NCBI GenBank assembly: GCA_012519925.1
Contig: JAAYPF010000196.1
Span: 1 to 36,745 of the forward strand
Direction: 5' to 3'
From: Clostridiaceae bacterium
Lineage (GTDB): Bacteria > Bacillota > Clostridia > Acetivibrionales > Acetivibrionaceae
DNA: 36,745 bases
Part shown: one piece after another, positions 1 through 36,745 of the stretch
Position numbering within the stretch: position 1 is the stretch's first letter
Layout of the letters: every line of letters starts with the position of its first letter
Made by a program: the position numbers and the translations under genes
Notes under the pieces: generated by a model
What the model was told of the DNA's origin: nothing
Seen by the model: the letters and a program-made list of their open reading frames with translations, nothing else
The model's database searches: none

Positions 1-181
1 ATATATACTTTGGACTTGTAACTGTATCGGATTCCAATCCATTATAATCACCTTCCTTAAGTTAAAACTTCCCTTGGAGGAAGTAGGGTGTGCATGATAA
101 CTATAACTTAATATTTTAAGAATATTTCGAGGATAAATAATACTCTATTATGTTTATTACCTGTAATTGACTAATAGAAGT

Positions 182-709
182 TTAAATATGTATCCAGTAC
201 CTTTCAAGGTTTACATCATCAGGCTCACAATAAACGGTACTTTCGTATACACCACCATTAGCCAAAATGGTGCGTTTACTACCTTCATTTCCTTGAATAC
301 ACGTTACTAAGACATCCTCGAGTCCATATGCTTTACAGACTTTAAGACACTCAACAAGCATCTGCTTAGCATAACCCTTTCTTCTTTCGTTAGGTCGAAC
401 CGAATAGCCAATGTGACCGCCATATTTCTCAAGAAACTCATTAAAATAATGGCGAAATTGAATCATACCAACTATTTTATCGTCTGCTTCACGAACATAA
501 ATATATTGTTCACATGTAACCCAGTTTTCAGGTACAGTTTCTTGATTTTCACAACTCTGATTAAATTTCAACCATTCTTTAATGTTATCCATACGTATCA
601 ATGGACCTGTTCCATCCATAGAACTGTTAGCCTCTAACATTTCTTTGCGAAATGCTTGAATATCATTTTCAAAAGAAATGTCTGGCTTTATTAACGTGCA
701 CTTATCCAC
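182..709 (-). CDS. GNAT family N-acetyltransferase
   Basis: This encodes a 175-residue protein of the GNAT fold, which transfers an acetyl group from acetyl-CoA to an amine; the substrate cannot be read from the sequence. The acetyl-CoA binding motif A is visible at about residues 98-118 (GYSVRPNERRKGYAKQML, with the R-R-x-G-Y/x-A loop), followed by the helix and the N/G-rich region (CIQGNEGSKRTILANGG) typical of the RimJ/RimL-like and PA4866-like acetyltransferases. The start is GTG, chosen because a GGGGGA ribosome site lies 5 bases upstream. It lies just downstream of an AadA-like nucleotidyltransferase on the same strand (31-base gap), so the two may be co-transcribed. Family assignment is firm; function is open. 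Confidence 0.9.
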   Translation of the reverse strand: MDKCTLIKPDISFENDIQAFRKEMLEANSSMDGTGPLIRMDNIKEWLKFNQSCENQETVPENWVTCEQYIYVREADDKIVGMIQFRHYFNEFLEKYGGHIGYSVRPNERRKGYAKQMLVECLKVCKAYGLEDVLVTCIQGNEGSKRTILANGGVYESTVYCEPDDVNLERYWIHI

Positions 710-740
710 ATAAATCCCCCACTTTTCTATATCCCTCTTC

Positions 741-1493
741 TTATAATCCTATCTTGTTTTTCATATATTTACAAAATTCCACTGCAAGTGAATTATTAAA
801 ATTCATATTTTGGTCTGATGTATAGCATATAATTGCTTCTTTTATTAATCTATGATATTTACCATGAGTATTTTTAATCCCCCATTCCCCGCCTTCCTTT
901 TTAGAAAGAACCAATCCATCTTGCATATACGCCAAGACTCTACATAGATTTAAAATAATATAAATAGGATTATCTATTACTTCATCTTGTGAATTTATAA
1001 TATCGCTCTTAATACTATCTAAATACACTTCAGATGGTATCTCTCCAAAAACATCATTAATTTCTTTTCCATATAATACAATACCTCTTTTCTTAGTAAT
1101 AACGAAATGTGCTGCTAAATCACGGTCAGTACCAATCATTTTTTTAATATATTCAGTAGGATTGCTCTTATATAAAGAAAGATGCATATTTGAAAAATGC
1201 AAATCAAACGGTGTTGGATAAACAAATTTTTTGCAATACTCACTTCTAACTATACTTATCTCTATACCTTTGGCTTGTGAATTATCATTTAAAGCGATAA
1301 TACCATCCATAAACATCTTCTTTTGCAAATCTGTAATTGCATCTTCTACTACAACCAAAATATCTATATCACTTTTTCTTGGATTAAAGCATCCCATAGC
1401 AATAGAGCCATGTAGATATACCCCAGTCAACTTTTTCTCAAAAATATGGCAACTACAATCAACCAATTTATTCAGCACCTCTTGCATTTCCAT
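741..1493 (-). CDS. AadA-like aminoglycoside nucleotidyltransferase family protein
   Basis: This is a 250-residue nucleotidyltransferase of the ANT(3'')/ANT(9) type. The polymerase-beta-like motif is clear: G29-S30, then D42-x-D44 (HGSIAMGCFNPRKSDIDILVV), which binds metal and ATP. A third acidic residue lies in GIEISIV. The C-terminal helical half contains the ILNLCRVLAYMQDG...GGEWGI block that matches the AadA/DUF4111 domain. Length equals that of ANT(9) enzymes. I moved the start 8 codons inside the longest frame to the ATG preceded by GGGAGGTG at 7 bases. Members of this family adenylylate streptomycin or spectinomycin, but chromosomal clostridial relatives are often of unproven activity, so resistance is only a possibility. 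Confidence 0.88.
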   Translation of the reverse strand: MEMQEVLNKLVDCSCHIFEKKLTGVYLHGSIAMGCFNPRKSDIDILVVVEDAITDLQKKMFMDGIIALNDNSQAKGIEISIVRSEYCKKFVYPTPFDLHFSNMHLSLYKSNPTEYIKKMIGTDRDLAAHFVITKKRGIVLYGKEINDVFGEIPSEVYLDSIKSDIINSQDEVIDNPIYIILNLCRVLAYMQDGLVLSKKEGGEWGIKNTHGKYHRLIKEAIICYTSDQNMNFNNSLAVEFCKYMKNKIGL

Positions 1494-2924
1494 TATATTC
1501 ACCTCCCTGATATACACTCTTACCTTTCATTATTGTTATAATTTAATTACCTTATATCAATTAACTATTTTATCTAATCAATTAATCAGTTTGTTCTTTC
1601 TGGTAACGAAGAAGTCTGCGTTCTAATGTTATGACCTTTATTTAGAATAACATAGAATGCCAAAATTTTCTGTCTATTTTTGATTTACTTCCATTTTAAT
1701 CGAACTTTACCAGTAATAAAAGTACTTTTCTATTTCTGAATTTTTTCACTATATCATTTTTAGGAACAGAATTATTTCCCCATGTTAATTTAAAAAGTTA
1801 ATAATGTTCTTTCATGAAATCCCTTTATTATTTATTCCCTTTAATTTTAGAGTTGCGTTAACCCTCGTATTCTCAATACTTTCTCTTATTCCTATTACTT
1901 TTTAATGTTATAACTTTATTTTTATTATGAAAGAACTTTATCATATCTAAAAATACTTTTTTCATTTCCAGAATTTATTCTTTTGCATTTCTGAAACAGA
2001 AAAAACATACCAAGTACTTATAAAAAATAAATAAAGTCCTAACTCCTCTTCCCTTTTATAACCATTCCGCCCTGTCTTTTATATACTCTATCCTCCTTCT
2101 TGTATCAAGAAATGTGGGTAAAACCTTAATCTCATAACTATATTTTCTTTTTGCAACTACTTTTCTGCAATGAAAGAACTTTTCTGTTTCTAAAATTTTT
2201 TACTACATCATTTTTAGAAACAGAAAAAAAGGCCTATGTTGTATAGTAAAAGCAAATAAAGTCATTGCATGAATTTACTTTATTATCCATATACCTTTAG
2301 TCTCTAAATCGAACTAGATGCCGTATTTTCAATGTTTTCCTTATCCATTGTCTCTTTCTATAACACAACTTTATTTTATTTCTACAACAACTAATTAAGC
2401 CCTAAATTCCATCCAAAATATTTCCTAATTTCCTAACTTCTATTTCCTTAATCCTAACTATGTGTTCATCAAACAAACTCGTCCGACAATCAAAATAAAC
2501 TTCTTTCACCAGTACACCTCAAACCCCTGGAAACTCTAACTTGTTATTCTATTCCATTTCCCTACTAATTTCCTTTTTCCTTAAACCTGCCCTTCTAAAG
2601 TCCTTACATTTCCTGATTTTCACCCTAAAAACCGAAAATAAAGTACTTATAAAATGATGCTCTAGAATGAAGATGAATGAGCGGCTTTTATCCATTTCTC
2701 AAGTCCATTTTCTTTTCTAATCAATCTCTCAATTCATTGATTTATCTGAACTTTGGCCTTTTATCCATTTTCTTTTCTAATAAAAATTCTAATAAAAAAA
2801 CCATAGTTCAAGGCATTCCTTATACCTTTTCCCTATGGTTTTCTAACACTACTTTATTTACTTCACTTCAGACATTAAAAAAATTCAAGTACTATATTTG
2901 TTTTAGACAATAAAGAATCTTTAT
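1494..2924. other. 1.4-kb AT-rich gap without a convincing gene
   Basis: No reading frame here has a good ribosome site plus protein-like composition; a 78-codon frame at 2677-2913 (+) is low complexity and has no ribosome site, so I leave it out. The + strand is strongly pyrimidine-rich. The main structure is the degenerate tandem repeat at 1721-2385, listed separately. A shared string AGTACTTATAAAA occurs at about 2015 and 2643, and TTTTATCCATTT(T)...CATTTTCTTTTCTAAT is repeated near 2686 and 2760. On the minus strand about 1572-1625 a short open stretch reads ITLERRLLRYQKEQTD before a stop, which may be the tail of a lost gene. Confidence 0.6.
1721..2385. repeat. Degenerate tandem repeat, about 230-bp units with a palindrome in each
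   Basis: Three related palindromes lie at 1721-1772, 1955-2006 and 2178-2230, spaced 234 and 223 bases. The third is nearly perfect: TTTTCTGTTTCTAAAA pairs with TTTTTAGAAACAGAAAA across a loop of about 15 bases; the other two have diverged arms. Sequence outside the palindromes is also shared: ATGAAAGAACTTT precedes the second and third, AAATAAAGTC follows the second and third, and a block with CGTATT(C/T)TCAAT(A/G)(C/T)TTTC follows the first (about 1812-1925) and third (about 2268-2385). I do not recognise the family. It could be remnants of a small mobile palindromic element or of repeated non-coding RNA genes. Confidence 0.6.
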
Positions 2925-3524
2925 TTAGATCTCTCTTCTACCTTCTAAAGCCTTTGCCAACGTAACTTCATCAGCATATTCCAAATCCCCGCCTACAGGA
3001 ATACCATGAGCGATCCTTGTAGCCTTTACACCTAAAGGCTTAAGGAGTTTTGAAATATACATTGCAGTTGCTTCACCCTCAATATTGGGGTTTGTAGCAA
3101 TAATAATTTCCTTGACATCCTTATTTTGAAGTCTTTTTAATAGCTCCTTAATTTTGATGTCTTCCGGTCCAATACCTTCCATAGGCGATATTGCACCATG
3201 TAAAACATGATAAAGACCTTTAAACTCTTTAATTCTTTCCATAGCTGCAACATCCCTCGCATCCTGGACAACGCATATCAAAGAATCATCCCTTGAGTTA
3301 GAGCCACATATCGAACACACTTCACTATCAGTTAGATTGCCGCAAATGCTACAGTATTTTGTCTTTATCTTTGCTTCACTTATTGAACTTGCCAGCCTTT
3401 CAACCTTTTCCACTGGCATATTCAAAATATGAAAGGCAAGTCTTTGTGCTGTCTTATGTCCAATTCCGGGGAGTTTTTCAAACTCCTCAATAAGTCTTGC
3501 AACAGGTGCTGCATAAACACTCAT
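2925..3524 (-). CDS. recR: Recombination mediator protein RecR
   Basis: RecR acts with RecO (and RecF) to load RecA on single-stranded gaps during recombinational repair. The 199-residue length is typical. In order: a helix-hairpin-helix near residues 10-32 ([20 protein letters not shown]-type), a zinc finger with C58, C61, C70 and C73, a Toprim domain (about 80-175, with [13 protein letters not shown] and [15 protein letters not shown]), and the C-terminal Walker-B-like tail ([23 protein letters not shown]). The ribosome site is AAGGATGG before ATG. It is last in the dnaX-ebfC-recR cluster, 17 bases after ebfC, and is probably co-transcribed with it. Confidence 0.98.
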
Positions 3525-3541
3525 TATAATCCATCCTTATA

Positions 3542-3886
3542 TTAGAACAGTCCGGGAATACCACCTAAACCGCCTGTTATCTTGTTCATTTCCGAATTAA
3601 CCATATCATCGGCCTTTCTAATAGCTTCGTTAACAGCTGCCAAAATTAAGTCTTGAAGCATTTCAACATCATCCGGGTCAACAACTTCTGGTTTGATAGT
3701 AATCTCCTTTATTTCTTTTCTTCCTGATGCAACAACTGTAATTGCTCCACCGCCAGCAGACGCTTCAACAGTCTTGTCTTTAAGCTCTTCCTGAAGCTTC
3801 TCCATATCCTTTTGCATCTTTTGTGCCTGCTTTACGAGATTACCCATATTCCCTCCGCCAAAACCTGGAAAACCACCTTTTGCCAT
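3542..3886 (-). CDS. ebfC: YbaB/EbfC family nucleoid-associated protein
   Basis: This is a 114-residue member of the YbaB/EbfC family, small dimeric DNA-binding proteins that associate with the nucleoid. The glycine-rich N-terminus ([22 protein letters not shown]), the long amphipathic helix rich in K, Q and E, the central [16 protein letters not shown] strand block and the tail ending [10 protein letters not shown] are all characteristic. GGAGGTAGGG lies 5 bases upstream of the ATG. It stands between dnaX and recR, the conserved bacterial arrangement, which suggests a link to replication and repair, though the precise role is not settled for the family. Confidence 0.96.
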
Positions 3887-4098
3887 TTATACCCTACCTC
3901 CTGTTTTATACTCATTTAAGTAAGATTATTATAAAGCATCTTTACTTATTATATATTTATTCACAATACTTTAAAATACAATAATTATTATACATTAATC
4001 TTAAGGCAAATTGCCACCCTTTTTTAATATTATAAATATAAATCCTTTAATACTTTTCATTATAGATTTTTAATAAAAATTTGATTAAAGTTTTTTAG

Positions 4099-5754
4099 TT
4101 ACTCATCTACAATATCTAAAGGAGCGTTCAGTTCCTCTGCAATAGCTTTTGCCTTTTCAACCAATTCGTCATTGTCACCCTCTTTTTTATTTTCAATAAC
4201 GTCTTCAGAGTCAACACACTTAATCCTAACTTCTCTTCCTAATCTCTTTCCTATACAGTTTTCTATAATTTCCGCATTTTCATTCTTTGATACATTAATT
4301 TTAAGATGGCTTTTTTCTGAAGGAAATACAATACCGACAATTCTGCTGTTAACTTCAACTGCTTTCGTATCCACTAGAAAAGAATACAATGCCATTCTTC
4401 CGTTTTGCTTCAGATCATTTAGCACATCATCCCATATTTCCATACCCTTCATGTTACCAGCTATATTTTTTAGATCAACCTTGACTTCTCTTTCTGCCTG
4501 GTTTTGTTCTTTCATATTCGTCCTGTTTTGGACATCCATATTTTTATTATCATCATTTAGTCTTTTTGCTTCAGTAGAACTTACTTTTATTCCATTTGCC
4601 AGCATATCATTAATTTTCTTTTCAAGGAAATCAATTCTTTCGGCTACGCTAGCATCACTTGAATCAAGCTTATTCTCACAAAGCTTTATAAGTGCTACTT
4701 CCAGCAAAACCCTTGCATGGGTTGACCATTTCATAATAGCTTCAAGAGATGAAAGTTCTTTAATGATAGATGTTATCTCTATATTTGAAAGGCTTTTACA
4801 CTGATCGTTCATCCTTTCTATCATCTCTTTAGATGCCTCAATTATTTCCTCTGGCTTTCTACTAGTACTGCAAATCAATAAATTTCTGTAGTACAAAACC
4901 AAATCCGATACAAACTGGGTAATACTTTTCCCATCCATAACTAGAACATTAACAAGTTGTAATACCCTATCCACTTCCTTTGCACTGATCGCATCCACTA
5001 CGTCGGCTACAAAAGTATTACTAACTATTCCAACAACCGACAAAACATCCTCATAAGTTAAATGCTTATTACCAAGGGAAATACACTGGTCTAAAATGCT
5101 TATCGCATCTCTCAATGCTCCATCTGACATTCTTGCTATTAATTTTAAGCCTTCAGCTTCAATACTTACTTCACTATTTTTTGCAATATGCTCAATTCTT
5201 TTTACAATACTTTCAACAGGGATTCTCCTAAAGTCAAACCTTTGACATCTTGATAATATGGTTGCAGGCAACTTGTGAGGTTCTGTAGTAGCAAGAACAA
5301 ACACTGCATGTCCCGGCGGCTCTTCTAAAGTCTTTAAAAGGGCATTGAAGGCACCAGTGGACAACATATGAACCTCATCTATGATATATACCTTGTACCG
5401 GGCTTTTGACGGGGCATAGACCACTTCATCTCTTATCTCCCGAACATTATCTACACTATTGTTTGAAGCTGCATCTATTTCAATTACATCAAGTAAACTA
5501 CCGTTTAATATACCCTTGCAGATCTCACATTCATTACAGGGGTCTCCATTTGTAGGATTTTCACAGTTAATCGCCCTAGAAAATATTTTAGCCATAGTAG
5601 TTTTACCAGTACCTCTTGTCCCACAAAAAAGATACGCATGAGCTACTCTTCCCGATGAAATACTATTTTTTAGAGTCTTTACAACATGCTCTTGTTCGAC
5701 AACGTCTTCAAAAACCATCGGACGCCATTTCCTGTAAAGTGCTAAATAAGACAA
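4099..5754 (-). CDS. dnaX: DNA polymerase III subunit gamma/tau
   Basis: DnaX is the ATPase subunit of the clamp loader and the organiser of the replicase. The N-terminus LSYLALYRKWRP is the standard family start. Visible are Walker A (GTRGTGKTT, near residue 45), the four-cysteine zinc module (C..PTNGDPCNECEIC), Walker B/DEVH-type (IDEVHMLS), the LLKTLEEPP sensor 1 region and SRCQRFDFRR. The C-terminal third is lysine/glutamate-rich and variable. I chose the TTG at 5754, 6 bases after GGGGTGG, rather than the TTG five codons earlier, whose ribosome site would be too close; the protein then has 551 residues. The SRP RNA gene lies directly upstream, as in Bacillus subtilis. Confidence 0.97.
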   Translation of the reverse strand: MSYLALYRKWRPMVFEDVVEQEHVVKTLKNSISSGRVAHAYLFCGTRGTGKTTMAKIFSRAINCENPTNGDPCNECEICKGILNGSLLDVIEIDAASNNSVDNVREIRDEVVYAPSKARYKVYIIDEVHMLSTGAFNALLKTLEEPPGHAVFVLATTEPHKLPATILSRCQRFDFRRIPVESIVKRIEHIAKNSEVSIEAEGLKLIARMSDGALRDAISILDQCISLGNKHLTYEDVLSVVGIVSNTFVADVVDAISAKEVDRVLQLVNVLVMDGKSITQFVSDLVLYYRNLLICSTSRKPEEIIEASKEMIERMNDQCKSLSNIEITSIIKELSSLEAIMKWSTHARVLLEVALIKLCENKLDSSDASVAERIDFLEKKINDMLANGIKVSSTEAKRLNDDNKNMDVQNRTNMKEQNQAEREVKVDLKNIAGNMKGMEIWDDVLNDLKQNGRMALYSFLVDTKAVEVNSRIVGIVFPSEKSHLKINVSKNENAEIIENCIGKRLGREVRIKCVDSEDVIENKKEGDNDELVEKAKAIAEELNAPLDIVDE

Positions 5755-5895
5755 CCCTTTCCACCCCAACTTCCTGCATTTATTACCAAGTATTTTGCAA
5801 TAAATATTTTACATTGGTTTTAGATATTGCAAAATCTTTTTCGCAACATATATAATGTGTTTTTCAAGTCACTTATTATATTATAACAAATAAAT

Positions 5896-5924
5896 AAGCT
5901 ATTTAAAGAATTTTTAAATAGCTT
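5896..5924 (-). terminator. 12-bp perfect stem after the SRP RNA: possible terminator or processing site
   Basis: AAGCTATTTAAA (5896-5907) and TTTAAATAGCTT (5913-5924) form a perfect 12-bp stem with a 5-base loop, about 75 bases past the 3' end of the SRP RNA. On the minus strand the stem is followed by ATTTATTTGTT, a broken T tract. It may end SRP RNA transcripts or be a processing or attenuation point before dnaX. Confidence 0.45.
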
Positions 5925-5998
5925 CGCTGTTTAAGGAATTTGAATAACAAGTATTCCTGACCTTTAATATATTAAAATGTTCAATTTTAAATTAAATT

Positions 5999-6265
5999 GG
6001 CCGTGCACCTGCCATCGACAAGTCTCCACAAGCGTTACCTACGCAGTTTGCTCGAATCAGGCATTTCCGCGGCACATGAAAGTGCCTACTTACCGCTGCT
6101 TTCTTCCGAACCTGACGGGATTCATAGGGTTTCATTGCGCAGGACCCGATTTTCATTGCCACTTACATAGGGCAGACCTAACAAAAACAAGCCTGAGACA
6201 GGAATTCAATCCTGCTATAGCGGATTGCAGGTACAGGGCACCGCTACCTCCCCATCTAGCACGAC
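5999..6265 (-). ncRNA. ffs: Signal recognition particle RNA (scRNA, large bacterial type)
   Basis: The RNA is about 267 nt, read on the minus strand. The universally conserved helix 8 core is present (GTCAGGTTCGGAAGAAAGCAGC, interrupted here: GTCAGG, then GGAAGAAAGCAGC, at about 6099-6123). The two ends pair: GUCGUGC at 6265-6259 with GCACGGC at about 6007-6001. The 5' part (GTGCTAGATGGGGAGGTAGC, then GGTGCCCTG) matches the Alu-domain start of Bacillus/Clostridium scRNAs, so this is the long form with an Alu domain, not the 4.5S form. With Ffh it targets nascent membrane and secreted proteins. The ends are estimated from pairing to within a few bases. Confidence 0.95.
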
Positions 6266-6314
6266 CAAAGATTAACTTTAAACAAAGTACTTCTTATGAA
6301 GGAGTACTTAAAAC

Positions 6315-6343
6315 ATTATACTCAATAATCTTAAATACTGCAA
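6315..6343 (-). promoter_or_regulatory. Promoter of the SRP RNA gene
   Basis: On the minus strand TTGCAG (-35, 6343-6338) is followed after exactly 17 bases by a perfect TATAAT (-10, 6320-6315). Transcription should begin near 6307, some 40 bases before the mature RNA. The leader holds an imperfect hairpin (AAGTACT...AGTACTT, about 6286-6310), which may guide removal of the leader. Confidence 0.8.
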
Positions 6344-6493
6344 GAGTTTTATTATAATACTTACATGAACTTTTATCCATTATACAAATCTTTTTCCCAA
6401 AAGTCATCTTTCTACCAACTGTTTTAGAAGATATTGTTACACCGTTTGAAATATCGACAATTGCAAACTCGATTGTAGCTTAGATAAAACACA

Positions 6494-6676
6494 CTATCTA
6501 TTACCCTTAAACCTATTGCTTTTAAGCATTTCAGTTTTTGCCGTATTGCTCTCTATAAAGTTAGAAAAAAACTTTGTGTACTTATCAAGAATTTTTCTGT
6601 CTCTTTCACTGAGCTCGGTTGTTAAGTGCTTTTTAAGCTTATCCAATTCATCACATCCATTCATATTTTCTGCCAC
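6494..6676 (-). CDS. Small hypothetical protein (60 residues)
   Basis: This frame encodes a charged, helical peptide (GCDELDKLKKHLTTELSE, then RDRKILDKYTKFFSNFIESN) with no cysteine motif or membrane segment. The composition is protein-like. The GTG at 6676 or the ATG at 6664 could start it; neither has a clear ribosome site, which is the main reason for doubt. A plausible promoter lies at 6906-6934, about 220 bases upstream, with one copy of the 40-bp repeat (6792-6832) between. I do not recognise a family. Confidence 0.4.
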   Translation of the reverse strand: MAENMNGCDELDKLKKHLTTELSERDRKILDKYTKFFSNFIESNTAKTEMLKSNRFKGNR

Positions 6677-6791
6677 ATGATTTTTGATATAACCTAGGCG
6701 ATATTAAAGTCACAAAACCATCATAAAAACATAAAGCGTCCAAACAGAAAAACACTATCTTGCAATGCAAAAAAATGTAAATCAGTTTATT

Positions 6792-6832
6792 AAACATCCT
6801 TTGTCCCGTTATCTTTTTAGCATCACCTAATA
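6792..6832 (-). repeat. Copy 1 of a three-copy 40-bp repeat
   Basis: On the minus strand this reads TTAGGTGATGCTAAAAAG, then ATAACGGGACAAAGGATGTTT. It matches copy 2 (9189-9230) at about 34 of 40 positions without gaps. It overlaps the start of a 61-codon frame (6651-6836) that I consider non-genuine. See the findings. Confidence 0.65.
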
Positions 6833-6905
6833 TCATATATAGCGTATTTAACTAAAATTCGATATATAATTAAAATATGAAGTTTGATTTTTTATTATTC
6901 AAATA

Positions 6906-6934
6906 TATATTTGTAAATATGGCAAAATTGTCAA
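6906..6934 (-). promoter_or_regulatory. Putative promoter downstream of recD2
   Basis: On the minus strand a perfect TTGACA (6934-6929) is followed after 17 bases by AATATA (6911-6906). It lies just past the recD2 stop codon and would transcribe the 40-bp repeat copy 1 and the 60-residue ORF. Confidence 0.45.
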
Positions 6935-6941
6935 ACCAGCA

Positions 6942-9152
6942 CTAAATTTCAAAACATATTCTAAGCTTATCTGCCAATCCTGAATTCCGGTTTGTCTCTC
7001 TCTCGTTATTTATCATTACCTCTAAATAATCTTTATTTCCTACAAGAATAACAAGGTTCCTAGCCCTAGTCACTGCAGTATAGAGCAAATTTCTTGTCAT
7101 CAACACCTGGGGACCTGGAAAAATTGGAACTATTACAACAGGAAACTCGGAGCCCTGGCTTTTGTGAATTGTCACTGCGAAAGCAGGCTCTAATTCGTCT
7201 AATATGCTAAATTCGTAATCTGCTATTTTATCATCGTCAAAAGATACGACTATTTTTTGTTCTTCATCGTCTATTTCACTAATTACTCCTGTATCACCGT
7301 TAAAAACTCCAGCACCTTCGGTACCTTCACTGTCATCTTTTTGCCATCTTAGGTTGTAGTTATTCTTTACCTGCATCACTCTATCGCCTTCTCGGAAAAT
7401 AAAATCCCTATAAATCTTTTCCTTTTTACTTTTATCCTTTGGATTAAGTAAAGACTGAAGTTCGGCATTGAGACTTCCAACACCTATAGGTCCCTTCCTT
7501 ACAGGAGTAAGTACCTGAATCTCCCTCATAGGGTCAAAACCATAAGTGCAGGGTATCCTTCTTGCACAAAGGTCAACAACAGTTTTTAATATATCTTCTG
7601 AAAAGTTCCTTTTTACAAAGAAAAAGTCCTTGTCCCTATCATTTAGTGCAGGCTTTTGTCCATTATTAATCCTATGTGCATTTACAATTATAAGACTTTC
7701 TTCAGCCTGCCTAAAAATTTCTGTTAACTTAACAGTCTTAATTATTTCGCTATTTATTAAGTCCTGTAAGACCTTTCCTGGACCCACTGAAGGCAACTGA
7801 TCCACATCACCTACTAAAATTAATCTTGTACCTAGTTCTATCGCTTTTAGTAAATGGTTCATTAGAAGTATATCCACCATTGACATTTCATCTATAATAA
7901 CAACATCGGCATCTACAGGATTATCCTCATTCCTTCCAAACACCAAATCTTCTTCCTTTGATGTATAACCTATCTCTAAAAGCCTGTGGATAGTCTTAGC
8001 TTCAAACCCTGTTGCCTCCGTCATCCTTTTTGCAGCTCTACCCGTAGGTGCTGCCAACAAAACATCATAACCCTCATTGGTTAACAGATTAATTATACTT
8101 TTAATAATTGTAGTCTTACCTGTACCAGGACCTCCCGTAATAATTAGCACACCACTCGTCAAAGCTTCTTTTACTGCATCCTTTTGATTTTGTGCAAGCA
8201 CAATTCCCTCTCTATTTTGAACTTGTAATATCTTTTCATCAAAATCGCTTATATCACCTTTAAACTTCATGCTTGAAAGTTGTGCAAGCTTTCTTGCAAC
8301 GCCTGCTTCAGCATTGTAAAATGGAGTCAAATATATTCTTGAAGAAGTATCTGTTCTTTCTATATATATAGATTTATCTATCAACAGGGTGATTAATGCA
8401 TCATTTATATTATCTATATCAACATCAAGCAATTTGGAGGTATACTCTTTCAATTTGTCATCTTCCACAAAAGTATGCCCATCCATAGCAATATTAGACA
8501 AAACATATTTTACGCCACAACAAATTCTAAATTTTGATTTTGGGTCTATACCGAGAGCTTTAGCGATCCTGTCAGAAGTCTTAAAACTAATTCCAATAGC
8601 TTCATCGGATAGTTTGTATGGATTATTTCTTATTTCCTCGATAGTATCCTTACCATAAATTTGATATATTTTTGCACAGTATGTGGGGCTGATACCATAT
8701 TCCTGAAAAAACATTACTACATTCCGCAGTTCTTTCTGCTCATAAAAAGCTTGTCCTATTCTCAGTGCCTTTTCATGATTTATACCCTTTATTTCAGACA
8801 ATTTTTCGGGATGAAGCTCTATAATGTTCATAGTATCTTCCCCGAATTTTTTAACAATCTTTTTTGCACTTGCCGGACCTACTCCTTTTATAAATCCTGA
8901 TGCTAGATACGCCTCTAAGGCCTCAAGAGTTTTTGGGAGCATTTTTTCATAGATTTCGACCTTGAGCTGCTCCCCATAATCGGGATGTATCACCCAATTC
9001 CCTGAAACCTTCAGCATCTCTCCAACATTTATAAAGGGCATAAAACCAACAGCAGTTATGGTATCCTTTTCGCCTTTGAGTTCACAAACAGTATAGCCGT
9101 TTATTTCATTTGTAAAAATAATTTCCTCAATAATTCCTTCAAAAGTTATCAA
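6942..9152 (-). CDS. recD2: RecD2-type ATP-dependent DNA helicase
   Basis: RecD2 is a 5'-3' SF1B helicase found without RecBC in Firmicutes, linked to repair and replication fork maintenance. The roughly 736-residue protein has the long N-terminal region with an OB-like strand set and helix-hairpin-helix motifs (GFIKGVGPASAKKIVKKFG), Walker A (GGPGTGKTTIIK, near 340), the DEMSMVD Walker B motif, GDVDQLPSVGPG, the SH3-like insert, and the C-terminal AVTIHKSQGSEFP and YTAVTRA motifs. I chose the TTG at 9152, 6 bases after AAGGTG, over the GTG three codons earlier that is part of that ribosome site. A 40-bp repeat copy (9189-9230) lies immediately upstream. Confidence 0.96.
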   Translation of the reverse strand: MITFEGIIEEIIFTNEINGYTVCELKGEKDTITAVGFMPFINVGEMLKVSGNWVIHPDYGEQLKVEIYEKMLPKTLEALEAYLASGFIKGVGPASAKKIVKKFGEDTMNIIELHPEKLSEIKGINHEKALRIGQAFYEQKELRNVVMFFQEYGISPTYCAKIYQIYGKDTIEEIRNNPYKLSDEAIGISFKTSDRIAKALGIDPKSKFRICCGVKYVLSNIAMDGHTFVEDDKLKEYTSKLLDVDIDNINDALITLLIDKSIYIERTDTSSRIYLTPFYNAEAGVARKLAQLSSMKFKGDISDFDEKILQVQNREGIVLAQNQKDAVKEALTSGVLIITGGPGTGKTTIIKSIINLLTNEGYDVLLAAPTGRAAKRMTEATGFEAKTIHRLLEIGYTSKEEDLVFGRNEDNPVDADVVIIDEMSMVDILLMNHLLKAIELGTRLILVGDVDQLPSVGPGKVLQDLINSEIIKTVKLTEIFRQAEESLIIVNAHRINNGQKPALNDRDKDFFFVKRNFSEDILKTVVDLCARRIPCTYGFDPMREIQVLTPVRKGPIGVGSLNAELQSLLNPKDKSKKEKIYRDFIFREGDRVMQVKNNYNLRWQKDDSEGTEGAGVFNGDTGVISEIDDEEQKIVVSFDDDKIADYEFSILDELEPAFAVTIHKSQGSEFPVVIVPIFPGPQVLMTRNLLYTAVTRARNLVILVGNKDYLEVMINNERETNRNSGLADKLRICFEI

Positions 9153-9188
9153 TATTAACACCTTATTCTTTGAAAATCAACTTTTTTG

Positions 9189-9230
9189 AAACACCCATTG
9201 ACCAGTTATTTTTTTGGAATCACCTAATTA
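9189..9230 (-). repeat. Copy 2 of a three-copy 40-bp repeat
   Basis: The minus strand reads TTAGGTGATTCCAAAAAAAT, then AACTGGTCAATGGGTGTTTC. It sits 37 bases upstream of the recD2 start. Alignment with copies 1 and 3 needs no gaps. Confidence 0.7.
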
Positions 9231-9290
9231 AGTATATATCAAATAGTTAGTTTTTAAAAGAATAAGGAACTACATTTATGTATGCCAACA

Positions 9291-9689
9291 TTATACCTTT
9301 CTTCCTATATGCTCCACTCCAATCTCCTGCTCTTCGCATTCATCAAAAGATTTAAACAGACCTTCCTTTTCCGATTTTTTCAGAACTTGAATACACTCAA
9401 AATCCTTTTCTAATTTCCTTAGAATATCAATGGTGTCATCGTTTGAACCCATATCAAGTACTATAAGCCTACCACCAGGCATGAGTTTTCTAATAAAGTC
9501 TCTTTGAAGAATGTTTCTGAGCACACCCTCAATAATTTCTCCTTGATTCTTAACAATTAAAACTAATTTAACCATTGAGGTTTTGTATTTCATATTATGT
9601 TTAATGGTTAGCAATATCTCGTGCAAAAACCCTATAAAACCATAGGTAGCAAACATACACACCACAATTTCAAAAATTGTTTTCATCAT
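9291..9689 (-). CDS. Membrane-anchored protein with a glycosyltransferase-A-like segment
   Basis: The 132-residue product begins with a hydrophobic segment (about residues 5-27) and then has a Rossmann-like pattern, KLVLIVKNQGEIIEGVLRNIL and GGRLIVLDMGSNDDTIDILRKL, which resembles the first half of family 2 glycosyltransferases (nucleotide-sugar binding DxGSxDxT). The later catalytic half is missing, so it is either a short stand-alone protein or a regulatory relic. The start is the ATG 7 bases after GGAGGTG; an in-frame GTG inside that ribosome site is rejected. It lies between the metK terminator and recD2, both on the same strand. The fold assignment is moderate and the function unknown. 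Confidence 0.75.
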   Translation of the reverse strand: MMKTIFEIVVCMFATYGFIGFLHEILLTIKHNMKYKTSMVKLVLIVKNQGEIIEGVLRNILQRDFIRKLMPGGRLIVLDMGSNDDTIDILRKLEKDFECIQVLKKSEKEGLFKSFDECEEQEIGVEHIGRKV

Positions 9690-9742
9690 GCCAAACACCT
9701 CCTATTTAGTCTATGAAATGTTTAGCTTTACTGCTACTCCTT

Positions 9743-9793
9743 CTTAAAATAAAAGAAGAAGAGAGAAGTAGCTTTTGCCACTTCTCTCTTCTA
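9743..9793 (-). terminator. Rho-independent terminator after metK
   Basis: On the minus strand AAGAGAGAAGTGGC (9790-9777) pairs with GCTACTTCTCTCTT (9772-9759) around an AAAA loop, giving a 14-bp stem with one G-T pair, followed by CTTCTTTTATTTT. It is a strong, canonical terminator just past the metK stop. Confidence 0.9.
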
Positions 9794-9803
9794 TCAATAA
9801 ATT

Positions 9804-10997
9804 TTATAATTCTTTTGCTTCCCTTTTCAAATCCTCTGCCTTATCAGTCTTTTCCCAAGGCAGATCAAGATCATTTCTTCCAAAGTGTCCGTACGCTGCT
9901 GTCTGTTTATATATAGGTCTTCTCAAATCAAGACTTTTTATTATTGCTGCTGGTCTTAAGTCAAAATGCTTTTCTACAAGCATCTCTATCTTTTCTTCAG
10001 AAATTGAACCAGTTCCAAAAGTATCTACTCTCACTGATACAGGTTTTGCAACACCTATTGCATAAGCCAACTGTACTTCACATTTTTTTGCAAGTCCAGC
10101 AGCTACAATGTTTTTAGCCACATATCTAGATGCATAAGCTGCGGAACGGTCAACCTTTGTTGGATCCTTTCCTGAAAAAGCACCACCACCGTGTCTTGCA
10201 TATCCTCCGTACGTATCAACAATTATTTTCCTACCTGTAAGCCCTGAATCCCCTTGAGGTCCACCTACAACAAATCTTCCAGTAGGATTGATAAAATATT
10301 TTGTTTTACTATCAAGCAAGTTTTCAGGAATCACAGGCTTAATTACATGCTCAAGTATATCCTTTTCAATGGTCTCATGGTCAACCTCAGGACCATGTTG
10401 AGTTGAAATAACAACCGTTTCAACTCTAACAGGCTTGTCTCCATCATATTCTACAGTTACCTGAGATTTACCGTCTGGTCTCAAGTAATCTAATGTTCCG
10501 TCTTTCCTGACATCTGCAAGCTTTTTTGTAAGTTTGTGAGCAAGTGAAATAGGCATAGGCATTAATTCCTCAGTCTCATCACATGCATATCCAAACATCA
10601 TCCCTTGATCCCCTGCACCAATTGCCTCTATTTCAGCTTCTGACATTTCACCTTGTTTAGCTTCAAAAGCTTTGTCTACGCCCATTGCAATATCCGGAGA
10701 TTGCTCGTCAATTGAAGTCAATACAGCACAAGTATCTGAGTCAAAACCATATTTTGCTCTGTCATATCCTATTTCACGAATAGTATTCCTAACAATTTTC
10801 GGTATATCAACATAACAACGTGTTGTAATCTCTCCAGCCACTAAAACAAGTCCTGTAGTAACCGATGTCTCACATGCCACCCTAGCCATAGGGTCTTCAG
10901 AGTATATTGCATCTAAAACAGCATCAGAAATTTGATCGCATATTTTATCAGGATGCCCCTCAGTAACCGATTCAGAAGTAAATAGCTTTTTTGACAT
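9804..10997 (-). CDS. metK: S-adenosylmethionine synthetase (methionine adenosyltransferase)
   Basis: MetK makes S-adenosylmethionine from methionine and ATP. The 397-residue length and three-domain layout are standard. Signature sequences seen: [21 protein letters not shown] at the N-terminus, the [12 protein letters not shown] hexapeptide region near residue 118, and [19 protein letters not shown] (the P-loop-like signature) near 260. The ribosome site GGAGG precedes ATG by 7 bases. Expression should fall when SAM is abundant, through the SAM-I riboswitch at 11035-11175, and the transcript ends at the terminator at 9743-9793, so it is probably monocistronic. Confidence 0.99.
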
Positions 10998-11034
10998 TTA
11001 TTAATCCTCCTTAAAAATATAGTCCGCCATGAAA

Positions 11035-11068
11035 AGAAAAAACCTCGTTCGTCAAGAAGAGGGTTTCA
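11035..11068 (-). terminator. Expression-platform terminator of the metK SAM riboswitch
   Basis: On the minus strand AAACCCTC (about 11068-11061) pairs with GAGGTTT (about 11046-11040), followed by TTTTTTCTTTTC. This hairpin lies between the aptamer and the metK ribosome site and would stop transcription in the SAM-bound state. The upstream GAGGAGAG of the aptamer's 3' side offers bases for a competing antiterminator. Confidence 0.75.
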
Positions 11069-11075
11069 TTTCTCT

Positions 11076-11175
11076 CCTCATCTGTCAGGACATTAATCCT
11101 GTAGGAATTGGCACCGATACTTTATGCCGGTTGCCGGGTTTCATAGGGCCCTTCCCTCCACCTCTCTTGATAAGG
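11076..11175 (-). promoter_or_regulatory. SAM-I (S box) riboswitch aptamer
   Basis: The minus strand carries the canonical S-box sequence: CTTATCAAGAGAGGTGGAGG (11174-11155), GGCCC...GAAACCCGGCAACC (P2/kink-turn and J regions), a P3 hairpin GGCATAAAGTATCGGTGCC, AATTCCTACAG and the closing GACAGATGAGG. P1 pairs CCTTATC (11175-11169) with GATGAGG (11082-11076). The family binds S-adenosylmethionine and shuts off methionine/SAM genes. It lies 80 bases upstream of metK on the same strand. Confidence 0.97.
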
Positions 11176-11203
11176 CTAACGCTGTATTATTTTGTCAGCT
11201 TAT

Positions 11204-11232
11204 AATCTATCATATACATAGCATTTAGTCAA
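11204..11232 (-). promoter_or_regulatory. Promoter of the metK riboswitch transcript
   Basis: On the minus strand TTGACT (11232-11227) and TAGATT (11209-11204) are separated by 17 bases. Transcription would begin about 20 bases before the aptamer, the usual layout for S-box leaders. Confidence 0.6.
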
Positions 11233-11255
11233 TAAATTATACTAAGAATAAATAA

Positions 11256-11489
11256 TTATTTTATAATCCGCAATCCTTCAGATATTTCCTCTAATGGTTC
11301 CGGCTTAAAACCATTGGTAACTGCAAAAAAACGCCCTTCAATCTCCTTAATAACAACAGTGCTAAAGTTTACAGTATCTTCGCACAGCATACCCGTATAT
11401 ATTTCCCTATCATTTACATCTTTAAATCCTGAATACTTCCCCATCGAACTTTTAACTCTCCTTTTTATTTCACAAATTAAGTTTTCCAT
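11256..11489 (-). CDS. Small hypothetical protein overlapping the thioesterase gene
   Basis: The frame encodes 77 residues from the ATG at 11489 (ENLICEIKRRVKSSMGKYSG, ending EPLEEISEGLRIIK), with alternating charged and hydrophobic residues like a small alpha/beta protein. Its start overlaps the end of the thioesterase gene by 20 bases, suggesting translational coupling. An ATG at 11534 with GGTGAGG upstream is the alternative, but those bases also encode the conserved GEGxHER stretch of the thioesterase, so the match may be accidental. I do not recognise a family. Confidence 0.55.
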   Translation of the reverse strand: MENLICEIKRRVKSSMGKYSGFKDVNDREIYTGMLCEDTVNFSTVVIKEIEGRFFAVTNGFKPEPLEEISEGLRIIK

Positions 11490-11871
11490 ATACTTTTTCT
11501 CTAAATTTGGCGGATTCAACAATATATCGCTCATGTTGACCCTCACCAATTTTCTCTCTAGAATCATAAGCCTCTATTTTAAATGTCAACTTCCTTCCTT
11601 CTATAGAAACAAGTTCTGCAATAGCCCTTACTTTCATTCCTATAGGTGTAGCTGCCATATGCTTTATATTGACTGATGTGCCCACTGTTGTATAGCCCTT
11701 TGGCAGATGCAACGAAACTGCTGATAATGCAGAACGTTCCATAAGACTTATCATTGCAGGTGTCGCATATACGTCAAGATTTCCACTACCCATTTCCTCG
11801 GCAGAACTTTTATTAAATACTTTTGTCTCAATTGCTGCTGTTAATCCAACCTTTATGTTTATATCTTTCAT
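11470..11871 (-). CDS. Thioesterase family protein, FlK-like hot-dog fold
   Basis: This 133-residue hot-dog protein should hydrolyse an acyl-CoA thioester. It resembles the fluoroacetyl-CoA thioesterase FlK: T37, E45 and H71 (ATPAM, LMERSA, IKHMAATP) fall in the same spacing as the FlK catalytic residues T42, E50 and H76, with a constant offset of 5. The long helix of the fold (SLMERSALSAV) and the end motif GEGQHERYIV are present. Clostridial relatives are common and their true substrate is unknown; the family label does not imply fluoroacetate metabolism. A ribosome site (GAGGT) lies 9 bases before ATG. Confidence 0.88.
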   Translation of the reverse strand: MKDINIKVGLTAAIETKVFNKSSAEEMGSGNLDVYATPAMISLMERSALSAVSLHLPKGYTTVGTSVNIKHMAATPIGMKVRAIAELVSIEGRKLTFKIEAYDSREKIGEGQHERYIVESAKFREKVYGKLNL

Positions 11872-12320
11872 GTCCTTTTTACCTCTAAAAATTTATTTAA
11901 TAGCATTTCGCAGCTAAAGCTGCAATCAAAGTAGATATCTTCATGTTTCATGAATACCTTTAATAATGTCCATTGTTTGATGTCTAAACTTAAGCATCTT
12001 GTGTTCTTAGCATTATCAAATAAATACTGCTAAAAACACAGGCACTATCTATTAGCCATTCTAAAAGAAATTTTAATGTGTTATAGTATTTATGATGTTC
12101 TAAGGTAAGCATACCATGAAAATAATCTCTATAGACTGATGGAAATAAACTACGAAGTATTTGCTATTATATCAAATAATCATCTTACAATAAAGAGTTA
12201 TTTAGAAGATTTCCCAAAATATCAAGAAAGCATCTCCTACCTACTATAAATAATAGAATAAAAACCACGGGATATCGAGCCCCCTTGTTTCTGCTCCTTT
12301 CACGCAACTCCAAGGAGCAT
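11872..12320. other. Gap upstream of the thioesterase gene
   Basis: This stretch holds no intact gene. It contains a decayed coding-like stretch on the minus strand (11990-12244, listed separately), a 7-bp hairpin (GCTCCTT 12293-12299 with AAGGAGC 12312-12318), and a GC-rich patch (CCACGGGATATCGAGCCCCC, about 12265-12284) followed on the minus strand by TTTTTATTC, perhaps a second weak terminator for ftsH. A GCAGCTTTAGCTGC palindrome lies near 11911-11924. Confidence 0.5.
11990..12244 (-). pseudogene. Possible decayed reading frame, unknown family
   Basis: One minus-strand frame reads, without a frameshift, VGRRCFLDILGNLLNNSLL, stop, DDYLI, two stops, then 57 open codons that include SLFPSVYRDYFHGMLTLEHH and KYYNTLKFLLEWLID, ending in a stop at 11990. 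The composition looks like protein rather than random AT-rich DNA, and the stops are TAA/TAG that single changes could create. No start codon and ribosome site survive. I do not recognise the family; it could be chance. Confidence 0.25.
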
Positions 12321-12352
12321 AACTAAAAAGGAATAGCAGTTATGCTATCCCT
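12321..12352 (-). terminator. Rho-independent terminator after ftsH
   Basis: On the minus strand GGGATAGC (12351-12344) pairs with GCTATTCC (12337-12330) around ATAACT, followed by TTTTTAGTT. It lies 27 bases past the ftsH stop codon. Confidence 0.85.
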
Positions 12353-12378
12353 TAATAATGCAAAATCATTACATCATC

Positions 12379-14187
12379 TTATGCACCTGCAAAAAGTTCT
12401 TCAAATTCGTGTCCCTCAAGCTTTTCTTTTTCTATCAAAGCATTAGCAACAGCGTGAAGCTTATTAATGTTTTCTTTTAATAATTTAAGAGTCTTGTCAT
12501 AGCAACTATCAATAATTCCTTTTACTTCTCTATCTATCTGAGCAGCTATTTCTTCACTGTAGTTCCTAGCTTGTGCAAAATCTCTTCCAATGAAAACTTC
12601 CTCATTCTCATTGCCAAATATCATATTTCCAAGCTTCTCACTCATACCATATTTCGTAATCATGCCTCTTGCTACGCCATTTGCCTGTTTAAGGTCACCA
12701 GATGCTCCCGTACTAATTTCACCAAGTACCAATTCTTCAGCTGCCCTGCCTCCTAACGCTATAACGATACTTTCAAGCAAATGTGCCTTTGTCCTGTAAT
12801 TTCTATCTTCATCCGGCTTGAAGGAAGTGTATCCTCCTGCCATTCCTGCTGGGATAATAGATATTCTGTCTACCGTATCAGTAGTTGAAACGAGCTTAAC
12901 CGCTAAAGCGTGGCCTGCTTCATGATATGCAGTAAGTTTCTTTGCTTCGTCACTCATTACCCTACTTTTCTTTTCAGGACCCATTACAACCTTAAATACC
13001 GCTTCTTTTATTTCTGCCATTGTTATATTTGTCTTTTCTTTTCTAGCAGCAAGCAGAGCCGCTTCATTCAACAGGTTTTCAAGATCCGCTCCGGTAAAGC
13101 CCGGTGTAGTCTTAGCAAGGTCATCAAGCTTTACATCATCTGCAAACGGCTTCCCTCTTGCATGCACCTTCAATATCTCTTCTCTTCCCTTGATATCAGG
13201 CAACCCAACAACAACCCTTCTGTCAAACCTTCCTGGTCTTAAGAGTGCCGGATCCAATATGTCTGGTCTGTTTGTTGCTGCAAGTATAATAACACCTTCA
13301 TTTACACCAAATCCATCCATCTCAACAAGAAGCTGATTCAAGGTTTGCTCACGCTCATCATGACCGCCTCCAAGACCGGCTCCTCTGTGTCTACCAACTG
13401 CATCTATTTCGTCTATAAATACGATACAAGGAGAATTCTTTTTTGCCTGATCAAAGAGATCTCTTACCCTTGAAGCACCAACTCCGACAAACATCTCAAC
13501 AAAATCGGAACCACTTATTGTAAAGAAAGGAACTCCAGCCTCTCCTGAAACAGCTTTTGCAAGCAAAGTCTTACCTGTACCAGGAGGTCCTACGAGCAAA
13601 ACTCCTTTAGGAATTCTAGCCCCTAATTCAACAAATTTCTTAGGCTGCTTCAAAAACTCAACAATTTCTTGAAGCTCTTCTTTTTCCTCGTCTGCTCCAG
13701 CTACGTCATTAAAGGTAATCTTCTTTTTGTCGTCTATGGTCATCTTAGCTCTACTTTTCCCAAAAGACATGACCCTGCTTCCGCCTCCACCTTGCGACTG
13801 CTGAAGGAAAAAGACCCAAAACAACACAAATATAAGAATCAAGCCAAAGGGAGGTATTATTGCCAACCACCATGGAACCGTAGGCTCCGGCTCGAATTTG
13901 AACTCAATCTCATTAGCCCTAATAGGCTCTTGCAATTCACTCATTAAAGATTCTATATTAGGTATATATACAATACACTTATCTTTCCCTTTTTCGCCAC
14001 TAATAAGTGCTACATCAGCTTTGTTTCCTTCAAGTTTAATCTCTTTAACATTTTTATTCTGAGCTTGTTGTAAGAGATAAGAGTAACTTTTTACTTCTGG
14101 TCCCGCATTGTTTGTAACCACTGCAACAAATAGTAATATTATCACAAATAATACTATATATATGCTTATGTTTTTGAAGTATTTCAA
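12379..14187 (-). CDS. ftsH: ATP-dependent zinc metalloprotease FtsH
   Basis: FtsH is a hexameric membrane protease that degrades misassembled membrane and some regulatory proteins. The 602-residue protein has two membrane segments (about residues 7-27 and 105-130) around an extracytoplasmic domain, then the AAA module with Walker A (GPPGTGKT, near 200), Walker B ([11 protein letters not shown]), the second region of homology ([19 protein letters not shown]), and the zinc protease motif HEAGH near 420, with the third ligand in [20 protein letters not shown]. The start is TTG, 6 bases after GGAGGGAG. It follows hpt and tilS, the conserved Firmicutes order, and ends at a strong terminator. Confidence 0.98.
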
Positions 14188-14314
14188 ATAGCTCCCTCCT
14201 TATTTCGCATATCTATAAATAACAGTATATCTCTGCCAATATATATATTTACATTATATTAACATAACACGAGTTAAAACACAATAAACCTTTAAAATTA
14301 ACGAAAAAACTTAA

Positions 14315-14863
14315 CTAGCCTTCCCCATCATTGTATATACTCTCTTTCAATACACAGACTTCGGGCAAATTTCTATATTTACCTCTAAAATCAAGCCCAT
14401 AGCCTACAACAAATTTGTCAGGTATAGTTATGCCATTATACTCTAAAGGCACTTCCACCTGACGCCTTGACGGCTTATCAAGAGCAGTACATACCTTTAC
14501 ATCGACAGGTCCTCTGTCCTCAAACAAATCTTTAATATATCTCAACGTAAGACCCGTATCCACAAGATCTTCAACTATAAGTACATGCTTATGACTTATA
14601 TCTATATCTACATCCTTAATTATTCTGACAACCCCTGAAGACTTAGTTGAATCGCCATAACTTGATACCGAAATAAAGTCCATTTCTATAGGAATAGTTA
14701 TGTGCCTTATGAGATCAGAAAAGAATACTACCCCTCCCTTTAATACTCCTATTAATACCAACTCTTTACCCTTATAATCACTAGAGATCCTTTTTCCAAG
14801 TTCTTTCACTTTTTCCTCTAATGCCTCTTTGGTGACCAAAATTTCTTGAATATCCCCTAACAT
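14315..14863 (-). CDS. hpt: Hypoxanthine phosphoribosyltransferase
   Basis: Hpt salvages hypoxanthine or guanine with PRPP to give IMP or GMP. The 182-residue length is typical. The PRPP-binding loop VLIVEDLVDTGLTL is near residue 97, the flexible-loop SSYGDSTKSSG near 67, and the base-binding C-terminal VGYGLDFRGKYRNLP near 153. GGGAGG lies 5 bases before ATG. It starts 16 bases after tilS, so the two are co-transcribed. Confidence 0.97.
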   Translation of the reverse strand: MLGDIQEILVTKEALEEKVKELGKRISSDYKGKELVLIGVLKGGVVFFSDLIRHITIPIEMDFISVSSYGDSTKSSGVVRIIKDVDIDISHKHVLIVEDLVDTGLTLRYIKDLFEDRGPVDVKVCTALDKPSRRQVEVPLEYNGITIPDKFVVGYGLDFRGKYRNLPEVCVLKESIYNDGEG

Positions 14864-14879
14864 AAGGTTCCTCCCATTC

Positions 14880-16286
14880 TTAATTGTCCTGCAAATTGGA
14901 TTTATAACTTAATTTTAATACTCTTTTAGTATTTTCAGTTACTTTAAATTTATCACTTATTTTATACCCAATAATCCAAATGATTTCACGTTCCTTAGCA
15001 ATTAAAGGGATATTATCTCTCATTTCTCTTGGTATTTTTTTATCTATAAAGTACTCTTTTAGCTTTTTTGTACCGTTGGAATTTATAGGTTTGAAGATAT
15101 CTCCTTCTTTTCTCTTTCTTATATTTATTCCCTCACACACCTTGTCATAATCAAAAAACTGAGTTAAAGCTCTTGCGTTTAACCATTTATAGTCGCTAAC
15201 CTTATAATCGGAAATAAGCTTAGCCTCAATTAAATGCTTTCCATCTCCTAATTCCGTGGATCCCGGCATATTTATATTAGCTTCAAAATCAAAAGAATCC
15301 GGTTGTGTTTGTGTTTTATAAAACCTTATACTTTCATAAGTTCTTCTGATCTTAATTCCGGGGAGATCAACTCTAGAACCAACTCTTCCTCCATTTATCA
15401 TATCTAAAACACTTTCAATGTGTACACTTTCAATTCCCTTAACATTTCCTCTAACTTCGCAAATTGCCTTCCTTATAACTCTTCTCTTAAGTGCAATATG
15501 CATCCTCTTCATCTTACCTAATAAGAGTTCAACTTCTTCATTCTCTTTTTTCAAAACAGCATTAAAATATGATTTTTTTGCCTTACTGTCAATAAAATCT
15601 ATATCGTCTTTAATAAGTCTATTCATTCTATCAATACTCTTTACTAAATTAGATCCAAAAAGCTTATCTATATTTGGAATAACTTCTAATCTAATCTTGT
15701 TCCTAGCATATATAGTTTCGAAATTAGAGCTATCAGTAACTGTATCGATTTTTTTTTCAAGTATATAAGCATCTATCTCACTTCTTTCAATATCTAAAAG
15801 TGGTCTTATGATGCGTCCTCGGATGTAATCCATACCCTTAAGTCCATCAAATCCTGCTCCTCTTATAATATTCATAAGAACAGTTTCTGCTTGATCATTT
15901 TTGTTATGTGCCACCGCAATTTTATCAGCCCCTATGCTGTCAGCAATAATTCCAAAGTTTTTGTACCTTTCTTCTCTACCTGCCTCTTCTAAAGAAATAC
16001 CTTTCTCTTTAGATATTTTATTTATATCTATACGCATAGACTTAAATTCTATATTTAAATCTTCACAGAGTTTTTTTACAAAATCTTCATCTCTATTGGA
16101 CTCGCTGCCCCTGAGCATATGATTTATATGGACTGCTACTAACTTTAAATTTAAGTCCTTTTTTAAGTCCGATAGGATATGAAGTAGGCATACCGAATCA
16201 GGTCCCCCTGACACACCTACTACTATACTGTCACCCCTTTTTATAATGCCATTTTTCTTAATTGTTTTCAAAACCTTTGTTATCAT
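14880..16286 (-). CDS. tilS: tRNA(Ile)-lysidine synthase
   Basis: TilS attaches lysine to C34 of the CAU anticodon tRNA-Ile, allowing AUA to be read as isoleucine. The N-terminal PP-loop ATP pyrophosphatase motif is SGGPDSVCLLH (near 28-38), followed by HINHMLRGSES and the HNKNDQAETVLMNIIRG block; the C-terminal TilS domain contains RKRKEGDIF and KKLKEYFIDKKIPREMRDNIPLI. I prefer the ATG at 16286 (468 residues). A second ATG five codons earlier lies inside the 40-bp repeat copy 3, whose GGGTGT could act as the ribosome site for the chosen start. Confidence 0.96.
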   Translation of the reverse strand: MITKVLKTIKKNGIIKRGDSIVVGVSGGPDSVCLLHILSDLKKDLNLKLVAVHINHMLRGSESNRDEDFVKKLCEDLNIEFKSMRIDINKISKEKGISLEEAGREERYKNFGIIADSIGADKIAVAHNKNDQAETVLMNIIRGAGFDGLKGMDYIRGRIIRPLLDIERSEIDAYILEKKIDTVTDSSNFETIYARNKIRLEVIPNIDKLFGSNLVKSIDRMNRLIKDDIDFIDSKAKKSYFNAVLKKENEEVELLLGKMKRMHIALKRRVIRKAICEVRGNVKGIESVHIESVLDMINGGRVGSRVDLPGIKIRRTYESIRFYKTQTQPDSFDFEANINMPGSTELGDGKHLIEAKLISDYKVSDYKWLNARALTQFFDYDKVCEGINIRKRKEGDIFKPINSNGTKKLKEYFIDKKIPREMRDNIPLIAKEREIIWIIGYKISDKFKVTENTKRVLKLSYKSNLQDN

Positions 16287-16291
16287 AATTA

Positions 16292-16332
16292 TTACACCCA
16301 TTGATCAGTCTTTCTTTTAGAATCACTTAACT
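16292..16332 (-). repeat. Copy 3 of a three-copy 40-bp repeat
   Basis: The minus strand reads TTAAGTGATTCTAAAAGAAA, then GACTGATCAATGGGTGTAA. It is the most diverged of the three copies but aligns without gaps. It abuts the tilS start and probably supplies its weak ribosome site. Confidence 0.65.
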
Positions 16333-16414
16333 TTGATAATCACATTCAAATAAAGTCTTCTTATAGCTGTATTGAATTAGCTTAAACCTATTATATTACA
16401 CTATATACATTAAA

Positions 16415-17758
16415 CTATTCCCTAAATTTCTCTAAATTAGCAAATTTCGTGTATTGCCCAAGCCATGCAAGCTCAACTGTACCCGTAGAGCCAGCTCTGT
16501 GCTTGGCAATAATGGCCTCAGCAACATTCTTTTTTTCTGTATCGGGATTGTAATAATCGTCCCTGTAGAGAAACATAACTATATCAGCGTCCTGCTCAAT
16601 TGCCCCCGATTCTCTAAGGTCACTAAGTATCGGTCTATGATCTTGCCTTTGTTCCGGAGCACGACTAAGCTGCGAAAGTGTAATTACGGGAACATTAATT
16701 TCCTTCGCAAGAATTTTTAAGGATCTTGAAATTTCTGATATTTCTTGTTGACGGTTATCTGATTTCCCTCCACCCTTACCTTGCATAAGCTGAAGATAGT
16801 CAATAACTACAAGACCTAGATTTTTTTCAATCTTTAACCGCCTACATTTTGCTCTAATCTCCATAATGGTTGTACCTGGCGTATCATCTATATATATTGG
16901 TGCCTCGGATAAAGGTCCTAAAGCTCTTGCCACCTTTTGCCAGTCACTGTCTTCTAATTTACCGGTTCTCATTCTCTGGCTGTCAACCATTGCTTCACAA
17001 GCAAGCATTCTATTTACCAACTGTTCTCTAGACATTTCGAGACTAAATATGGCTACTGGAACTTTAGAATGTATAGCAGCATGCTGAGCAATATTAAGGG
17101 CAAAAGCTGTCTTACCCATTGCAGGCCTTGCCGCGATAAGAATCAAGTCCGAATTATGAAGCCCGGCCGTTTTATAATCTAAATCAGCAAATCCAGTAGG
17201 GATACCTGTAATATGACCCTTGCTATTGTATAGTTCCTCAAGCCTGTTAAAAGCATCCACCAAAACATCTTTAATAGGAACAAAACCTTGAGTATTTCTA
17301 TCTTGCAACAGATCAAATATGCCTTTCTCTGCCCTATCCAATACATATGCAACTTCTTCCGAAGCTTCATACCCCATATTCACAATATTTGATGAGACCT
17401 TGATCAGATTTCTTAAAATAGCCTTTTCCTCAACTATTTTTGCATAGTGCTTGGCATTTGCTGTTGTAGGTACTACATTAGCAAGATTTGTAAGGTATTC
17501 TAGACCACCAACACTATCTAGTGTCCCTCTTAATTTAAGTCGTTCGGCTACAGTAATAAGATCTATAGGTTCTGCTTTTTCATAAAGATCTATGATTGCC
17601 TCAAATATTTCTTTATGGTCATCCCTGTAAAAGTCCTGACTTTTAACTATTTCTGTCACATTTGTCAGCACTTCTTTATCAAGAAGTATCGCTCCTAAGA
17701 CAGATTGCTCTGCCTCTACATTCTGAGGAGGTATTCTACCTAATGAACCTATATCCAT
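16415..17758 (-). CDS. dnaB: Replicative DNA helicase DnaB/DnaC type
   Basis: This is the hexameric 5'-3' helicase that unwinds the chromosome at the fork (called DnaC in Bacillus subtilis). The 447-residue protein has the N-terminal DnaG-interacting helical domain starting IPPQNVEAEQSVLGAILLD, Walker A (AARPAMGKTAFALNI, near 205), Walker B (LVVIDYLQLM), and the SQLSRAPEQR...LSDLRESGAIEQDADIVMFL arginine-finger region. No intein is present. It is 9 bases after rplI and 128 bases before the tilS start, in the conserved rplI-dnaB order. Confidence 0.98.
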   Translation of the reverse strand: MDIGSLGRIPPQNVEAEQSVLGAILLDKEVLTNVTEIVKSQDFYRDDHKEIFEAIIDLYEKAEPIDLITVAERLKLRGTLDSVGGLEYLTNLANVVPTTANAKHYAKIVEEKAILRNLIKVSSNIVNMGYEASEEVAYVLDRAEKGIFDLLQDRNTQGFVPIKDVLVDAFNRLEELYNSKGHITGIPTGFADLDYKTAGLHNSDLILIAARPAMGKTAFALNIAQHAAIHSKVPVAIFSLEMSREQLVNRMLACEAMVDSQRMRTGKLEDSDWQKVARALGPLSEAPIYIDDTPGTTIMEIRAKCRRLKIEKNLGLVVIDYLQLMQGKGGGKSDNRQQEISEISRSLKILAKEINVPVITLSQLSRAPEQRQDHRPILSDLRESGAIEQDADIVMFLYRDDYYNPDTEKKNVAEAIIAKHRAGSTGTVELAWLGQYTKFANLEKFRE

Positions 17759-17767
17759 GTTTACCTA

Positions 17768-18214
17768 TTACTCCTGTTCAACTTTTATTGATAGCTTTCC
17801 CGTTACTCCTGGATAAAGCTTAACTTCTGCTTCATATGAACCTAATGCCTTTAAAGCATCGGGCATACTTATTTTCTTTTTATCTATGTCAAGTTTATGA
17901 TCCTGCAATAATTTATCTGCAACATCCTTGCTTGTTATTGAACCGAAAAGTTTTCCGCTTTCTCCTGCCTTAGTTTTAAACACAACGGTTATAGCTTTTA
18001 TTTTTTCGGCTAAATCCTTTGCCTGTTGCAATTCCTTTTCCTTTTTATTCTTTTCGGCTTCTTTCTTAGTATTCATAACATTTATGTTTGAAGAACTTGC
18101 TTCAACTGCTAAACCCCTAGGAATCAAAAAGTTCCTCGCATAACCGTCACTAACATCCACCATACTTTCCTTTTTTCCTAATCCCTTTACATCAGCTTTT
18201 AAAATAAGTTTCAT
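17768..18214 (-). CDS. rplI: 50S ribosomal protein L9
   Basis: L9 is a 148-residue two-domain protein of the large ribosomal subunit. The N-terminal RNA-binding motif KGLGKKESMVDVSDGYARNFLIPRGLA is unmistakable, followed by the long connecting helix rich in K, E and Q, and the C-terminal domain with GKLFGSITSKDVADKL. AAGGAGAG lies 6 bases before ATG. It is placed 33 bases after gdpP and 9 before dnaB. Confidence 0.99.
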   Translation of the reverse strand: MKLILKADVKGLGKKESMVDVSDGYARNFLIPRGLAVEASSSNINVMNTKKEAEKNKKEKELQQAKDLAEKIKAITVVFKTKAGESGKLFGSITSKDVADKLLQDHKLDIDKKKISMPDALKALGSYEAEVKLYPGVTGKLSIKVEQE

Positions 18215-18247
18215 TTGTATCTCTCCTTCTATAATAGATTTCGTAAA

Positions 18248-20257
18248 TTAGGGTTCTTCTTTTTTATAGTCTTCCATATATTCCATTATGGCATCTTTTA
18301 GCTGCTTTTTGGCTTCCTCCACAGATACACCTTGTAACTGAGCTCCAGCAACCGTCATATGACCTCCACCTCCAAGCTTTTCTAGTATCATCTGTACATT
18401 TACATCGCCAGATGACCTACCGCTAATAGAGATGCCTCCACTAACAACGCTCATTACAAAAGCTGCTTTTACACCCGAAAGATTCACCAGCTGATCTGCA
18501 GCTTGAGCAGAAATTAATGTACAATTCTTAACGATTGGAGAACATAGCGAAACTGCTATATTTTCCATAAAAATTTCTGCGTCTTTAACAGTGTTAGACA
18601 CATTAATATAAGTATCTATATCATTTTGGAATAACTGCTTTACCGTCACAGTATCAACACCCTGCCTTCTTAAAAAGGCAGCAGCTTCAAAAGTTCTGAC
18701 ACCGGTTTTGAAGGTAAAGTTTTTTGTATCCACTACAATTCCCGCATATAAAGCTTCTGCTTCTATAGGCTTTAATTTTATTTTTTCTTCAATATATTGT
18801 AGAATTTCTGTTACAAGCTCACAGGTAGAGGAAGCATAGGTCTCGTGATATGTAAGAACTGCCTCTTGCAAATAATCTGCTCCTCTTCGGTGATGATCGA
18901 TTACTACAATTTGATCAGTATATCTTATCAAATCGGGTGCTTCAGTATATTTAGGTCTGTGAGTATCTACAATTATCAGCAAAGTATTCTTGTTTGCCTT
19001 ATCTAAAGCATCGGTAGTAGCTATAAAAATATTTTCATACTCATTACTTTTCTCAATCTTTGAAACAAACTTATCTATTGTAGGGTTTGAGCTATTTAGT
19101 ACTATATATACTTCCTTTTTACGATTCTTTGCCATCCTGTAGATTCCTATTGCAGCACCAAGACAGTCAATATCACAATTCTTGTGCCCCATTATCATAA
19201 CATTTGATGCTTGGTCAATCAACTCTCTTAAAGCATATGCAATAACCCTTGCCTTAACCCTTGTCCTCTTTTCAAGTTCTCTAGAATTGCCTCCGTAGAA
19301 AGTAAAATCCTTGCTATCCTTTATAACAACTTGATCCCCTCCTCTACCTAACGCGATATCGATAGAGGCACTGGCATATTTGAAGTTGTCCCAAAGAGAG
19401 CTACCATTTAAGCCAAATCCAATGCTAAGAGTCACGGGAATTTTATTCCCATGATTAATTTCCTTCACACTATCTAAAAGACCAAATTTTTTATCTTCAA
19501 ATTCTCTCATATGTTTGTATTCAAAAATAATAAGGTATCGGTCTCTTTCATACTTTTTAATGATACCACTGGTATTTTTCATCCATTGGTTTATCTTTGT
19601 ATCAATTTCAGCTAAAATTAGAGGTCGCTTAGCATCTTCGGTACTTTGCATCAAATCATCATAATTGTCGATAACAATAATCCCTATAGTAACTTTTTCT
19701 TCATTGTACCTCTTTTTCATATTTATAAGCTCAGTATTGTCGATAAAATATAAAAGAAGTATAAAGCCGTCCTCATCAATTTTCTTATCTACTTTTACAT
19801 AATTTCCCAACACAGTGAAATGCCTATTTTCAATGTCAATTTCCTTCGAAAAATTGTTTTGACTATTTTCAATATTCTCAAGAGCTCGCTCTTTCACAAA
19901 AGAGTGTATAGTTTTCTCTAAAACCTCTGCACCCCCAAATATCTCCTTCGAAGATGAATTATACCATATAATAGTCCCATCAATCTCAACCAACACTAAA
20001 GGCATTGGGAAATTTAGCAATGTATCTTTAGTTGCTCTATCTATATTAAAAGTAAGGTTTTCTATGTATCGAGTAATTTCCTTATTTCTTATATAATTAG
20101 ATCTGTAATTATAATACACCAGAAAAATTAATATTACAAAGCCGGGTATGCCAATTCGATAATCTAAAAAGGCTATAACAACTAGAAGTATAAATATCGC
20201 CCATAGGTAAAAACCCGCCTTTGGAATAAAAATTCCTGAAGGCTTTTTATTATCCAT
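18248..20257 (-). CDS. gdpP: Cyclic-di-AMP phosphodiesterase GdpP (YybT family)
   Basis: GdpP breaks down the essential second messenger c-di-AMP to pApA, affecting potassium and wall homeostasis. The 669-residue layout matches the family: two membrane segments (about 13-52), a PAS domain (about 80-165), a degenerate GGDEF domain (about 175-300) lacking a GGDEF signature, and a C-terminal DHH/DHHA1 phosphodiesterase. Catalytic motifs seen are GHKNCDIDCLGAA (H-x3-D-x-D), VDTHRP, VIDHHRRG and GGGGHMTVAGAQ. It precedes rplI and dnaB as in many Firmicutes. AGGGAGAA lies 6-7 bases before ATG. Confidence 0.97.
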   Translation of the reverse strand: MDNKKPSGIFIPKAGFYLWAIFILLVVIAFLDYRIGIPGFVILIFLVYYNYRSNYIRNKEITRYIENLTFNIDRATKDTLLNFPMPLVLVEIDGTIIWYNSSSKEIFGGAEVLEKTIHSFVKERALENIENSQNNFSKEIDIENRHFTVLGNYVKVDKKIDEDGFILLLYFIDNTELINMKKRYNEEKVTIGIIVIDNYDDLMQSTEDAKRPLILAEIDTKINQWMKNTSGIIKKYERDRYLIIFEYKHMREFEDKKFGLLDSVKEINHGNKIPVTLSIGFGLNGSSLWDNFKYASASIDIALGRGGDQVVIKDSKDFTFYGGNSRELEKRTRVKARVIAYALRELIDQASNVMIMGHKNCDIDCLGAAIGIYRMAKNRKKEVYIVLNSSNPTIDKFVSKIEKSNEYENIFIATTDALDKANKNTLLIIVDTHRPKYTEAPDLIRYTDQIVVIDHHRRGADYLQEAVLTYHETYASSTCELVTEILQYIEEKIKLKPIEAEALYAGIVVDTKNFTFKTGVRTFEAAAFLRRQGVDTVTVKQLFQNDIDTYINVSNTVKDAEIFMENIAVSLCSPIVKNCTLISAQAADQLVNLSGVKAAFVMSVVSGGISISGRSSGDVNVQMILEKLGGGGHMTVAGAQLQGVSVEEAKKQLKDAIMEYMEDYKKEEP

Positions 20258-20283
20258 AATGCTTTCTCCCTGTATAGGTTGGT

Positions 20284-20625
20284 CTATTTATTGTTCTTTA
20301 TCCTTGAGCTGTTTAAATGCCTTGAGAGTTCGGATAAGTCACCATAATGCTTTTCCACATCATGGTTTTCAATCAAACCAAGTTTAACCTTATTCTCAAT
20401 TTTTAGTTCGATTGAATTATAGCTTATACCTAAACGTCTTCCTAACAAATAACATATCAAAATTATATTTGCCAAAGTATCCGAAACTGATTCATGCACC
20501 TCTTCCTTAGCTCCATTTACCAAAACTCTAAAAAGGTTTGCAACATCTGTCAGAATCTCACCTTTAAGCCATTCAATTATCTTTATATTCCTAGTTATGT
20601 CGATCTCTTTATCGAATAAAGCCAT
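20284..20625 (-). CDS. MazG-like family protein
   Basis: This 113-residue all-helical protein resembles the MazG-like family (relatives of nucleotide pyrophosphatases): ITRNIKIIEWLKGEILTDVANLFRVL, then EEVHESVSDTLANIILICYLLGRRLGI, where the acidic E/D residues are placed as in the E-x2-E..E-x2-D metal site, though the motif is weaker than in true MazG. GGAGTGG precedes ATG by 4-5 bases. It starts 26 bases before gdpP and may be co-transcribed with it. Function in clostridia is not established. Confidence 0.8.
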   Translation of the reverse strand: MALFDKEIDITRNIKIIEWLKGEILTDVANLFRVLVNGAKEEVHESVSDTLANIILICYLLGRRLGISYNSIELKIENKVKLGLIENHDVEKHYGDLSELSRHLNSSRIKNNK

Positions 20626-20672
20626 AAAACCACTCCATTAGTATTATTAATAATAAATAACATGTGCCATAT

Positions 20673-20681
20673 ATTATAACA
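20673..20681 (-). promoter_or_regulatory. Extended -10 promoter before the MazG-like gene
   Basis: The minus strand has TGTTATAAT, a perfect TATAAT with the TGn extension, about 48 bases before the MazG-like start. No good -35 is seen. It could start the MazG-like/gdpP/rplI/dnaB transcript. Confidence 0.4.
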
Positions 20682-20718
20682 CTAATGTTTTTGAAATGTG
20701 AAATTTCCCAAAAAAACA

Positions 20719-21558
20719 TTATACTACCCTCACAACAAACTCGGGATAAGAACCTAAAAACTTATAAAAAGATGATTTTCTTTGTACCATAGTCAGAGCA
20801 TCTCTTACATCCTCATCCTCAACATGTCCTTCTAAATCTACAAAAAATATGTATTTTCCAAGCCTATCCTTAGCAGGTCTTGATTCGATTCTAGTCATAT
20901 TTATATCCCAAAGACTAAATATATCCAATATTCTATAGAGACTTCCAGGCTTATCTTCTGTTGAAAATACTATCGAAGTCTTATTCATCACAGCTTTATT
21001 GGCAGCTGTCTTTGACACCACTATAAAACGCGTAAAGTTATTCCTACAATCTTGAATACCTTCCGCAATAATATCTAATCCATATACCTCTGCAGCAGTA
21101 ACAGAACCTATTGCTGCCATATTGAATTTACACTCGGAAATCTCTCTTGCAGCTTCTGCAGTGCTATATGTAAATCTTATCTCTGCATCATTAAAATTTC
21201 TTTCGAGATAATTTCTACATTGTCCTATAGGCTGAGGATGAGAAAGAATATGCTTAATACTTTGAATATTTGTCCCTTTTCTTACTAAAAGGTTTTGTTT
21301 AACCTCAATGGCTATTTCTCCTTTTATCTTAAGATCAACATCAGTTGCAAGTGTGTCAAGTGTCGCACTCACAGCTCCTTCTAATGAATTTTCAATAGGA
21401 ACAATTCCCTCATCAATCTCATCCTTATTTACTGCGTATATAATTTCTGCAAATGTGTTATATGCACATTCAACAAAATCTTTTTCACCTTTTTTGTACT
21501 CTAGCAGTGCTTCCTGTGAAAAAGTTCCTTTAGGTCCTAAAAATCCGATTTTTAACAT
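20719..21558 (-). CDS. pheA: Prephenate dehydratase
   Basis: PheA converts prephenate to phenylpyruvate in phenylalanine synthesis. This is the stand-alone type (279 residues) without chorismate mutase. The PDT domain starts LKIGFLGPKGTFSQEA and contains PIENSLEGAV and the catalytic NNFTRFIVV (T-R-F) motif; the C-terminal ACT domain carries KPGSLYRIL and ESRP, the phenylalanine-binding signatures, so feedback inhibition by Phe is expected. I use the second ATG, 6 bases after AAAGGGG, because the first ATG directly abuts that site. Confidence 0.97.
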   Translation of the reverse strand: MLKIGFLGPKGTFSQEALLEYKKGEKDFVECAYNTFAEIIYAVNKDEIDEGIVPIENSLEGAVSATLDTLATDVDLKIKGEIAIEVKQNLLVRKGTNIQSIKHILSHPQPIGQCRNYLERNFNDAEIRFTYSTAEAAREISECKFNMAAIGSVTAAEVYGLDIIAEGIQDCRNNFTRFIVVSKTAANKAVMNKTSIVFSTEDKPGSLYRILDIFSLWDINMTRIESRPAKDRLGKYIFFVDLEGHVEDEDVRDALTMVQRKSSFYKFLGSYPEFVVRVV

Positions 21559-21742
21559 ATACATCCCCTTTGTTTAAGTATCAAAACATTATATATATAA
21601 TACCATTACTTTTGAAATTTTAAAACAGGATTTAAAATGTGAGAGTGTGCAAAAATATGCACTAATAGTGAATCTATATGAATGTAATATATCACTGCAA
21701 TGACAAATAATAATGCTCAAAGGTCTTAAATACTATTAAATT

Positions 21743-21771
21743 TTGAATTATAAATACTTTTATTCTATATT
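21743..21771 (+). promoter_or_regulatory. Putative promoter of the AI-2E family gene
   Basis: TTGAAT (21743-21748) and TATATT (21766-21771) are separated by 17 bases, about 60 bases before the start codon. Confidence 0.4.
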
Positions 21772-21829
21772 GTACTGGTATATACTAAACTTATGTTAAT
21801 TATCATTTCTCATTGGAGGTAATTAGAGT

Positions 21830-22921
21830 ATGTGGTTCAACCATAAATTTTTCAAGTACGGAACTGGTATACTTCTCACTTTGCTCATAATATTTATGTT
21901 TGGAAAAATCGACTTCTTCCTTTCACCCTTCAAAAAACTAATAGCAGCTATATTTGCACCAATTCTTGCATCAATTATACTCTATTACATTTTAAGACCT
22001 GTTGTTAGATTTTTTCAAAAAATTAAGATACCAAAAACTATTTCCATTGTTCTTTCCTTTGTACTTTCAATAATCCTCATAGTTCTAATTGGTGCAAACA
22101 TAGGTGTCATAGTAGTTGAACAATTTAATTCTCTTATGAATCTTTTGTATAAAAACTTCGATATTTCCCTATTCTCAAATAGTACTTTTTTTGATAATAA
22201 CATTGTGGAATCCTTGCCTCTAGAAGAATTAAAAGAAAGGGGTCTTCAGCTTTTAGACTCGTTGATGAATAATTCCAAAAGATTCTTTATGAGTGTTGTC
22301 TCCACCGTTACAAATATTAGCACAATAGTTCTAATGATTCCCTTTATACTTTTTTACTTCCTTAAAGATGATGAAGAATTCAGCAAAAAATTGATAGCTC
22401 TACTACCTAAAAAATATGCCACTGATGCACAAAAAGTATTAAGTGATATAGACAAAGCACTTTCTTCCTACCTCGTAGGACAAATGACTGTGGCTTTAGC
22501 TGACGGTATTTTAATGTATTTAGGTTATTTGATAATTGGAATAAAATACCCTTTGATATTGTCAGTTTTCGTAACAGTTACTGCAATAATACCCTTCTTT
22601 GGCCCATACATTGGTATTATCCCTGCTATTTTTGTTGCACTTACTATGAACCCATGGATGGCTTTAAAAGTTTTTCTCTTACAAACAATAGTACAACAGA
22701 TAGATGGAAACTTTATAGCCCCGCAGATTATGAAACAAAAACTTAACGTGCATCCTGTTACTGTTATTTTACTCCTTATGATAGGATCCGCTTTATATGG
22801 TTTTGTAGGCCTATTGATAATAGTACCAGTTTATGCTGCTTTGACGGTTACAATAAAGAATGCCTACAGAATATATAGGGCAGAGAAATTAAGTCGTAGT
22901 AGATTAAAACCTAATAAGTAA
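21830..22921 (+). CDS. AI-2E family transporter (PF01594-type membrane protein)
   Basis: This is a 363-residue polytopic membrane protein with about seven or eight hydrophobic segments: two pairs at the N-terminus, a soluble stretch with amphipathic helices (about 95-145), and the conserved C-terminal core containing YLVGQMTVALADGILMYLGY, the P-x-FGPYIG motif (IIPFFGPYIGIIPAI) and QIDGNFIAPQIMKQ...HPV. These are diagnostic of the AI-2E family. Members range from quorum-signal exporters to Na+/H+ antiporters, so the substrate cannot be assigned. It is transcribed alone, between pheA (divergent) and adhE (convergent). The start follows GGAGGT at about 10 bases. Confidence 0.93.
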   Translation: MWFNHKFFKYGTGILLTLLIIFMFGKIDFFLSPFKKLIAAIFAPILASIILYYILRPVVRFFQKIKIPKTISIVLSFVLSIILIVLIGANIGVIVVEQFNSLMNLLYKNFDISLFSNSTFFDNNIVESLPLEELKERGLQLLDSLMNNSKRFFMSVVSTVTNISTIVLMIPFILFYFLKDDEEFSKKLIALLPKKYATDAQKVLSDIDKALSSYLVGQMTVALADGILMYLGYLIIGIKYPLILSVFVTVTAIIPFFGPYIGIIPAIFVALTMNPWMALKVFLLQTIVQQIDGNFIAPQIMKQKLNVHPVTVILLLMIGSALYGFVGLLIIVPVYAALTVTIKNAYRIYRAEKLSRSRLKPNK

Positions 22922-22956
22922 ATTAAGATTGAAACATGTAGTGATACACGAAATTA

Positions 22957-23024
22957 GTGGGGTTGTTTAGAAGGGCTTTTTAGTATATTAGGTAGTCCCC
23001 ACCTCACAAGTGCACATTTGTGAG
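22957..23024. other. Two hairpins between convergent genes
   Basis: GTGGGG (22957-22962) pairs with CCCCAC (22997-23002) across a 34-base loop, and directly next to it CTCACAA (23003-23009) pairs with TTGTGAG (23018-23024). Neither is followed by a clear T tract on the + strand. They may help end the AI-2E transcript or form a folded 3' end. Confidence 0.5.
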
Positions 23025-23038
23025 CTGTACTTTCTTAG

Positions 23039-23077
23039 GCAAAAAAACCGGAGCTAAAGTATTTAACTTTGCTCCAG
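23039..23077 (-). terminator. Rho-independent terminator after adhE
   Basis: On the minus strand GGAGCAAAGT pairs with ACTTTAGCTCC (one bulged A) around TAAAT, followed by GG and seven T residues. It begins about 28 bases past the adhE stop codon. Confidence 0.85.
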
Positions 23078-23104
23078 CTATATAAACTACCACTATAAGG
23101 AACA

Positions 23105-25705
23105 TTATTCGCCAAACGCTTTAATGTATATCTCCTCAAGCTCCTTAACCAATGGTAATCTAGGGTTGGCATTGGTGCATTGGTCTTCAAAAGCTTTATC
23201 TGCAAGCATTGGAACCTTTGCTAGGAATTCCTTCTTATTAACCTTGCACTCAGCTATTGTCATTGGTATATTGACTTCCTTCATCAAATTTCTAACTGCT
23301 TTTACGAGGCTTTTCACACCCTCTTCCACAGTAGAAGCTGGAAGCTCTAAAGCTTTTGCTATCTCTGCGTATCTCTTATCTGCAATAAAGGTTTCATATT
23401 TCGGGAAGGATACAAATTTGCTCGGTTTTGAAGCATTATATTCTATTACATGCGGTAAAAGTATTGCATTCGCTCTACCATGAGGAATATTGAATTCGCC
23501 CCCTAACTTATGTGCAAGACTATGGTTTATACCTAAAAATGCGTTTGTAAACGCCATACCGGCTATACATGAAGCATTGTGCATTTTTTCCCTTGCTAAT
23601 TTATCATTTCCGTTTTTATATGCTTTTGGCAAATATTCAAAAACCAGCTGTATAGCTTTAATCGCAAGTCCATCTGTAAAGTCTGAAGCAAGCACTGATA
23701 CATAAGCTTCTATCGCATGGGTCAAAACATCCAAACCAGTGTCTGCAGTAACTGCTGGAGGAACTGTCATAACAAATTCGGGGTCAATTATGGCAACATC
23801 TGGTGTAAGCTCATAATCAGCAAGAGGATACTTAGTATTATTTGTCTTGTCGGTAATTACTGCAAAGGATGTAACTTCCGAACCTGTCCCCGAAGTAGTG
23901 GGGATTGCAACAAACTTGGACTTTTTACCGAGTTTAGGGAATTTGAATACCCTCTTTCTTATATCCATGAATTTAAGTCTTAAAGCATCGAAGTCAGTTT
24001 CGGGATTTTCAAAATAGAGCCACATTCCCTTTGCCGCATCAATTGCCGACCCTCCGCCTAGTGCTATAATAACGTCAGGCTGGAATTTTTTCATCATATC
24101 ACAGCCTCTCATTACTGTATCAACAGATGGATCAGGCTCAACTTCCGAGAATATCTCACAGTGTACATAGTCATGTCTCTTTCTTAAATAGTACAAAATT
24201 CTATCCACATAACCTAATTTAATCATGTAAGGGTCTGTGACAATAAATGCTCTTGATATATTAGGCATCTTCTCAAGGTATTGAGTTGAATCAAATTGGA
24301 AATATATCTTTTCAGGAATTTTGAACCACTGCATATTAACTCTTCTCCTCGCCACTCTCTTTTTGTTTATTAAATTGACAGCAGAAACGTTTGCTGTAGT
24401 GGAGTTTTTCCCGAAAGATCCACAACCTAATGTCAAAGAAGGCATATTTGTGTTATAAATGTCCCCAATAGCACCATGAGTCGAAGGAGAATTAATAATT
24501 AATCTTCCTGCCTTAATTCTTGTTGCAAATTCTTCTATTACCTTCTCATCTTCAGAATGAATTACAGCAGAGTGTCCAAGACCGCCAAACTCGACCATCT
24601 CTTCGGCAAGCTTTATTCCTTGTTCCCAACCATCCACAATATAATATGCTAGAATAGGGCTGAGCTTCTCCCTCGAGAGAGGATATTTAGGACCTACTCC
24701 GTTGAGCTTCGCAATCAAAATCTTAGTATCTTCTGCTACCTCAAAACCTGCCATTTTTGCAATCTTGTAAGGAGCTTGCCCTACAACATCTGGATTCATA
24801 GCACATTTTATTTCATCAATTGCTGTCTTTTCAAGCTTTTTGGTTTCTTCTTCATTTAAGAAATAACATTTATTTTCTTTCATAAATTTTTCAAACTCTT
24901 TACTAATAACCTTGTCGACGATAACTGCCTGCTCCGATGCACATATCATTCCGTTGTCAAAGGTCTTTGACATTATAAGATCGGTTGCTGCTCTTTTTAC
25001 ATCAACAGTCTTCTCAATATAACATGGAACATTACCAGGACCAACACCAAGGGCAGGTTTACCAGTGCTGTAAGCTGCCTGAACCATTCCTGCACCGCCT
25101 GTAGCAAGAACCATTGCTACTTTATGATGATTCATAAGTAGTTGAGTTGCTTCGATGGAGGGATGTTCAATCCATTGAATACAATTTTCCGGAGCACCAG
25201 CACTAATAGCAGCATCCCTTACAATTCTTGCAGCTTCAGCACTGCACTTCTGAGCTGAAGGGTGAAATGCAAATATAATAGGATTTCTTGTCTTAATAGC
25301 AATTAAAGCTTTAAACATGGTAGTTGATGTAGGATTTGTAACAGGAGTAACAGCGGCAACAATTCCTACAGGCTCTGCTACTTCAACATAATCTTCAAAA
25401 TCATTTTCGCTAATTACCCCAACAGTTTTATCATATTTTATGCTGTGATACACATATTCAGTTGCAAACATATTCTTAATCGTCTTGTCTTCATATATAC
25501 CTCTGTCAGTCTCATCAATAGCCAGCCTCGCAAGCCTCATATGCTCATCTAACCCTGCCATAGCCATTTCCTTAACTATGTTGTCTATCTTAGCCTGGTC
25601 AAACCCCATAAAATTATCTAGTGCACCTTGTGCTTTATCCACTAGCTTTTCAATTTCTTTTTTAACATCAACTGCCTTGTCTTTTTCCTTAACAGCTTCT
25701 TTCAT
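23105..25705 (-). CDS. adhE: Bifunctional acetaldehyde-CoA/alcohol dehydrogenase
   Basis: AdhE reduces acetyl-CoA to acetaldehyde and then ethanol, reoxidising NADH; the enzyme assembles into spirosomes. The 866-residue fusion has an N-terminal aldehyde dehydrogenase half (about 1-440) with the catalytic cysteine in FDNGMICASEQAV, and a C-terminal iron alcohol dehydrogenase half (about 455-866) with GGGSAIDAAKGMW, the PTTSGTGSEVT motif and the metal-binding histidines of GINHSLAHKLGGEFNIPHGRANAI (split here: GINHSLAHKLGG, IPHGRANAILLPHVI). I chose the second ATG, 8 bases after AGGAGG. Control by Rex is expected from the operator at 25834-25851. Confidence 0.98.
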   Translation of the reverse strand: MKEAVKEKDKAVDVKKEIEKLVDKAQGALDNFMGFDQAKIDNIVKEMAMAGLDEHMRLARLAIDETDRGIYEDKTIKNMFATEYVYHSIKYDKTVGVISENDFEDYVEVAEPVGIVAAVTPVTNPTSTTMFKALIAIKTRNPIIFAFHPSAQKCSAEAARIVRDAAISAGAPENCIQWIEHPSIEATQLLMNHHKVAMVLATGGAGMVQAAYSTGKPALGVGPGNVPCYIEKTVDVKRAATDLIMSKTFDNGMICASEQAVIVDKVISKEFEKFMKENKCYFLNEEETKKLEKTAIDEIKCAMNPDVVGQAPYKIAKMAGFEVAEDTKILIAKLNGVGPKYPLSREKLSPILAYYIVDGWEQGIKLAEEMVEFGGLGHSAVIHSEDEKVIEEFATRIKAGRLIINSPSTHGAIGDIYNTNMPSLTLGCGSFGKNSTTANVSAVNLINKKRVARRRVNMQWFKIPEKIYFQFDSTQYLEKMPNISRAFIVTDPYMIKLGYVDRILYYLRKRHDYVHCEIFSEVEPDPSVDTVMRGCDMMKKFQPDVIIALGGGSAIDAAKGMWLYFENPETDFDALRLKFMDIRKRVFKFPKLGKKSKFVAIPTTSGTGSEVTSFAVITDKTNNTKYPLADYELTPDVAIIDPEFVMTVPPAVTADTGLDVLTHAIEAYVSVLASDFTDGLAIKAIQLVFEYLPKAYKNGNDKLAREKMHNASCIAGMAFTNAFLGINHSLAHKLGGEFNIPHGRANAILLPHVIEYNASKPSKFVSFPKYETFIADKRYAEIAKALELPASTVEEGVKSLVKAVRNLMKEVNIPMTIAECKVNKKEFLAKVPMLADKAFEDQCTNANPRLPLVKELEEIYIKAFGE

Positions 25706-25763
25706 AATCATAACCTCCTAAATACACTTCTTTTTTATATTTGCTATTTAACCTCTTATAAGT

Positions 25764-25781
25764 TTGTTGTTTTTTTAACAC
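25764..25781. promoter_or_regulatory. Weak second Rex-like site in the adhE leader
   Basis: TTGTTGTTTTTTTAACAC matches 11 of the 14 fixed bases of TTGTTAANNNNTTAACAA. It lies about 60 bases downstream of the predicted adhE start site, where a bound repressor could block elongation. AT-richness makes chance matches likely. Confidence 0.3.
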
Positions 25782-25833
25782 ACTTAGCTAAAAATAATAC
25801 CCTAATTAAGAGCATTTTATAGTTTTGATTTCA

Positions 25834-25851
25834 TCGTTAATTATTTAACAA
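25834..25851 (-). promoter_or_regulatory. Rex operator over the adhE transcription start
   Basis: The minus strand reads TTGTTAAATAATTAACGA, matching the Rex consensus TTGTTAANNNNTTAACAA at 13 of 14 fixed positions. It begins 4 bases after the -10 box, covering the start site. Rex is the NADH/NAD+ sensing repressor of fermentation genes in Gram-positive bacteria; high NADH would release it and switch adhE on. Confidence 0.85.
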
Positions 25852-25855
25852 TTTC

Positions 25856-25884
25856 ATTATAAAACATTGTTATATTTTTGTCAA
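25856..25884 (-). promoter_or_regulatory. Consensus promoter of adhE
   Basis: On the minus strand a perfect TTGACA (25884-25879) and a perfect TATAAT (25861-25856) are separated by 17 bases. The transcript has a leader of about 140 bases before the adhE start codon. Confidence 0.88.
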
Positions 25885-25964
25885 TCTACTTTTTAAAATT
25901 TTTTCATATAAAATTGGAACTTTCTGCTTATTAATTAGTCTAATATATTTGGAGGTGTAAAGAT

Positions 25965-26300
25965 ATGAAAAAAAAGATGAAATTTACTTATACAATTATG
26001 ATATCCTTTATGCTGATGTTGCTAATTTGCCCTAATGAAATTCTTTCAAAATCAAGTGCAACAATAGAAGAAGGCACAAGTATTGAAAAAACTACTATTG
26101 TTTCTTGCCTTACAAAACAAGAATATTTGCAAAGTGAAGTCTCTATTTATCCAGAAATAATTATCTATGAGATTTATGACATTGATAAAGGTATGGTGTT
26201 TCAAGGGGATTCATCTATTGATCCGTATATATTAATTGCTCCCCCTAATAACAAGCATTTTGACTCTAAACATAGCAAACTTTTACCATCGGAGGAATAG
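25965..26300 (+). CDS. Small exported protein of unknown function
   Basis: The 111-residue product has a clear N-terminal export signal: a basic start (MKKKMKF), a hydrophobic core (about 8-23, TYTIMISFMLMLLICP) and a plausible cleavage region near ILSKSSA; a cysteine at residue 22 gives no good lipobox. The mature part is acidic and threonine/serine-rich, then contains SEVSIYPEIIIYEIYDIDKG and a histidine/lysine-rich tail. No family is recognised. The ribosome site GGAGGTG is 7 bases before ATG, so translation is well supported. It is divergent from adhE and followed at once by a hairpin. Confidence 0.75.
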   Translation: MKKKMKFTYTIMISFMLMLLICPNEILSKSSATIEEGTSIEKTTIVSCLTKQEYLQSEVSIYPEIIIYEIYDIDKGMVFQGDSSIDPYILIAPPNNKHFDSKHSKLLPSEE

Positions 26301-26331
26301 GATTATTGGATTAAGAAGACCTTATTCCTCT
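26292..26331 (+). terminator. Hairpin overlapping the stop codon of the small exported protein gene
   Basis: GAGGAATAGG (26292-26301) pairs with CCTTATTCCTC (26320-26330) with one bulge and is followed by TGTTT. The stem includes the stop codon. The T tract is short, so termination is only moderately likely. Confidence 0.5.
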
Positions 26332-26333
26332 GT

Positions 26334-26546
26334 TTACTGCAGCTGAATTTTCTACTTGATTACAGCCTTCGCCGCGGTATGTTATCTTGTTTTAGCTGCC
26401 TTGTCTTCACTTTCGGATATTGCCAATATTTCCTTGCTCAGTTACAATTATTTCAACACATTTTTAAGCATTTTTTTATGATTTGCCTCTCCAAAAGCTT
26501 TAATATATTCTATATTATATAATTGATTTTTGCTATGTAAAATCCA
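26334..26546 (-). pseudogene. Possible decayed reading frame, unknown family
   Basis: A single minus-strand frame reads HSKNQLYNIEYIKAFGEANH and KKMLKNVLK, then stops interleaved with LSKEILAISESEDKAAKTR and HTAAKAVIK. The frame does not shift across about 70 codons, but it holds five internal TAA/TAG codons. The residues look like a helical protein. No start or ribosome site is evident and I do not recognise the family. Confidence 0.3.
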
Positions 26547-26659
26547 TTAGCCCCCTCATCCTTAGTTTGTTTTTTTTTATCTAATGTCCTATACTAAAAA
26601 CAACTATTTATTTTCAAATGTTTTTTATAATATATGTTAACAAAGTATTTGACAAAAGC

Positions 26660-26688
26660 TTGATATTAATCCTTTGTAATGATAATAT
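26660..26688 (+). promoter_or_regulatory. Putative promoter of the V-type ATPase operon
   Basis: TTGATA (26660-26665) and TAATAT (26683-26688) are separated by 17 bases; a perfect TTGACA lies 10 bases further upstream (26650-26655) but has no -10 at a good distance. The leader to the first start codon would be about 180 bases. Confidence 0.5.
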
Positions 26689-26757
26689 ATTAGATAAATT
26701 ATCCATACGCATCATAAACATTACAGAACTATCTGAATGTTTTTATACACTATGTAG

Positions 26758-26790
26758 AATTATAAATAATATGTATAATTATTTTTTTTT
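26758..26790 (+). terminator. Weak terminator-like hairpin in the V-ATPase leader
   Basis: AATTATA (26758-26764) pairs with TATAATT (26774-26780), followed by A and nine T residues. A stem of A-T pairs only is unstable, but the T tract is strong. It could attenuate transcripts starting at 26695 or end upstream ones. Confidence 0.35.
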
Positions 26791-26872
26791 AATTACCGAT
26801 AATAAAATATAAACCTTAGTCAAATCTTAAATTAAAGCAATAATATAAATACATTTGCAAGGTGGTGATTAA

Positions 26873-27199
26873 GTGTCATTAGAAATACTGAAATCTATAA
26901 AGCAAACCGAAGATCAAGCTGAAGATATACAAAGACAGTCTTTAGATGATTCCCGCCAAATACTTTCTGAAGCTAACAATCAATCCTACAAACTTCAGGA
27001 ACAGGCAATAGAAGATGCCGAGAAAGATGCAAAAGATATCCTTATAAAGGCTGAAAAAGATGCGAACTCTGAAGTCGAAAAGTTACAAGCAAAAACAAAC
27101 AAAGAATGTGAAGAAATTAAAAACCATGCACGCAAAAAGCTTGACAATGCTGTAGAGATAATAACGAGAAGGGTTGTGAATATTTATGGCAATAGTTAA
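26873..27199 (+). CDS. V-type ATPase subunit G/H (peripheral stalk)
   Basis: The 108-residue protein is almost entirely coiled coil rich in A, E, K, D and Q (EDAEKDAKDILIKAEKDANSE, split: EDAEKDAKDI, LIKAEKDANS), the pattern of the AhaH/NtpF peripheral stalk subunit that pairs with subunit E and holds the stator against rotation. The start is GTG with GGTGGTGA 5 bases upstream. It is the first gene of the operon and overlaps the subunit I gene by 14 bases. The sequence is low in specific motifs, so the assignment depends partly on position. Confidence 0.85.
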   Translation: MSLEILKSIKQTEDQAEDIQRQSLDDSRQILSEANNQSYKLQEQAIEDAEKDAKDILIKAEKDANSEVEKLQAKTNKECEEIKNHARKKLDNAVEIITRRVVNIYGNS

Positions 27200-29150
27200 A
27201 ATGAGCAAACTTTCTCTTATAGGCCTTGAAACAGATAAGGAAAAACTGCTTGATACCCTTATGGACATCGGGGTTGTGGAAATAACCGAAAGCTCGGAAA
27301 GACTTTCTTCTGATGAATGGAAGGATTTAGTTGTACAGGATGGAAATAGCGAAGAAGTTGCTCTACTTGATGACAAAATAAATAATATAGAATGGGCTAT
27401 TGACTATCTTTCTAAATTTTTCTCTAAAAAGAAAGGTCTCTTTTCGTCGAAAAGATCTGTAAGCACAAATGAATATAACATAATGCTACAAAACACAGAT
27501 AAGCTTTCGACTGTCGTTGAAGATATTCTCAAGTATAATGACCAGCTTTCATACTTAAAATCAGAAAGAAATAAAAACAACAATCTAATTTTGAGCCTTA
27601 AGCCATGGAAGCAGTTGACTATTCCCCTTGATGTGACTTCAACTACAACTACTACAATAATGACAGGCATTATACCCCATACTTCAAGCTCAGGTACGTT
27701 AAAAGAAGATCTCTTAAATGAAGCTCCTGAAAGTTATCTTCAGACATTAAGCAATGACGAGCAGCAGGATTATATTCTTGTGATTTATCATAATTCTTGT
27801 GAGGAAAATGTTTTTAAAGTACTTAAGCAATATGCCTTCTCAAAAGTTTCTTTAAATGAACTAAGAGACACTGTTAATAGCAACATAGACAGTGCACAAA
27901 AGAATATTATCCGTATTGACAAGGAATATGAAGAGATAGAAAACAAAATTTCAGAATATGCAAAATATAAGGATGATCTTGAAATACTTCATGACCATAT
28001 GTTGGTCAAAAGAGACAGAATAAAGGTATTGGATAATTTAGTTAAAACTAACAGCGTGTTTCATCTTGAAGGGTGGTTTCCCTCTGAACTTAGTGATAAA
28101 CTTAAAACCATAATTAACAGCCAAGTAGAATGTCTCTTAGATATAACAGAACCTAATAAAGATGAAGAATTTCCCATTCTTTTTAGGAATGCTAAATTAA
28201 TTCAGCCTTTTGAAGCAATTACTGAAATGTACAGTTTACCTAGTTCTAGTGATGTAGATCCGAACTTTCTTATGGGTCCTTTTTACTGCTTTTTCTTTGG
28301 AATGATGGTTAGTGATGCTGCTTATGGTCTAGTAATAGCATTGATTACTGGAATAATTCTCAAGAAATATAAGCTTGAAGGAACTCTAGCAAAGATGATA
28401 AAACTCTTTTTCTTCTGCGGACTATCAACCCTCCTATGGGGTTCCATGTTCGGCGGATGGTTTGGAGATATACTTCCAGTTGTAACCGGCGGAAGAATAA
28501 ATATACCTCCTATATGGTTCAATCCATTAGATGACCCAATGAAACTTCTTATATGGTCCATGATATTTGGAGGTATCCATCTATTTACCGCTATGGGCAT
28601 TAAGGCCTATATGCTTATAAGAGATGGAAAACCTTTTGACGCAATCTTTGATGTAGGCTCATGGTACATCTTGTTAATAGGTTTACCATTACTTTTACTT
28701 GGAGGTACCCTTGCTCAAGTTGGTAAATACATGGCAATAATAGGTGCAGCAATGCTTATCCTAACACAAGGCAGAAATGATAAGAATATTATAAAGAGGT
28801 TATTGTCTGGTGTACTTAGCCTATACGATGTAACCGGTTATTTAAGTGATGTTCTGTCATATTCAAGGCTCTTAGCTTTGGGTCTTGGTACTGGAGTTAT
28901 TGCATCGGTTATAAATACTTTAGGAACATTGTTTGGATTTAATGTTTTAGGAATAATAGTTTTAGTTATAGTCTTTATCGGAGGGCACACCTTTAATATA
29001 GCTATCAATGCACTTGGAGCTTATGTGCACTCAAGTCGTCTTCAGTATGTTGAGTTTTTCGGTAAGTTTTACGAGGGTGGAGGCAAACGCTTTGAACCCT
29101 TTAAAAGGAATTCAAAATATATTACTTTAAATGACAAGGAGGCAATTTAA
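27186..29150 (+). CDS. ntpI: V-type ATPase subunit I (a subunit, membrane stator)
   Basis: This 654-residue protein forms the half-channels for ion entry and exit and anchors the peripheral stalks. The N-terminal half is soluble with long coiled coils (about 45-130 and 230-290); the C-terminal half (about 350-640) has around seven or eight membrane segments with the conserved FFGMMVSDAAYG, the LLSYSRLLALGLGTGVIA segment with the essential arginine, and HTFNIAINALGAYVHSSRLQ (split: HTFNIAINALG, AYVHSSRLQYVEFFGKF). It follows subunit G/H with a 14-base overlap and precedes subunit K by one base. Confidence 0.97.
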   Translation: MAIVKMSKLSLIGLETDKEKLLDTLMDIGVVEITESSERLSSDEWKDLVVQDGNSEEVALLDDKINNIEWAIDYLSKFFSKKKGLFSSKRSVSTNEYNIMLQNTDKLSTVVEDILKYNDQLSYLKSERNKNNNLILSLKPWKQLTIPLDVTSTTTTTIMTGIIPHTSSSGTLKEDLLNEAPESYLQTLSNDEQQDYILVIYHNSCEENVFKVLKQYAFSKVSLNELRDTVNSNIDSAQKNIIRIDKEYEEIENKISEYAKYKDDLEILHDHMLVKRDRIKVLDNLVKTNSVFHLEGWFPSELSDKLKTIINSQVECLLDITEPNKDEEFPILFRNAKLIQPFEAITEMYSLPSSSDVDPNFLMGPFYCFFFGMMVSDAAYGLVIALITGIILKKYKLEGTLAKMIKLFFFCGLSTLLWGSMFGGWFGDILPVVTGGRINIPPIWFNPLDDPMKLLIWSMIFGGIHLFTAMGIKAYMLIRDGKPFDAIFDVGSWYILLIGLPLLLLGGTLAQVGKYMAIIGAAMLILTQGRNDKNIIKRLLSGVLSLYDVTGYLSDVLSYSRLLALGLGTGVIASVINTLGTLFGFNVLGIIVLVIVFIGGHTFNIAINALGAYVHSSRLQYVEFFGKFYEGGGKRFEPFKRNSKYITLNDKEAI

Positions 29151-29151
29151 T

Positions 29152-29670
29152 ATGGTGATTACTAGTACAGCAAGTTCAGTAAATTGGGTAGAGTATTTTT
29201 TTAATGGGAATTTTCTTGCATTGTTAGGTGCGACGTTGGCTGTAGTTTTAGGCGGTATCGGCTCAGCAAAAGCTGTAGGATTAGTGGGTGAGGCAGCTGC
29301 GGGTCTTGTATCCGAAGAGCCTAAAAGATTCGGTCAAACGTTGCTTTTGCAGGCTCTTCCTGGAACACAAGGTATATATGGTTTGCTTACAGCCTTTGTT
29401 ATCCTAAACAAAATAGGTATCGTGGGCGGAACTTACGTAGAACTTACAACACAACAAGGTTTCTATTTCTTGGTAGCTTCACTTCCTATAGCTATTGTCG
29501 GTCTTATTTCAGCTATTAGCCAAGCTAAAGCAGCTACTGCTGGTATAGGTATTGTAGCTAAAAGACCAGAAGAACTAGCAAAAGCTATCATGTATGCAGC
29601 TATGGTTGAAACCTATGCGGTTTTGGCACTGCTTGCCTCAATTTTGATGGTAACGGGAATCAAATTATAA
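29152..29670 (+). CDS. ntpK: V-type ATPase subunit K (rotor ring), Na+-binding type
   Basis: The 172-residue proteolipid has four membrane helices, the fused double-hairpin form. It forms the rotor ring that carries ions. Residues equal to the five Na+ ligands of Enterococcus hirae NtpK are all present: L69, T72 and Q73 (LPGTQG), Q124 (ISQAKA) and E153 (MVETYAV), matching L61, T64, Q65, Q110 and E139 with constant offsets of 8 and then 14. I use the ATG at 29152, after AAGGAGG at 8 bases, rather than an ATG seven codons earlier. From established work on NtpK, this strongly suggests Na+ rather than H+ as the coupling ion. Confidence 0.97.
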   Translation: MVITSTASSVNWVEYFFNGNFLALLGATLAVVLGGIGSAKAVGLVGEAAAGLVSEEPKRFGQTLLLQALPGTQGIYGLLTAFVILNKIGIVGGTYVELTTQQGFYFLVASLPIAIVGLISAISQAKAATAGIGIVAKRPEELAKAIMYAAMVETYAVLALLASILMVTGIKL

Positions 29671-29688
29671 TAGAGGAGTGTCCCAAAA

Positions 29689-30285
29689 ATGTCAGGAGCA
29701 GAAAATATACAAGCCAAAATCCTTGAGGAAGCTCGTCTTCTTGCAGAAGCAAACATTAAACGGGCTGAAGAAGAAGCTGCAAGTATAATTAGAGCTGCAT
29801 CGAAGGAAGCTGAGGCTAAAAAAAAGCAAATAATTGAGAAAGCTGAGCTCGAAGCCGTAGAAATAAAGAAGAGAATTATTGCCGTTGCCGAACTTGAGGC
29901 AAGAAAGCAAAAACTTATGGCAAAACAGGAGGTCGTTGATGAAGCCTTTGAGTTGGCACTTAAAAAGCTAAACAACCTTCCTGACGTCGAGTATCAAAGC
30001 ATTCTTGTTGAAATGATCACAAACTCTATAGAAACTGGAAAGGAAGAAATATTATTATCCTTAAAGGATAAACAAAGGATATCCTCAGGTTTTATAGATG
30101 AATTGAATAAAAAACTTTTACAAAAGGGAATCTCAGCAAAAATGAAGATTTCCGAAGAAACACGAAATATTAGTGGAGGCTTTATATTAAAATCCGGTGA
30201 TATTGAGGTTAACAACTCCTTTGAATCAATAATAAGAATGTATCGTGACGATATAGAACCGGAAGTAATCAAATGTCTGTTTTAG
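29689..30285 (+). CDS. ntpE: V-type ATPase subunit E (peripheral stalk)
   Basis: The 198-residue protein has an N-terminal alanine/glutamate-rich coiled coil (about 5-80) and a C-terminal globular domain (about 95-198) with the SGGFILKSGDIEVNNSFESII strand-helix pattern (split: GGFILKSGDIEVNNSF) that binds the top of the A/B headpiece. It pairs with the G/H subunit as the peripheral stalk. GAGGAG lies about 10 bases before ATG. It is 18 bases after subunit K. Confidence 0.95.
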   Translation: MSGAENIQAKILEEARLLAEANIKRAEEEAASIIRAASKEAEAKKKQIIEKAELEAVEIKKRIIAVAELEARKQKLMAKQEVVDEAFELALKKLNNLPDVEYQSILVEMITNSIETGKEEILLSLKDKQRISSGFIDELNKKLLQKGISAKMKISEETRNISGGFILKSGDIEVNNSFESIIRMYRDDIEPEVIKCLF

Positions 30286-30333
30286 TTATCTTAAAACTGT
30301 TTACTTATTTCTTAAAGAAAGGAGGGAATTTGA

Positions 30334-31353
30334 TTGCCAAAGGATACTAGAAATAACGACACCCAATACGCATATTCGGTCGGAAAAATACGTGCTATCG
30401 AACGTAAGCTCCTAGATAAGGGGAAACTCGACAGAATGGTTGAGGCTAAGACCCCTGAAGAAGCATTAAAAGTGCTTCAAGAAGCCGATTATGGTAAAGG
30501 GGGTTCAGATTCGGTAAATATTTACGAATATGAAAATTTGCTTAGAGATGAAAACAAAAAAGTATACAATCTTATGAAAGAAATTGCCCCAGAACCAGAC
30601 GTATTTGACTTATTCCTGATATCTAACGACTATCATAACATTAAGGTTCTTCTCAAGTCAGAGTTTTCTGGACAGGATTATGCCAGTCTCCTTGTAGAAT
30701 CAGGTTCCATCCCGTCAGATAAATTGAAGGCAATGATCAGGGATAGAAATATGGCTAATATGCCTGCTATCATGAAGAATGCAGTAGAAGAGTGTATTGA
30801 AGTATATAATAAAACATTAGATCCTCAGGTTATTGATATAATTCTCGATAAGGCTAGTTTTAAGCAAATGAAGGATACTTCTATAAAGTCCGGAAAAGGA
30901 TTTATCAAGGATCTTGTAATGCTATTCATTGACCTTGCCAATATAAAAGTCTTTTTAAGAGTAAAAGCTCTAAGTAAGACTTGGGATTTCCTCCAGAAGG
31001 TTCTCATCCCGGAAGGTAGTATAGACAGCAAGGTCTTTATTCAAAACTTGGATAATCCTTTAGATAGCTTTATAGATGCCTTGAAATTTACTTCATTGGG
31101 TGCTTTTTTGCAAGAAGGTATTGAAAGCTTCAAAAGCACTGGAACATTGACAAAATTTGAAAAACTATCGGACAATCTTATTTTGAATTATGTAAAAAAA
31201 TCAAAATATATATCCTTAGGTATCGAACCTCTTGTAGGCTACTTGATGGCAAAGGAAATGGAAATTAAAAATGCTCGGATTGTGATGGTGGGCAAAATTA
31301 ACAATATTTCTAATGAAGTTATTAGGGAAAGGCTGAGAGAAGCTTATGTTTAA
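30334..31353 (+). CDS. ntpC: V-type ATPase subunit C (d-type, central stalk-rotor link)
   Basis: This 339-residue, mostly helical protein is the socket that couples the central stalk (D/F) to the K ring. Features typical of the V/A ATPase C (AC39-like) family include YAYSVGKIRAIERKLLDKGK near the N-terminus, NDYHNIKVLLKSEF near 108-121, DLANIKVFLRVKAL, and the final EPLVGYLMAKEMEIKNARIVM block. The start is TTG, 6 bases after GGAGGG. It overlaps the subunit F gene by 8 bases. Confidence 0.96.
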   Translation: MPKDTRNNDTQYAYSVGKIRAIERKLLDKGKLDRMVEAKTPEEALKVLQEADYGKGGSDSVNIYEYENLLRDENKKVYNLMKEIAPEPDVFDLFLISNDYHNIKVLLKSEFSGQDYASLLVESGSIPSDKLKAMIRDRNMANMPAIMKNAVEECIEVYNKTLDPQVIDIILDKASFKQMKDTSIKSGKGFIKDLVMLFIDLANIKVFLRVKALSKTWDFLQKVLIPEGSIDSKVFIQNLDNPLDSFIDALKFTSLGAFLQEGIESFKSTGTLTKFEKLSDNLILNYVKKSKYISLGIEPLVGYLMAKEMEIKNARIVMVGKINNISNEVIRERLREAYV

Positions 31354-31666
31354 GATAGGAGTTATCGGTGACAAAGATAGTATTTTGGGTTTTAAAGCTG
31401 TTGGTATGTCTGTATTTCCTGTAACTACACCTTTCGAGGGACAGGAAATATTGGAGAAGATAGCCGAAGAAAACTATGCTGTCATATATATAACAGAGCA
31501 CGTCGCTAAGGACATTGTACAAACCATTGATAAATACAGTGATCGAAGATTTCCTGCTATAATACCAATCCCCAGTAATCAAGGATCTTTAGGAATTGGT
31601 ATGAGTGGAGTTAAAAAAAGCGTTGAACGTGCTGTTGGTGCGGATATTTTATTTAGAGATGAGTAA
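31346..31666 (+). CDS. ntpG: V-type ATPase subunit F (central stalk)
   Basis: The 106-residue protein has the Rossmann-like fold of subunit F (NtpG in E. hirae): the start FKIGVIGDKDSILGFKAVGM, the central AVIYITEHVAKDI and the end PIPSNQGSLGIGMSGVKKSVERAVG (split: PIPSNQGSLGIGM). With subunit D it forms the rotating central shaft. Its ATG lies inside the end of the subunit C gene (8-base overlap), indicating translational coupling. Confidence 0.96.
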   Translation: MFKIGVIGDKDSILGFKAVGMSVFPVTTPFEGQEILEKIAEENYAVIYITEHVAKDIVQTIDKYSDRRFPAIIPIPSNQGSLGIGMSGVKKSVERAVGADILFRDE

Positions 31667-31718
31667 GGCTATTTGGCTTAATTGGCATTTAAATTTTTAT
31701 TGAAAGAAGGGATAAAGT

Positions 31719-33497
31719 TTGAGCCAGGGAACAATCGTAAAAGTCTCAGGGCCATTGGTAATAGCTGAAGGCATGAGAGAATGCAATATGTTTGATGTTG
31801 TCCGAGTAAGTGATCAACACTTAATCGGCGAAATAATCGAAATGCACGGTGATAAAGCATCAATACAGGTTTATGAAGAGACTGCAGGTCTAGGTCCCGG
31901 CGAGCCGGTAGTATCAACCGGGGCTCCACTAAGCGTTGAACTTGGTCCGGGTCTTATAGAAACAATATTTGACGGAATACAAAGACCTCTTGTTACAATA
32001 CGTGAAATGGTAGGAAGCAACATAACAAGAGGAATTGACGTAACTTCGCTGGACAGAAAGAAAAAATGGAAGTTTGAACCGACGGTTGAAAAGGGTATAA
32101 AAGTTACTGCCGGTGATATTATCGGTAAGGTTCAGGAAACAGCCGTTGTAGAACATAGAATAATGATTCCTTTTGGTGTAAGCGGTGTTATCATCGAGAT
32201 AAATGCAGGAAATTTCACAGTGGAAGATACAGTAGCAAAAGTAAAAAAAGACGATGGTGAAATAGTAAATATCCAGATGATGCAAAAATGGTCGGTACGT
32301 AAAGGCAGACCCTATAAGGAAAAACTAGCCCCAGAGGAGCCTCTTGTCACCGGGCAAAGAGTTATAGATACTCTCTTCCCTTTAGCTAAAGGTGGAGTTG
32401 CCGCTGTACCGGGACCTTTCGGAAGTGGAAAAACCGTTGTACAGCATCAGCTTGCAAAGTGGGCAGATGCTGAAATAGTGGTATATATAGGCTGCGGTGA
32501 ACGTGGTAATGAAATGACGGATGTTCTAATGGAATTCCCTGAGCTAAAGGACCCAAGAACAGGTGAATCTCTTATGAAGAGAACTGTACTTATAGCTAAT
32601 ACTTCCGATATGCCAGTTGCCGCTAGAGAAGCCTCTATTTATACGGGAATTACCATTGCAGAATACTTTAGAGATATGGGGTACAGTGTTGCCCTCATGG
32701 CAGACTCAACATCAAGATGGGCAGAGGCTTTAAGGGAGATGTCCGGACGTCTTGAAGAAATGCCTGGGGAAGAGGGGTATCCTGCTTATCTTGGCTCAAG
32801 GCTCGCACAGTTCTATGAAAGAGCAGGTAGAGTTATTAGTCTTGGAACAAACGGAAGAGAAGGAGCCCTTACTGCAATTGGGGCGGTTTCACCTCCTGGA
32901 GGGGATATTTCCGAACCAGTTACTCAAGCTACCCTTAGAATAGTAAAAGTTTTCTGGGGATTGGATGCAAGCCTCGCATACAGGCGTCACTTCCCTGCAA
33001 TAAACTGGCTGCTTAGCTATTCATTATACTTAGACAGACTTGATAAATGGATAAACGAAAAAGTAGCTCGGGATTGGAACAGCCTAAGATCTGATACCAT
33101 GAGACTTTTACAGGAAGAATCAGAACTAGAGGAAATTGTAAGACTCGTTGGTGTCGATGCTCTCTCCCCTAGTGATAGGCTTACCCTTGAAGCCGCAAAA
33201 TCAATACGTGAGGACTATCTTCACCAAAACGCATTCCATGATGTGGACACATATACCTCCCTTAATAAGCAGTATAGAATGCTAAAACTTATAATGGGCT
33301 TCTATTATAAAGGACAAAAAGTCCTTGAGGCTGGTGCCTCCATAAAAGAGCTTTTTGAATTACCGGTTAGGGAGCGTATAGGAAGAGCGAAATATACGCC
33401 TGAAGATCAGGTTGATAAAGTGTTCCATGAAATTGAGACACAGCTCAATGAGCAGATAGATTCACTAACATCAAAGGAGGTGGCAAATAATGCTTAA
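31719..33497 (+). CDS. ntpA: V-type ATPase catalytic subunit A
   Basis: The 592-residue catalytic subunit binds and hydrolyses ATP. It shows the N-terminal beta barrel ([16 protein letters not shown]), the A-type non-homologous insert (about 110-200, EFEP-like [13 protein letters not shown] and GVSGVI), Walker [13 protein letters not shown] near 230-240, the [13 protein letters not shown] motif with the catalytic glutamate, [22 protein letters not shown] (split: [16 protein letters not shown]) and the helical C-terminal domain. The start is TTG with AGAAGGG upstream. It overlaps the subunit B gene by 8 bases. Confidence 0.98.
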
Positions 33498-34863
33498 AGA
33501 GTATAAAACTATTTCTGAAGTGGCCGGTCCTTTGATGCTTGTAAAGCAAGTTGAAGGAGTTAAGTTCGGAGAACTTGGTGAAATCGAACTATCAAACGGT
33601 GAAATAAGACGATGCAGGGTTTTAGAGATAGACGGCACTAATGCACTTGTACAGCTTTTTGAAAGCTCTGCCGGGATAAACGTTGCAGAAAGTAAAGTAA
33701 GGTTTTTAGGAAGAGGTTTAGAGCTCGCCGTATCGATGGATATGCTTGGAAGGGTATTCAGTGGTCTCGGAATACCTATTGACGGAGGACCAAATATCAT
33801 TCCTGACACCAGACTTGACATGAATGGTACTCCAATGAATCCTGCGGCTAGAAACTATCCCTCTGAATTTATTCAGACTGGTGTTTCAGCTATAGACGGA
33901 TTAAATACTCTTGTCCGAGGACAAAAGCTTCCTATATTCTCTGGCTCAGGTCTGCCCCATGCACAGCTAGCTGCACAGATAGCCAGACAAGCAAAAGTTC
34001 TAGGAACGGACAGTAAGTTTGCTGTTGTTTTTGCCGCCATAGGTATAACCTTTGAAGAAGCAGACTTCTTTATATCTGACTTTAAGCGCACAGGTGCCAT
34101 AGATCGTACTGTTCTTTTTATTAATCTTGCAAATGACCCAGCTATCGAGCGTATAGCAACACCACGTATGGCTTTGACGGCTGCCGAATACCTTGCCTTT
34201 GAGAAAGATATGCACGTGCTCGTAATCCTTACGGATATAACAAACTATGCGGAAGCACTCCGTGAAGTATCAGCTGCAAGAAAAGAAGTTCCGGGTAGAA
34301 GAGGTTATCCCGGTTACCTATATACCGACCTTGCTACTCTATATGAAAGAGCAGGAAGAAAGCTTGACAATGAAGGCAGCATAACCTTGATACCTATACT
34401 AACAATGCCGGAAGATGATAAAACACATCCTATTCCGGACCTTACAGGATATATCACCGAAGGTCAGATTATTTTAGGAAGAGAACTCCACAGAAAGGAT
34501 GTTACTCCTCCTATAGATGTTCTACCATCCCTATCCCGTCTTAAAGATAAAGGGATAGGAAAAGGCAAAACAAGAGAAGACCATGCAGATACTATGAATC
34601 AGCTGTTTGCAGCCTATGCAAGGGGTAAGGAAGCAAAGGAACTTGCTGTAATCCTAGGTGATGCTGCATTAACTGATGTTGACAAACTTTATGCCAAATT
34701 TGCAGATGCTTTTGAAAAGGAATATGTTTCCCAAGGCTTTGATGAGGATAGAACTATAGAACAAACCCTCGATATAGGCTGGAAGCTTCTTTCCATTTTA
34801 CCTAGAAGTGAGCTTAAGCGTATTAGGGACGAATACCTTGACAAATATCTACCGAAAGCATAA
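33490..34863 (+). CDS. ntpB: V-type ATPase regulatory subunit B
   Basis: The 457-residue B subunit alternates with A in the hexameric head and completes the catalytic site with an arginine finger. It starts with the beta barrel ([20 protein letters not shown]), lacks a true Walker A ([21 protein letters not shown]-type loop, shown in part: [15 protein letters not shown]), and carries [28 protein letters not shown] (part: [15 protein letters not shown]) and [21 protein letters not shown] lies 7 bases before ATG, inside the end of ntpA. Confidence 0.98.
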
Positions 34864-35030
34864 ATAAAATTAGCAACATCAGCCCTAAAATTATATTGAA
34901 CTTAATTGGCATTTTACATTAAGAATAAAAACTATGGATCAATAAATCCCTATGTTTTTACCTCTTTAGCTTTGTTCTAAAGTGGCAAATATATAAGTTC
35001 AATTAACAGATGTACATGTTTTCTCGAAGT

Positions 35031-35064
35031 CTTGGAAAATTGTATATACAGTGTTTTTCGAGAA
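35031..35064 (+). promoter_or_regulatory. Hairpin just upstream of the subunit D gene
   Basis: TTCTCGAA (35031-35038) and TTCGAGAA (35057-35064) form an 8-bp (9 with the next T-A) perfect stem with an 18-base loop, ending about 8 bases before the AAGGAGAG ribosome site of ntpD. The 224-base gap between ntpB and ntpD is the longest inside the operon. The hairpin may be an mRNA processing or stability element. Confidence 0.45.
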
Positions 35065-35087
35065 ATATGTAGAAGGAGAGAATTGTT

Positions 35088-35744
35088 ATGGCACTTATGC
35101 GAGTTAACCCAACGAGAATGGAGCTCACTCGTCTTAAAAAAAGACTGAATGTTGCCCGAAGAGGCCATAAGCTTTTAAAAGATAAAAGGGATGAATTGAT
35201 GAAGAAATTCCTTGAACTAGTCAGGACGAATAAGGAGCTCCGTGAAAAGGTTGAAGAAATGTTGATGACAGTACACAGGAATTTCCTTATAGCTAGAGCC
35301 GTCATGTCCTCGGAAAGTTTGGAGGCTGCACTTATGTTCCCAAAACAAAGTGTATCCCTTGAGGTGTCGACAAAAAACGTTATGAGCGTTGATGTCCCTG
35401 TACTTGAGTACAAGACCTCAAGTCCCGATGATACTGATATATACCCCTACGGTTTTGCAGCAACATCTGCTGAGTTAGATGGTGCAATAGGAACATTATC
35501 TAATGTCCTTCCATATATTTTAGAGCTTGCTCAGATGGAGAAATCAGCACAGCTGCTTGCGGAAGAGATAGAAAAAACCAGAAGAAGGGTTAATGCCCTT
35601 GAGTATGTTATGATTCCTCAACTAGAAGAGACCATCAAGTACATTACCATGAAACTTGATGAAAATGAAAGAGGTAATCTTACAAGGCTCATGAAGGTTA
35701 AGGACATGATGATTGAACAGGCTAGACAGGCAATGAATGAGTAA
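35088..35744 (+). CDS. ntpD: V-type ATPase subunit D (central stalk)
   Basis: The 218-residue subunit D is the rotating axle inside the A/B head, built of two long antiparallel helices. The N-terminus ([20 protein letters not shown], then [17 protein letters not shown]) and the C-terminal helix ([21 protein letters not shown], part: [15 protein letters not shown]) are the family signatures. AAGGAGAG precedes ATG by 6-7 bases. It is the last gene of the operon, followed by a strong terminator. Confidence 0.97.
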
Positions 35745-35747
35745 TTT

Positions 35748-35787
35748 ATAGCCATACAGATTTGTTGTCTGTATGGCTATTTTATTA
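35748..35787 (+). terminator. Rho-independent terminator of the V-ATPase operon
   Basis: ATAGCCATACAGA (35748-35760) pairs perfectly with TCTGTATGGCTAT (35768-35780) around TTTGTTG, followed by TTTATTAATATTTT. It begins 3 bases after the ntpD stop codon. Confidence 0.93.
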
Positions 35788-35808
35788 ATATTTTCTCTTG
35801 CTGCAAAA

Positions 35809-36183
35809 CTAATTAGTATCCATATAAATATTAGGAAACCTATTACTATTATATAAGATAGTTTCATCAAATTGAATTTTTGAACTTGCAAATCTTCCAG
35901 TTTCATGCAAAACTTGCAATCCAGTTTCATCTTCGTTGAAAAGGCTTTGTTGTTCAGGTATAGTCTGTTCGCTTGAACGCCCATAGCGTCTGTGCCGTTC
36001 AAGACGAATTCTTTCCTCAAACCAAAAGAGCTTAGCCAAAAGATCCACTTTTTCATTTTCCAAAAGTGCTATTTTATCTTGTAATTCAGAAATTACATTT
36101 TGATCGGCTGAAACCGCTTGTTTTATAGTATTTTTTATGTGTTTATTGTATCTAATTTTATCAAAAATGCCATAGAAAAACAA
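35809..36183 (-). pseudogene. Truncated IS66-family transposase (TnpC N-terminus)
   Basis: The frame encodes ISELQDKIALLENEKVDLLA, then KLFWFEERIRLERHRRYGRSSEQT and IPEQQSLFNEDE, which is the leucine-zipper N-terminus of IS66-type transposases (the L-x-W-F-E-x-x-R-L-x-x-H-R-R-x-G-x-S-S-E pattern). After LFNED the sequence diverges (GLQVLHETGRFASSK) and stops at 124 codons, whereas intact TnpC has around 500, so the zinc finger and DDE domains are gone. The first 24 residues also look non-native. No tnpA or tnpB is present upstream, so this is a relic, not a working element. Confidence 0.8.
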
Positions 36184-36504
36184 AACATTTTTCGATTAAA
36201 TTTCTCTAACTTAATTGTAAAATTAAAATTCACCCCTATTTTTGTGTAAATGGAATTTACAGATTAAGCTTTAAAAGTGGAAATCAATCCGCATTCTTTA
36301 TGTATTCACCTTTGTAAAAAGTTTATATTTTTAATACATTATCTTCTTAACAGAAAGGGGTATTGCCATACGGTTTATAACCGATATGAACCGCCCCCAT
36401 TTTTTAGTAAATTTAATTAAGTCACTTCAAAATCCTATACAATATCTCGAGCTCTAAGCCTACGATGTAAGCTTTTAAGCTTCCACGATAGGAACGTTGT
36501 TTTG
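36184..36504. other. AT-rich gap with insertion-sequence-like palindromes
   Basis: No gene is supported. TGTAAAT (36245-36251) GGA ATTTACA (36255-36261) is a perfect 7-bp palindrome, followed by AAAAGTGGAAATCAATCCGC (about 36274-36293), reminiscent of end sequences of some transposons. Further right, GGGG (36357-36360) ... CGGTT (36371-36375) TAT AACCG (36379-36383) ... CCCCC (36394-36398) forms an imperfect hairpin followed by ATTTTTTAG, which would serve as a + strand terminator. Confidence 0.45.
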
Positions 36505-36690
36505 CTATATAAAAACTGTAAATCTAAGTTTTATAATATCCCCTTGCATAATACCGTATTTATCAGAGTAAGACTTTGGTACAAACACCCCGTTATCTTC
36601 TAAAGAAATCTTCTCATTATTATATCCATTCCTTTCGCTTCGCTCAAGGCACAAAACGTAATGAAACCATTGACTCCTTTTGCGTAGCAC
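36505..36690 (-). CDS. Doubtful small ORF with an AbrB-like segment
   Basis: The 61-codon frame ends KISLEDNGVFVPKSYSDKYG, then IMQGDIIKLRFTVFI, which resembles the swapped-hairpin AbrB/MazE pattern (V-x-V-P-K-x-x-x-x-x-x-G-I-x-x-G-D). The N-terminal 20 residues (RKRSQWFHYVLCLERSER) do not look native, no ribosome site precedes the GTG, and an overlapping frame (GGDLDINVGRTLSEFIILCYAKGVNG-type, open from the window edge to about 36605) is also protein-like. A frameshifted or chimeric relic is as likely as a gene. Confidence 0.3.
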   Translation of the reverse strand: MLRKRSQWFHYVLCLERSERNGYNNEKISLEDNGVFVPKSYSDKYGIMQGDIIKLRFTVFI

Positions 36691-36745
36691 AATATAATAA
36701 ATTCAGATAGTGTCCTCCCGACATTGATATCAAGGTCACCACCTA

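Follow-up and report, generated by a model that had tools for sequence, protein, structure and literature searches.

A V-type ATPase rotor subunit with the complete NtpK sodium ligand set in a Clostridiaceae bacterium, predicted to couple ATP to Na+

The closest solved relative of the rotor subunit described here is NtpK of the Enterococcus hirae V-type Na+-ATPase. In the passages of PMC2359735 that deal with this ring, L61 of NtpK ligates Na+ by its backbone carbonyl, and Y68 is a non-ligating residue that steadies the glutamate. The complete ligand set was used by Mulkidjanian et al. (2008, PMC2359735) to predict ion specificity, and in the comparison cited from that study the predicted Na+ enzymes carry Ser, Thr, Gln or Arg at the Q65 position, whereas those predicted to use H+ are all aliphatic there. 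The E. hirae ring reportedly discriminates hardly at all between Na+ and H+ (PMC3692424). The E. hirae VoV1 complex is described as making ATP from a Na+ gradient, but its role in vivo is considered to be that of a pump (PMC12018189). A pairing of F-type and V-type enzymes has been reported for E. hirae and Clostridium thermocellum, and the V-ATPase of the latter (Cthe_2261-2269) was proposed as a Na+ pump (PMC3039559). C. thermocellum is likewise clostridial and, by the published description on which we base this likeness, has complete F-type and V-type clusters (PMC3039559).

We analysed a window of 36,745 nucleotides, which is the whole stretch of DNA considered here (contig JAAYPF010000196.1 of a Clostridiaceae bacterium), and located in it an ntpK gene within a nine-gene ntp cluster. 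The gene is predicted to encode an NtpK-like rotor, as in E. hirae, belonging to a complete V1Vo ATPase that is coupled to Na+ under ordinary conditions, a reading to which we assign a probability of roughly 0.88. The coordinates of the cluster and of the ion-site codons are collected in Table 1.

Table 1 Features of the ntp cluster and of the ion site of subunit K in the window.
Feature	Position	Strand	Basis
Peripheral-stalk subunit H/G (E. hirae ntpF position)	26873..27199	+	AhaH 45 bits, under cut-off 48.5; partly position
ntpI, subunit I/a, 654 aa	27186..29150	+	Pfam V_ATPase_I 81 bits, cut-off 30.7
ntpK ribosome-binding site AAGGAGG	29136..29142	+	Direct reading of the sequence
ntpK, V-type ATPase rotor subunit K, 172 aa	29152..29670	+	NCBIfam, Pfam, 2BL2 homology, model
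L69 codon (NtpK L61, backbone-carbonyl ligand)	29356..29358	+	Alignment; coordinates by arithmetic
T72 and Q73 codons (NtpK T64, Q65)	29365..29370	+	Alignment
Y76 codon (NtpK Y68, non-ligating)	29377..29379	+	Alignment; role as described in PMC2359735
Q124 codon (NtpK Q110)	29521..29523	+	Alignment
E153 codon (NtpK E139, principal ligand, expected DCCD target)	29608..29610	+	Alignment
ntpE, subunit E	29689..30285	+	NF003049 E 5.6e-22, below cut-off; partly position
ntpC, subunit C/d	30334..31353	+	NF002266 388 bits, cut-off 270
Subunit F	31346..31666	+	NF002384 143.6 bits, cut-off 114
ntpA, catalytic subunit A	31719..33497	+	NF003220 941 bits, cut-off 470
ntpB, subunit B	33490..34863	+	NF003235 786 bits, cut-off 349
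ntpD, subunit D	35088..35744	+	NF001543 347 bits, cut-off 290

The ntpK reading frame runs from an ATG to its stop codon without an internal stop. An alternative in-frame ATG lies at 29131, and the start at 29152 is preferred because the ribosome-binding site is placed for it. The product scores 211 bits against NCBIfam NF005124 (cut-off 127) and is matched in two stretches by Pfam ATP-synt_C. Its homology to NtpK extends over the full length of both hairpins, with residues 19-168 aligned by phmmer to NtpK 11-154 (2BL2) at an E value of 7.6e-38. The AlphaFold model has a mean pLDDT of 93.3 and contains helices at 19-55, 57-87, 100-137, and 139-168, forming two hairpins of four transmembrane helices in total. 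The sequence-only reading of this locus had proposed a structural alignment to NtpK as a check, and we ran it with the model, which superimposes on 2BL2 with a Z score of 23.5 and an rmsd of 1.6 Å over 154 residues at 49% identity; the next structural matches are eukaryotic H+ V-ATPase c subunits at Z scores of at most 19.7. Both proteins are two-hairpin rotors with one carboxylate per protomer, and subunit K differs from NtpK in its longer N-terminus and in an inter-hairpin loop that is longer by six residues.

The five ligand positions of NtpK, L61, T64, Q65, Q110, and E139, are occupied in subunit K by L69, T72, Q73, Q124, and E153, so that all four side-chain ligands are present, and the non-ligating tyrosine Y68 is shared as well (Y76). 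The offsets to NtpK numbering are +8 in hairpin 1 and +14 in hairpin 2, with the six-residue insertion between them, and the alignment to 2BL2 has no gaps around any ligand. The five matches and their consistent offsets, which had been noticed from the letters alone, are thus confirmed. The side chain of L69 is uninformative in this respect, since L61 ligates by its backbone carbonyl (PMC2359735). A match produced by chance or by an alignment artefact was considered and rejected as having a negligible probability, given the E value of an alignment that has no gap at any ligand, the structural match to 2BL2, and the conserved columns described below. The homology, the fold, and the ligand set are directly supported here.

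In the proposed mechanism, a single dehydrated Na+ would be coordinated by E153 in the last helix, by Q73 and Q124, by the hydroxyl of T72, and by the backbone carbonyl of L69, with Y76 steadying the glutamate. Hairpin 1 carries G71 at the place that matches E153 of hairpin 2. E153 is the single carboxylate at the ion site of the protomer, and with Gly in hairpin 1 where hairpin 2 has Glu, one ion site and hence one Na+ would be expected per four-helix protomer. ATP hydrolysis in A3B3 would rotate the shaft of subunits D, F, and C together with the ring against subunit I, resulting in Na+ export, and the reverse direction, in which a Na+ gradient drives ATP synthesis, would be possible.

To place the site in its family, two sets of K proteins were compared, and the conservation claim rests on these. 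The first comprises all 31 K genes of near relatives above the family cut-off, and the second comprises all 98 K-type matches across the phylum at an E value of 1.6e-29 or better, the own gene being excluded from both; matches at 1.7e-9 and worse, which are single-hairpin or partial, were left out of the phylum set before counting. The threonine, both glutamines, and the glutamate are kept in every protein of the first set (31/31) and in 95 of the 98 in the second, where the remaining three have Ser for Thr. Furthermore, Q73, Q124, E153, and Y76 are identical throughout the phylum set (98/98), in which the mean column identity is 57% and 14 of 152 columns are conserved at 98% or more, these four among them. 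The L69 column of the same proteins is variable (L 72, I 21, V 3, M 2), which fits a ligand that acts through its backbone carbonyl. Over the 129 rows of the two sets together (G058 is in both), (T/S)-Q-Q-E is found in all, and the T72 column holds Thr in 126 rows and Ser in the other three. The invariance of Q73, Q124, and E153 in 129/129 rows, with only T or S at T72, indicates strong constraint on the ion site. A separate set of 80 loci from named genomes, obtained from 83 by removing three copies of the own locus (L001, L002, L004), gives 80/80 for the four side-chain ligands and 77/80 with the leucine kept as well, and we treat it as biased because its retrieval patterns contained ligand residues. 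As judged from the near-relative and phylum sets, the Na+ ligand set characterises the sampled subfamily throughout, and ntpK is therefore an ordinary addition to a known family.

The comparison with H+ rings shows which of the ligands carries information. The human V-ATPase c subunit (6WLW) shares the four-helix fold with subunit K (Z 19.7) and the Glu in the last helix, and differs in having Ile at the T64, Q65, and Q110 positions (I64, I65, and I110, the last located by counting residues without gaps from the conserved Pro and Glu, and not by a full alignment). The ring in 6QUM, the H+ ring of the Thermus thermophilus V/A-ATPase, is built from a single-hairpin subunit. It shares the transmembrane Gln, Glu, Thr, and Leu with subunit K, and it has Leu at the NtpK Q65 position, where subunit K has Q73, and Phe at the tyrosine position. 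The earlier statement that H+ rotors usually lose the glutamine and threonine ligands thus holds for the human subunit and fails for the Thermus ring. The idea that H+ rings are marked by lacking the full ligand set is rejected on account of the same ring, which keeps four of the five positions.

Q73 is accordingly the informative residue among V-type rings, because the Thermus H+ ring lacks only that Gln among the ligands and because an aliphatic residue at this position marks the predicted H+ enzymes compared in PMC2359735; subunit K has no aliphatic residue there. On this sequence comparison, the best discriminator between subunit K and H+ V-type rings is Q73 and not the complete set of ligands. 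Coupling of the ATPase to Na+, which had been predicted from the sequence, remains the best reading, and it agrees with the practice of judging by the full ligand set described in PMC2359735; the accompanying rule about lost Gln and Thr is amended as above.

A rotor that carries Na+ ligands could still move H+ in the cell, if cytoplasmic Na+ is too low or if the site is a relic. The reported near non-selectivity of the E. hirae ring (PMC3692424) means that the ligand set permits Na+ and that H+ would still be possible at low Na+; Na+-dependent ATPases are also described as able to move H+ when Na+ is absent (PMC2359735), and the Thermus H+ ring retains most of the site. Against H+ pumping stand the constancy of the ligands over the 129 rows, the polar Q73 at the position where the predicted H+ enzymes in PMC2359735 are aliphatic, and the presence of an H+-like F-type ring in the same genome. 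We consider H+ pumping improbable on this balance, and Na+ coupling is the reading that we follow.

Subunit K is encoded together with the other V1Vo subunits, third in a cluster that spans 26873-35744 on the forward strand in the order H/G, I, K, E, C, F, A, B, D. This matches the order ntpFIKECGABD of the E. hirae operon. The gene set is directly supported as well, with the assignments of H/G and E resting partly on position. Among solved structures, subunits I and A are both closest to the E. hirae V-type Na+-ATPase. For subunit I the closest solved relative is the V-type sodium ATPase subunit I in 8WCI (E 6.2e-81 over residues 1-652), and the second match is far weaker (E 7.9e-18); its nine NCBIfam matches are all V-type subunit I, every one of them below cut-off. 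For subunit A the closest solved relative is V-type sodium ATPase subunit A at 839.5 bits, which says little on the ion because A-type ATPase subunit A scores nearly as high (826 bits).

The genome (3.9 Mb in 253 contigs, 99.98% complete) encodes further ion-coupling machinery. It has two c-type ring genes, ntpK and one other c subunit, an F-type c at G000:C129:18847-19035 (locus L003), whose neighbouring ORFs were recognised by eye, without a family search, as F-type a and b subunits. Compared with the sodium ring 1YCE, this F-type c carries Ile in place of Q32 and Ala in place of S66, with the Thr of T67 and the Tyr of Y70 retained. Since two Na+ ligands (Q32 and S66) are missing, the ligand criterion set out in PMC2359735 predicts that the ring uses H+, and with Thr at T67 the aliphatic-residue rule does not fit it. 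RnfD is encoded, and its neighbour ORFs were read by eye, again without a family search, as further Rnf subunits. Two OadB-type proteins are also encoded; a third OAD_beta match scored below cut-off, contains two stops, and was left uncounted.

A membrane pyrophosphatase (G000:C125:400-2397, locus L136) completes this inventory. Its scores against a solved plant H+ pump (427 bits), a Na+ pump (414.5 bits), and a K+-insensitive H+ pump (413.5 bits) do not, as similarity measures, discriminate an H+ from a Na+ pump. It reads DISADLVGKVE where the plant H+ pump has DVGADLVGKVE. At the K+-site motif it has GNTVKA against GNTTAA of the plant pump, with Lys in place of Ala. Such a lysine is tied to K+-independent pyrophosphatases, and both K+-independent rows in the cited table of a review are H+ pumps (PMC6882861). 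From this one position and that source, the enzyme would be of the K+-independent type.

These genes bear on the suggestion, made from the rotor alone, that the anaerobe has a sodium gradient. Rnf and the two OadB-type proteins make a Na+ circuit plausible, and the suggestion is incomplete in view of the H+-like F-type c and the K+-independent-type pyrophosphatase, because of which an H+ circuit is probably operating as well. Sodium would then probably be one of two coupling ions in the cell. The pairing of a Na+-type V-ATPase with an H+-like F-ATPase in one genome makes the genus a candidate for the study of two ion circuits per cell.

The same inventory raises the question of direction. The V-type enzyme could serve chiefly to make ATP from a Na+ gradient supplied by Rnf or a decarboxylase, with the same Na+ mechanism and only the direction changed. 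Possible sources of the gradient are present in Rnf and the OadB-type proteins, the capacity for synthesis from a Na+ gradient is described for E. hirae VoV1 (PMC12018189), and a V-type enzyme has been credited with ATP production in an anaerobe described as having no F-type genes (PMC9600882). The genome studied here has a separate F-type ATPase, and the E. hirae enzyme is held in the same source (PMC12018189) to be a pump in vivo; both points argue against synthesis as the main role, which we regard as rather unlikely. With Na+ as the presumed ion of the cell, ATP-driven pumping would be the main direction.

Na+ riboswitches are described as accompanying V-type ATPase genes in enterococci and clostridia (PMC9337991), and riboswitch control is a non-defining feature of the Na+ V-ATPase itself. 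The family RF03071 is absent at its gathering threshold across the window, and no match up to an E value of 10 was found in 25700-27250. Neither the own genome nor G001 gave a match in a search over 60 genomes, in which 77 candidates were scored per genome under stricter filters, so that weak matches can be lost. G002 has three Na+ riboswitch matches, on a contig different from that of its K gene. Among the 32 K-bearing genomes, a riboswitch near K was found in G038 of the same order only, where RF03071 scores 49.2 bits (gathering 40.5) at L272:3510-3566 on the reverse strand, some 150 bases ahead of the first ORF in the equivalent ntp operon and on its strand. This single case in 32 genomes weakly favours a Na+ function of the family, and does not speak directly for the operon in the window, for which the lack of a riboswitch match counts as a point against the Na+ reading.

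The survey of relatives covered 60 genomes, own included, of which 32 have a Na+-type K above the family cut-off. Another c subunit is present in 23 of these 32, and none was detected in the other nine, several of which are incomplete. The 24 other c subunits (two in G025) were read as F-type in 14 cases and as a second, A-type-like ring in 10, and 23 of them lack the Q32-equivalent glutamine. The c subunit of G058 keeps this Gln and has Thr, Ala, and Leu at the S66, T67, and Y70 positions. We tentatively suggest, at somewhat less than even odds and from these gene complements, that members of the order may commonly combine a Na+ V-ATPase with a second ring without Na+ ligands, F-type or A-type-like. 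ATP would serve as the exchange currency between the Na+ and H+ circuits of a single membrane, and the H+ partner would have been swapped between lineages with the Na+ site staying fixed.

The A-type-like second rings (L118, L120-L127, L259; 10/32 genomes) have Glu followed by Gly and Ile, with Val at the Gln position, and bear an N-terminal extension.

On a tree of K from the 32 genomes (loci L085-L114, L249, L250), two clades are split at 100/98 support; the tree is drawn from a short protein with a midpoint root, and the long branches G026 and G058 are placed unsurely. Clade 1 contains the own genus (3 genomes) and 10 others with GTQ/VETY, and clade 2 contains the other 10 genomes of the own family and 9 others, with STQ/VE(M or V)F in 18 of 19 (exception G014). 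The ligands are kept in both clades, and the own family does not form one clade. The separation of the own genus from the rest of its family may reflect horizontal exchange or paralogue loss.

Several other features lie in the window. Between adhE and the ntp operon, at 25965-26300 on the forward strand, is a 111-aa ORF with a signal-like N-terminus and no Pfam match. Just 3' of ntpD, a short ORF on the reverse strand (35809-36183) contains part of the leucine-zipper domain of an IS66 transposase (PF13007, positions 1-35 of 71) and is probably an insertion-sequence remnant or edge. A bacterial large SRP RNA is located at 6001-6264 on the reverse strand. A SAM riboswitch at 11075-11176, also on the reverse strand, lies upstream of an ORF at 9804-10997 (reverse strand) that presumably encodes S-adenosylmethionine synthetase.
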